From contig WJMF01000086.1 in the NCBI GenBank assembly GCA_014728085.1, positions 1 through 43,393 on the forward strand: 43,393 nucleotides of DNA, read 5' to 3'. The DNA comes from Candidatus Zhuqueibacterota bacterium (GTDB taxonomy: Bacteria > Zhuqueibacterota > Zhuqueibacteria > Residuimicrobiales > Oceaniaggregativiventaceae). The translations under genes and the position numbers were made by a program. Below are positions 1 through 43,393 of this stretch, one piece after another. The notes under the pieces are model-generated. The model was not told where the DNA came from, did not search any database, and worked only from the letters and a program-made list of their open reading frames with translations. Positions within the stretch are counted from its first letter, which is position 1. The number at the start of each line of letters is the position of its first letter.

Positions 1-1
1 A

Positions 2-1642
2 TATTGTGCATCAATTTTAATAATTTTAGTACTCGGCTTTTTCTTTGGTTCCAACAATGCCGCTGATAACAAATGGACGCCCCGGATTCTTTCAGAAGAG
101 GTTCAATCAGAGCACTATCTTCCTGACTTTTCCTATGCCGGCTATCGTTGGGGAGAAAAAGCTCTTCCCGAAAACCAGACAACTCTCAGCGTATTAAGCT
201 TTGGTGCAATACCGGATGATGGTAAAGATGATACCAAAGCGCTTAAAAAAGCGTTTGCAGCGGCACATGAGGTCGAGGGAAAGGTTGTCCTGAGCTTTCC
301 TCCCGGCAAGTTCATCGTTAAGGACATTCTCTTTATTCACCGCAGCCACTTCGTTTTGCAGGGCGCGGGAAGCGGCAAAACGGGTACATGTCTCTATTTT
401 CCCCACCCTCTGAATGATCTTCCCGTACCTGAAATAATGAAAGAACTGCAGGAATATCTTAAAGGGGGGTATTATCGCCAAAATATTAAAGATTTGGGCG
501 TCAAAGTACCCTATTCCCTTTATGCCTGGACAGGAGGATTGATCTGGACCGGCGTCAAGGGGAAAAGGATCAAACGGTATGTAGAAACCTATGATACAGA
601 CCCTGTAATCCTGACCAAAATCAAAAGCGGTAAAAGAGGGCAACATCAAATCACGGTTGATTCTGCCTCCCGATTAAAGACCGGAGAAATTGTCAGCATA
701 GAGTGGTACAACAGACAAGGTGAAGAGTCGACTTTGATCGATCATATCTATGATCATCAAAACGTTGAGGTTGGAAAACGGCACTGGATCAATCCCGATT
801 GGCCCCTGACATCCCAGGAAGTCATGATCACAGCGATAAATGGAGATACCGTTACGATTAAATCGCCTTTAATGCATGATGCCAGGCCCGAATGGACCCC
901 CCAAATTACAAAATGGGAGCATCTCGAAGAGGTGGGTATCGAACATTTATTCATCAGCTTTCCCTTTGATCTTTATAACGCTCATCATGTTGAAGATGGA
1001 TACAACGGGATTTTTCTGAGCGGTCTTGCCCATTCCTGGGTAAAAGATGTTAAAATAAACAACGGGGACAGTGGTGTCATCACTGAAGACTGTGCCAATG
1101 TAACCATTCAAAATTTGGAAACAACGGGCCGTAATTACCACTATACCATTATGTTCGGTAATGTATATAATATGTTGGCTAAAAAAATCACGGTGAATGC
1201 ACCTTGTAAACATTCATTAAGCTGTAATTCCGGATCGAGAAGATGCGTGTTCACGGATTGTGATATCAACATTCAGCCGACGCTGGACCAGCATCGTGCT
1301 GCCAACATGCAAAATTGTTTTGACAATATCAGAATCATTGACAGAGAGCCCCTTCATTCTTTTTTTGGTCTTGGAGGGGCTTCATACTGGAGGCCGGCAC
1401 ATGGCGCTTTTTCAACCTTTTGGAATATAAGTTTACAACTCGACTATCCTCATACAGCGGATACTGCTATTCAGCTAAAAGGAATCACCGAAGGTCCGTC
1501 AGCACGGCTGGTTGGAATAAACGCCAATTATCCCCTGGAAATATTGTATGGGCCGAATGCCTATAAAGAAGGCATTAACAAACGCAATATTACCGTGCCC
1601 TCACTTTATGAATATCAATTAAAAGAACGGTTGACAAAATAA
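2..1642 (+). CDS. Pectate-lyase-like right-handed beta-helix protein (5' end outside window)
   Basis: The frame is open from the first bases, so the gene begins upstream of the window. The first visible residues (SILIILVLGFFFGSNNAAD) look like the hydrophobic core and cleavage region of a signal peptide, so perhaps only a few residues are missing. About 55 residues further on, SVLSFGAIPDDGKDDTKAL is the usual opening of the pectate-lyase superfamily (Pectate_lyase_3) beta-helix domain, followed by GAGSGKTG and by repeated short beta-strands (for example GIFLSGLAHSWVKDVKINN). The product is probably a secreted or periplasmic polysaccharide lyase or epimerase. The substrate cannot be read from sequence, but the next gene is an alginate-lyase-fold lyase, which suggests a uronic-acid polymer. 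An internal TTG at 356 would discard the leader and first beta-helix strands and is not the start. Confidence 0.85.
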   Translation, partial: YCASILIILVLGFFFGSNNAADNKWTPRILSEEVQSEHYLPDFSYAGYRWGEKALPENQTTLSVLSFGAIPDDGKDDTKALKKAFAAAHEVEGKVVLSFPPGKFIVKDILFIHRSHFVLQGAGSGKTGTCLYFPHPLNDLPVPEIMKELQEYLKGGYYRQNIKDLGVKVPYSLYAWTGGLIWTGVKGKRIKRYVETYDTDPVILTKIKSGKRGQHQITVDSASRLKTGEIVSIEWYNRQGEESTLIDHIYDHQNVEVGKRHWINPDWPLTSQEVMITAINGDTVTIKSPLMHDARPEWTPQITKWEHLEEVGIEHLFISFPFDLYNAHHVEDGYNGIFLSGLAHSWVKDVKINNGDSGVITEDCANVTIQNLETTGRNYHYTIMFGNVYNMLAKKITVNAPCKHSLSCNSGSRRCVFTDCDINIQPTLDQHRAANMQNCFDNIRIIDREPLHSFFGLGGASYWRPAHGAFSTFWNISLQLDYPHTADTAIQLKGITEGPSARLVGINANYPLEILYGPNAYKEGINKRNITVPSLYEYQLKERLTK

Positions 1643-1672
1643 CCTGGAAAACAATGAGGAAAAATCTTTTTA

Positions 1673-2944
1673 ATGAACAGAAAAATAAAATGCATACCTT
1701 TGATTGCCCTTTTAATCCTTACCCTGGTTAATAAAAGCTCAATCTGTTGCCAAAATCTACAAAATCCAGAATCTCGGGTCAGAATCTTACCACGCGTTTT
1801 CCTTCTCAATCCGCATGATTTGGCAGCAGCAAGACAAAATCTGTTTGCCGGGGACAAAACGTTATCAGCAGCCCTGGAAAAATTAAGAGACAAAGCCGAC
1901 CAGGCTCTGCAAGCCGATCCTCTTTCGGTAATGGATAAACCCGCCACACCGCCGAGTGGCGACAAGCACGATTATATGAGTTTGGCGACTTATTGGTGGC
2001 CCGACCCGAATTCTGAGGACGGATTGCCCTATATCTGGAAGGATGGCATAAGCAATCCGGAATATTTGAATTATGACAGAATACCCCTAAAAAAAACAAT
2101 AAAGCGCGTCACCACCCTGGCATTGGCCTATTATTATAGCGATTATGAGCCTTATGCAGCTCATGCGGCAACATTGCTGCGCGTCTGGTTCTTGAACGAA
2201 GAAACGCGTATGAACCCGCACCTGCAGCATGCTCAGATCATTAAGGGCGTAAATAAAGGCCGGGGCGTCGGTATCATAGATACAAGGAGATTTACACAAC
2301 TGGGCGAGGCGATCGGTTTGATTTCACATTCGAATAGCTGGACAGCAACGGATCAATCGGCCATGGAACGCTGGTTCGAGCAATACCTGAACTGGCTTGT
2401 CAACAGTAATCATGGTAAAAATGAAGCTGATAGAAAACACAATCACGGCACGTGGTATGATGTCCTTACAACCTATTTGGCATTATTCATAAATAATGAT
2501 ATATTGGCAAAAGAAATTCTTGAAAAATTTCCGCAAAGGCGAATCGCGGTTCAAATCGAACCGGATGGACGGCAGCCCATGGAAATTAAGCGAACACGGT
2601 CTTTTAATTACAGTGTCATGAACCTGAAAGGTCTGTTTTACGCCGCCCTGTTGGGCGAACATCTGGGACTTGATATCTGGCGTTTCCGAACAAAAGATGG
2701 CCGTTGCATACGGAATGCATTGGACTATTTAATGCCCTTTGCAATAAAACAAAAAAAATGGCCATTCCAAATGATTCGTGGATGGAATGAGGATAATTTT
2801 GAAACGATATTCTTTTTGCTCAGAATTGCAGAGCAGAAATACCAACATCCGGAATATGAAAAAATGATCGAAAAATTGCCTTATATAAACGCAGAAACAA
2901 ACTGGATAAATCTTCTCTACCCTAACACGACTGAAAATGGATAA
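1673..2944 (+). CDS. Alginate-lyase-superfamily polysaccharide lyase
   Basis: 423 residues. An N-terminal hydrophobic leader (IPLIALLILTLVNKSS) indicates export. The mature part is the alpha/alpha toroid of the alginate lyase superfamily (Pfam Alginate_lyase; polysaccharide lyase families 5 and 38 share it). Visible hallmarks are SLATYWWPDP near residue 105 and NHGTWYDV near residue 257; the Asn-His and Tyr of the latter are the neutraliser/catalytic residues in this fold. Expected reaction is beta-elimination on a uronic-acid chain such as alginate or glucuronan; which one cannot be told. It starts 30 bases after the upstream lyase with an AGGA ribosome site, so the two are probably one operon. 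Family assignment is firm, substrate open. Confidence 0.85.
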   Translation: MNRKIKCIPLIALLILTLVNKSSICCQNLQNPESRVRILPRVFLLNPHDLAAARQNLFAGDKTLSAALEKLRDKADQALQADPLSVMDKPATPPSGDKHDYMSLATYWWPDPNSEDGLPYIWKDGISNPEYLNYDRIPLKKTIKRVTTLALAYYYSDYEPYAAHAATLLRVWFLNEETRMNPHLQHAQIIKGVNKGRGVGIIDTRRFTQLGEAIGLISHSNSWTATDQSAMERWFEQYLNWLVNSNHGKNEADRKHNHGTWYDVLTTYLALFINNDILAKEILEKFPQRRIAVQIEPDGRQPMEIKRTRSFNYSVMNLKGLFYAALLGEHLGLDIWRFRTKDGRCIRNALDYLMPFAIKQKKWPFQMIRGWNEDNFETIFFLLRIAEQKYQHPEYEKMIEKLPYINAETNWINLLYPNTTENG

Positions 2945-2994
2945 TAATTGTGACGCGATGATATGTGTCCAGGCATAAGATCAATTATTTTGTT

Positions 2995-3028
2995 TTGACG
3001 AGAGTTTCCTGAAACTAAAAAATAGTTA
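2995..3028 (+). promoter_or_regulatory. Possible promoter and operator before the URO-D-like gene
   Basis: The 193-base gap before the URO-D-like gene holds TTGACG (2995-3000), directly followed by a perfect 6-base-arm palindrome AGTTTC-CT-GAAACT (3003-3016), then an AT-rich stretch that could serve as -10. A palindrome lying in the promoter spacer would be a natural repressor site. The -10 match is poor, so this is only a candidate. Confidence 0.3.
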
Positions 3029-3137
3029 TGAAATTTCTCATTGAATCAATGGTGGTTAAAATGCTCTTTTCTTACCATCACCCGTTTTTTCCCGGACCCT
3101 AAATAAACAAAGAAATCAATGAACAGGACATCCAAAA

Positions 3138-4298
3138 ATGGATACAACAAACTCTACAAAAACGCCTACCAGTCCGGTATGGGCGATACTGCGGAATGAA
3201 AAACCGCACCGGTTCGTCTATGCGCCGAATTACTGGCAATGGTTTACACACAGGTTAAATCATAACAACGTTCCGAAGGAAATAAAACACTGCAAAACAC
3301 AGCTCGATGTTATTCAGTATCTGAACCTGGATGTATTCAGCAGGAACATCTATTCAGATCCGTATAAATATTGGTTCGGCGGTTTAAGTGCGGAAATTTT
3401 TGATGGCGTGGAAAGCCGGGAAATGTCACATCAAGATGGCAAAGATATTAGCAGAGAAAAAATATACAATACAAAAAACGGTCGATTAACCGAACGACTG
3501 CGCTATGTGATGAATGAATCAACTCTCGTAACGGAAAAATATCTGATCGATGACTATAAAAATCAATTAGCAGCATTCAAGGAGTTTATCCAGGCCCGGT
3601 CATGGCGTTTTGATGCGGAAAAATACAAAACAATACAAAATTCTGTTGAGAATCGTGGTGTCGTCATTGCCGGCGAGCTTTGTAGTCCTTTAAAAATGCT
3701 GCACTTTTACGTTGGATTGATCGATACGACATATCTATTGGTCGATTTTGAAAAAAAAGCCCTTGAATTGATGCAAATCCATGAAGAGCAACAACTAGAG
3801 CTTCTCAAACAAATGCTCCAGGCGGGAGTAAAGGTGGTGATGAGCATGGACAACCTGGATGCAAGTTTTCATCCTCCGGATTATGTCGAAAAATATTCAG
3901 CCTCTTTTTATGAAAAAGCAAGTGCACTCGCTCATCAATATAAAAGTCGTTTTTTCATCCATGCCTGTGGACAGCAAAAAGCAAATTTATCCCTGATCTC
4001 TTCTCTCGGTGTCGATGGCCTGGAAGGCCTGGTTTATCCACCGCTGGGTGATATCGAAATGGAAGAGGCTTTAAAAATGACTCACGACCGATTTATCATT
4101 ACTGGTGGTATTAGCGCTCATGAAACGCGTAATTTGACAGAGAAAAAGGAAATTTTCGATTATGTGAAAAACCTGTTCGACAGGGTACGCCCCTATTCAA
4201 ATCGTTTTATTTTCTCGGCCAGCTGCAACACCGCAATTGATACATCATGGGAAACAATCAAGCATTTCCGGGATGCGTGGTCAGAATATAACTCTTAA
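3138..4298 (+). CDS. Uroporphyrinogen decarboxylase family protein (corrinoid methyltransferase-type)
   Basis: 386 residues with the URO-D TIM-barrel C-terminal half: FFIHACGQQKANLSLISSLG (His-Ala-Cys-Gly near residue 273), then GLEGLVYPPLGDIEMEEAL and the closing ITGGISAHE strand. True HemE enzymes are somewhat shorter and carry an N-terminal arginine motif for the porphyrin carboxylates that I do not see. The H-x-C-G strand is the zinc-ligand region in MtaA/MtbA-type corrinoid methyltransferases of the same superfamily. Role as a methyl- or substrate-handling enzyme in catabolism is inference. The gene is followed after 13 bases by the Nramp-like transporter, so the pair is likely co-translated. 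A MetH-reactivation-domain gene at 10.2-10.9 kb adds to the corrinoid theme, but no corrinoid-binding protein lies in the window. Confidence 0.75.
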   Translation: MDTTNSTKTPTSPVWAILRNEKPHRFVYAPNYWQWFTHRLNHNNVPKEIKHCKTQLDVIQYLNLDVFSRNIYSDPYKYWFGGLSAEIFDGVESREMSHQDGKDISREKIYNTKNGRLTERLRYVMNESTLVTEKYLIDDYKNQLAAFKEFIQARSWRFDAEKYKTIQNSVENRGVVIAGELCSPLKMLHFYVGLIDTTYLLVDFEKKALELMQIHEEQQLELLKQMLQAGVKVVMSMDNLDASFHPPDYVEKYSASFYEKASALAHQYKSRFFIHACGQQKANLSLISSLGVDGLEGLVYPPLGDIEMEEALKMTHDRFIITGGISAHETRNLTEKKEIFDYVKNLFDRVRPYSNRFIFSASCNTAIDTSWETIKHFRDAWSEYNS

Positions 4299-4311
4299 CA
4301 AGGAAAATTCT

Positions 4312-5562
4312 ATGAAGCTTAAAAAACTGTTTTATAGCTTTTTACCAGGTATTTTTCTAATCGGATACAATATCGGTACCGGAAGTGTCACCTCCATGTC
4401 AAAGTCGGGTGCTAATTACGGAACATCCCTGCTCTGGACCGTTGCGATATCCTGCCTGATCACCTATTATTTAATTACCCATTTCAGCCGCTTCACCCTC
4501 GTCACGGGCATGACGGTGCTGGAAGCGGTGCGCAAGCATCTTCATCCCTGGTTGACCTGGTTCTTTTTGGGCGCGATCTCTATAATCATTATCGGAGCGG
4601 TTATGGGTGTAATGGGCGTTATTGCCGATGTGCTCGAAGCCTGGTCCTGGCAAGTCTTCGAGACAGGCATCCCCTCAGTCATCTGGGCCATATTCCTTTC
4701 TACACTGATTCTACTGTTTTTCTGGACCGGTAACACCAATTCAGTAAAAACCATGTTAAGCTATCTGGTCATTCTGATGTTCTTTGCATTGATGGCTAAT
4801 CTCTTTTTTGTCATCCCCGATATCAAGATTATCCTGCAAGGTTTGATCCCAAGTATTCCTAAAGATGTGGTGCAAAGCGATAACAGCGCCCTGCTTATTA
4901 TGGCCAGTATGGTCGGCACCACCGTATCCGTTATTGTATTCCTGATTCGCTCGATATTGGTCAAAGAATCGGATTGGACGGTGGCAGATATAAAGGCGCA
5001 AAAACGGGATGCCCGTCTGAGCGTCATCGGTATGTTTTTGGTCAGTACCGCCATAATGGTATCGGCAGCGGCTACTCTGCACGCAAGACAACTGGCCATG
5101 AACAACGCCTCCGAGATGATTCCCTTGCTGGAGCCCCTTCTTGGCACGGCTTCTATCACCGTGATGGCTTTTGGAATCCTGGCAGCGGGACTCTCCTCCC
5201 ACATCCCCAACATCATGGTGATTCCATGGTTGTTAAGCGATATCAAATCCGAAAAGTGCAATCTTAAAACACCTCTTAATAGAACGATTATTACTGCCTT
5301 GACGCTGGCTGGGATTACGATTCCTCTGTTCAACGCCAAACCCGTCTTCGTAATGCTTTTATCACAGGGTTTGCTCGCTATTTTGCTGCCGGCCATCGTT
5401 GGTGTCATTTTTTATCTAACATCCTCAGGTCAGCTGATGAAGGAGCATCGGAATAAAACCAAAGATACCATCATTCTTGCTTTTATCCTGCTATTCGCTC
5501 TCTTTATGGGCGGTGTGGGCCTGGTTGGATTTATAAAAGATATGTTATCACTTATAGTATGA
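4312..5562 (+). CDS. Divergent Nramp-family membrane transporter lacking metal-ligand motifs
   Basis: 416 residues with about eleven hydrophobic helices. The first helix region (FLPGIFLIGYNIGTGS... then GANYGTSLLW... and LVTGMTVLEAV) aligns with helix 1 of Nramp transporters. The family's DPGN metal-binding motif reads G-T-G-S here, and the helix-6 MPHN motif falls where this protein has SVIV (VGTTVSVIVFLIRS). The Asp, Asn and Met that hold the metal are therefore gone. It probably keeps the LeuT-type fold but moves something other than Mn2+/Fe2+; the magnesium-type Nramp relatives show that ligand loss can change substrate. The start at 4312 follows an AAGGAAAA site; an extension to 4237 would overlap the upstream gene and is unlikely. 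Context suggests a product of polysaccharide or methyl-compound breakdown. Confidence 0.75.
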   Translation: MKLKKLFYSFLPGIFLIGYNIGTGSVTSMSKSGANYGTSLLWTVAISCLITYYLITHFSRFTLVTGMTVLEAVRKHLHPWLTWFFLGAISIIIIGAVMGVMGVIADVLEAWSWQVFETGIPSVIWAIFLSTLILLFFWTGNTNSVKTMLSYLVILMFFALMANLFFVIPDIKIILQGLIPSIPKDVVQSDNSALLIMASMVGTTVSVIVFLIRSILVKESDWTVADIKAQKRDARLSVIGMFLVSTAIMVSAAATLHARQLAMNNASEMIPLLEPLLGTASITVMAFGILAAGLSSHIPNIMVIPWLLSDIKSEKCNLKTPLNRTIITALTLAGITIPLFNAKPVFVMLLSQGLLAILLPAIVGVIFYLTSSGQLMKEHRNKTKDTIILAFILLFALFMGGVGLVGFIKDMLSLIV

Positions 5563-5710
5563 AAAGAGAAATGACTGGTTAAATTTGGTAGAGCACTGAA
5601 ACGTTACCGTTTTTTATAGCAATGGAAAAGATAATAAAGACGAAAATATCTGGTTTTGCACCCAAATGTTACAGATTGTTTTACACATCCATATACTCGA
5701 ATAATAATCT

Positions 5711-6856
5711 CTAAACCGCTCTATTATTTACCTTCTTTTCATATATTCTGCAAGTCCGTACCTTTTCCATACCCAGTTTGATCACCGCGTCTTTCATAGC
5801 GTAATTATCTTCCAAAATATAATTGGCTTCAACATAAGCATCGATATCTCTCAATGCTTCCCAGATGCTCAGATAAAGCAAGGTATCGATCCCCTTTCGC
5901 TGAAATTCAGGAACGATTCCGAGGGCCCAGATACGAAAAACGCGACTGCTGCGCAAATTGAATAACAACCGAAACATCGCCCGGGGAAAAAGATGACCAT
6001 TGCAGCCCTTTACCAATTGCAGAATATCGGGCAGGGTAATACAAAAAGCGATCGGTTTATGATTTGCCTCGACAATCCGGACCAGCTCGGGCCAGACGAT
6101 CGGCTTCAAGTCATTGGCAATTCCCTCCGCCTCCATCTGGCTAATGGGTGCATATCCCCAATTATTGGATAAAGAACGATTGCTGAGGTCTACTATAATC
6201 CCGACATCACGGGTCAGATTTTTCATATCTATTGAACGAATGGAGAGATTAAATTTTTGCAAAAGCCATTCCTTGTGGCGCAAAAACCGCTCGGGGAGAG
6301 GATAATCTTGAGTGGATGCCGCAAAAATATCCAGATCCTTACTTTTTTGCAGCCCAAAACTCTGTAAAAGAGTGCCGTAATAGGGCGGATTATAAGGCGA
6401 CATTAAACGGGATGGCGATTCGAAATCATCAATATTGACACCCCAGTTTTGACTTTCAAAGCTGATCGGACCGCGCATTTTGTCCATGTTTTGATCATTC
6501 AGCCACCGTTCACAGGCTCTTAGCAATGCAAAAGCCACCTTCTGATCGTTGACCGATTCAAAGCTGCCAAAAAAGCCGGTTTTCTCATTCCAGTGCTGAT
6601 TATAGTGATGATCGACAAAAGCGGCGGCACGCCCCACGGGTTTGCCATCTGCTACAGCCATAAACAGCTCATAGTCGCAGTTGCCCAGCATGGCATTCTT
6701 GTCCGCGCTAAAGAGTTTTTTTTGTTCCATGCGCAGCGGCGGAATCCACAGGGGATCGTCCCTGTAAAACGAATAAGGATAAAGCACGAACTGCTTCCAC
6801 TCGTTTTTGCTTTTGACCCGGAAAACTTTCAAGGGCATTCCTTTTTCGAAGACCAT
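5711..6856 (-). CDS. YghO-like GNAT-fold protein
   Basis: 381 residues. The C-terminal half carries an acyl-CoA N-acyltransferase-like core: RIWALGIVPEFQRKGIDTLL is the beta4-alpha3 region with the Q/R-x-x-G-x-A/G pyrophosphate loop (QRKGID), and YILEDNYAMKDAVIKLGMEK is the closing helix. The N-terminal part (YRDDPLWIPPLRMEQKKLF, then MRGPISFESQNWGV) is typical of the E. coli YghO-like group of unknown function. The only internal alternative start, six codons in, has a ribosome site with no spacing. It lies convergent to the transporter upstream and 97 bases downstream of the SGLT-like gene on the same strand. No substrate can be proposed. Confidence 0.7.
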   Translation of the reverse strand: MVFEKGMPLKVFRVKSKNEWKQFVLYPYSFYRDDPLWIPPLRMEQKKLFSADKNAMLGNCDYELFMAVADGKPVGRAAAFVDHHYNQHWNEKTGFFGSFESVNDQKVAFALLRACERWLNDQNMDKMRGPISFESQNWGVNIDDFESPSRLMSPYNPPYYGTLLQSFGLQKSKDLDIFAASTQDYPLPERFLRHKEWLLQKFNLSIRSIDMKNLTRDVGIIVDLSNRSLSNNWGYAPISQMEAEGIANDLKPIVWPELVRIVEANHKPIAFCITLPDILQLVKGCNGHLFPRAMFRLLFNLRSSRVFRIWALGIVPEFQRKGIDTLLYLSIWEALRDIDAYVEANYILEDNYAMKDAVIKLGMEKVRTCRIYEKKVNNRAV

Positions 6857-6871
6857 CTTTTACGGCCCTAT

Positions 6872-6908
6872 TATCCCTCTGACCCATTATTCGTTGGCCA
6901 GAGGGATA
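6872..6908. repeat. Perfect 10-bp inverted repeat between symporter and GNAT genes
   Basis: TATCCCTCTG (6872-6881) is repeated inverted as CAGAGGGATA (6899-6908) with a 17-base loop whose ends can add two further G-C pairs. On the minus strand it follows the SGLT-like gene, but no T-run follows, so it is not a classical intrinsic terminator. It could be a processing or mRNA-end-stabilising hairpin, or a protein-binding site. Confidence 0.5.
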
Positions 6909-6953
6909 TCACAGCCTTTCAATCGATATATCATAATGTAGACACTTTTTTGA

Positions 6954-8708
<1,755 letters not shown>

Positions 8709-9040
8709 AGATCATACCCTTTCCCGCTTGAATTCTATCGATTACCAGTAGTTAATAAAAAGAAGGGAAAAAATATCGTATTTAACATCATACAATATAT
8801 TTTTAAAAATTGCCATAATTTTTTCAATATGACAAAACATTTAAAAAAATGCAACGAATAAACGGTATTTTTTGTGGTTATCATCATACCAACATCCATT
8901 GCATTTCAAAGGTAATCACCATCCTGGCAATTGAACCATGACCAGGATTGCTGTTTTATCTCGTTAACAAAAATTCATCTTGATTTACCGTAAATCCAGG
9001 AGAGTGTGTGAAAACAAGGTGTAAAGACAAAAATAGCCTT
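8709..9040. other. AT-rich intergenic region with one hairpin
   Basis: No coding frame is convincing here. The SGLT-like gene must be expressed from this side. A perfect 7-base inverted repeat, ATCCTGG (8921-8927) and CCAGGAT (8942-8948), lies mid-gap with a 14-base loop. No T-run follows on either strand, so it is more likely a binding site or leader hairpin than a terminator. Confidence 0.4.
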
Positions 9041-9665
9041 TTAAATTAAAAATGAATCCTGAATAAAAATGCTCAGTCCCAAATCCAGCTTTTGGTAATC
9101 ATTGAGACTGAACGGCTGTTCGCGGTCATGCGCAGCAACGCGCTTTCTGGTAAACTTTCGATACATGAATTCCGAGCCCAAAAGAATATTGTGCTTTTGC
9201 CAGGCACTATAATTGAGAAAAAGCGCCGGTGAAGCGATTTCATTGCGTTCGTTATTGCGCAAAGCCGACCATTTTGAATAATATCCCGACACCTCGATCC
9301 ACAGATCTTTTGAAAGGGTATATTCCATATTCACGGCGGGTGTAAACAGACAGGAAGCCAGAGGTTCGTTTTGACAGGGTGATTCGGAATTCATGTAATG
9401 CAAGGACAAACCGGTTTTTAACCGATCCGTAAGTTGCACATCGATCCGGTTATAGAAAGGCCGTTATGAAACGTATTCTGACTGCCAGCGTACGAATTGA
9501 AAAAGTCTTTTTTTAACCTTACCGGATTTTTATTCTTGCCGGTGACGATATTATTAGGATTACTTGATTATTTATCATACATTGAAAGGTTAAACAGACC
9601 GGTTTGGGTAAATCATAAAGCTTTCATGAATCAGATGAGCTCAATATCGAATGCCGGCAACTTTT
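9041..9665 (-). pseudogene. Decayed outer-membrane beta-barrel protein gene
   Basis: An open stretch of about 130 codons (9041-9439) has alternating beta-barrel-like strands (LKTGLSLHYMNSE, LWIEVSGYYSKW, NILLGSEFMYRKF, LDLGLSIFIQDSFLI) but no proper start. Reading upstream on the same strand, protein-like sequence continues: FYNRIDVQL in this frame, then after a frameshift near 9455 DFFNSYAGSQNTFHNG, and further up GLFNLSMYDK and FTQTG. The upstream part is broken by TAA at 9568-9570, TGA at 9613-9615 and TGA at 9631-9633. The RNA-binding protein gene begins just beyond on the opposite strand. It is best read as the 3' part of a once functional outer-membrane protein, possibly the porin partner of the SGLT-like symporter. 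The exact family is not recognised. Confidence 0.55.
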
Positions 9666-9687
9666 ATCCTAATCAAAGGAGCTTAAA

Positions 9688-10005
9688 TTGAACATTTACA
9701 TTGGTAACCTGCCAAAATCCACAGACGAAGAGACTGTCCGCAAGCTTTTTGAAGAACACGGAGAAGTTTCTGAAATTAAATTAATTAAAGATCAATACAC
9801 AAACGAACTTCGTGGTTTTGGATTTGTCACCATGCCTTCTCAAGAGGAAGCCAAGAAGGCGATTGAGGAAATCAACGAGACCGAGCTGGGAGGCCGACAA
9901 GTGATTGTAAACGAAGCCCGGCCTAAAAAGGACCGATCGCAGGGACGCAGAGGTGGCGGTGGTGGCAGAGGTGGCTCTAACCGATCGAGATCGCGTTCCT
10001 GGTAA
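9688..10005 (+). CDS. Small RRM RNA-binding protein with glycine/arginine tail
   Basis: 105 residues. A single RNA recognition motif fills residues 1-80: RNP2 is IYIGNL (residues 3-8) and RNP1 is RGFGFVTM (about residues 42-49), with the aromatic positions needed for stacking on RNA. The tail (GRRGGGGGRGG, then SRSRSW) is the glycine/arginine-rich extension seen in bacterial and cyanobacterial cold-induced Rbp proteins. It starts at TTG, supported by AAAGGAG about six bases upstream; no ATG fits the fold. Likely role is RNA binding or chaperoning in the cytoplasm. It stands alone with its own terminator. Confidence 0.92.
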   Translation: MNIYIGNLPKSTDEETVRKLFEEHGEVSEIKLIKDQYTNELRGFGFVTMPSQEEAKKAIEEINETELGGRQVIVNEARPKKDRSQGRRGGGGGRGGSNRSRSRSW

Positions 10006-10029
10006 CACAAAAACACGATATTGAATAGC

Positions 10030-10065
10030 AGGTCTTGTATTGAAAAATACGGGACCTTTATTTTT
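10030..10065 (+). terminator. Intrinsic terminator after the RRM gene
   Basis: A 12-bp stem (AGGTCTTGTATT at 10030-10041 with AATACGGGACCT at 10046-10057, two G-U pairs) is closed by a GAAA tetraloop and followed by a T-rich run (10058-10065), 24 bases after the stop codon. Confidence 0.85.
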
Positions 10066-10170
10066 CGGTTTTTTTCACACATCAAAAACATCACAAAGCA
10101 TTGGATTTGCCAGGGGAAAAAATTAGTGCGGGATTATTATATCGTATAATCCTGTAACTGTATTCAGAAC

Positions 10171-10854
10171 TCAAGCGTGATGAATCGCCTGCCAGAGCTC
10201 TTCATTAAAAGCGACCCGTCTCGAGGGGCAATTATCTCTTCGGCATACCTCGCAGCTGCGAAAATCCGTTTCTGTGGGAAAATATATTCCTGAAACGGTT
10301 TTGTTGGGGATCATCAAACAGGATTCGGTGAGATGAACACCCAGGTTCTCCTCTACGTCGCCCAAAAGGGCAAACAGGGCTTTTTGCTGCTCGATGGGCC
10401 AAACCGCAACATCAGCTGATCCCGGCTGCATGGAAGCTGTCTTGCCGAGACGATAGGTATTTTCCAAATGTTCATGCAACGCGGTATTGGCGGTATCGAG
10501 CATGGATTGTTTTATCAAATCCCACCAGAACGCTTTAAGCATATCGCCGTCATCCTTGTATTCCTCATCCATTTCATGGCCGCAGGTGGCGACATAGGGA
10601 AAAACGCGCTCCACCTCTTTGAGATGAAGAGCCAGAGTCCGGCTTTTAAAGGTGACATCATCAATCTGCAGCGTATCTTCATTCCTTTCGGTAACATAGG
10701 ATACCGTATACGCCGCTTTGGGCCGGCCGATATTTTTTGACAGCTCGATTAATTTCAAAAGCTCCGTTTCATCTTCCGAAGCCGCTGCGATATGGGCTTG
10801 TTTTCGCATCGTTTCCGCATTCGGAGAAAAATCAATATTATCCAGAATATTCAT
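10171..10854 (-). CDS. MetH-reactivation-domain-like protein (corrinoid activation)
   Basis: 227 residues, a free-standing relative of the vitamin B12-dependent methionine synthase activation domain. Features: VATCGHEMDEE near residue 90, the helix DLIKQSMLDTANTALHEHLE, then SMQPGSADVAVWPIEQQKAL (the S-x-G-Y/S-x-D-x-x-x-W-P-x-x-Q signature near residues 140-158) and LTESCLMIPNKTVSGIYFP. The end has CEVCRRDNCPSRR, three cysteines that could ligate a metal or FeS cluster, a feature of the short stand-alone forms rather than of MetH. In MetH this domain binds SAM for reductive re-methylation of cob(II)alamin; the stand-alone role is presumed reactivation of a corrinoid protein. Same strand as, and 177 bases downstream of, the PfkB kinase. 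Confidence 0.75.
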   Translation of the reverse strand: MNILDNIDFSPNAETMRKQAHIAAASEDETELLKLIELSKNIGRPKAAYTVSYVTERNEDTLQIDDVTFKSRTLALHLKEVERVFPYVATCGHEMDEEYKDDGDMLKAFWWDLIKQSMLDTANTALHEHLENTYRLGKTASMQPGSADVAVWPIEQQKALFALLGDVEENLGVHLTESCLMIPNKTVSGIYFPTETDFRSCEVCRRDNCPSRRVAFNEELWQAIHHA

Positions 10855-11031
10855 GTTTATGCTCTCATTTTACAAGATGATCAATGCTTTTGCCTATATC
10901 AATGTAACTTTAATTGCCCCTATTTTCCTCAAGGCATAGCGCCTCTCTGGCATTGATGATGTGATCGTTTGGCCGATAAAACCGACTTGTTCGATACAAC
11001 ATTATCCATGGACATTTTAAAAAGTATTGCT

Positions 11032-12225
11032 TTATATGTTTGTATCGGCGGGGCTGCTCCAGAGTCGTTTTTCAGGATTCCAGGTCCAGCCGTATTTACC
11101 GAGATCAATGGGATGCATCTCCAGAGTATTGCTTTGTAACAGTCGCTCGGAATCTTCCCAGCTTTTGACGCCGCTGATGGCGTCGAATGCCTGAACATTT
11201 TCCCATCCGACGAGACAGGCGAATTTAATACACTCCTCCAGACTTTTATTACGTATAAAAGCGGACAAAAAGCCGGCGATGGAGGAATCACCGGAACCGG
11301 TGGCACTCGCCACCTCCCGAGCCTGAAAGGCCGGCGAAAAAAGTTCGCGCTCGTTCCAGTTTTCCAGAAGGTCGGAACAGAGGAGATCAAAATTATCGTG
11401 TCGGGCGGTTCTAAAGTAAAATCCTTTATGACCGGCCTTGAGGGCGGTCATGTGAGCTCCCATCTCGAGCAAATGCCCGGCGAGCTCCGTATAGAGATCA
11501 AATTCTATAAAATCGAGAAGATCTGCATTTTGATGTTGTTTTTTCATTTGCTTGAACTTGTCGGGATCGAGCATGTATAAAATCTCCTCAACAGAGGGGA
11601 AAAAAATATCCACATAAGGCAGAACATTTTGCAAGATGTCAGCCCATGGTGCTTTCCCGGCAACCGATTCGGGATCAGGCAGAGCCATGTCCAGTGAGGT
11701 AATAGCGCCGCATTCACGCGCAATTTGCATCACCCTGACCAGTTCTTCGCCCTTTCCGGCGTACATTTTTTCCATCAAAGGCGGATAGCCAAAGTGAAAA
11801 TGTTTGCACTGCGAGATCAGCTCAGGATCGAGATCATCCGCTGTAAAGCTATCATTGGTACCGGGACTGTGCAAAAATATTCGGTCAATATTGGGGGGTG
11901 CCAGGGCGATCGTATAGGAACTGGCACTTTTTTCCGCCTTTTTCATCCCTGCGGTATTTCCGGTCTTTTCCAACTGACCGGAGGTCAGCTGTCCCAGCGG
12001 ATCGTCGCCAACGCGGGCACAAAAACTAACGCTGTTTCCGAGTTTTTGCAGCGCGATACCGGTATTGGAAACCGGACCACCGGTGCTGATGATGCATTTC
12101 TCCATGTTCACCAACTTACCGGGGGTCAGAATCTCTTCGATTTTATCGGAACTGGTTTTGGTGAACCGGGGGATCAAATCCAGACACACATGACCGGCGA
12201 CCATGATATCATATTTTTTTGGCAT
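11032..12225 (-). CDS. PfkB-family carbohydrate kinase
   Basis: 397 residues, ribokinase/PfkB fold. The N-terminus YDIMVAGHVCLDLIPRF is the first strand with the substrate Asp; STGGPVSNTGIALQKLG is the first PfkB signature (GG-x-x-x-N). VASATGSGDSSIAGFLSAF is the second signature, with the anion-hole G-S-G and the catalytic base Asp. It is longer than ribokinase because of an insert around residues 215-245 and a WNPEKRLWSS tail. It should phosphorylate a sugar or sugar acid with ATP in the cytosol; the substrate is unknown. It is preceded by a strong promoter and a LacI-like palindrome, so it is probably induced by its sugar. Confidence 0.9.
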   Translation of the reverse strand: MPKKYDIMVAGHVCLDLIPRFTKTSSDKIEEILTPGKLVNMEKCIISTGGPVSNTGIALQKLGNSVSFCARVGDDPLGQLTSGQLEKTGNTAGMKKAEKSASSYTIALAPPNIDRIFLHSPGTNDSFTADDLDPELISQCKHFHFGYPPLMEKMYAGKGEELVRVMQIARECGAITSLDMALPDPESVAGKAPWADILQNVLPYVDIFFPSVEEILYMLDPDKFKQMKKQHQNADLLDFIEFDLYTELAGHLLEMGAHMTALKAGHKGFYFRTARHDNFDLLCSDLLENWNERELFSPAFQAREVASATGSGDSSIAGFLSAFIRNKSLEECIKFACLVGWENVQAFDAISGVKSWEDSERLLQSNTLEMHPIDLGKYGWTWNPEKRLWSSPADTNI

Positions 12226-12280
12226 GGTTCATCTCTCTTTCTCTTAAATTTCTGGTGAAGGGGAAATATGTATCGTAGTA

Positions 12281-12309
12281 ATTATAAATGTTTACACAGT
12301 CATTGTCAA
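12281..12309 (-). promoter_or_regulatory. Perfect-consensus sigma-70 promoter of the PfkB gene
   Basis: On the minus strand, TTGACA (12309-12304) and TATAAT (12286-12281) are separated by exactly 17 bases, matching consensus at all 12 positions. Predicted transcription start is near 12274, giving about a 50-base leader to the kinase ATG at 12225. Confidence 0.85.
12283..12296 (-). promoter_or_regulatory. LacI-family operator-like palindrome overlapping the -10
   Basis: TGTAAACATTTATA matches the LacI/GalR-type palindrome TGTAAACGTTTACA at 12 of 14 positions and overlaps the spacer and most of the -10 hexamer. A bound repressor would block polymerase, fitting sugar-inducible control of the kinase. 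No LacI-type regulator gene is present in the window. Confidence 0.45.
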
Positions 12310-12323
12310 GGAATAATATTACC

Positions 12324-12461
12324 TCATTGCACCTTCCCGCAAAAGCGGAATGAAACCTGAATCAAGCTGGAACCCTGTTTATCCGTAAAAACCAAATCAA
12401 AAACCAACTTGGGCTTGTACCCGCCGCGGAACCAGGCATCAGGCCCGGACCAATGGCTGTT
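12324..12461 (-). pseudogene. C-terminal fragment of an unidentified protein
   Basis: A 45-codon open stretch reads HWSGPDAWFRGGYKPKLVF, then DLVFTDKQGSSLIQVSFRF and a TGA stop. It is bounded upstream by an in-frame TAA and has no start codon or ribosome site. The composition is protein-like, so it looks like the 3' remnant of a larger gene, directly upstream of the PfkB promoter. Family not recognised. Confidence 0.35.
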
Positions 12462-12499
12462 TTAGTCGAGGGGCAAATTGATATTTTATCTTCATTGAT

Positions 12500-13166
12500 T
12501 TGGGTTTTCCATCTTTGGATCATTTTACGGTCTCGGGGTCGAGAATTGTTGATTATTCCTTGCCCGAAAGAGAACGACCTATGGATTGCCTGAAAAAGCA
12601 ACATGAGGAGAGTGGCAAAATCCTTTCAACAACAAGGACAAGCCCAACGGTTATTATCCTGGATCGAAAGAGGGTAAAACAAAAGATTGAGCAACTTCCC
12701 GGGACTGAATTGCCTTCCGGCAGTCGCCAGATCGGCATATTTATAAAAAAATATCAATCTCAGTACTCTTTTAAATTTTCTGCAAGATCCAAACGACCCG
12801 GTTACTGACGATAAAATACAGAGTTTCGGTACTGCGCCGATGATAATCAGTGATTTTAACAGATTTACAGGCGGTGAACACCATTATGCCACCTCAGACA
12901 CCATCGGAATCGGCATCATGAATCGATTTGAAAACGCCAATGTCGTCTTAAAAGCCAATAGAATTTCCTACAACCACCCCATGGACAGGACCGCAATGAC
13001 GCCCGCCCTCACTTTTTACCATAATTCCTCTGTTTTCCTGCGGACAACCTATTTCAATCTTCCGGTCATGACTTTTGGCGAATTGCATGGTAACATGTCT
13101 GATTATACATCCGCGGACATTTATGCCTGTGAATCCCGTCCCTGGGACAATTCACATATCTCTTAA
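12500..13166 (+). pseudogene. Frame-broken remnant of an unidentified gene
   Basis: Two overlapping plus-strand frames look protein-like in succession: 12500-12750 (KQKIEQLPGTELPSGSRQIG) and then, after a +1 change near 12750, a frame ending at 13166 that contains LLNFLQDPNDPVTDDKIQSF, MIISDFNRFTGGEHHYATSD and LTFYHNSSVFLRTTYFNLPV. Neither has a ribosome site. The second frame has no start near its open boundary (TAA at 12744-12746). A single decayed gene is the simplest reading. It ends opposite the 3' end of the RiPP precursor (4-base overlap). Family not recognised; a chance open frame is possible. Confidence 0.3.
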
Positions 13167-13351
13167 GATCCGATTTCCTTGCAAGCGAGCAACGGTCCGC
13201 AATAACCGGACTGCAAAGGACCGCTAATCAAACCAAATGATAATTTGCAGGCTGCCAACACTACCTCTTCGGATTTGAGCTCTACCTTTTGTAATGTTGG
13301 TTTGGAGTAAGGTTTTTTGCCCGTTTGGTTGGTGATTTTTTTACCCTTCAT
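13163..13351 (-). CDS. Putative RiPP precursor peptide
   Basis: 62 residues, starting at ATG 13351 behind GGAG (10-base spacing). The leader KKPYSKPTLQKVELKSEEVV is of the K-x-Y-x-K-P-x-L-x-x-V-x-L-x-x-E-E type found before cysteine-rich cores of radical-SAM-modified peptides. The core follows VLAACK and contains three cysteines (residues 35, 51, 57) among Gly, Pro and Ser (ISGPLQSGYCGPLLACKEIG), ending in Gly-Ser. A HPr-kinase-like gene lies 1.6 kb away; such kinases phosphorylate the terminal Ser of some lasso-peptide precursors. The upstream open frame runs into this gene without a stop, so a longer read-through product is formally possible, but the ribosome site and leader pattern support this start. 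The family call is from pattern recognition. Confidence 0.6.
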   Translation of the reverse strand: MKGKKITNQTGKKPYSKPTLQKVELKSEEVVLAACKLSFGLISGPLQSGYCGPLLACKEIGS

Positions 13352-13825
13352 GATATATGCTCTCCATACCTGATTTCCCGTTCTTTCGGGGGCTCTGTCA
13401 TCTACTTTTTCAGAATTTTCTATTTGCGGTATCAGCCCCATCATCTCCACCCGAAGATGTGTGACTTGACTCAACCGGAGTTTCGGAATCGCCATATTGC
13501 ATACGAACCCCGCCGGTACACTGGCCGAATAGAGATCGCAGTTCCGGCATGGCGTGCGACGCGTCTGTTTTTTTGCCCTCACACTCAGCATAAATGTGTG
13601 CCGACCCTGGTAAAAAGTGCCCTGACACGACATCAAACAGGGACTCAGGCGGCCAAAAGCATCGACATCGCGGATGCTTATACAGCGGCTTGATACAAAC
13701 AAAGGAGCATTCGTTATGCTATCCTTTGTTAAGATACTTTCCCCTCTCCCCGGTGTTCCCGAAATGGTGATCCACAAAGTTGCCAAAAAAGCAAAAACAA
13801 TAGCAGAATTGAAGCTAAACCTCAA
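13352..13825 (-). pseudogene. Cysteine-rich fragment resembling a SPASM domain
   Basis: The frame is open from 13825 and in phase with the precursor peptide. RCISIRDVDAFGRLSPCLMS fits the first half of a SPASM domain, where Cys precedes a D-x-x-G-x-x-x-P-C turn, and TPCRNCDLYS...PAGFVC fits the second Cys cluster. No radical-SAM CxxxCxxC core is present, so at most the C-terminal part of a peptide maturase survives. A neighbouring frame also has a SPASM-like stretch (MPELRSLFGQCTGG), which suggests indels. The resemblance is suggestive only. Confidence 0.35.
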
Positions 13826-13869
13826 TTTGTTTATATACTAGGCAAAGATAAAAAATACTTGAATTATTA

Positions 13870-14511
13870 TCAAGTTTTTTTAAAAAAAGTGAAAATATGT
13901 ATAGCCGGGTCTGGTGCAATACCACCGGTATAGCGTTCGAAAATAATGCGACCCTCATGCATCACCAGTACGGCAGCGCCATGATGAGTATCCGAATAAT
14001 CCATTGCAGCCAAAAGTTTCCAATCCGATTGCAGCAACAGCCCGTCGAGAACCGCGCTGATATCAAACGGCCGCGGTCCAAAAGTCGCTTACACACCTCC
14101 GAATACCCGATAATCCCGTTCACCCTTGATTTGCTCAACCCACTGACGGTCACTGTCACGATGGGTGGGACAAGTAGTAAAAAATCCATGCAAAGCGAGA
14201 TGGCGGCCGGGATAAGACATCGAGGTGCCGGTTTCACCAACACCGTGAGAAATCACAGCCACTGGCCGTTCAGGCCGTGCCGAATCCTGATCAACCGGTG
14301 CATGCAATACCAGCGGAATTTCACGACCACGAAAAGTGTCTGTTATGGTTCGCTCCAGAATGTCAACCTGAAACTCGCCTGCAGCGATGAGGGCCTGTGT
14401 ATTCAAATCAACCGCATCACCGTTATCCTGCGCATGCAGGTGAATTCAAAAAGTAAAAACAAGACTCTGGAACAGCAACACAAACAACATGGTTTCTGAT
14501 TTGTTAATCAT
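13870..14511 (-). pseudogene. Chimeric hydrolase pseudogene (dienelactone-hydrolase-like plus serine hydrolase)
   Basis: A good start (ATG 14511 behind GGGAG) opens a signal peptide, MLFVLLFQSLVFTF, interrupted by TGA at 14446-14448. The frame continues as an exported alpha/beta hydrolase of the dienelactone hydrolase / PAF-acetylhydrolase type: DILERTITDTFRGREIPLVL, then PVAVISHGVGETGTSMSYPG. A second stop (TAA, 14089-14091) follows RVFGGV, after which RPFDISAVLDGLL still fits the same family. The frame then changes character to AAVLVMHEGRIIFERYTGG, the N-terminus of beta-lactamase-type serine hydrolases, and ends at TGA 13870-13872. The nucleophile regions of both enzymes are missing. It looks like two neighbouring genes fused by an internal deletion and then decayed. 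Confidence 0.55.
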
Positions 14512-14916
14512 ATTTCTCCCTTTCCATAGCATAGACCATTATATCGTATAATACGATATCTTTCAAAGGATAATATATTCTAATTTTTTCCCCTTCTTTG
14601 TACAACGAATATCAACTCTGGGTTTAGATTTTCAAAAACATCTTGATTATATTATGCAATTTTATTAGTTTCAACACACTTGAGCAAAATACATCTCATG
14701 GCGTTTGTCAGCATCGCGTCATAAATCAGAGAAAAAATCAATGGACACCTCTTATCGAGATTTGTGTAAAAATTTTTCAGTATCTCTGCTATAAAAAAAG
14801 CATACTTGTTTGCATCTTTTGCCACCATAGACAACTATTCAATAACCGCTTTAGATGATGATACAACTTGAATAATTTTCTCCAAAGCGTGGACCAACTT
14901 ATTGTGGATGGTATGG
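14512..14916. other. AT-rich gap with a possible PqqD-like scrap
   Basis: No intact gene. Just before and overlapping the HPr-kinase-like start, one plus-strand frame reads LNNFLQSVDQLIVDGMDV, which resembles the C-terminal helix of PqqD-type peptide-recognition proteins, but stops precede it in the same frame. A PqqD remnant would suit the context; the evidence is thin. Confidence 0.2.
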
Positions 14917-15786
14917 ATGTTTCAATACAAAGTGGCCAATACGGTCTTTCATATCATAACACCCGATCACATAAAAACGTCTGTTGATTCTGCATATGAC
15001 GATTTTCTCTGCAACGATGATCATGCGGATATCCTCATAGAAACCAGATACAACACAACACCCGATATTGAATTAGATCCCCAAAAGATTATTTTTGACT
15101 CACAGGGTAGCTGGAAGTTGTATCGAATCAACGATAAAAATGTTTTTACCACTACCACTCCCCTGCTCGGTCCCGACCCCTATCGCATTGCGGTATTTAA
15201 TGATTCCTATACCAAAGGAATAATCTATATCAATATCCCGGAAGACTGGTTTCAGAAACGCGAAGAGCTACCCGATCCTCTGGAATTTCCATTATCAGAA
15301 ATACTTATGGTCTCCTATCTGTCAAAACAGCGCGGCGTCATGTTTCACGCCTGCGGTATTCAGGATGGTACCAAAGGGTTTTTATTCAGCGGCAATTCAA
15401 CCCATGGCAAATCAACCACAGCCCAGTTATGGCAAAACCACGCAAGAATACTCAACGATGACCGTATAATTGTTCGGCGGGAAAACGGGATATTTAAGAT
15501 GTACGGTACGCCCTGGCACGGTACCTTTGCCGGTGTGGCTGCTGCTTCGGTTCGGCTGCATAAACTCTTTTTTCTGCGTCATGCCGGCAAGAATCAGTTG
15601 ACGAAAGAATCGGGTATTAAAGCGACATCCATGCTCTTTACCCGTTGTTTTCCCCCTTTTGGCAATCAAAAGGGAGTTGAATTCACCCTGGATTTTTGCA
15701 CACAACTTGCCACATCCATACCTTGCTATGATTTTGGATTCGTTCCTAATGCATCGATTATTGAGTTTATCAGAAATTCGCCTTGA
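14917..15786 (+). CDS. HPr-kinase-like protein, probable RiPP-associated kinase
   Basis: About 289 residues. SGNSTHGKSTTAQLW (near residues 158-172) is the P-loop, and RILNDDRIIVRRENG gives the Asp-Asp following strand typical of HPr kinase/phosphorylase-like proteins in peptide-modification clusters. GTPWHGTF follows, as in those relatives. The N-terminal half (FQYKVANTVFHIITPDHIK, then DPYRIAVFNDSY) is the unrelated front domain of this group, not the HPr kinase N-domain. It likely phosphorylates a peptide, perhaps the terminal Ser of the 62-residue precursor nearby. Start chosen at ATG 14917; TTG 14902 and ATG 14908 are alternatives and no ribosome site decides. It appears intact amid decayed genes. 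Confidence 0.7.
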   Translation: MFQYKVANTVFHIITPDHIKTSVDSAYDDFLCNDDHADILIETRYNTTPDIELDPQKIIFDSQGSWKLYRINDKNVFTTTTPLLGPDPYRIAVFNDSYTKGIIYINIPEDWFQKREELPDPLEFPLSEILMVSYLSKQRGVMFHACGIQDGTKGFLFSGNSTHGKSTTAQLWQNHARILNDDRIIVRRENGIFKMYGTPWHGTFAGVAAASVRLHKLFFLRHAGKNQLTKESGIKATSMLFTRCFPPFGNQKGVEFTLDFCTQLATSIPCYDFGFVPNASIIEFIRNSP

Positions 15787-15830
15787 TGGGTGAAAACCAG
15801 AGTTTCACAAAGGAAAATACAGCCGCATCG

Positions 15831-15963
15831 TTCAATTATGATCTCACCAGGATCATTTTTGCGGGAATCCTTAAGGGTGGAAACAATAGTATGGTTAAAA
15901 TCGATTTGTTCTTGGATCAACCGAACCTGTGGCCAACTCATTCCAGGTATCCCTGCCACAAAC
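15831..15963 (-). pseudogene. Small alkaline phosphatase fragment
   Basis: The minus-strand frame reads VRLIQEQIDFNHTI, matching the ARLIEEQIDFNHSV segment that occurs in both phosphatase domains of the 29.9-33.7 kb gene (metal-site helix region). Flanking residues (AGIPGMSW before, KNDPGEIII after) are weakened forms of the adjoining WAGHGN and NSSWDETLVI. Only about 40 codons remain. DNA similarity in the core is visible by eye (a run around tcgatttgttctt). It is a degenerate relic of an alkaline phosphatase gene. Confidence 0.5.
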
Positions 15964-16423
15964 ATATTTGAAATCATGGGGAGCACCCGGGACCTGATCA
16001 TCGTTACAATCCCGCTCGAAATAGATGACATAACAGAATACCGCGTATCGCTTAAATCTCAATTTGACGATAACCTTTGTAGTTGCCGGAAAATCATATA
16101 ATGAAAGGGTACCTTAAAAACAGCGGGCAGTAAAAATATTTGCGTTAAATGCATGTTTAAAATCAGCTTAAACGCTTTTGAGCAATAGCCCAAGAGAGTG
16201 CCGGATACGGCCAAAAAAAATAAAAAAATATTGCATTTCCAGGCAAGAAATAGTATATTACAGCATTAATTTATTGTACGCGTTTTTTCCGCAGATATTC
16301 AAGGCATTTGTATTGAATTCAAGACCAATCGTGGAGAATGGTACAAACTGTTCGAAACGATTTTTTTTTGCAGAACGGGAAGACGAGTCGTACACAAGTT
16401 TACATTTAAGAAGGATTGATTCA
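15964..16423. other. Intergenic region and long leader upstream of the cold-shock gene
   Basis: No convincing gene. The stretch to 16424 would give a long untranslated leader, as is usual for cold-shock genes. It includes an imperfect palindrome GCTTAAACGCTTTTGAGC (16166-16183; 14 of 18 positions symmetric) with the look of a LacI-type operator. An open frame that adds about 80 codons in front of the cold-shock protein has no matching domain. Confidence 0.4.
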
Positions 16424-16624
16424 ATGGAAACAGGAACTGTCAAATGGTTTAACGCCTCCAAGGGCTATGGTTTTATCAGCAGAGAAGAAGGCGAAGACGT
16501 CTTTGTTCATTTCAATGCAATCGAAGGTGAAGGCTACAAGACGCTGGATGAAGGCGATCAGGTAGAGTTTGAAATCGAGCAGGGTCCGAAAGGGTTACAA
16601 GCCAGCAAAGTCGTCAAAAAATAA
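16424..16624 (+). CDS. Cold-shock domain protein (CspA family)
   Basis: 66 residues, a complete CspA-type OB-fold. [16 protein letters not shown] contains RNP1 (KGYGFI) and [10 protein letters not shown] contains RNP2 (VFVHF), both with the aromatic nucleic-acid-stacking residues. ATG 16424 follows AAGGA by eight bases, and the domain begins at residue 2, so this start is preferred over the longer open frame. Binds single-stranded RNA/DNA in the cytoplasm as an RNA chaperone. A strong terminator follows directly. Confidence 0.95.
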
Positions 16625-16636
16625 GTTTTTGACATG

Positions 16637-16666
16637 CCCCGGCCAAAACGGTCGGGGTTTTTTTTT
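16637..16666 (+). terminator. Intrinsic terminator after the cold-shock gene
   Basis: CCCCGGCC (16637-16644) pairs with GGTCGGGG (16650-16657; one G-U) across a 5-base loop, followed by nine T (16658-16666), 12 bases after the stop. Confidence 0.92.
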
Positions 16667-16919
16667 ATTAATCGCTGCAACAATATAATCGGCAATAATA
16701 CTAAAACCAGATCGCTCCTGAAGCGTGGATTGGTCAGAATCTGCCTGATGCCTGGCGGTTGAGACAAAGATAAGACTCGCTTTCGGAAAAACAACAAAAA
16801 CTGCCCGCCATACCCTATCCCCTAAGCAACTCATAATTATCTCCATCTGGATAAAACATCGGATATAAATCAACTCAGTGCTAACCCGTATTTAATCAAT
16901 AGAACATCCAGTCAAAGCA

Positions 16920-18428
16920 CTAAAAATGATCAACATCAACAAGCGTTAAAGTCTCATCGTTCGTTTTCCTGATTTGCCAAAATCGAGAAACGACTCGTTG
17001 CAGAAATATCCGGTCATGGCTAACCAACAGCATGGCAATATCGCATTGTTTCAGAGCGGTCTCAATACACTCTATCGACGGTAAGTCCATATGATTGGTC
17101 GGCTCATCCATGATAATCAGCGCGGGTTCCTGTAAAAGCCCCTCTGCCAGCATGAGCTTTCGCAGCTGTCCCGGAGTTGGCAGAGCTGATTGTAATAAAA
17201 AATCCGGTGATGAACCGAGGCGGTCGACGAGAGCCATAATTTTACCCTTTTCTGCGGAGTTTCGGGAAAGAACGCGTTGTAAGATCTCTGTTGACGTTTC
17301 AAGCGGAATCTCCTGCGGAATATAGAGTATATCATCGGAACCAACCGGAATTCGATCGATCATATACCGCACCAGGGTACTTTTACCGAATCCATTCTCC
17401 CCGACCAGGCCGATCTTCTCACAGGCTTCTATTACGCGCTCCGGTACTCTGAGTTGCCTCCGTTCCCCCAGTGAAAGCGTTGCTCCCGGCAGAATGATGG
17501 GAAAGCGACTGCTGTCGTTTTCACCTGAAAAAGATACTCCTTGTGCTGAAGATTTTTCAACGCGAATGGATTTTTGTTTTTCAAGCGCGGTATCAAGTTT
17601 GTTTTTCAATCGCTTTTGTATATTGGCGTGAACCGCATCCTTGCCGGTCAGCCGGCCCAGATCGCGTTTGGACCGGGCATCATGGTCTTTACGATTCAGG
17701 TGCTTTTTGGAGTTTTGTTTATTTGCCCAACTGACATCGGCCTGTTTTTGCATGACGCTGCGGTGCAAACGCTTTACCTCTTTTCTGGCATTGTCGCGCC
17801 GATGCTGCTGTGCTTTTTGCTGCTTTTCCATTTCCGCCGCAGCGGTGGAATATGAACAATTATTGCTGATAATGTTCGGCGGAGAAATGAACAGAGTCTG
17901 ACTTGTAAGCGTATCGAGCACATGGCGATCGTGACTCACCAAAACGCCGATTCCGCGGAACGATTTCAAAACCGAGATCAGGAGTTCTTTACCGCTCTGA
18001 TCGAGGTGATTGGTGGGTTCATCAAGGGCCAGAACAACAGGTTGTTGGTAAAGGGCACACCCGATCTGACAGCGTTTGCGCTCACCGTGGCTGAGATGCT
18101 TCCAATTCTGCAACCAGGTCTCCTGAATATCGAGTTGGTTTTTCAGTTTAAAGGCATACTTGTCCATCGCAGTTACCAAGTCAACCAATAAAGGTGGCGG
18201 ATCATCAGTGCGCTGTTCGCAATAATATGAAGAATCCGCTGAAACTGATCCCGAAATGGGAGAAAGGATTCCGCATATCAGCTTTAAAAAGGAGGTTTTA
18301 CCACTGCCGTTTGCACCCACAACACCGGTCCAGCCATTGTGCAACCGCAAAGAAATCGACTCAAATATAGGTAATGGGTTGTTTGGGTAGGAAAATGAGA
18401 GGCTCTGTATGTCCAGGAATTGTTGCAT
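16920..18428 (-). CDS. ABC-F family ATPase
   Basis: 502 residues, two ABC ATPase cassettes without membrane helices, the ABC-F layout. Cassette 1: Walker A GANGSGKT (near residue 38), signature LSHGERKR, Walker B VLALDEPTNHLD. A charged linker rich in Lys/Arg (KQQKAQQHRRDNARKEVKRL, about residues 200-280) is the ribosome-contacting PtIM region. Cassette 2: GENGFGKS and LIIMDEPTNHMD, but the signature reads TPGQLRK instead of LSGGE-x-x-R, a degenerate form. ABC-F proteins act on ribosomes; several protect against antibiotics. Its length and weak second signature fit the resistance-type or a lineage-specific branch better than EttA. The leader contains a hairpin covering the ribosome site. Confidence 0.9.
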   Translation of the reverse strand: MQQFLDIQSLSFSYPNNPLPIFESISLRLHNGWTGVVGANGSGKTSFLKLICGILSPISGSVSADSSYYCEQRTDDPPPLLVDLVTAMDKYAFKLKNQLDIQETWLQNWKHLSHGERKRCQIGCALYQQPVVLALDEPTNHLDQSGKELLISVLKSFRGIGVLVSHDRHVLDTLTSQTLFISPPNIISNNCSYSTAAAEMEKQQKAQQHRRDNARKEVKRLHRSVMQKQADVSWANKQNSKKHLNRKDHDARSKRDLGRLTGKDAVHANIQKRLKNKLDTALEKQKSIRVEKSSAQGVSFSGENDSSRFPIILPGATLSLGERRQLRVPERVIEACEKIGLVGENGFGKSTLVRYMIDRIPVGSDDILYIPQEIPLETSTEILQRVLSRNSAEKGKIMALVDRLGSSPDFLLQSALPTPGQLRKLMLAEGLLQEPALIIMDEPTNHMDLPSIECIETALKQCDIAMLLVSHDRIFLQRVVSRFWQIRKTNDETLTLVDVDHF

Positions 18429-18435
18429 GATTTAC

Positions 18436-18479
18436 TCCGTTATGATGATTCAATAATTTAATACATGATGTATAACGGA
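18436..18479 (-). promoter_or_regulatory. Leader hairpin that can mask the ABC-F ribosome binding site
   Basis: TCCGTTAT and ATAACGGA form a perfect 8-bp stem in the ABC-F leader with a 28-base loop. The 3' arm contains most of the CGGAG ribosome site, which lies seven bases before ATG 18428. The loop includes ATG-TAT-TAA (18466-18458), a two-codon open frame. This arrangement could act as a translational attenuator; it may also be an operator. Confidence 0.4.
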
Positions 18480-18625
18480 ATAATCTCATGATAACCTCGA
18501 TGGATTTGGTTGATAAAATGTTTTATATACCTGAAATTAAGCTGTTCTAATTTGACAATCAAGAATTATTAGAGTATACAATGCCGAGTTATCTTACATA
18601 ATAAATCTTTGAAATCCAATAAAAC

Positions 18626-18712
18626 AAACCGCGAAGAAATCAAAGAGCGCGAAATATTTAAAACGGTCATTTTCTTACTTTTCTTCGCGTACCTCGGCGT
18701 TCTCCGCGGTTT
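18626..18712. repeat. Imperfect inverted repeat in intergenic region
   Basis: AAACCGCGAAGAA (18626-18638) and TTCTCCGCGGTTT (18700-18712) are inverted with one mismatch in 13, enclosing about 60 bases that include a further CGCGAA/TTCGCG pair. The surrounding open frame (18609-18800) has repeat-like composition and is not a gene. It resembles dispersed intergenic repeat units; whether it recurs in the genome cannot be seen here. Confidence 0.4.
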
Positions 18713-18799
18713 TGGAAAATCATCTCATAGAAAGAACAAGGGTCTGGTCATCTCTGATAAAAATCAAGCCATAAACTTTATACATTTATTTTACAATTA

Positions 18800-18843
18800 G
18801 GCTGCAGCGGAGATATCAGTTTATAAATGACCTCCGTGCAGCC
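18800..18843 (-). terminator. Stable hairpin at the end of the porin operon
   Basis: GGCTGCA-G-CGGAG (18800-18812) pairs with CTCCG-TGCAGCC (18832-18843): twelve pairs with one bulged base, 12 bases after the porin stop on the minus strand. The following sequence (TAATTGTAAAAT) has few T residues, so termination would be weak or the hairpin may protect the mRNA end. Confidence 0.5.
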
Positions 18844-18854
18844 TTGCATTTTGT

Positions 18855-20075
18855 CTAAAAAAAGTAATAAGCACCCAGCAACAATCTCAGATTATTGACA
18901 AATTCAGTATCCTCGACTTTGCCCTGATTATCCGGTGTTCCATAGCTTGCGGCTGTATATTCGCATTCCAGCGCAAATCTGGTTTTACCGGAATTCCACA
19001 TGATTCGGGGAGCAACGCGATAAATCATGTCGATATTGAATCCTCTGGCCCAGGCGTTGATGATATCTTTATCGGCACCAAGATTTTTGGTCATGGCGGC
19101 AAAACATCCCCAGCCCATCTTTTTACCTCCTGAAATATCGGTCCATACGGAATAGATATTTGTGGGCATATAGGTTTCATTACCGGTCTCTGTGTCTACG
19201 GATTCAACGGCATAACCGCCGAGCATAAGTTGGTCGGTTAAATTTTGACCATACACACCTTCAAACTTGAGGGTCAATGTCGGCAAATTAAAACGGGCAT
19301 ATCCCAGAAAAGAAAGACCGCTGACGGTTTCAGTGGTTTTATACCCCATCGGCGTGCTCAACCGAGGGGTCAGCGCCTTCCAGTCAGCGCCAACACCGAA
19401 CAATGCGGTTTCCTGCTTTAGCTGTAATTGCAGGTGCATATTCGGAATGACGGCATTGCGCAAATAAACAGAGCCTGTACCGGCAGGGCCTGTACTGGCA
19501 AAGTCACGCTGAGACATGGCCGCGGCAATAAAGTTCAGGTTTCCTGTTGAATGGGTCAGGCGCACCTGAGGATTACGCGAAAAGGGTTGAAACGGTGATC
19601 CTGTGTTAAAAGAAACCGTACCGGGGAAACAGTCGGTAACAAACATGGGATGCCAGTATTGACCGATCAACAGGGTATTCTTTTCCCATTTCATGGTAAA
19701 AAAGGCATGGCGAAGGCGAAATCCATTGACGTCGCTGTTTGAATGGCCAAAAAAGGCGCCTTCGATAACACCGCCGGTTTTTGCGCCAAATGCATCCGGG
19801 CCGGTAATGGTACCCTTGAGACGCGTTTGAATAGCGAGCATGTTTAAATTGGCTTTGGCATGAATATCATCTCCATCTGGATCTTCGAGCGGTCCGACGG
19901 GATAGAGCAGAAAATGTCCTTCGCGTGCAGCAACGGTTTGTCGCGTATCGAACATGACATCGGTCTTGACAAAACCGCTGAACTTGATGCCAAAATCAGG
20001 GCTTTCTGTCTGTCCGTTTGAAACAGCAGCAAAGCAGAGTGTGGTCACAAACAAAACAAGAATAATTCGCTTCAC
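18855..20075 (-). CDS. Outer-membrane porin-like beta-barrel protein
   Basis: 406 residues. The signal peptide (KRIILVLFVTTLCFAAVSNG) is followed by FGIKFSGFVKTDVMFDTRQT, the opening strand of DcaP-like or related trimeric porins, then many amphipathic strands (TGGVIEGAFFGHSN, NTLLIGQYWHPMF, TRFALECEYTAASYG), ending in LLLGAYYFF with the terminal Phe recognised by the BAM machinery. Start is GTG 20075, five bases after GGAGG. It lies downstream of the SSS symporter and DUF4212-like genes on the same strand and presumably passes their substrate across the outer membrane. Family at the level of porin is secure; the subfamily is tentative. Confidence 0.8.
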   Translation of the reverse strand: MKRIILVLFVTTLCFAAVSNGQTESPDFGIKFSGFVKTDVMFDTRQTVAAREGHFLLYPVGPLEDPDGDDIHAKANLNMLAIQTRLKGTITGPDAFGAKTGGVIEGAFFGHSNSDVNGFRLRHAFFTMKWEKNTLLIGQYWHPMFVTDCFPGTVSFNTGSPFQPFSRNPQVRLTHSTGNLNFIAAAMSQRDFASTGPAGTGSVYLRNAVIPNMHLQLQLKQETALFGVGADWKALTPRLSTPMGYKTTETVSGLSFLGYARFNLPTLTLKFEGVYGQNLTDQLMLGGYAVESVDTETGNETYMPTNIYSVWTDISGGKKMGWGCFAAMTKNLGADKDIINAWARGFNIDMIYRVAPRIMWNSGKTRFALECEYTAASYGTPDNQGKVEDTEFVNNLRLLLGAYYFF

Positions 20076-20227
20076 TTTTTCCTCCCAAATCTATTCGACT
20101 AAAGTATTTATGGAGGCGGAATCAAGAGAATCCATCCTGTCGAAACCAGACATTCGGGGTTTATGGACAGGTGACGATAAACTCTATGATTCCAAACGAT
20201 CGGGTTTCAAAACCTCCGCTGTATGCG

Positions 20228-21907
20228 CTAGGCATTATGAACTTTTTCAGCCAGAAAAATCTGAATTTCATCCGGCGTTTTTGATTTGCTGAACAACGAT
20301 ACCGCTATATTAGCGATGATGGCCAGCGGCGCGCCCAGCCAGGCAAAATACCAGGCATTCAGATAGTAATTAATCTGTTCTTGCCAGGGCAGTTGACCAC
20401 CGTATTTGCCGACGATAAAATAGACCAGAGCGATCAGCGCAACCGCGGATCCGACCAAAAGACCGGCCCAGGCGCCTTTTCGATTCGAACCGCCCCACCA
20501 GATTCCCAGCAGAAAGAGCGGGAAAATGGTACATCCGGCGAGCGAAAAAGCAATGGCGACCAACTGAGCGATCAGCCCCAGTTTTAAAAGCGCGACAATA
20601 GCCACAGAAGCGGCCATGATGATGGTTCCGATACGCGCCATGAGCATTTGTGTACGTTCCGTTGCGTTCGGATTGATGGTTCTGTAATAGAGATCATGGG
20701 AAAAGGCTGATGCGCCGGCAACCAACAGGCCGGAAACGGTAGAAAAGGCGGCGGAAATCGCTCCGGCAGCCAGCAAACCGACAATCAGCGGAAAAACGGC
20801 ACCGAGCTGAGCGGTATAGACGACGATAGCGTCCTTGGCCAGAGCACCGACCTCGGGATTCGATGAAAGGACTTTGCCAAACACGGAATAAACCGGGGCG
20901 CTCCAATAGAGCAAACAAATAAAGAAAAGGCCCCAGACCACGGACCAGCGAGCATCGCGGGCTTTGGGAACGACATAAAAACGCTGAATAACGTGGGGCA
21001 GTCCGGCGGTTCCGATCATTAAAGAAAAACAAATGGCAATCCACTGAAAAGCGGTTTGGCCGGTGGCCGGATCCCACGGCATGGCAAACTCCGGAACCGG
21101 CAGGGTGGCAAAGTCATGACCAAGCGCCGATATTCCTTTTGCCGGTGCCAGGCCATTGACCGCATCGGTTACGACCTGTCCGTATCCCACCTGGGGAATG
21201 AGCCAAAAATAGCCGAATTTATATGTTAAAATGAACAGTGGAATTATAAATGAAATAATAATAATAACATACTGGACCTGCATATTTTTGGTAACCCCCA
21301 GCATACCGGAGATCAGGGTATAGGCTAGCACAACCGAGGCACCGATAATCACGGCCCAGGTATAATCGATCCCCATCACCCATTTGAACATAATACCGAT
21401 TCCGGCAAACTGACCGACGCAATAAGAAAAAGAAATAAAAATGGCAAGCGAGGCGCCGTATCCGCGCAAGCCCTTGGAATAGTATCGATCGCCGATAAAA
21501 TCGGCGGCTGTATATTTACCATACCGTCTGATTTGTCCGGCCATCAGAATAAGCAAAAGAACATAACCACCTGTCCAGCCGACGACATAAGAGAGGCCAT
21601 GATAACCGGATGCATACATGATTGCTGCCATACCAAGAAAGGAGGCGGCACTCATCCAGTTCGATGCAATGGCCATACCTGCACCCACCGGCGAGATCTT
21701 TCGGCCCGCAGCCCAATAGGTGGACGTATCTTTTGCGCGATTGAAAAGGCCGATCATAACAAAGCTGATCAAAATCACGATGAGCAGAATAGCCGGTCCG
21801 ACTTTGAATTCCCCTTCCAGCGTGGTAGCGCTGGACGTATCTGCCCAAATCGGTAAACTCGTGCATAAGATCAAAAACGGGGCAAGTAAACTCGACTTTT
21901 GTAGCAT
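20228..21907 (-). CDS. Acetate-type sodium/solute symporter (SSS family, ActP-like)
   Basis: 559 residues from ATG 21907, which has AAGGAG seven bases upstream; an extension to 22006 would overlap the preceding gene. A cleavable leader (LLAPFLILCTSLPIWA) precedes the helices, as in ActP. Markers: STYWAAGRKISPVGAGMAIA, SNWMSAASFLGMAA (sodium-site helix 1), YGKYTAADFIGDRYYS, GTAGLPHVIQRFYVVPKARD and SAAFSTVSGLLVAGASAFSH. These are typical of the acetate/pyruvate branch rather than the sugar branch. It is 28 bases downstream of the DUF4212-like gene, which supplies its partner subunit, and 152 bases upstream of the porin. Confidence 0.88.
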   Translation of the reverse strand: MLQKSSLLAPFLILCTSLPIWADTSSATTLEGEFKVGPAILLIVILISFVMIGLFNRAKDTSTYWAAGRKISPVGAGMAIASNWMSAASFLGMAAIMYASGYHGLSYVVGWTGGYVLLLILMAGQIRRYGKYTAADFIGDRYYSKGLRGYGASLAIFISFSYCVGQFAGIGIMFKWVMGIDYTWAVIIGASVVLAYTLISGMLGVTKNMQVQYVIIIISFIIPLFILTYKFGYFWLIPQVGYGQVVTDAVNGLAPAKGISALGHDFATLPVPEFAMPWDPATGQTAFQWIAICFSLMIGTAGLPHVIQRFYVVPKARDARWSVVWGLFFICLLYWSAPVYSVFGKVLSSNPEVGALAKDAIVVYTAQLGAVFPLIVGLLAAGAISAAFSTVSGLLVAGASAFSHDLYYRTINPNATERTQMLMARIGTIIMAASVAIVALLKLGLIAQLVAIAFSLAGCTIFPLFLLGIWWGGSNRKGAWAGLLVGSAVALIALVYFIVGKYGGQLPWQEQINYYLNAWYFAWLGAPLAIIANIAVSLFSKSKTPDEIQIFLAEKVHNA

Positions 21908-21935
21908 TGGATTCTCCTTTTTATTTGGGCAAATA

Positions 21936-22640
21936 TTATTCTTCGATTTTGTGTTTTTTGTGCAGCTTGTCGGTTGACCTGGCATAGATGATACAGAGAA
22001 CGACAAAGAGTATCAACAAGAATTGAGCGGTATACCAATAGTGAAAAGGAAATCCTATAAAGGTCGTGTCCGTCAAAAAACTGCGGTTATGAACAAGATA
22101 GAGCTGCATAATCGAGGGGATTTTTTCTTCCATCTCCGCAGTAAATTCCGCATTTTCGACCGGGATCAGGGACGTCGGCAGGAGATCGTAAAGTATCTTG
22201 TCAAATCCACCGTTCTCCAATCCCAATAGCGGACGCAAATCATTTTCGGATAAATAGGCAAGCGGATCCTGACCGAATGCATTTTTTTGTTCAGCCGGTA
22301 AAATATCCAAAACAAGTTTTGAAACAGCGAGTTTTAAAACAGACTTGTGCTCTTCCTCAAGGGCGACATTTTTTCCCAGTACAGCGAGTGAAACCTGAGC
22401 CAATTCCTGCTTGAGGATTAAATCCCGGGTTTCGCTATCGACAAAACCAGGCCATAATTGTTCAAATTTTAAATAGTTATCTTCCGGCACCGGCTTGTTG
22501 AAAACCATGAGCAAAACCTGAAAACCAAAAACAGCAATAGCCCAAATAAGCGCCAGGATAATAATGAGTTTCATGTTTTTGCGGGCGTGCTCCGTGACCG
22601 GTCTGAAAAAATTCACCTTCACTTTTGCCGTATTTTCCAC
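21936..22640 (-). CDS. Enlarged DUF4212-like symporter subunit
   Basis: 234 residues from GTG 22640, chosen because AAGGAG stands seven bases before it and the preceding frame lacks support. The N-terminus ARKNMKLIIILALIWAIAVF and the C-terminus GFPFHYWYTAQFLLILFVVL followed by IIYARSTDKLHKK are the two helices of DUF4212 small subunits that accompany SSS symporters. Those proteins are usually about 80-110 residues. Here about 130 extra residues, mostly helical and acidic (residues about 55-185), are inserted between the helices, presumably outside the membrane on the periplasmic side. Operon position directly before the symporter supports the assignment. Confidence 0.7.
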   Translation of the reverse strand: MENTAKVKVNFFRPVTEHARKNMKLIIILALIWAIAVFGFQVLLMVFNKPVPEDNYLKFEQLWPGFVDSETRDLILKQELAQVSLAVLGKNVALEEEHKSVLKLAVSKLVLDILPAEQKNAFGQDPLAYLSENDLRPLLGLENGGFDKILYDLLPTSLIPVENAEFTAEMEEKIPSIMQLYLVHNRSFLTDTTFIGFPFHYWYTAQFLLILFVVLCIIYARSTDKLHKKHKIEE

Positions 22641-22827
22641 AGCGCCTCTCCTTTTTTTTGAGTTGACAATGTAAACAAAATGCCGACGGATTGAGCAGAA
22701 TATACAAATTGAATGTAATTCAGTCAAGCACTATGTAAAAAAAATTTAAAAGGCTACCGGCAATTCAATTGCATTTTAGCTAAATATTTCCTATCCTAGC
22801 ATAATATATATTAATTATGGAGTCGTT

Positions 22828-23658
22828 GTGCGAATGAAGACGCACACTTTTGGTACCAGCACATTTGACAAGCCTGTTGAATATTGCGTCGACTATGCGC
22901 TGGCTCATAATCTAAAACATTTCGAAATCAATCTTGCCCCCGGACATTCGCATCTGCATACATTTACCCCGGCCAGAATTTTAAAATTGCGCGACCTCGC
23001 GCGCCTTCACGGTTTTTCGTTCAGCTTTCACATTCCGTCGTCGCTGAATATCGGTCATTCAGTACCCTATTTTCGTCGCCGGCACATGCACTATGTGGCG
23101 AGGAGCATCGCTGTTGGAGCGGAGCTGGGCATCACACACCTCACTCTCCATCTGGGAAATGTTGCCGGCCATACGGCCATGCCCTATTTTCGACGCTATG
23201 CATTGAGCAAAGCCGTTTCGAGTTTGAAAACCCTGACCCAACTATGCATTCGGAACCAAATCGTGCTTGCGGTTGAGAATTCAGCCAGACTTTACCATAA
23301 CTCGGAAACCGAAATGCTGGGGGATAATCTCAGTGATTTTGTCACCCTGTTCAGGCAAATCAATTCGCCATGGCTCGGTTTTTGTCTTGATATTGGTCAT
23401 GCCAATACGAATGAAGGTGCTCTCGACTATATTGAACATCTGAAGGATAAGATCAGATGCATTCATTTTCACGATAATAACGGAATGGATGACGAACACC
23501 TGGAAATAGGACACGGCACGGTCAATTGGCAAGAGGTTATTCAAGCGCTGAAAAAAATCAACTATCGTGGACCGTTTATATCGGAATGTTTCAAAACCGA
23601 ATGTCACTTCGCCACAGCGCGTTTTCTGCAATATTGGCGGCAACAAACCATTCAGTGA
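22828..23658 (+). CDS. Sugar phosphate isomerase/epimerase-like TIM-barrel protein
   Basis: 276 residues of the xylose-isomerase-like / AP-endonuclease-2 TIM barrel. Metal-site strands are visible: HFEINLAP (1), FSFHIPSSL (2), THLTLHLGN (3), VLAVENSA (Glu, 4), LGFCLDIGHANTNEG (Asp-x-x-His, 5), IRCIHFHDNNGMDDEHLEIG (His-x-His-Asp, 6) and FISECF (Glu, 7). The full set of ligands suggests an active metal-dependent isomerase, or less likely an endonuclease. Start is GTG 22828 with GGAG five bases before; ATG 22834 is the alternative. It is divergent from the symporter operon and convergent with the sensor gene. Substrate unknown. Confidence 0.8.
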   Translation: MRMKTHTFGTSTFDKPVEYCVDYALAHNLKHFEINLAPGHSHLHTFTPARILKLRDLARLHGFSFSFHIPSSLNIGHSVPYFRRRHMHYVARSIAVGAELGITHLTLHLGNVAGHTAMPYFRRYALSKAVSSLKTLTQLCIRNQIVLAVENSARLYHNSETEMLGDNLSDFVTLFRQINSPWLGFCLDIGHANTNEGALDYIEHLKDKIRCIHFHDNNGMDDEHLEIGHGTVNWQEVIQALKKINYRGPFISECFKTECHFATARFLQYWRQQTIQ

Positions 23659-23683
23659 TCCGGCCCACCAAAATCATCACCTC

Positions 23684-26575
23684 CTAGGCAATACCCGTAA
23701 AGTCATAACTCAATTTTTTCTGAAAATTGCTGACCTGTGAAAATATTTTTTTCAGCGTATGGCGTTCGATCTGGGTCAGCGTTTCGGGATTGATAAAGTT
23801 ATCCGGCTTTTTATTTTTTTCCACATCCCCTACCTGATGCTTAAATCGGAGCATCATCAGATAGTTATAACACTCTGTCATTTCATCGCGAGATTGGCGC
23901 GTAATGACGCTGTTTTCATAGAGTTTGTTCAACCTCTGTATGGTATTTCTTTCGGGAATATGATGACGCAGTGAATAAATCCGCGCAAAGTCGACAATGG
24001 GCAACAATGCCAATTTGACATCAAAAGCTTCGTGATCCTCTCCGGAAGAGCGTTTGATACCACCGGTAATGGTCACCGGCGGTTTGATAAGAAGAGAATT
24101 TTTTGCCAAATGATTGAAAAAAGCCGGCTTGTCCCGGGAAATCTCATCGACGTAACGTCTCAGTTCATCCACAAGGGAAGCATCGCCATAGAGAAAGCGA
24201 AAATCGAAAAAGATGCTGATTTCCACCAGGTCCTGAGGTTCTGCTTCTCTGATCCAATGGGCAAAATGTTCTTTCCACTGGCTCAAAGAGACACACCATT
24301 TCGGATTTTTGGCCATGACCTCCCCATTGCAGAAGGTATAACCGGCCTGATCGAGCCAGCCATTACCTTTTCGAGCCAATTCAAGAAAGTAGTCTTGAAC
24401 ATCCTGCTCTGTATCCTGGTAGACCAGCACGTTATCCTGATCTGTTTTCAGTGTTTGTTCTTCACGTCCCTGGCTGCCCAAAACCATGAACGCGAACGGC
24501 ACAGGGGGTTTGTCCATTTCTGCAAGTGCAAAATGCAGAAATTTATCGGCAACCGAGTCCGCCACCGAGCTGATAATACGGGTTACGTTTGCAGCGTGGG
24601 AACCGCTTTCAACGAGATATTTCACCAGCTGTGGCAGCGTTCTGGAACGGTCGATAAGCTCCTCAACGGATGCAGCCCGGTTGATCTCCTGTACCAGCAA
24701 TCCGGCTGAATATTGAAACAGCTGTATAATCTTCTTATCGCTGATAAGATTATTGATTTTACCATCGCCGTCGACCAGCGGCAGGTGCCGGATAAGGCGT
24801 TCCTGCATTAACAGCAAGGCTTCGAAGACAAGCGCATTTTCCGACAGGGTAACAAGCGGAGCGGTCATAATTTCATAAATGGGATGCGCCAAATCCCGGC
24901 CGTCCAAAACAACGCGTTTCCACAAGTCATCGGCCGTCACAATGCCGATGCTTTCATCCGAGGCTGCAACCACAAGAGCGGCATTCTGGTTTTGACGTTC
25001 GAGCTGATGCACAGCATCCTTTATGGTCGTGTTAAAGGAAAGACGAAGACATTCTTGTGCAAAATGTTTTACCGGCTGATTGAGATAGACCAGCGATGTC
25101 TGCAGCTCGGAGATAATCTCTTCCCTTGCCTGTTCGGACCGTTTACGTTCGGAGACATCTTCTATAATGCCGTCGACGGTTCGTTTGTGCTTTTCCTTAC
25201 CGCCGGAAACCACAGCTGAAACCGATACAATGGAATTAACGCCGTCGCGGCGTTTCAGCTGAATGATGCGTTTGTTGACCGAGCCCTCATTCATCAAAGA
25301 GTGACTAAAGAGTTCAGCTTCTTCCTTTTCGCGAAAAAAATCGGTAATATTCAAATGCTCGTGACTTTCTCCCGTTATCCCCAATATTTTTTTCGCAGCG
25401 TCATTCAATTGCACAAATTGGGGTGTTTTTTCCAGCAGAATCCGAAAAACACCGATGTTGATATTATCGGTCAGCATCTGAAATTTCTGTCTGCTTTCAC
25501 CCAGCTCATCCCGTATCTGCTTTATGCTTCTCATATCCCTGGTGATAACGATAAAGCCGGTCCGGTTAAAAATATGTATCTGAGAGACAGACACCAAAAC
25601 CTCTACAGACTGTCCCGCCTTTTGTCGCAAATCGGTTTCAAACTGCGCCGGCATCTCTTCCCGATCGAGAAAATCAGTAAACCGGGAATACGTCATGCCC
25701 TCGAATGTATCCTCTTTAAAGAGCTGATTGATATCCATACGGGTAAATTCTTCTTCGCTGAATCCGAGCATCTCCTGTATGATCTGATTGGCAAAAATAA
25801 TCCTCGAGTCGAGAATCATCAACGCGCCTTCCGTGGATGCTTCGACCAGTGTTTTGTATTTCTCCCGCGATTCAGCCAGCTCATTTTCCGCCTGTGCTTT
25901 TTCCTTTTCAATTTTGTAGGTCTGCCGGGCGATATAAAAGAGAATCAAAGCCAAAATAATGCTGATGGCCAGGGAAGTATTGATCAGCCGCTTGGTAATG
26001 CGCGAAATTTCCGCCCGAACATCCTCGATATAAATCCCGGTACCGACAATCCAGTTCCAGGGATCAAAGCCGCGAACATGAGAGAGTTTTGGTACAACAC
26101 GGCTGGAATCATCTTTCCATTGCCACATGTAATCAACATAGCCGGATCCCTGTTTATGCACGATTTTGACGAATTCAACGAAAAGCTTTTTCCCCTGCGA
26201 ATCGACAAAATCGGACAGGTCCTGACCTTCCAGATCGCTGCGATAGGGATGAACGATCATACGCGGTTGCATGTCGGTGATCCAAAAGTAATCCTTGTTT
26301 TCATCGCCGTATCGAAGCGAACGGACAGAGGCAGCCGCTTTTTCCTTTGCCTCGTTCAATCCAAGCTCACCGGCTTTTACCCTGACATGGTAACTTTCCA
26401 GCAGTGTCCAGGCGGTATTGGTCAATTCACGAATCATCTCCCGTTTGCGATCGAGCAGATGCTTTTCCGAAGCAGGGATGATAATAAAAAATATGGCCAC
26501 CACAAAAAGCATGATGGTCAAAACCGTCGGTAGAATGATATTTAACAAAAAGGATTTGGCAAATGAGGATTTCAT
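23684..26575 (-). CDS. Membrane sensor with Cache, PAS, CBS and DUF294 nucleotidyltransferase domains
   Basis: 963 residues. Order: membrane helix (about 8-34); single-Cache extracellular sensor (about 40-190; ENKDYFWITDMQPRMIVHPY, then WNWIVGTGIYIEDV); second helix (about 200-215); coiled coil; PAS 1 (about 235-355; IIFANQIIQEMLGFSEEEF); PAS 2 (about 365-480); CBS pair (about 505-625); DUF294 nucleotidyltransferase-like domain (GSQGREEQTLKTDQDN near 699, with the G-S and D-x-D of the GlnD-like fold); and a C-terminal DUF294_C domain. DUF294-CBS proteins regularly neighbour SSS plus DUF4212 transporters and are thought to regulate them. Replacing the usual cyclic-nucleotide-binding front end with Cache-PAS-PAS suggests direct sensing of an extracellular small organic acid. 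The output chemistry is unknown. Confidence 0.85.
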   Translation of the reverse strand: MKSSFAKSFLLNIILPTVLTIMLFVVAIFFIIIPASEKHLLDRKREMIRELTNTAWTLLESYHVRVKAGELGLNEAKEKAAASVRSLRYGDENKDYFWITDMQPRMIVHPYRSDLEGQDLSDFVDSQGKKLFVEFVKIVHKQGSGYVDYMWQWKDDSSRVVPKLSHVRGFDPWNWIVGTGIYIEDVRAEISRITKRLINTSLAISIILALILFYIARQTYKIEKEKAQAENELAESREKYKTLVEASTEGALMILDSRIIFANQIIQEMLGFSEEEFTRMDINQLFKEDTFEGMTYSRFTDFLDREEMPAQFETDLRQKAGQSVEVLVSVSQIHIFNRTGFIVITRDMRSIKQIRDELGESRQKFQMLTDNINIGVFRILLEKTPQFVQLNDAAKKILGITGESHEHLNITDFFREKEEAELFSHSLMNEGSVNKRIIQLKRRDGVNSIVSVSAVVSGGKEKHKRTVDGIIEDVSERKRSEQAREEIISELQTSLVYLNQPVKHFAQECLRLSFNTTIKDAVHQLERQNQNAALVVAASDESIGIVTADDLWKRVVLDGRDLAHPIYEIMTAPLVTLSENALVFEALLLMQERLIRHLPLVDGDGKINNLISDKKIIQLFQYSAGLLVQEINRAASVEELIDRSRTLPQLVKYLVESGSHAANVTRIISSVADSVADKFLHFALAEMDKPPVPFAFMVLGSQGREEQTLKTDQDNVLVYQDTEQDVQDYFLELARKGNGWLDQAGYTFCNGEVMAKNPKWCVSLSQWKEHFAHWIREAEPQDLVEISIFFDFRFLYGDASLVDELRRYVDEISRDKPAFFNHLAKNSLLIKPPVTITGGIKRSSGEDHEAFDVKLALLPIVDFARIYSLRHHIPERNTIQRLNKLYENSVITRQSRDEMTECYNYLMMLRFKHQVGDVEKNKKPDNFINPETLTQIERHTLKKIFSQVSNFQKKLSYDFTGIA

Positions 26576-27010
26576 ATCAAACTCTGGTTTACATGACTGA
26601 ATTCAGAGTCAATATAGGCATTCCGCAACAAAAAATACCAGTTTTTTTTGCTTTGGCAAAAATTTTCTATTGAATAATAAATTCCCGGCCAGGACAATGC
26701 AGAGTTGTCAGGGCCTTGAACAATTCACTCCGCCTGACCATGTGGCTGCTGCAGGTGGTCTAACCACCTACAAAGATCTCTTTGCATTAAATCCCCCTGC
26801 TACAGATTAACGTCGGATTTATTGAAAAAAGAGAATGGCCCGTAAAAAAGGAGTAAATATCAAAGTAATAATTGTGTTTTTCCCGAATAATTCGTAGGGT
26901 AAAATCAGGATTTCAATTCGCCAAAAACAAGTAAAAGGTTCTTTCGAGCACAACAAGATTGCAGACAAAACGAAAAAATGGAATAATAACCTTACTGTAA
27001 AGGACAGCTT
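26576..27010. other. Intergenic region between sensor and glycosidase
   Basis: This divergent gap must hold promoters for both flanking genes, but no consensus promoter is obvious. Apart from the short open frame and its palindrome described separately, I see nothing further in it. Confidence 0.4.
26697..26810 (+). pseudogene. Short 37-codon frame, probable gene remnant, with internal palindrome
   Basis: The frame reads GLEQFTPPDHVAAAGGLTTY then KDLFALNPPATD and stops. The composition is protein-like, and a weak AGGA sits close to its ATG. It looks like the C-terminal end of a lost gene or a small protein; no family is recognised. It contains the perfect inverted repeat AGGTGGT-CTA-ACCACCT (26753-26769), which could alternatively be an operator for the downstream glycosidase. 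Confidence 0.3.
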
Positions 27011-29308
27011 ATGCAGCGAAGAGATGCTTTAAAACGGATCGCGACGGCCGGCAGCATGGTCGCGATTGCGCCCTGGGCAACCCTGAGTAGCGGCCAGCAG
27101 AAGGAACGGATTTCAGACCGGCAAGCGTTCGACGCCATTGAAAAATTAAAACAAGAGCCGGCGGCAAAAGCACAAATTATCGTTAAAGATGGCGGTCCGC
27201 GGCTCTATGTCAATGGAACAAAGGTCTATCCCCTGCTCGCTCTCAGCACGACCCTGTTGCCGACGCTGGACAATTACACTAAAGCCGGAATCCATTTTTA
27301 TAACACCATTCTGGGTATGAGAAGCGGCTGGAAAGGTCCGGATCAGTACGACTGGAGCATACAGGATGGGTTTATGGGACGGGTGCTCAATCTCAATCCC
27401 AACGCCTATTTCTTCCCGCGCCTGCAGCTGAACACGCCAAACTGGTGGAAGGAGAGCCACCCGGACGAGATGATTGAATACGGGTTTCCCCCTGTGGACA
27501 GACGGCACAATATCATCAAAGATTTAAAGCTGTCAGAGGGTGGCCACTATATGGGCTCGGGTCGTGAAGTCTGGGAAGCCTCCCTCGCCTCGGAATCATG
27601 GCGGCGGGATACCGGAGAAATGCTGCGCAACTATATCCGTCATATTCAAAACTCGCCGTTGAAAAGTCGCATCATCGGTTATCATTTCACGCTTGGCAGA
27701 ACCGGTGAGTGGAACTATTATGGTGCCGCTTTTTTACCCGATTACAGCGATCCCATGAAGCGCGTTTGTGGTTATATTCCTTCAGTGGAAGAAAGAACGC
27801 AAACCACTTATGGGCTTCTCAGAGACCCGCAACAGGAACGAAAGGTCATCGATTTTTATGAATCCTTTCACAATGCTGTTGCCGATGCTATTCTCTATCT
27901 GGCAAAAGTGATAAGGGAGGAAACCGCAGGCGAGGTGCTCAGCGGCGTCTATTACGGCTATATTCTCGAACAGGTCCGCATTCAGGAAGGCGGTTATCTG
28001 GCGGCGGAAAGAATCATTAAAAGCCCGGATATCGACGTGCTCATGTCGCCTTATACTTATCAGGGAAACAATTATAAGGGAGATGAAAACCAAAAGAGCG
28101 GCATGGTCGACGATGCCGGCAACTGGCTCGGCCGCGCCCGCGGCGTCGGCGGTGACGGCGGTTTTCGCATACCGCCGGAATCGGTCCGGCGCCACAACAA
28201 GCTGTTTATCTCGGAAATCGATCCCAGCACATACCAGGCAAATAAATATCACGGCGTCGGCGGTCCCGGCAGTGATACCGTAAAGGGCAGCCGGAATATT
28301 CTCAGGCGCGATCTGGGGCAGGTCTTTGCCGGCGGATTCGGCGGCTGGTTGTACGATTTTGGACCCCGCTTTGGTTCCAAACAGGGATGGTTCCGCGGTA
28401 AACCTCTCATTGAGGTTATGGGAGCATTTGCGGATAAGGGCAAAATCAGAACCACTCTGAATACCAGTCCGGTTTCCGACATGCTTGCCGTCTATGATGC
28501 AAAATCCTTTTGTGCCACCGAACACTGGCTTGCCGGCGAGCCCTGGAAGAGATATGGCATCGGGTATTGTGATTTTTTTAATCACTGGTTCATCAATTCG
28601 CAGGCGAGGGCTTTGCATCGCATCGGATCGCCGATGGATTTTATCTATCGTTTTGACTTGATCAAGCCGGACCCGAAGAAATACAAATTGATATTCATGT
28701 TCAATTGTTTTTACATGGAAAAAAAGGAGGTGGAATATACAAGGTCGATCTTGCGCAATAGCGGAACCACAGTTGTGTGGTTTTACGCTCCGGGACTGGT
28801 AAGCCCTGAAAAAATAAACAAGGCGCAAATGCAATCCCTGACCGGCTTTTCGTTCAGAGAACAGACCAGCGGTCCGATGATGATCAACAGCAAAATCAAA
28901 AACGACAACGGAGAGTCTGGGCATCCTTTTGGACTTTGGCGTCAGGCATGGCCGCGGTTTAGTGTCACCGATGATGATGCCGAGATTTTGGGTCGCTGGA
29001 TGGATAATGACACCCCGGCTTTTGCCCGCAAGGAGATGGATGGCTGGACCTCTGTATATGTCGCCACTGCTCCCCTGCCGGTGGAGATACTGCGCCGACT
29101 GGCACAGCAGACGGGCGTTTCCCTTTGGAGCAGCAAGGCCGATAACGTGCGGGCCGTTCAGGATGCTGCCATGATCGTCGCCTCCTCGCCATCCGGTGAA
29201 CGGACGTTAACGCTGCCAAAAGCCATGCGCCCCCTGGATGGAAATAACTATTCCAGCAACCATCGCCTCAATCTGGAATTCGGCGAGGTCAGACTGTTTG
29301 TTGCCTGA
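27011..29308 (+). CDS. Secreted GH42-like glycoside hydrolase
   Basis: 765 residues. The N-terminus RRDALKRIATAGSMVAIAPW is a twin-arginine-type leader. The catalytic part looks like a clan GH-A barrel of the GH42 beta-galactosidase type: ARLYVNGTKVYPL-like opening strand (PRLYVNGTKVYPLLALSTTL), PRLQLNTPNWW, LGRTGEWNYYG (likely acid/base Glu near residue 240) and LFISEIDPSTY (likely nucleophile Glu near 401). The part after about residue 560 (KLIFMFNCFYMEKKEVEYTR, SGTTVVWFYAPG) fits the GH42 trimerisation domain with its Rossmann-like fold. AAAGGA precedes ATG. It probably trims an oligosaccharide in the periplasm or outside the cell. Subfamily and linkage cannot be assigned. Confidence 0.75.
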   Translation: MQRRDALKRIATAGSMVAIAPWATLSSGQQKERISDRQAFDAIEKLKQEPAAKAQIIVKDGGPRLYVNGTKVYPLLALSTTLLPTLDNYTKAGIHFYNTILGMRSGWKGPDQYDWSIQDGFMGRVLNLNPNAYFFPRLQLNTPNWWKESHPDEMIEYGFPPVDRRHNIIKDLKLSEGGHYMGSGREVWEASLASESWRRDTGEMLRNYIRHIQNSPLKSRIIGYHFTLGRTGEWNYYGAAFLPDYSDPMKRVCGYIPSVEERTQTTYGLLRDPQQERKVIDFYESFHNAVADAILYLAKVIREETAGEVLSGVYYGYILEQVRIQEGGYLAAERIIKSPDIDVLMSPYTYQGNNYKGDENQKSGMVDDAGNWLGRARGVGGDGGFRIPPESVRRHNKLFISEIDPSTYQANKYHGVGGPGSDTVKGSRNILRRDLGQVFAGGFGGWLYDFGPRFGSKQGWFRGKPLIEVMGAFADKGKIRTTLNTSPVSDMLAVYDAKSFCATEHWLAGEPWKRYGIGYCDFFNHWFINSQARALHRIGSPMDFIYRFDLIKPDPKKYKLIFMFNCFYMEKKEVEYTRSILRNSGTTVVWFYAPGLVSPEKINKAQMQSLTGFSFREQTSGPMMINSKIKNDNGESGHPFGLWRQAWPRFSVTDDDAEILGRWMDNDTPAFARKEMDGWTSVYVATAPLPVEILRRLAQQTGVSLWSSKADNVRAVQDAAMIVASSPSGERTLTLPKAMRPLDGNNYSSNHRLNLEFGEVRLFVA

Positions 29309-29868
29309 GCGGGCTGCGGCGACATCAACAGCAGGATATCGATGCGTTCATCTGCAGAGGTCACTGTATCAGATAACTGATCCCCCCTCCTGCGATCGAC
29401 ATGTTGGCATGCGATTCGATAAGATGACCGCCACAGTCAACGCGGCCGGCATCGATCAGTTCAGACAACGGTAAATCCGGTACAACATCGAGAACCAATT
29501 GATGAAAAAGCCAGAAGACAATTGTCATCATTTCGCATCACAATCATATCGCATATTTGGGATAAATGATTTTGATAACCTTAAAAAAATTCAACGTCTC
29601 ATTATTATTCGCAACTCTATTTTAGCAAATGACTTTATATTTCAGTACCCGTCACCAAAACAGGCATTACAGCAGAGTTAATCATTTTAACATCGGGTAA
29701 ACCAAAAGCAATTTGAGTTTGTTCAAAATGGTCTTATGTGCCAGATGATCGAATCGGAAAGCAGTCACTACAAAACAGTGATGGCAAAAGAGTGATAAGA
29801 CAAGTAAAAAGTGAACGGTTGTGATGAGCCATATCCTTGTCTGCTGAACGCGTAATCCGGCCGGGCTC
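29309..29868. other. Intergenic region after the glycosidase
   Basis: No convincing full gene and no clear terminator for the glycosidase. The only protein-like stretch is the short minus-strand frame described separately; the remaining open frames are AT-rich and lack ribosome sites. Confidence 0.4.
29361..29531 (-). pseudogene. Short 56-codon frame, possible gene remnant
   Basis: From ATG 29531 it reads MTIVFWLFHQLVLDVVPDLP, then LSELIDAGRVDCGGHLIESH, then ANMSIAGGGISYL before a TGA. The second half has globular-protein composition, but there is no ribosome site and no family I recognise. It is more likely the 3' relic of a larger gene than a functional small protein; chance cannot be excluded. 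Confidence 0.22.
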
Positions 29869-29903
29869 AAAAAAAGGGTGTAACCCGGTAAAGGGCCACA
29901 CCC
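29869..29903 (-). terminator. Intrinsic terminator of the tandem phosphatase gene
   Basis: On the minus strand GGGTGTGGCCC pairs with GGGTTACACCC (11 pairs, two G-U) around a 6-base loop and is followed by seven T, 26 bases after the stop codon. Confidence 0.9.
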
Positions 29904-29928
29904 GTAATGAATTCAGTTTATCCTATAT

Positions 29929-32900
29929 TTATTTCAAAAGTTGCATCTTTTTGACCAAAGTTGTATTATCGGCCTCGAGTTTGTAAAGATAGGTTCCACT
30001 GGGAACATCAACCGCATTCCACTGCAGAGAATAATTTCCGGCTGCTTGCATTTCATTCACCAGTGTCGTCATTTTTTGGCCAAGAGTATTGAAAATGGTT
30101 AAATTTACTCGAGAGGCCCTTGGTATAGAATAATCGATTTTTGTCGTCGGGTTGAAAGGATTGGGAAAATTCTGTGCCAGATTGAACTCTGACGGAACCT
30201 GTCGATCATCTTCAACTCCGGTCAGAACTCCAATCCTGGAAGGTGAACTTTCATTGCCCGAAAAATCGGAAGCGACAACGGCATAATAGTATTCCGTTCC
30301 GACCGTAACATCTTTATCGATGTAATTGTTATCGATACAAGTTACCAACAAATTATCGGCATTCGGGACAAAAGAAGACTGGCTGGCGCGGAAAATTCTA
30401 TAGTTGGCAAGATCACCTGCACTGGATCTGTTCCAGCCAATATAGTTTCCCCCATCAATAGAATTAACAAACAGACCGGATAGCGGTTGCGGACTCAAAT
30501 TGTCGACCGAACAACCACTCATAGGCGCAGAAGAATAGTAAACAGAAGGATCCGTGGTCTGTGCCTTGACAAAATAAGTGGTGCTATACATACCACCTTT
30601 TCTGCTGGAATCCTTGAGCGTTGGCACAACTGCATGATAAATATTCTGCTGAATGGCAGGAATATCGATGATATAATCCCATTGTCCTGCAGGTATCGAG
30701 CTCGTCTTTGCCATTTTCAGGGAGGGATCAATCTTTCGATAGATGGAATAGCTGCTGATTTTGCCCTCATCGTCGAGCGGATGGCGGTTCCAGGTTAACC
30801 GCACCTGGCGACCTTGATCATTAGGCACATCTCTGACCGCTAGTAGCTGAAACATACCACCTGGTACGATATAATCGCCTTTGGGATTCATCTTCATCAG
30901 TTGAAGCATGAGTTGACCGACCTCGGCATTGTCGGTAAAATAGCCTCGTATCTCGTCATACTGGTCGGCAAATTGTTCAAACAACCGAGAACCCGCTCCT
31001 TTGGCGTAGAGGGGAATAAGCTGGTTGGTATGATCGCCGCTGTGCCATTCGGAACCGGGCAATTGTCCTTTTCCGTTGTTTACTGGTTCATTCAAGACAG
31101 GAGTCTCAGAGCCCTCTGCGGCACCGTCAGTACCGGAACCAGGACCGGTAAAATAACCCGTTTCATGGTCACCGGTTACGATCACCAACGTTTCATCCCA
31201 ACTGCTGTTGGCATTCACCCAGCGAATGACCGCGTCAACAGAATGATTAAAGTCGATTTGTTCTTCGATCAAACGGGCGGTGGTGTTACCATGACCTGCC
31301 CAGTCTACGGCTCCCCCTTCAACCATTAAAAAGAAACCATCGCGATCATTATCGAGGACATTCAGCGCAGCGGCAGTCATGATTTGCAGAGAGGGAACGC
31401 TATCGTTCAGCGCATCCGTATATGGTGCGTCGGTCGTATTGGGAGCATCAGGTCCCATACCAGCGGTTTGACCTGAACGATTGTACTGCAATGTAGCAGC
31501 AACCTGTGCGGTTCCCAATACCCGTTTGGGGGTTGAACCGAAAACCAATTTTTCAAAATCTCTTTTTTTATCAATAAAATGCCATCTATCGGTGACACCA
31601 TCGGCATCAGCATCATTCCCGGCTATACCGCCTACCAGTTCATTCCAGGTCTCCGTGCCGCCGACATATTTATAATTATTCGGAGTATTCACGGATTGAT
31701 TATCATTATCGAACCAGGGGTGGCCAGCACCCATAATCACATCCAGACCGCTATAGTACACCATTTCCTTACCGATGCCGGTATAATCATTTCTGTCAAT
31801 ATTATGAACCGCCATGGCGGCAGGTGTGGCATGCGTCCATTGCACAGAGGAGACGACACCGGTTGCCTTGCCCTTTTTCTCAGCCAGTTGAACGATATTT
31901 TCGAGTTTATTACCCCGGGCATCCAATCCCATAGAGTATTTATAGGTTTTGACGCCGGTAGAGAACGCCGATCCCGATGCGGCAGAGTCAGTCGGTTTTT
32001 GTTTGACATAATCAAACCAGGTCCAGGCGCGATCCGGTTCATATGCACCCTGAGGATTTTCGAAATCAGGTGTACTGTTCATGGTTTTATTCAGAGCCAT
32101 AAACGTACTCATATAATACTGTACCGGCCAGTTTTCATAGGATTGAGTTCCCTTGGCACCATATTGATAATAATCCGTAGCAATTACCTGGTTTAGACCC
32201 CACCCATCACTGATCATAAGAACGATATTTTTAGGAGGCACCATATAAGTGGCTGGATCCGGCCACAAGGTCATCATGGTCTGACCGATTTCGCTGTTGG
32301 TCAAATAGGTGCCGCGTTTGACATCGAATTCATCTGCATGAGTATCCAGTATATCACTTCCGGCGCCCCTGGCAAAAAGAGGGATAAGTTGATTGGTATG
32401 ATCTCCACTGTGCCATTCAGTTTCAGGAAGCATACCGACGCCTTTGTTCACCGGCTCGGTCCAGAGAGCATCTGATTGACCTTCAGCAACATCATCAGGT
32501 CCGGAATTGGGTCCGGTAAAAAATCCGGTTTCATGATCACCGGTCACAATAATCAGGGTCTCATCCCAGTTGCTGTTGTTATTCACCCATTCTACAGCAG
32601 CTTCGACGGCAAGATTAAAATCAATTTGTTCCTCAATCAGACGGGCGGTAGTGTTGCCATGGCCGGCCCAGTCGACTGCGCCGCCTTCGACCATCAGAAA
32701 TAAACCACTGGGATTGTTATCCAAAACATTCAAGGCACCGGCGGTCATGGTTGCCAGGGAAGGTACGTTTTGGTTCATCGTATCAGTAAAAGGAGTATCG
32801 GTCGTATTCGGCGCCACCGGGCCCTGACCAGCAGTTTGTCCGGAACGGCTGTATTGCAATGTAGAAGCAACCTGGGCGGTTCCCAAAACACGTTTGGGGG

Positions 32901-33681
32901 TTTTACCCATAGTTAACTTTTCAAAATCCTGTTTGGTTTGTACCAGTGCCCAGGAATCAAAACGACCGTCACCATCGGCATCATTGCCGGCGTCTCCTGC
33001 AACCAGATCATTCCATGTGGTTTCACCACCGACATATTTGTAATTATTCGGTGTGGCAATCGCTTGGCCATTATCATCAAACCATGGATGGCCGGCACCC
33101 ATGATGACATCCAGACCGCTGTTATAAACCATCTCTTGACCGATTTCAGCATAGTTATTTCGATAGTTGTTATGCGAAGCAAAGCAAGCCGGAGTAGCGT
33201 GGGTCCATTGAACAGAGCTAACGACACCGGTCGCCTTGCCGAGTTTTTCAGCCCGCTGCACCACTGTTTCAAGAGGATCTCCTTCAATATCAACGCTTAT
33301 GGCATATTTGTAGGTTTTTTTGCCTGTAGCCATTGCCGTTGCTGACGCTGCTGAATCCGTCGGTTTGAGTTTGATATAATCAAACCAGGTCCAGGCACGA
33401 TCGGGAGCATAACCACCCTCCATACCTTCGGCCTGCTGCATTTCATTGTCATTCATTGACATGTAGGTGCTCATGAATTGCTGAACCGGAAATTTTTGGT
33501 AAACCTGAACAAATCCGGTTTCACCGAATTCATAATAATCGGTAGCTTTGATCTGATTGTCACCCCAACCGTCACTGATCATTAAGATGATGTTCTTTGG
33601 TGAACCCTGAGGAACCTGTGCACTGACCGGGGCTACAGCATAGAGAATGGACAACACACACAAAAGAATTTTGCTTTTCAT
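29929..33681 (-). CDS. Secreted double-domain alkaline phosphatase with sorting domain
   Basis: 1250 residues. Signal peptide (ILLCVLSILYAVAPVSAQ). Two full alkaline phosphatase domains follow: domain 1 (about 28-475) has NIILMISDGWGDN, nucleophile Ser110 in PTDSAASATAMATG, VEGGAVDWAGHGNTTARLIE, IIVTGDHETG and WHSGDHTNQLIP; domain 2 (about 484-930) repeats all of these with Ser566 in PTDSAASGSAFSTG. The copies are closely similar, so this is an internal duplication with both active sites kept. Then come two fibronectin-III-like domains (QVRLTWNRHPLDDEGKISSY; NYIGWNRSSAGDLANYRIF) and a C-terminal type IX-like sorting domain (NFPNPFNPTTKIDYSIP ... GTYLYKLEADN). It should hydrolyse phosphomonoesters at the cell surface or outside. 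It stands alone with its own terminator. Confidence 0.93.
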   Translation of the reverse strand: MKSKILLCVLSILYAVAPVSAQVPQGSPKNIILMISDGWGDNQIKATDYYEFGETGFVQVYQKFPVQQFMSTYMSMNDNEMQQAEGMEGGYAPDRAWTWFDYIKLKPTDSAASATAMATGKKTYKYAISVDIEGDPLETVVQRAEKLGKATGVVSSVQWTHATPACFASHNNYRNNYAEIGQEMVYNSGLDVIMGAGHPWFDDNGQAIATPNNYKYVGGETTWNDLVAGDAGNDADGDGRFDSWALVQTKQDFEKLTMGKTPKRVLGTAQVASTLQYSRSGQTAGQGPVAPNTTDTPFTDTMNQNVPSLATMTAGALNVLDNNPSGLFLMVEGGAVDWAGHGNTTARLIEEQIDFNLAVEAAVEWVNNNSNWDETLIIVTGDHETGFFTGPNSGPDDVAEGQSDALWTEPVNKGVGMLPETEWHSGDHTNQLIPLFARGAGSDILDTHADEFDVKRGTYLTNSEIGQTMMTLWPDPATYMVPPKNIVLMISDGWGLNQVIATDYYQYGAKGTQSYENWPVQYYMSTFMALNKTMNSTPDFENPQGAYEPDRAWTWFDYVKQKPTDSAASGSAFSTGVKTYKYSMGLDARGNKLENIVQLAEKKGKATGVVSSVQWTHATPAAMAVHNIDRNDYTGIGKEMVYYSGLDVIMGAGHPWFDNDNQSVNTPNNYKYVGGTETWNELVGGIAGNDADADGVTDRWHFIDKKRDFEKLVFGSTPKRVLGTAQVAATLQYNRSGQTAGMGPDAPNTTDAPYTDALNDSVPSLQIMTAAALNVLDNDRDGFFLMVEGGAVDWAGHGNTTARLIEEQIDFNHSVDAVIRWVNANSSWDETLVIVTGDHETGYFTGPGSGTDGAAEGSETPVLNEPVNNGKGQLPGSEWHSGDHTNQLIPLYAKGAGSRLFEQFADQYDEIRGYFTDNAEVGQLMLQLMKMNPKGDYIVPGGMFQLLAVRDVPNDQGRQVRLTWNRHPLDDEGKISSYSIYRKIDPSLKMAKTSSIPAGQWDYIIDIPAIQQNIYHAVVPTLKDSSRKGGMYSTTYFVKAQTTDPSVYYSSAPMSGCSVDNLSPQPLSGLFVNSIDGGNYIGWNRSSAGDLANYRIFRASQSSFVPNADNLLVTCIDNNYIDKDVTVGTEYYYAVVASDFSGNESSPSRIGVLTGVEDDRQVPSEFNLAQNFPNPFNPTTKIDYSIPRASRVNLTIFNTLGQKMTTLVNEMQAAGNYSLQWNAVDVPSGTYLYKLEADNTTLVKKMQLLK

Positions 33682-33830
33682 TTTAATCTCCTTAAAATAA
33701 ATGGTTGATAATTAATAAATTGAATCGATTTCTTTCATCCTCCTTCCATTTTTATAGATCAATATTTTTCACTGAATTATGGGGCATTTATTGATTTTTT
33801 CAATTTTTCTTTTTACTTTTAAAAACCAAA

Positions 33831-33918
33831 AGAGGCCGTTTGTATACACTGCAGCCTCTGCGGTATCCGAGGCTATCGGTCAGAAGACTTTGGCGAGTCG
33901 ACCGGTAGCCTTTTTTTT
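33831..33918 (+). ncRNA. Candidate structured RNA with attenuator-like geometry
   Basis: A strong terminator-like hairpin, GGCTATCGGTC (33871-33881) with GACCGGTAGCC (33900-33910), one G-U pair, plus an inner GACT/AGTC stem, is followed by eight T (33911-33918). Just upstream, GCCTC (33854-33858) can pair either with GAGGC at 33832-33836 or with GAGGC at 33869-33873; the second pairing invades the base of the terminator. That is the geometry of a switch, but no gene follows closely on this strand, so a short regulatory RNA with its own terminator is equally possible. I do not recognise a known riboswitch class. Confidence 0.4.
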
Positions 33919-34120
33919 CAGGCGCAAAACCACTTTTTTGCCACTCTATCCGTCTAAATTACAGAAGACTTGTTGGCAGCTAATGCTTATTCAATTCCGA
34001 TGGTATGGTACCTTTGCTTTATAAATCGCAACAAAACTTAGCTCTCACATATTAATCCAGAATTACCTGTTCATTAAGTAGGAAATAACAATTGAATTTT
34101 TTATCCAAAGCACCCGCAAA

Positions 34121-34264
34121 TTAAGCCGGCTCCTCACTTGAATGATAAAAGCTTGATCGCGCCTGAAAAACGATCGGTTTAAATTTGGCAAAAGTGAATT
34201 TCGAAAGCTTGTGCGCCTGCCATACCAGTTTAACATCAACTGCGGAAATAAACGCTTTGACCAT
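34121..34264 (-). CDS. Doubtful 47-residue small protein
   Basis: ATG 34264 opens a short basic frame reading VKAFISAVDVKLVWQAHKLS then KFTFAKFKPIVFQARSSFYH. It is more protein-like than the overlapping 80-codon frame in another phase, but there is no clear ribosome site and no domain. It may be a small protein, a relic or chance. Confidence 0.2.
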   Translation of the reverse strand: MVKAFISAVDVKLVWQAHKLSKFTFAKFKPIVFQARSSFYHSSEEPA

Positions 34265-34510
34265 CGTCCAATCTTTTCACCGCGAAGATGCATTTTTCTT
34301 GCCAACAGGAGGGCGGATTGGGAAGGATAAATTCGTATTGTCGTTTTAGCTTGAAATGGTTTTGGAAAAATCAGATAGAGAATACAATGTTCCTGCGCTT
34401 ATTAATGCTCACTCACAGCAGTTTTCTATAGTTCGATAAAATAACCAAGTACTGCGATTATCGGGTCTGTCGAAAAAGCGCGGATGATAAATATTGGCGG
34501 GACAAAATTT

Positions 34511-34569
34511 CCCCGAGCTTTAAAAGATAGTAATGAAAGATTACTAAGAATGAAATTATTATCTCGGGG
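34511..34569. repeat. Nested inverted repeats
   Basis: CCCCGAG (34511-34517) and CTCGGGG (34563-34569) are a perfect 7-base inverted pair enclosing a second perfect hairpin, TAGTAAT-GAAAG-ATTACTA (34528-34546). Two stacked perfect repeats in a short AT-rich gap are unlikely by chance, but there is no T-run and no identified family. Confidence 0.45.
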
Positions 34570-34681
34570 TCTTACATCATCTTTCTAAACAAAAAGGAAA
34601 AGAATATTTTCAGGAATTTGGGCAACGAACAGGTAGGACAAAGAAATGAGAATAAAAGTAGTCAGTCTACTTTATCTCATT

Positions 34682-34854
34682 TTAGAGTTTCAGTTCACGC
34701 CAGGGATTAAAATTCAGCTTGGGCGTTATCACCGGATACATATAGTCGTTCTTCCGGATTTCGAAAGACCAGGTCCCGCAAAACCGGCATGAATTTCCCC
34801 CCACTGTAATATCCGCTCCGCGTATGCAGCCGGCGCCTCAACAGTGCGGATTGC
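34682..34854 (-). pseudogene. C-terminal relic downstream of the sugar isomerase
   Basis: After the isomerase stop, one minus-strand frame reads AIRTVEAPAAYAERILQWGE and then another frame continues RFCGTWSFEIRKNDYMYPVI, then TPKLNFNPWRELKL and a TAA at 34682-34684. The two pieces together look like the end of a protein broken by an indel near 34790. Family not recognised; probably once followed the isomerase in an operon. Confidence 0.35.
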
Positions 34855-35760
34855 CTAAATATATTCACGCACTTTTGATATGAGATTTTTTATTTTGGCT
34901 TTGGGATCCCCGCTTCCCAATGTCTCGATGGGTAAAAAGCCGCGATAACCGCTGCTATCAATAATCGCTTTAATCTTTTGCACGTCGACAGGAACCTGCT
35001 TGTCGCCATACCACACCATTTCTTTAAGCTGCCAGGACACTGCATACGGTGCCAGGCGGGAGATCTCTTCATAAGGATCACCCCGGCGTAGACTGCCAAT
35101 ATCCAAAACCACACCAAACCAGTCGGAATTCACCGCCTCTACGATTTTGATCGCCTCGTCGGCGGTTTTGATAAAGTGATTGTGATTCTGCATAGCGGTG
35201 ATGACACCGTGATTCTTGCCATAATCGACGCAGCTCATCATATCCGGTATCATCCACTCCAGCACCTCATCAAACGTATAACCCACCGGCACATCAGAAC
35301 CGGGGAAAACGCGGATCACCGTTGCACCCAGCTTTGATGCTACGTTGATCCAGTTTTTGACCAGCTCAATATCTTCCCGGCGTTGTTTTTTGTCGGTAAT
35401 GGTAAAATCATTCCGTACGCCGGTGCCATGGATGGTGATACCACTGGCAAAGGCCCTTCTTTTCAACGCATAAATGTAGGCATCCTTCGGCACATCCGGA
35501 TATCCCGGAAAGTAATACCCGGTGGCATCGAGTCCGTCAAAATCGAGCGATGCGCAGAAATCGACGACATCAAAAAGCGTCATCGCACCGGCGCGCAGGG
35601 GGTTATTGAACGAATAGGCGTTGAGGCTGTACTTGATGTGAGACTTTTTACGGCGTTTGACATCGCTTAGTGCAAACAGAGGCCCGCTGGAAAGTACAGC
35701 TGCGGTTGCAGATATGGGTACAGTTTTCATAAACGTACGGCGATCGATCGATAGGTTCAT
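34855..35760 (-). CDS. Exported sugar phosphate isomerase/epimerase-like protein
   Basis: 301 residues. The leader SIDRRTFMKTVPISATAAVL has the twin-arginine form (D-R-R-T-F-M-K), so the folded, metal-bearing protein is probably exported to the periplasm. The TIM barrel of the xylose-isomerase-like family follows: LNAYSF, LDATGYYFPGYP, ITIHGTGVRND, ATVIRVFPGSD, GVITAMQNHNHF, FGVVLDIGSLRRGDP, WQLKEMVW and FLPIETLGSG. The usual strand-4 Glu is Gln (AMQNHNH) and the strand-5 Asp-x-x-His is Asp-x-x-Ser (DIGS), so catalysis may be altered. Start ATG 35758-35760 has AAGGAG upstream and overlaps the stop of the GNAT relic by the sequence ATGA. Confidence 0.82.
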   Translation of the reverse strand: MNLSIDRRTFMKTVPISATAAVLSSGPLFALSDVKRRKKSHIKYSLNAYSFNNPLRAGAMTLFDVVDFCASLDFDGLDATGYYFPGYPDVPKDAYIYALKRRAFASGITIHGTGVRNDFTITDKKQRREDIELVKNWINVASKLGATVIRVFPGSDVPVGYTFDEVLEWMIPDMMSCVDYGKNHGVITAMQNHNHFIKTADEAIKIVEAVNSDWFGVVLDIGSLRRGDPYEEISRLAPYAVSWQLKEMVWYGDKQVPVDVQKIKAIIDSSGYRGFLPIETLGSGDPKAKIKNLISKVREYI

Positions 35761-36050
35761 TCAAAACTCCTTTTGTAAATCCGTCCGGGTTGATTTATCT
35801 TGCTTTCCGGCTCGAGCTGAGCCATAATACAGATATCGACGTATTCTCCGGCCCGACAGGCATGATCTTTCACTGTTCCTTTAATTTGAAAACCCTGTTT
35901 TTGAGAGAGTTTTATAGCGTAACATTTTCGAAAAAACACCTCGATCTCGAGCCGCTTTAAATTCAACTTGCAACTCTCTCCTCTAAACGTGTTGTATCCT
36001 TTTTCCCGACAAATGCAGATTTTGCGCCACAACTTGAACAAACACACCAA
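35757..36050 (-). pseudogene. GNAT acetyltransferase C-terminal remnant
   Basis: From about 35972 the frame reads LKRLEIEVFFRKCYAIKLSQ then KQGFQIKGTVKDHACRAGEY and VDICIMAQLEP, which is the last third of a RimJ/RimL-type GNAT enzyme (the R-L-E-L-E-V strand, the A-I-x-L-Y-x-K-x-G-F helix with Tyr changed to Ser, and the G-x-Y-x-D-x-x-x-M end strand). The acetyl-CoA loop and everything before it are absent; upstream sequence is AT-rich non-coding. Its stop overlaps the isomerase start, so the two were once coupled. Confidence 0.6.
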
Positions 36051-36256
36051 ACAATGCCTATATCAAAATAGCCAATTTAAACTTGTAAATCAACTACAAG
36101 TGGCGTATATCACGCTTTTCAATTAACAACAGAAACCACTATATTAACCTATAGTTAGTAGAGATTTTGAATTGTCGTTATTATTTCGTAACTTATTGTA
36201 TTAGTATAAATTAGCCCATTAGTTCACAATTATAAAACAAAGACGAACAATTATTT

Positions 36257-39200
36257 ATGACTTTAAATTATCCTTTCACCTATGAATTTCACGTTTCCAG
36301 AAAAGCAAGAGACCACTATGAATTTGATCAAACTATTTTTGCCAAAAGCGGCAATGTGGTTTTCGCTGACTTTTCAGCCGGTCACTTGTTTACTCAGAAA
36401 ATGAATAACAAACGCGACCTCATTACCTATCCTGAACAGGCGATCAAGGCGAGCGATATTTTTGCCATGGGATTGATCGATGAAATTATGCATGTGATGC
36501 TCGACCTGTACAAAGCAAAACATCCCGATCTCTTCGCCCGGGTGCATAAAACGCTTGCTGCCGTCGTCGGCTGTGAAGCAGTAAAAAAAACCCTGTTCAA
36601 ATTCACCGATCTGTTTCCCCCGGTTGCTGTATATAGAAAAGAAACAGATGTCGAAACCTGGCTGTCGCGGGAGAGCGAAAAAATCCCCCATCAACAGGTT
36701 GCCCTCGAGGAGATGGTGATGCTTTGGCTCTCCAATCAAAATCCGGCCTTTTCGGCCTATTCGGAACTTTTCGACGATACCCTGCTGGCCAAGAATACCG
36801 GATATGGACAGATAATCCGCGAGCTGGAAGCGCTCTTTTCAAAACTTCCGGCACCGATTAGCAGCGGTGTCAGCGGAGAGTCGCTGCTTGATGTACTAAC
36901 CGCTCCGTTCAGGGCTCATCCCCATTCTTTGGCGGAGCAGCTCGAATTTATCCGCAAAAATTGGGGATCAACACTGGGCAAACACCTCTATAAGCTTTTG
37001 AACAGTCTTGATTTTATTCGCGAGGAGACCAAACCGGCATTTGCCGGTCCGGCTCCGACCCGGGTTTATGAATTTGATCATCTGACCCCGGATGAGGAAC
37101 GCTTCAGTCTCGATGCCGATTGGATGCCGAGAACCGTGATGATTGCCAAAAACACCTATGTCTGGCTCGATCAGCTTTCCAAAAAATACAACCGCCGGAT
37201 CGAACATCTCGATCAAATCCCGGACGCAGAGTTGGACCGGCTGGCTGAATGGGGATTCACCTCCCTATGGCTCATCGGTTTGTGGGAACGCAGTAAAGCA
37301 TCACAGCGAATCAAACAAATGTGCGGCAACCCCGATGCGGTAGCATCGGCATACTCTCTCTACGATTATGTCATTGCAAACGACCTTGGCGGAGAGTCTG
37401 CCTATGAAAATCTGAAACAACGCGCCGCTAAACGCGGCATTCGCATGGCCGGTGATATGGTCCCCAATCACGTCGGTATCGATGGCAAATGGGTTTTGGA
37501 ACATCCCGACTGGTTTGTTTCACTCGATCACAGCCCTTTTCCCTCCTATTCATTCAACGGCCCCAATCTGTCCAGTGACAACCGGGTGGGTATTTATCTG
37601 GAGGATCATTATTATTCACGCAGCGATGCCGCCGTGGTGTTTAAACGGGTCGATCATCATACCGGCAGTGAAAAATATATTTATCACGGCAACGACGGCA
37701 CCAGCATGCCGTGGAACGATACGGCACAGCTGAACTTTTTAAACGCAGAAACACGGGAAGCGGTGATTCAGACCATTCTCCATGTGGCGAAAAAATTTCC
37801 CATCATCCGGTTCGACGCCGCCATGACACTGGCCAAACGACATATTCAGCGTCTCTGGTTCCCTGAATCGGGTACCGGCGGTGATATTGCCTCGCGGGCT
37901 GAACACGGAATGAGCAAGCAGGCATTTGATGAGGCCATTCCCAGGGAATTCTGGCGCGAAGTAGTCGACCGCATCGCTGCGGAGGCGCCTGATACACTGC
38001 TTTTAGCAGAGGCATTTTGGATGCTGGAAGGTTATTTTGTTCGCACCCTGGGGATGCATCGCGTCTACAACAGCGCTTTTATGAACATGCTGAAAAAAGA
38101 AGAAAATGCCAATTACCGCAATGTTATCAAAAACACCATCCGCTTTGATCCGGACATCCTGAAACGCTATGTCAATTTTATGAACAATCCGGATGAAGAT
38201 ACGGCGGTAGCTCAATTCGGCAAAGATGACAAGTATTTCGGCGTTTGTGTCTTGCTGGCCACCATGCCCGGCCTGTCGATGTTCGGACACGGACAAATCG
38301 AAGGATTTACGGAAAAATATGGTATGGAATTTCGCCGCGCCTACTGGGATGAAACCCCGGATCAGCAGTTGGTGGAACGCCATCAGCGGGAAATCTTTCC
38401 CCTGCTGAAAAAGCGATACCTCTTTGCCCATGTGGAAAATTTTATTTTTTACGATTTTTATACCAGCGACGGCACTGTCAACGAAGATGTTTTTGCCTAT
38501 TCGAACCGATACGGCGATGAACACGCCCTGGTTCTCTATAACAACCGTTTTTCAGAGGCAACGGGGGTGATCAAAGAATCAGTTCCCTACATCGAAAAGA
38601 CCGGTAAGGAAGAAAAACAGCAGAGACAAAAGTCGCTCGCAAAGGCTCTTTTACTAAAAGAGGGAGACGATACCTTTACAATCTTTCGGGACAGCATCAG
38701 TGGCCTGGAATATATCCGCCAAAACAACCAGCTTTGCGATCAGGGCCTCAAAGTTGGGCTCGGTGCCTTTAAATATCATGTTTTCCTCGGCTTTCGCCAG
38801 GTAAAGGACGACGCAACGAACCGCTACCGCGATCTCACTACTGCTCTCAATGGCAGAGGGGTTCCGTCGATTAATGAAGCGCTGCGCGAGCTGATGCTTC
38901 AACCCTTACATGCCGCGCTTAAGAAACTGGTCAACCACCAAACCATGGAAAAGCTGGATCGGATCCGCAATCAGGAAGAAAAAAGAAAATCGACCCTTAA
39001 AGAAATTACTGATCATCTCTTCTCATTTATCGAGCAGTTGGCCGAATTTGCAGCGCCTCTCAATAGGGACCCGGCCGTTGTTGAACAGGTTGGCAAAGAG
39101 CTGAACATCGTTCTCGATCAGTCCCGTTTGCTCAAAGAAGAACCGGACCTGAAAGGGATTATCAAAGAACGGCCCTATCGCTATGCGCTTTACTGCTTGC

Positions 39201-39688
39201 TTTTTGTCCGTTTTACGGGCAAGCTTAAATCGGAAAGCGATTCGGAAGCGTTGAGCGCCATCTGGCTTGATGAGTTCCATTTTGGCAAAGCGATTCGAAC
39301 CGCTCTGATAAAAACGGGTGTGGAAGAAAATCCGGATCGCCTCGTGTTATGGATTAAAATCCTCACCCGTTTTCAGAACTGGTTCGAATTGCATTCCAGT
39401 AAAATCGAACAAAATTATCTGATCCTGGAAACCCTTTTAAAAGACAGCGATGTCAGGCGTTTTATCGATGTCAACCGTTACCAGGATATTTTATGGTTCC
39501 ACAAGGAATCCTTTGAAACTCTGCTCGATGGTCTTCTCTTCAGCGCCTGGCTGCATGACAGTCAACAAAAAGATGCCTCAGACCGGAAGATACATCAACA
39601 GGTTATTCGGCAGTTGAAAAAAGCCGGAGAAGAATCCGACTTTCGTATTGATACATTATTGGATACAGTTAATAAGCAAACCAAATAA
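36257..39688 (+). CDS. Large GH13-family protein of the alpha-glucan operon
   Basis: 1143 residues. About 290 N-terminal residues of unknown fold, a GH13 barrel (about 290-800), then about 340 mostly helical C-terminal residues. GH13 conserved regions: AGDMVPNHVG (Asp400, Asn, His), IIRFDAAM (nucleophile Asp520), LLLAEAFW (acid/base Glu585), and region IV FMNNPDED near residue 643, where the usual N-H-D reads N-P-D: the transition-state Asp is kept but the substrate-binding His is lost. No signal peptide, so cytoplasmic. It starts at ATG 36257 with no clear Shine-Dalgarno sequence and ends 12 bases before glgE. Likely an alpha-glucan-acting hydrolase or transglycosylase serving glycogen/maltose metabolism; exact reaction unknown. 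More than twice the usual GH13 length. Confidence 0.8.
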   Translation: MTLNYPFTYEFHVSRKARDHYEFDQTIFAKSGNVVFADFSAGHLFTQKMNNKRDLITYPEQAIKASDIFAMGLIDEIMHVMLDLYKAKHPDLFARVHKTLAAVVGCEAVKKTLFKFTDLFPPVAVYRKETDVETWLSRESEKIPHQQVALEEMVMLWLSNQNPAFSAYSELFDDTLLAKNTGYGQIIRELEALFSKLPAPISSGVSGESLLDVLTAPFRAHPHSLAEQLEFIRKNWGSTLGKHLYKLLNSLDFIREETKPAFAGPAPTRVYEFDHLTPDEERFSLDADWMPRTVMIAKNTYVWLDQLSKKYNRRIEHLDQIPDAELDRLAEWGFTSLWLIGLWERSKASQRIKQMCGNPDAVASAYSLYDYVIANDLGGESAYENLKQRAAKRGIRMAGDMVPNHVGIDGKWVLEHPDWFVSLDHSPFPSYSFNGPNLSSDNRVGIYLEDHYYSRSDAAVVFKRVDHHTGSEKYIYHGNDGTSMPWNDTAQLNFLNAETREAVIQTILHVAKKFPIIRFDAAMTLAKRHIQRLWFPESGTGGDIASRAEHGMSKQAFDEAIPREFWREVVDRIAAEAPDTLLLAEAFWMLEGYFVRTLGMHRVYNSAFMNMLKKEENANYRNVIKNTIRFDPDILKRYVNFMNNPDEDTAVAQFGKDDKYFGVCVLLATMPGLSMFGHGQIEGFTEKYGMEFRRAYWDETPDQQLVERHQREIFPLLKKRYLFAHVENFIFYDFYTSDGTVNEDVFAYSNRYGDEHALVLYNNRFSEATGVIKESVPYIEKTGKEEKQQRQKSLAKALLLKEGDDTFTIFRDSISGLEYIRQNNQLCDQGLKVGLGAFKYHVFLGFRQVKDDATNRYRDLTTALNGRGVPSINEALRELMLQPLHAALKKLVNHQTMEKLDRIRNQEEKRKSTLKEITDHLFSFIEQLAEFAAPLNRDPAVVEQVGKELNIVLDQSRLLKEEPDLKGIIKERPYRYALYCLLFVRFTGKLKSESDSEALSAIWLDEFHFGKAIRTALIKTGVEENPDRLVLWIKILTRFQNWFELHSSKIEQNYLILETLLKDSDVRRFIDVNRYQDILWFHKESFETLLDGLLFSAWLHDSQQKDASDRKIHQQVIRQLKKAGEESDFRIDTLLDTVNKQTK

Positions 39689-39700
39689 CGGAACCGTTTT

Positions 39701-41683
39701 ATGATTATGGAAGGACGACAGCGAGTCGTCATTGAAAATATGCAACCCATGCTCGATTGCGGTAAATATCCCATCAAACGCGCCGTTGGAGAAACGGTTA
39801 CCGTTGAGGCCGGAATTTTCGCCGATGGGCATGATAGCATCGTTGCATCCCTGCTTTACAAGAAACAAGCCAAATCGGTTTGGCAAACCGTCGGGATGAC
39901 GGAACTCGGGAACGACCGCTGGCAGGCCGGATTTGCGGTTTCGGAAACCGGTATATATGAATATACGATCAAAGCCTGGATCGATCATTTTAAAGCGTGG
40001 CAGCGCGACATTGAAAAAAAATTCAATGCCGGTCAGGATATCGGTGTCGATTTGCTCATCGGCGCCCGGCACATCACTCAGGCTTCAAACCGGGCCGCCG
40101 GAGAAGCGGCGCAAACACTCCTCGAATTTGCACGTTCCATTGAAAACAAAGAAAATCAGCAAAGAGCCTTTCAGCTGGCCATGGATCCTTTGTTGGTAAA
40201 CCTCATGGAACAATACCCGGACCAGGAATTGGCAAGCCGTTATGCGTATACGCTCAAAGTTAAAGTGGAACGATCCAGAGCTCTCTTCAGTGCCTGGTAT
40301 GAGCTCTTCCCGCGTTCAGCGAATCCGCAGGGCAAACACGGTACCTTTACCGATGTCGAAAAACTGCTTCCGGAAATCGCCGATATGGGTTTTAATGTGC
40401 TTTATTTACCCCCCATCCATCCGATCGGCATTAGCAACCGTAAGGGAAAAAATAACTCGATCAAAGCAAAAGCGGATGATCCGGGAAGTCCCTGGGCGAT
40501 CGGCTCGCCAAAGGGTGGTCACAAGAGTATACATCCAAAACTGGGCACCCTGGCGGATTTTAAAAAACTGGTTAAAAAGGCGCAAAAATACAATCTGGAA
40601 ATTGCCCTCGACCTCGCTTATCAGTGTTCCCCGGACCACCCGTGGGTCACGGAGCATCCGGACTGGTTTCGCTGGCGACCGGACGGTACGGTGCAGTATG
40701 CTGAAAATCCACCGAAAAAATATCAGGATATCTTGCCAATCAATTTTGAAACTCCCGATTGGCAGGCTCTGTGGCAGGAGCTTAAAAGCGTTGTCGATTA
40801 CTGGATCGAGCAGGGGGTTACCATTTTTCGCGTCGATAATCCGCACACCAAACCCTTTCTCTTTTGGGAATGGATGATCAAAAAAGTCAGAGACGAGCAT
40901 CCCGATGTCATTTTTCTGGCGGAAGCTTTTACCCGCCCGGCAGTCATGTATCGTCTTGCTAAAATTGGTTTTACCCAGTCTTATACCTATTTTACCTGGC
41001 GAAACACAACGCACGATTTTGTCGAATACATGACTGAACTGACGCAATTACCGGTTCGCGAATATTTTCGTCCCAATTTTTGGCCCAATACTCCGGATAT
41101 TTTGCCGCAGCATCTGCAGTTCGACCATATAAGTATCTTTCTCATCCGTTTTTTGCTGGCAGCCACCCTCTCTTCCAATTATGGTATATATGGTCCGGCA
41201 TTTGAACTCTGTGAAAAGAAAGGCCTTCCCGGCCGGGAAGAGTATGCAAATTCTGAAAAATACGAAATCAGGAAATGGAATCGCAATCAAAGCAAAAATA
41301 TTAAAAAAACCATCAAACAGGTCAACCATATTCGTAACAACTACGAAGCCTTTCAACAAACCAATAACCTCCATTTCATTCCAACCGGCAACGATCAGCT
41401 TTTGGCTTTTATTAAAACCGGTACAACCAAAAATATCAATATGATGGTGGTAATCAACATGGATCCCCATTACCGCCAGAGCGGATTTGTCGAGATGCCG
41501 ATCGGGGATCTGGAAATCGAAGAATCGAATCCGTATATGGTACACGATTTGGTAAGCGATGAAAAATATATCTGGCAGGGCAGCAGAAACTATATCGAAC
41601 TCGGTCATGAAACGGTTCCGGCCCATATCTTCAGAATTTATCCGCGTCTGCCCAGCGAGGAAGATTTCGATTATTATATGTAA
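39701..41683 (+). CDS. glgE: Alpha-1,4-glucan:maltose-1-phosphate maltosyltransferase
   Basis: 660 residues, the normal GlgE length. The N-terminal beta-sandwich (RVVIENMQPMLDCGKYPIKR, then VEAGIFADGHD) precedes the GH13_3 barrel. Hallmarks: VLYLPPIHPIG with NRKGKNNS, ALDLAYQCSPDHPWV, nucleophile Asp379 in FRVDNPHTKPF, acid/base Glu408 in FLAEAFTRP, and the GlgE-specific FWPNTPDIL. It transfers maltosyl units from maltose-1-phosphate to the non-reducing end of alpha-1,4-glucans in the cytoplasm. Neighbours: the large GH13 gene 12 bases upstream and trehalose synthase 9 bases downstream, the classical TreS-GlgE pairing. ATG 39701 and ATG 39707 are both possible starts. Confidence 0.95.
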   Translation: MIMEGRQRVVIENMQPMLDCGKYPIKRAVGETVTVEAGIFADGHDSIVASLLYKKQAKSVWQTVGMTELGNDRWQAGFAVSETGIYEYTIKAWIDHFKAWQRDIEKKFNAGQDIGVDLLIGARHITQASNRAAGEAAQTLLEFARSIENKENQQRAFQLAMDPLLVNLMEQYPDQELASRYAYTLKVKVERSRALFSAWYELFPRSANPQGKHGTFTDVEKLLPEIADMGFNVLYLPPIHPIGISNRKGKNNSIKAKADDPGSPWAIGSPKGGHKSIHPKLGTLADFKKLVKKAQKYNLEIALDLAYQCSPDHPWVTEHPDWFRWRPDGTVQYAENPPKKYQDILPINFETPDWQALWQELKSVVDYWIEQGVTIFRVDNPHTKPFLFWEWMIKKVRDEHPDVIFLAEAFTRPAVMYRLAKIGFTQSYTYFTWRNTTHDFVEYMTELTQLPVREYFRPNFWPNTPDILPQHLQFDHISIFLIRFLLAATLSSNYGIYGPAFELCEKKGLPGREEYANSEKYEIRKWNRNQSKNIKKTIKQVNHIRNNYEAFQQTNNLHFIPTGNDQLLAFIKTGTTKNINMMVVINMDPHYRQSGFVEMPIGDLEIEESNPYMVHDLVSDEKYIWQGSRNYIELGHETVPAHIFRIYPRLPSEEDFDYYM

Positions 41684-41692
41684 GGACTCGAT

Positions 41693-43393
41693 ATGACGCA
41701 GAAAAATGAAATCATCACACCCTCTCTCTGGTATAAAGATGCGATAATATATGAACTCCATGTAAAATCATTTTTTGACGGATCGGACGACGGTATCGGT
41801 GACTTTCGCGGCCTGGTCGAAAAGCTGGATTATCTGGAAGATCTGGGGATTACTGCGATCTGGCTTTTGCCCTTTTATCCCTCCCCTCTGCGCGATGACG
41901 GATACGATATTGCCGACTATTTTCACCTCAATTCCGACTATGGCACCATGCGTGACTTTAAGACTTTTCTGCGCCAGGCACACAAACGCGACATCAAAGT
42001 CATTACCGAACTTGTTATCAACCATACCTCGGACCAGCATCCCTGGTTCCAGCGTGCCCGTAACGCAAAACCAGGATCGGTACACCGGGACTATTATGTC
42101 TGGAGCGATACACCGGATAAATATAAAGAAACCCGAATTATCTTTAAGGATTTTGAAACCTCAAACTGGACCTGGGATCCTGTTGCCAAAGCCTATTACT
42201 GGCACCGCTTTTATTCACATCAACCCGATCTCAATTTTGATAATCCCAGAGTTCAAAAAGAGATTCTTCGCGTACTTGATTATTGGTTCGATATGGGCGT
42301 AGACGGTTTACGGTTGGATGCCATTCCCTATATCTTTGAACGGGAAGACACAAACTGCGAAAATCTGCCTGAAACCCATAATTATATCAAAGCCCTGCGC
42401 CGCCATGTCGATGCCAAACACCAGGACAAGCTGCTTTTGGCCGAAGCCAACCAGTGGCCGGAAGATGCTGCCGCTTACTTTGGCGATGGTGACGAATGCC
42501 ATATGGCGTTTCATTTTCCCGTCATGCCACGCCTGTTCATGGCCTTTAAAATGGAAGACCGCTTTCCGATTATCGACATACTGGAACAAACCCCGCCCAT
42601 CCCGCCAACCTGCCAATGGGGAATGTTCCTGCGAAATCACGACGAACTGACTCTGGAAATGGTCACAGATGAAGAACGCGATTATATGTACCGCGTCTTT
42701 GCCAAGGATCAACGCGCTCGTATCAATCTCGGCATTCGCCGCAGATTGGCACCCTTGCTGGATAATAACCGTCGCAAGATCGAATTAATGAACATTTTGC
42801 TCTTTTCCCTGCCTGGAACACCGGTGATCTACTATGGCGATGAAATCGGTATGGGAGACAATTATTATCTCGGTGACCGCGACGGCGTCAGAACGCCAAT
42901 GCAATGGAGCGCCGATAAAAATGCCGGCTTTAGCCGCGCCAATCCGCAAAAACTCTACCTGCCGGTAATTATCGATCCGGAATATCATTTTGAATCGCTC
43001 AATGTCGAAAATCAGGAACGAAACATCTCCTCTTTCCTGTGGTGGATGAAACGGGTCATTGCCATGCGAAAAAGATTCATCGCTCTGAGCCGCGGTGATA
43101 TTAAATTCTACTATTCCGATAATCCCAAAGTACTGGTCTTCACCCGCCAATACCGGAACCAGATTATGCTGGTGGTAATCAACCTGTCGCGCTTTAGCCA
43201 ATACATCAATCTTGAAATCCCGGAATTTGAAAGATTCGAACCTGAAGAGGTTTTTAGCCAAACCCGGTTTCCCGCTATCAATCAGGAGCCATACTTTTTA
43301 TCTCTTTGTCCTCATGGCCACTTTTGGTTCGAACTCAAAAAAAAGCAGGCTGAAAAATCCGAACAGGAATTAGAGGAACTGAAAATATTTCAT
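41693..43393 (+). CDS. treS: Trehalose synthase (maltose alpha-D-glucosyltransferase), 3' end outside window
   Basis: 567 residues visible without a stop. It begins 9 bases after glgE; the AAGGA overlapping the glgE stop is its ribosome site. TreS signatures of GH13_16: PSLWYKDAIIYELHVKSFFD at the start, AIWLLPFYPSPLRDDGYDIA, ELVINHTSDQHPWFQ, nucleophile Asp209 in GLRLDAIPY, acid/base Glu251 in LLAEANQWP, Asp317 in LRNHDELT, and YYGDEIGMGDNYYLGDRDGV. It interconverts trehalose and maltose. About 550 residues complete the enzyme; the frame continues charged (EKSEQELEELKIFH) into what may be a linker to a fused maltokinase domain, a common arrangement, but that lies beyond the window. Confidence 0.93.
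   Translation, partial: MTQKNEIITPSLWYKDAIIYELHVKSFFDGSDDGIGDFRGLVEKLDYLEDLGITAIWLLPFYPSPLRDDGYDIADYFHLNSDYGTMRDFKTFLRQAHKRDIKVITELVINHTSDQHPWFQRARNAKPGSVHRDYYVWSDTPDKYKETRIIFKDFETSNWTWDPVAKAYYWHRFYSHQPDLNFDNPRVQKEILRVLDYWFDMGVDGLRLDAIPYIFEREDTNCENLPETHNYIKALRRHVDAKHQDKLLLAEANQWPEDAAAYFGDGDECHMAFHFPVMPRLFMAFKMEDRFPIIDILEQTPPIPPTCQWGMFLRNHDELTLEMVTDEERDYMYRVFAKDQRARINLGIRRRLAPLLDNNRRKIELMNILLFSLPGTPVIYYGDEIGMGDNYYLGDRDGVRTPMQWSADKNAGFSRANPQKLYLPVIIDPEYHFESLNVENQERNISSFLWWMKRVIAMRKRFIALSRGDIKFYYSDNPKVLVFTRQYRNQIMLVVINLSRFSQYINLEIPEFERFEPEEVFSQTRFPAINQEPYFLSLCPHGHFWFELKKKQAEKSEQELEELKIFH

Follow-up and report, generated by a model that had tools for sequence, protein, structure and literature searches.

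The locus raises the question of what is imported by an Nramp-fold transporter in which the metal ligands of helices 1 and 6 are replaced, and whether the URO-D-superfamily enzyme encoded immediately upstream acts together with it. The window, i.e. the whole stretch of 43,393 nucleotides that was analysed, is one entire contig of a Candidatus Zhuqueibacterota (candidate division KSB1) genome of 5.19 Mb with a completeness of 97.9%. The relevant genes are:

2-1642, plus strand: pectate-lyase-like beta-helix protein, 5' end lost at the contig start (PF12708, 42.3 bits)
1673-2944, plus strand: Alginate_lyase-family (PF05426) protein (281.4 bits)
3138-4298, plus strand: URO-D-superfamily protein, 386 aa (PF01208, 49.4 bits vs a cut-off of 23.9)
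4312-5562, plus strand: Nramp-fold transporter of the GTGS subfamily, 416 aa (PF01566, 187.9 bits vs a cut-off of 29.8)

The URO-D gene ends 13 bases before the start of the transporter gene, and both lie on the plus strand. The natural start of the transporter is the ATG at 4312; the listed TTG at 4237 would overlap the URO-D gene. A gap of 193 bases separates the PF05426 gene from the URO-D gene downstream of it on the same strand, and the beta-helix protein partially matches the hyaluronate lyase model of the BT_3328 family (58.5 bits vs a cut-off of 1100). The original prediction of two genes 13 bases apart in a polysaccharide lyase cluster was thus borne out: both ORFs are real and lie at these coordinates, and the PF05426 gene and the pectate-lyase-like gene precede them on the same strand.

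The transporter is predicted with confidence to adopt the Nramp fold (pLDDT 93.2); the best structural match of the model is 6c3i, the Nramp of D. radiodurans, on which 376 residues superpose at an rmsd of 2.7 A (Z 44.7). Alignment to solved Nramps placed three sites in the gene:

4375-4386, plus strand: codons G22-T23-G24-S25, in place of the helix-1 DPGN
4918-4929, plus strand: codons T203-T204-V205-S206 at the helix-6 break, in place of A/C-x-x-M
4948-4950, plus strand: codon R213 in helix 6b, where BfraNramp and DraNramp have His

Both replacements named in the original prediction, DPGN by GTGS and the helix-6 M-P-H-N of solved Nramps by S-V-I-V, were reproduced; the helix-6 His residues of solved bacterial Nramps correspond to Ile and Arg. 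In Deinococcus numbering, we take the changed sites to be D56 to G22, N59 to S25, A227 to T203 and M230 to S206. No acidic or Met ligand is left in helices 1 and 6 of the window transporter in the alignment to solved Nramps, which restored no Asp, Asn or Met at the metal site, confirming that the canonical ligands are absent. As read from this alignment, the side-chain metal ligands of helices 1 and 6 are all lost. Thus, the window transporter shares with the canonical Nramp/SLC11 MntH proteins of D. radiodurans and B. fragilis the Pfam family, the LeuT-type fold and the broken helices 1 and 6; by contrast, it has GxxS and TxxS where they have DxxN and A/CxxM, and the context of GTGS operons is sugar catabolism.

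Scanning one genome per species identified 308 relatives of the transporter, which occur in Bacteroidota, Planctomycetota, Verrucomicrobiota, Kiritimatiellota, KSB1, Acidobacteriota and other groups; a scan of viral contigs with the transporter found no relative. GTGS is present in 61 of 63 alignment rows, the remaining two rows being GPGS outgroups, and the position of the helix-1 Asp is Gly in all 61 GTGS rows. Moreover, T203, T204, R213, W222, D233 and S295 are invariant within these 61 rows, 59 of which have S, G or A at position 206. The other PF01566 types met include GPGS, GPGT, GAGD and GTAD as well as others, and one sequence is canonical DPGN; PF01566 has been reported to contain non-SLC11 outgroups (PMC9606685, PMC10606218). 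We conclude that GTGS is, on sequence grounds, the fixed signature of a whole large subfamily with a putative site of its own. Because GTGS is invariant across the subfamily, loss of the ligands by decay of a single gene is ruled out, and of the earlier statement that the transporter has lost its metal ligands, the absence stands while a private loss in one protein does not. The window transporter lies within an eight-row subclade with an SH-aLRT of 99 in a quick tree in which several long branches, the window row among them, were flagged.

The best 80 of the 308 relatives, a non-random sample consisting of the top-scoring ones, were retained together with flanks of at most 10 kb per side. Neighbours on the same strand and within 250 bases, with genes called as mechanical ORFs, were clustered, representatives were scanned against Pfam and NCBIfam, and all 80 loci were tallied. 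Among these best 80 of 308, 74 loci have at least one same-strand neighbour, and a carbohydrate-type partner is present in 63 of the 74, a count that excludes SDR, SSF, sulfatase, URO-D and PhyH and the background of which is raised by CAZyme-rich genomes. In the same best 80 loci, the commonest partner is a xylose-isomerase-like TIM barrel or GH28 (33 loci), followed by GH20-like (22), GH127/C5-epimerase-like (17) and NagB-like (16) proteins, amidohydrolases (13) and Gfo/Idh oxidoreductases (11). The TIM-barrel cluster in the strict sense accounts for 30 loci, in 29 of which it lies at most two genes from the transporter. This survey favours an organic substrate, in agreement with that part of the original prediction. 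The absence of a carbohydrate-type partner in 11 of the 74 loci counts against a sugar substrate. Similarly, a second transporter of the SSF type in five loci, a TRAP-like transporter pair seen by eye in L162, and CoA-transferase and enoyl-CoA hydratase genes beside the transporter in L193 count against a sugar acid. Many GTGS members adjoin NagB-like, amidohydrolase, GH20-like or Gfo/Idh genes without uronate genes; therefore, the substrate varies and R213 is not purely a carboxylate contact.

Closer to the window, all seven other members of its eight-row subclade have sugar-acid-type surroundings:

L106 (Pontiella sulfatireligans): SDR, UxuA-like, UxaC, RraA, transporter, GH115
L109: SDR, UxuA (mannonate dehydratase), GH67N-like, transporter
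L110: RraA, SDR, transporter, then the contig end
L112: GH67N-like, RraA, SDR, transporter, UxuA
L113: transporter, then UxuA downstream
L114 (Phycisphaerae): cluster with GH115 and GH95
L166 (Kiritimatiellae): GH67N-like gene directly 5' of the transporter

The UxaC (glucuronate isomerase) of L106 scores 582.3 bits vs a cut-off of 387. Close to the subclade in the tree, L107 from Caulobacterales lies among UxuA, fructuronate-reductase-like and ManD genes, and its surroundings also include a GlcNAc 2-epimerase/mannose-isomerase-like gene. Moreover, four loci outside the subclade, i.e. L231, L232 and L233 from Planctomycetota and L237 from the phylum of Pontiella, consist of Eda (KDPG aldolase), a sugar kinase and the transporter; in all four, Eda scores above its curated cut-off and the sugar kinase has its best match in the kinase part of a model for KDPG-aldolase/kinase fusions. 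Hexuronate operons use importers of the ExuT/KdgT type. The loci described here have the same enzyme set as UxaC/UxuA hexuronate operons (UxaC, UxuA and an oxidoreductase, or Eda and a sugar kinase) but, unlike the importers known for such operons, theirs has the Nramp fold. Pontiella sulfatireligans F21T is reported to use D-glucuronate with no identifiable dedicated transporter (PMC7356697); we infer that the GTGS gene of its glucuronate operon is a candidate for the missing glucuronate importer. In the host genome of the window, KDPG aldolase is present and no match to UxaC was found. Ordinary glucuronate catabolism is therefore unlikely in the host. Since the operon has two genes of the lyase type, a uronate in unsaturated or keto form (DEH, KDG) would be a more plausible substrate of the window transporter.

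Import of sugars or sugar acids freed from polysaccharides, instead of metals, is the most likely function of the GTGS proteins in view of their gene neighbours in many bacteria. We consider it probable that the subfamily comprises non-metal Nramp-fold importers of monosaccharides, above all sugar acids, and that in the window the substrate is a uronate and the URO-D protein is an accessory. GTGS proteins, recognised by a helix-1 GTGS, a helix-6 GTT-x-S/G/A and a helix-6b Arg, would carry hexuronates, KDG and similar sugar acids through the inner membrane. In the KSB1 host, the two upstream lyase-type enzymes would cut a uronate-containing polysaccharide, and the window transporter would import the resulting uronate, probably in unsaturated or keto form, through alternating access of the rocking-bundle type, with H+ or Na+ as the driving ion. 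G22, S25, T203 and S206 would form an uncharged pocket, R213 may touch the substrate, and the adjacent URO-D, with its thiol-type His-Cys-Cys site, would play an accessory part in the operon without being a general partner of the transporter. Within the literature searched, sugar acids would be a new substrate class for an Nramp relative: a search by title and abstract start in a limited collection found no paper describing a sugar-importing Nramp. A non-metal Nramp relative as such is not a new idea because the precedent of PxpT has been published. A PF01566 score alone reads as Nramp, and GTGS importers are therefore liable to be misread as metal transporters in reconstructions of metal homeostasis or carbohydrate use. 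If the proposal is true, the GTGS proteins would account for the missing uptake step of cultured strains, Pontiella for example, and the subfamily would be a natural experiment in the switch of one fold from metal cations to sugars.

Turning to the enzyme, the predicted URO-D model adopts the UROD fold (pLDDT 90.9) and matches UROD 1j93 (Z 26.3, rmsd 3.1 A over 311 residues) and MtaA (Z 24.5); the solved sequence closest to the URO-D group profile is M. mazei MtaA 4ay7 (1.1e-13). In the profile alignment, H275, C277 and C363 fall on the H-x-C and C positions of MtaA:

3960-3968, plus strand: codons H275-A276-C277, with H275 and C277 as triad residues one and two
4224-4226, plus strand: codon C363, third residue of the triad

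The His-Cys-Cys triad is kept in seven of seven members of the URO-D's subfamily. The score of the window URO-D against TIGR01463, the MtaA/CmuA model, is 32.8 bits, far below the cut-off of 235.4, and membership of a curated methyltransferase family was rejected. The operon in the window contains no corrinoid protein, and B12-binding_2 matches in the host lie only on three other contigs (C9, C38 and C205). Thus, the window URO-D has the UROD fold and the triad in common with MtaA-type methylcobamide:CoM methyltransferases but differs from them in its score, in the lack of an adjacent corrinoid protein and in the neighbours of its relatives, described below. His-Cys-Cys has been reported for the S-methyltransferases of the URO-D superfamily, while O-methyltransferases have a carboxylate or a non-coordinating residue in place of one Cys or of both (PMC10418091). 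Because the triad marks S-methyltransferases, the window URO-D is less likely to be an O-demethylase than a methyl or alkyl transferase of the thiol type.

The closest relatives of the window URO-D, with 25-29% identity, were found in six of 392 Planctomycetota genomes and are near full-length (277 residues in one); six more Planctomycetota genomes have weaker partial matches (E < 1e-12). In 119 genomes from its own relatives, only weak matches were found apart from itself (best 2.7e-18). A PhyH dioxygenase gene adjoins the URO-D relative in four of the six genomes, and the transporter was found near none of the six in the 12-19 kb around each. Separately, in L038, from a genome of the host's class, a PhyH gene follows the transporter.

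The original prediction was that the two genes may form an uptake and conversion system for an organic or methylated substrate. A dedicated URO-D/transporter system for uptake and demethylation of a methylated compound, e.g. a methylated uronate, is in our estimate unlikely. The spacing of 13 bases speaks for it, yet the exact-subfamily pair was found in the window alone among the 80 transporter loci and the six Planctomycetota URO-D loci, and relatives of the URO-D lie mostly beside PhyH. A URO-D of any type adjoins the transporter in three of the best 80 of 308 loci: L114, L121, which is from a genome of the same family as the host, and, weakly, L143, the URO-D of which is below the Pfam cut-off (18.8 vs 23.9 bits). 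In L166, the transporter and a URO-D are fused in frame on a MAG contig; this fusion could be due to a deletion or an assembly fault. The URO-Ds of these four loci support a link to the transporter but belong to other subfamilies than that of the window. Furthermore, a URO-D occupies the adjacent slot in 3 of 153 cases vs 3 of 741 for other slots (Fisher p = 0.066). Since the host genome has 30 URO-D matches, adjacency in one genome is weak evidence; about 1.3% of host genes would have a URO-D among their two neighbours by chance. The S-type triad of the window URO-D, in place of an O-type site, and the operon without a corrinoid protein also argue against demethylation. Altogether, the organic substrate of the predicted system is supported and a conserved URO-D/transporter pair is not; a methylated substrate may still be right, with the triad of the S-methyltransferase kind against it.

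Enzymes of the GH115 and GH67 families release 4-O-methylglucuronate. L114 and L166 lie within the subclade of the window and have a GH115 and a GH67N-like gene, respectively, so that a demethylation role may still hold there. The URO-D of L114 has D-x-D...H where that of the window has H-x-C...C, a putative site consistent with the carboxylate sites that O-methyltransferases are reported to have (PMC10418091). It is conceivable, at rather long odds, that GTGS sugar-acid importers arose from the Nramp fold and that a sub-branch (L114, L166, perhaps the window) became coupled to a uronate-demethylating URO-D. Loss of the helix-1 Asp and an Arg at the position of the canonical helix-6 His would have converted a site for cations into one for anions or sugars, and the URO-D of the L114/L166 sub-branch would demethylate methylated uronates such as 4-O-methylglucuronate supplied by GH115 or GH67 enzymes. 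For the window URO-D itself, demethylation of 4-O-methylglucuronate is set back by the His-Cys-Cys triad and by the host genome without UxaC. A literature search in a limited collection found no paper on a pathway for 4-O-methylglucuronate demethylation.

We regard as quite unlikely that the transporter imports another small organic acid or an amino-acid-like compound, as PxpT/YcsG would 5-oxoproline. PxpT of C. glutamicum, an NRAMP-family protein, is reported to be required for growth on 5-oxoproline (PMC13274462). The YcsG model 9a52 in the PDB has the same fold (Z 39.5), and L193, with its CoA-transferase and enoyl-CoA hydratase genes, is consistent with such a substrate. Thus, PxpT/YcsG resemble the GTGS proteins in being NRAMP-family proteins tied to organic-acid catabolism; however, they are linked to pxpABC, which is absent from the window, the host genome has no match to LamB_YcsF (pxpA, PF03746), and the neighbours of the GTGS subfamily are mostly carbohydrate genes. 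A survey of relatives for pxpA-linked Nramps matched 3 of 99 genomes and gave no usable comparison with YcsG, and YcsG was not among the matches listed in PDB sequence searches with two divergent Nramps.

That the protein is still a transporter of divalent metal (Mg, Mn or another), with an unusual site and feeding metal-dependent sugar enzymes, is very improbable: its fold is close to that of metal transporters, the NRMT Mg transporters also vary the site (PMC8806188), and B. subtilis YcsG, encoded in a 5-oxoproline operon, is a reported Mn importer (PMC10448178), but helices 1 and 6 carry no acidic or Met ligand, NRMTs are reported to retain the helix-1 Asp (PMC8806188) that is Gly throughout the GTGS rows, and the neighbours are catabolic genes. 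NRMT (EleNRMT), a divergent PF01566 branch, has the helix-6 GTT, including the Thr of the site, in common with the window transporter; its site is reported as DxxG-TxxA/T (PMC8806188), whereas that of the window is GxxS-TxxS. Finally, in three loci (L205, L206 and L207), the GTGS transporter is fused to a beta-propeller, and the fusion protein of L207 scores above the Lactonase cut-off.

A profile search of the whole host genome identified 30 matches to the URO-D family, of which 28 scored above the cut-off singly and one more did so when combined with its in-frame neighbours. The family is thus greatly expanded in this genome, and the Zn-ligand motif varies among its members. In four of six Planctomycetota genomes (loci L225-L230), a gene for a PhyH dioxygenase adjoins a URO-D gene of the subfamily of P0002, the URO-D-superfamily protein of the window. 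Possibly, the two form a conserved enzyme pair.

Two genes of the sodium:solute symporter type lie on the same contig as the GTGS transporter, and both are possible alternative sugar importers:
6954-8708, minus strand: confirmed as SSF
20228-22006, minus strand: recognised by eye only

Three other genes of the window were recorded:
13163-13825, minus strand: short ORF with a C terminus that by eye resembles a RiPP precursor
14902-15786, plus strand: ORF that by eye is HprK-like, near the short ORF
29929-33681, minus strand: protein of 1250 aa with a tandem pair of alkaline-phosphatase stretches and a Por secretion tail
A Pfam search with the first two of these ORFs returned no matches.

Two relatives of the transporter were found on plasmid records:
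L193, 6001-7208: relative from the GTGS family, in two pieces and without annotation, 41% identity
L189, 3432-4697: Nramp-like protein of a Mesobacillus plasmid with GTAD in helix 1
The L193 relative, whose 834 kb source record is classed as a plasmid of E. coli, is flanked by genes for an enoyl-CoA hydratase and an FAD-binding protein. The gene for the GTAD protein lies directly 3' of genes for CoA-transferase A/B and a thiolase; this protein is another catabolic Nramp relative.

Finally, the GTGS transporter also occurs in fusions. In a Kiritimatiellae MAG, a truncated transporter is joined in frame to the C-terminal portion of a URO-D family member, reflecting either a genuine deletion or an assembly fault:
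L166, 9986-11482: transporter/URO-D fusion
Moreover, a lactonase-type beta-propeller is joined to the transporter C terminus at L205, L206 and L207 (also L235-L237), i.e. in three genomes, all from the phylum of Pontiella.

Follow-up and report, generated by a model that had tools for sequence, protein, structure and literature searches.

What is a 62-residue peptide with the look of a RiPP precursor doing 1.6 kb from an HPr-kinase-like gene, on the opposite strand and amid fragments of other genes? The question is raised by the window analysed here, a stretch of 43,393 nucleotides (contig WJMF01000086.1, assembly GCA_014728085.1) from a Candidatus Zhuqueibacterota bacterium, in which a preliminary description had seen an eroding RiPP locus. 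Our answer, held with good confidence on comparative grounds, is that the locus is likely what decay and rearrangement have left of a radical-SAM/HprK RiPP cassette whose precursor and kinase remain open.

The precursor ORF (13351-13163, minus strand) looks intact and ends ...CKEIGS. The leader, the three Cys of the core and the terminal Gly-Ser, all described from the outset, are present. The leader, KKPYSKPTLQKVELKSEEVVLAACK (13244..13318, minus strand), is matched at 1.8e-11 in its own genome by a 26-column profile of 14 rows, the window leader itself being one of these rows, and leaders of relatives match the same profile at 1e-10 to 1e-14. Pfam and NCBIfam searches gave the peptide no name. 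A GGAG 10 nt before the ATG (13362..13365, minus strand) is a possible ribosome-binding site, and the TCT codon of the C-terminal Ser (13166..13168, minus strand) would specify the proposed phosphorylation site.

The HprK-like kinase, correctly described as intact, is encoded on the plus strand at 14917-15786 and comprises 289 residues. Its frame could begin at a TTG at 14902 (14902-15786, plus strand), and we placed the start at the ATG at 14917 because the homologues indicate it. The protein is 41-49% identical to the kinases of intact cassettes and keeps 29 of the 30 family-conserved residues, including all 21 invariant ones, with the P-loop GNSTHGKST and the NDDR motif retained. It reached no Pfam or NCBIfam family above cut-off, the match to PF07475 lying below the gathering score. 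The HprK P-loop and the downstream catalytic Asp region, which mark members of the HPr(Ser) kinase superfamily, are both there. The A1 profile matched the HprK chains 1jb1/2qmh at 2.9e-4 (positions 132-191), the family kinases aligning with HPr kinase of known structure over about 60 residues only; a structure model (mean pLDDT 50.7) was too poor for a fold search. The precursor and kinase genes form no operon at present.

In other genomes, complete cassettes combine a PqqD/RRE protein, a radical-SAM/SPASM enzyme, the precursor, the HprK-like kinase and an archaeal-type signal peptidase (SpI), often with an ABC exporter. Cassettes that are whole or almost so, and whose precursor and kinase are homologous to those of the window, were found at L024, L025, L003, L086, L087, L088, L090, L091, L092, L095 and L096; L024 (genome G054) and L025 (G077) belong to the same phylum, and further genomes lie outside it. 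The usual gene order is PqqD, radical-SAM/SPASM, precursor, kinase, peptidase; the copies at L092 and L093 are rearranged. The deltaproteobacterial contig L003 (31% identity) reads PqqD, radical SAM, short peptide, kinase, S24-type peptidase; the contig L002 of a KSB1 bacterium (49% identity) carries the end of one such cassette, in the order SPASM end, short peptide, kinase, S24-type peptidase, GNAT, ABC transporter. The L024 peptidase scores above the cut-off of NCBIfam TIGR02228 (archaeal signal peptidase I). For L089 and L093 the only precursors found lie at other sites of the genome, and L094 yielded no local precursor. The leaders follow the pattern YxxPx[L/I]xxVxLxxEEAVLxxCK. In a second group, the W-type, the radical-SAM genes number two or three, often with a radical-SAM/HprK fusion; such fusion proteins, of about 660-740 residues, occur at L026, L027, L028, L029, L030, L032, L033 and L038. 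The search for homologous short peptides beside HprK-like genes in other genomes, which the preliminary description had proposed as its own test, thus found them, together with the PqqD and radical-SAM/SPASM genes that it had anticipated.

Leader and kinase also go together across genomes. Leader matches at E<1e-6 occur in 13 of 388 genomes, and the kinase is present in all 13 (match 1e-42 or better; Fisher p 1e-21). In genomes G123 and G268, each with one cassette, precursors are dispersed elsewhere, which makes action in trans plausible within this precursor family. These dispersed precursors (L136-L145) have a near-constant core, CKxDxGAGPNQSxCIIPQCFNxGS; several adjoin large DUF7948/SBBP beta-propeller proteins, and one lies near a C25 peptidase.

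How general is the terminal Ser? Related precursors were gathered by leader profile or leader motif, blind to their last residue; in the 40 obtained, that residue is Ser 37 times and Thr three times. The 27 Y-type precursors, among which ten from G123 and three from G268 are near copies, comprise 24 with Ser and three with Thr (L090 twice, L096), and the 13 W-type ones all have Ser. Against a background of 9.8% Ser plus Thr at the C-termini of long ORFs (n=439), the chance of finding either residue in all of 28 cases (G123 and G268 each collapsed to one, 12 W-type used) is 6e-29, a value made optimistic by the non-independence of relatives. The last residue is P, G or R in five precursors that have a similar [YW]xxP leader and another core and whose neighbouring kinase-like genes are very divergent; terminal Ser is likewise missing from a few further divergent precursors. 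As no kinase-free precursors with the leader type under study occur in the genomes searched, the Ser/Thr contrast rests on these five precursors of another type. This pattern suggests that in the related clusters the kinase phosphorylates the last Ser or Thr of the precursor, and the proposal that the window's terminal Ser fits a paeninodin-like chemistry gains from it.

What became of the radical-SAM enzyme? Searched by tblastn with the L024 and L002 enzymes, the window yields a remnant of the SPASM domain of the cassette enzyme (residues about 262-364) at 13702-13406 on the minus strand. It lies immediately upstream of the precursor, within the open frame of the latter. A genome-wide search with the L024 enzyme located a radical-SAM half on contig C8 (C8:12399-13046, 43% identity), which covers residues 20-236 of the same reference enzyme and ends beside a tail-to-tail gene. 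Its GGEP motif is altered to GEEP. Although the draft assembly places the two halves on separate contigs, they were probably once one gene, which would have been cut between its two domains, the N half passing to C8 and the C half to the window.

Other parts of the cassette would have been lost altogether. In the window, tblastn for remnants of PqqD, SpI, GNAT and ABC genes gave only chance-level matches or an unrelated ABC-F gene; no PqqD gene was recognised between precursor and kinase, nor a PqqD remnant upstream of the C8 half. Neither a PqqD nor an SpI peptidase of the window cassette was found anywhere in the genome, whose PqqD and SpI matches lie only on C138, C39 and C20, all in other cassettes. 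The decayed material between the genes includes unrelated hydrolase fragments (about 14500-13870, minus strand), and a PAF-acetylhydrolase-like fragment at 14089..14406 (minus strand; E 7e-4, below gathering score) does not belong to the cassette. The idea of decay between two intact genes stands as regards the maturase, but the decayed pieces are the SPASM remnant and these hydrolase fragments, with no PqqD recognised. Upstream of the hydrolase fragments are two promoter-like sites with identical hexamers, TTGAAA-17-TATAAT (14674-14646 and 14566-14538, minus strand); a promoter/terminator scan gave an overall count near chance. The mechanism that we favour combines the cut in the radical-SAM gene with loss of PqqD, SpI and exporter, while precursor and kinase stay open. 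The homology, the gene order of relatives, the two enzyme halves, the unequal conservation and the Ser/Thr rule are read directly from sequence, whereas all of the biochemistry is inferred. No close relative with this very locus was found, and we count this against it, together with the opposite strands of precursor and kinase, the separate contigs of the enzyme halves, the small site numbers behind the conservation counts, and the short match of the kinases to HPr kinase of known structure with its poor model.

Are the precursor and kinase themselves already dead? A fully dead relic, in which both are out of use and mutations have yet to strike, is a serious possibility that we consider somewhat less probable than its opposite. 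Such a relic would fit the destruction of the maturase, the missing PqqD and SpI of the window cassette, the gene fragments all around, and the damage to a related cassette on contig C138. It fits less well with a kinase frame of 289 codons free of stops and frameshifts, and with the distribution of substitutions. At columns conserved in 92% or more of the intact relatives, 29/30 residues survive in the kinase, as against 38/56 in both enzyme halves taken together (Fisher p 0.002, with small site numbers and alignments of our own choosing). The N half on C8 retains 31 of 40, columns past its end being left out, and the SPASM remnant 7 of 16, four Cys being among its losses; intact enzymes treated by leave-one-out keep 64-100% of such residues (pooled 90%). 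The locus is a relic whose kinase is apparently under constraint, and we infer that kinase and precursor may still be in use.

If they are, with which partners? The same genome (G000) holds a second, W-type cassette on C138 (L036 / L157), in which PqqD, SpI, the kinase and a precursor with the ending GGGGDS are all open. Its three radical-SAM genes are damaged, one by a frameshift, one by a deletion with a frame change and one by lack of its N-terminal half. A third cassette, on C39 (L037), combines two radical-SAM genes with a divergent gene of HprK type and a precursor that is rich in Gly/Asn and ends GALG. The early suggestion of maturation enzymes elsewhere in the genome is weak: C138 is the one other PqqD/SpI/HprK cassette of the related W-type, but its radical-SAM genes are damaged as well. 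The lineage might have abandoned the radical-SAM step and kept a phosphopeptide pathway, using the PqqD and SpI of C138 in trans, which we judge rather unlikely. In its favour, the radical-SAM genes of both cassettes are broken although kinase and precursor are open, C138 still has PqqD, SpI and a kinase, precursors lie far from the enzymes in G123 and G268, and clusters for linear polyphosphorylated peptides (LPP; lpp clusters) function without a radical-SAM enzyme (PMC13381572). However, the leader of the C138 precursor is W-type, recognition across types being unproven, and retention of the two window genes may be due to chance.

A paeninodin-like lasso peptide locus, to which the HprK-like kinase, the terminal Ser and the YxxP leader might point, is very improbable: the partner in intact relatives is a radical-SAM/SPASM enzyme, and neither a lasso cyclase nor a B2 protease turned up among the genes mapped in their cassettes, so that a lasso reading is not supported. 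That a short ORF lying amid gene fragments, on the strand opposite to the kinase, should be a chance neighbour of an unrelated kinase can practically be dismissed in view of the 1e-11 leader match, its place directly after the SPASM remnant and the family-wide co-occurrence with the kinase.

Taking the decayed-cassette reading together with the relatives, we tentatively propose, as an idea with somewhat less than even prospects, a widespread RiPP family, not described until now, whose radical-SAM-modified core would carry an obligatory C-terminal phospho-Ser/Thr, precursors may be scattered and modified in trans, and the window lineage would have lost the radical-SAM step in two cassettes and kept the kinase step. 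Phosphorylation of a terminal Ser by HprK-like kinases is already known from lasso peptides, whose precursors are modified in this way by PadeK-type kinases (PMC9266682). That 40/40 precursors from radical-SAM cassettes end in Ser or, by a conservative swap, in Thr extends the rule to another RiPP chemistry, where it is directly testable, and the broken window copy would reveal which steps of the pathway can go first. To judge from these sequences, the family around the locus appears to be a novel variation on phosphorylated RiPPs. Searches of the open-access literature turned up no description of an HprK-like kinase combined with a radical-SAM enzyme in a RiPP setting.

Similar part lists have been noticed before, as the SynChlorMet models show. 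The SynChlorMet cassette (NCBIfam ScmC-ScmF) brings together HprK-like, PqqD-like and radical-SAM/SPASM proteins, the same part list as here, judged by family names. It is the nearest named cassette, with scores far below the NCBIfam cut-offs for ScmC, ScmD, ScmE and ScmF (kinase 21-40 of 125 bits, PqqD 37 of 100, radical SAM 52-95 of 400).

LPP clusters join an RRE, an HprK-like kinase, an SpI and an ABC exporter, their core set including an NTP transferase and no radical-SAM enzyme (PMC13381572). The likeness to our family extends to the archaeal type of the SpI, the MsbA-like exporter and the YxxPx leader motif (PMC13381572); the kinase, RRE, SpI and exporter are all present in intact relatives such as L024, and the window retains the kinase only. 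The YxxPxL of the window leader fits the RRE-binding motif reported for lasso and LPP leaders, whereas the fuller LPP precursor motif YxxPxVLxHQxIxFETxxS is not matched by the leaders here (PMC13381572). Moreover, intact cassettes here have a radical-SAM/SPASM gene, which is outside the LPP core set, and the LPP kinase phosphorylates S3 of the core (PMC13381572), whereas the C-terminal residue would be the target here. With the paeninodin type (PadeK/ThcoK/PsmK) the family shares an HprK-like kinase and a conserved terminal Ser in the precursors (PMC9266682); it differs in its radical-SAM/SPASM enzyme and SpI, and in the three relatives that end in Thr. The window locus is not evidently a lasso cluster, and resembles the phosphopeptide systems of the paeninodin and LPP kinds, apart from the addition of a radical-SAM enzyme.
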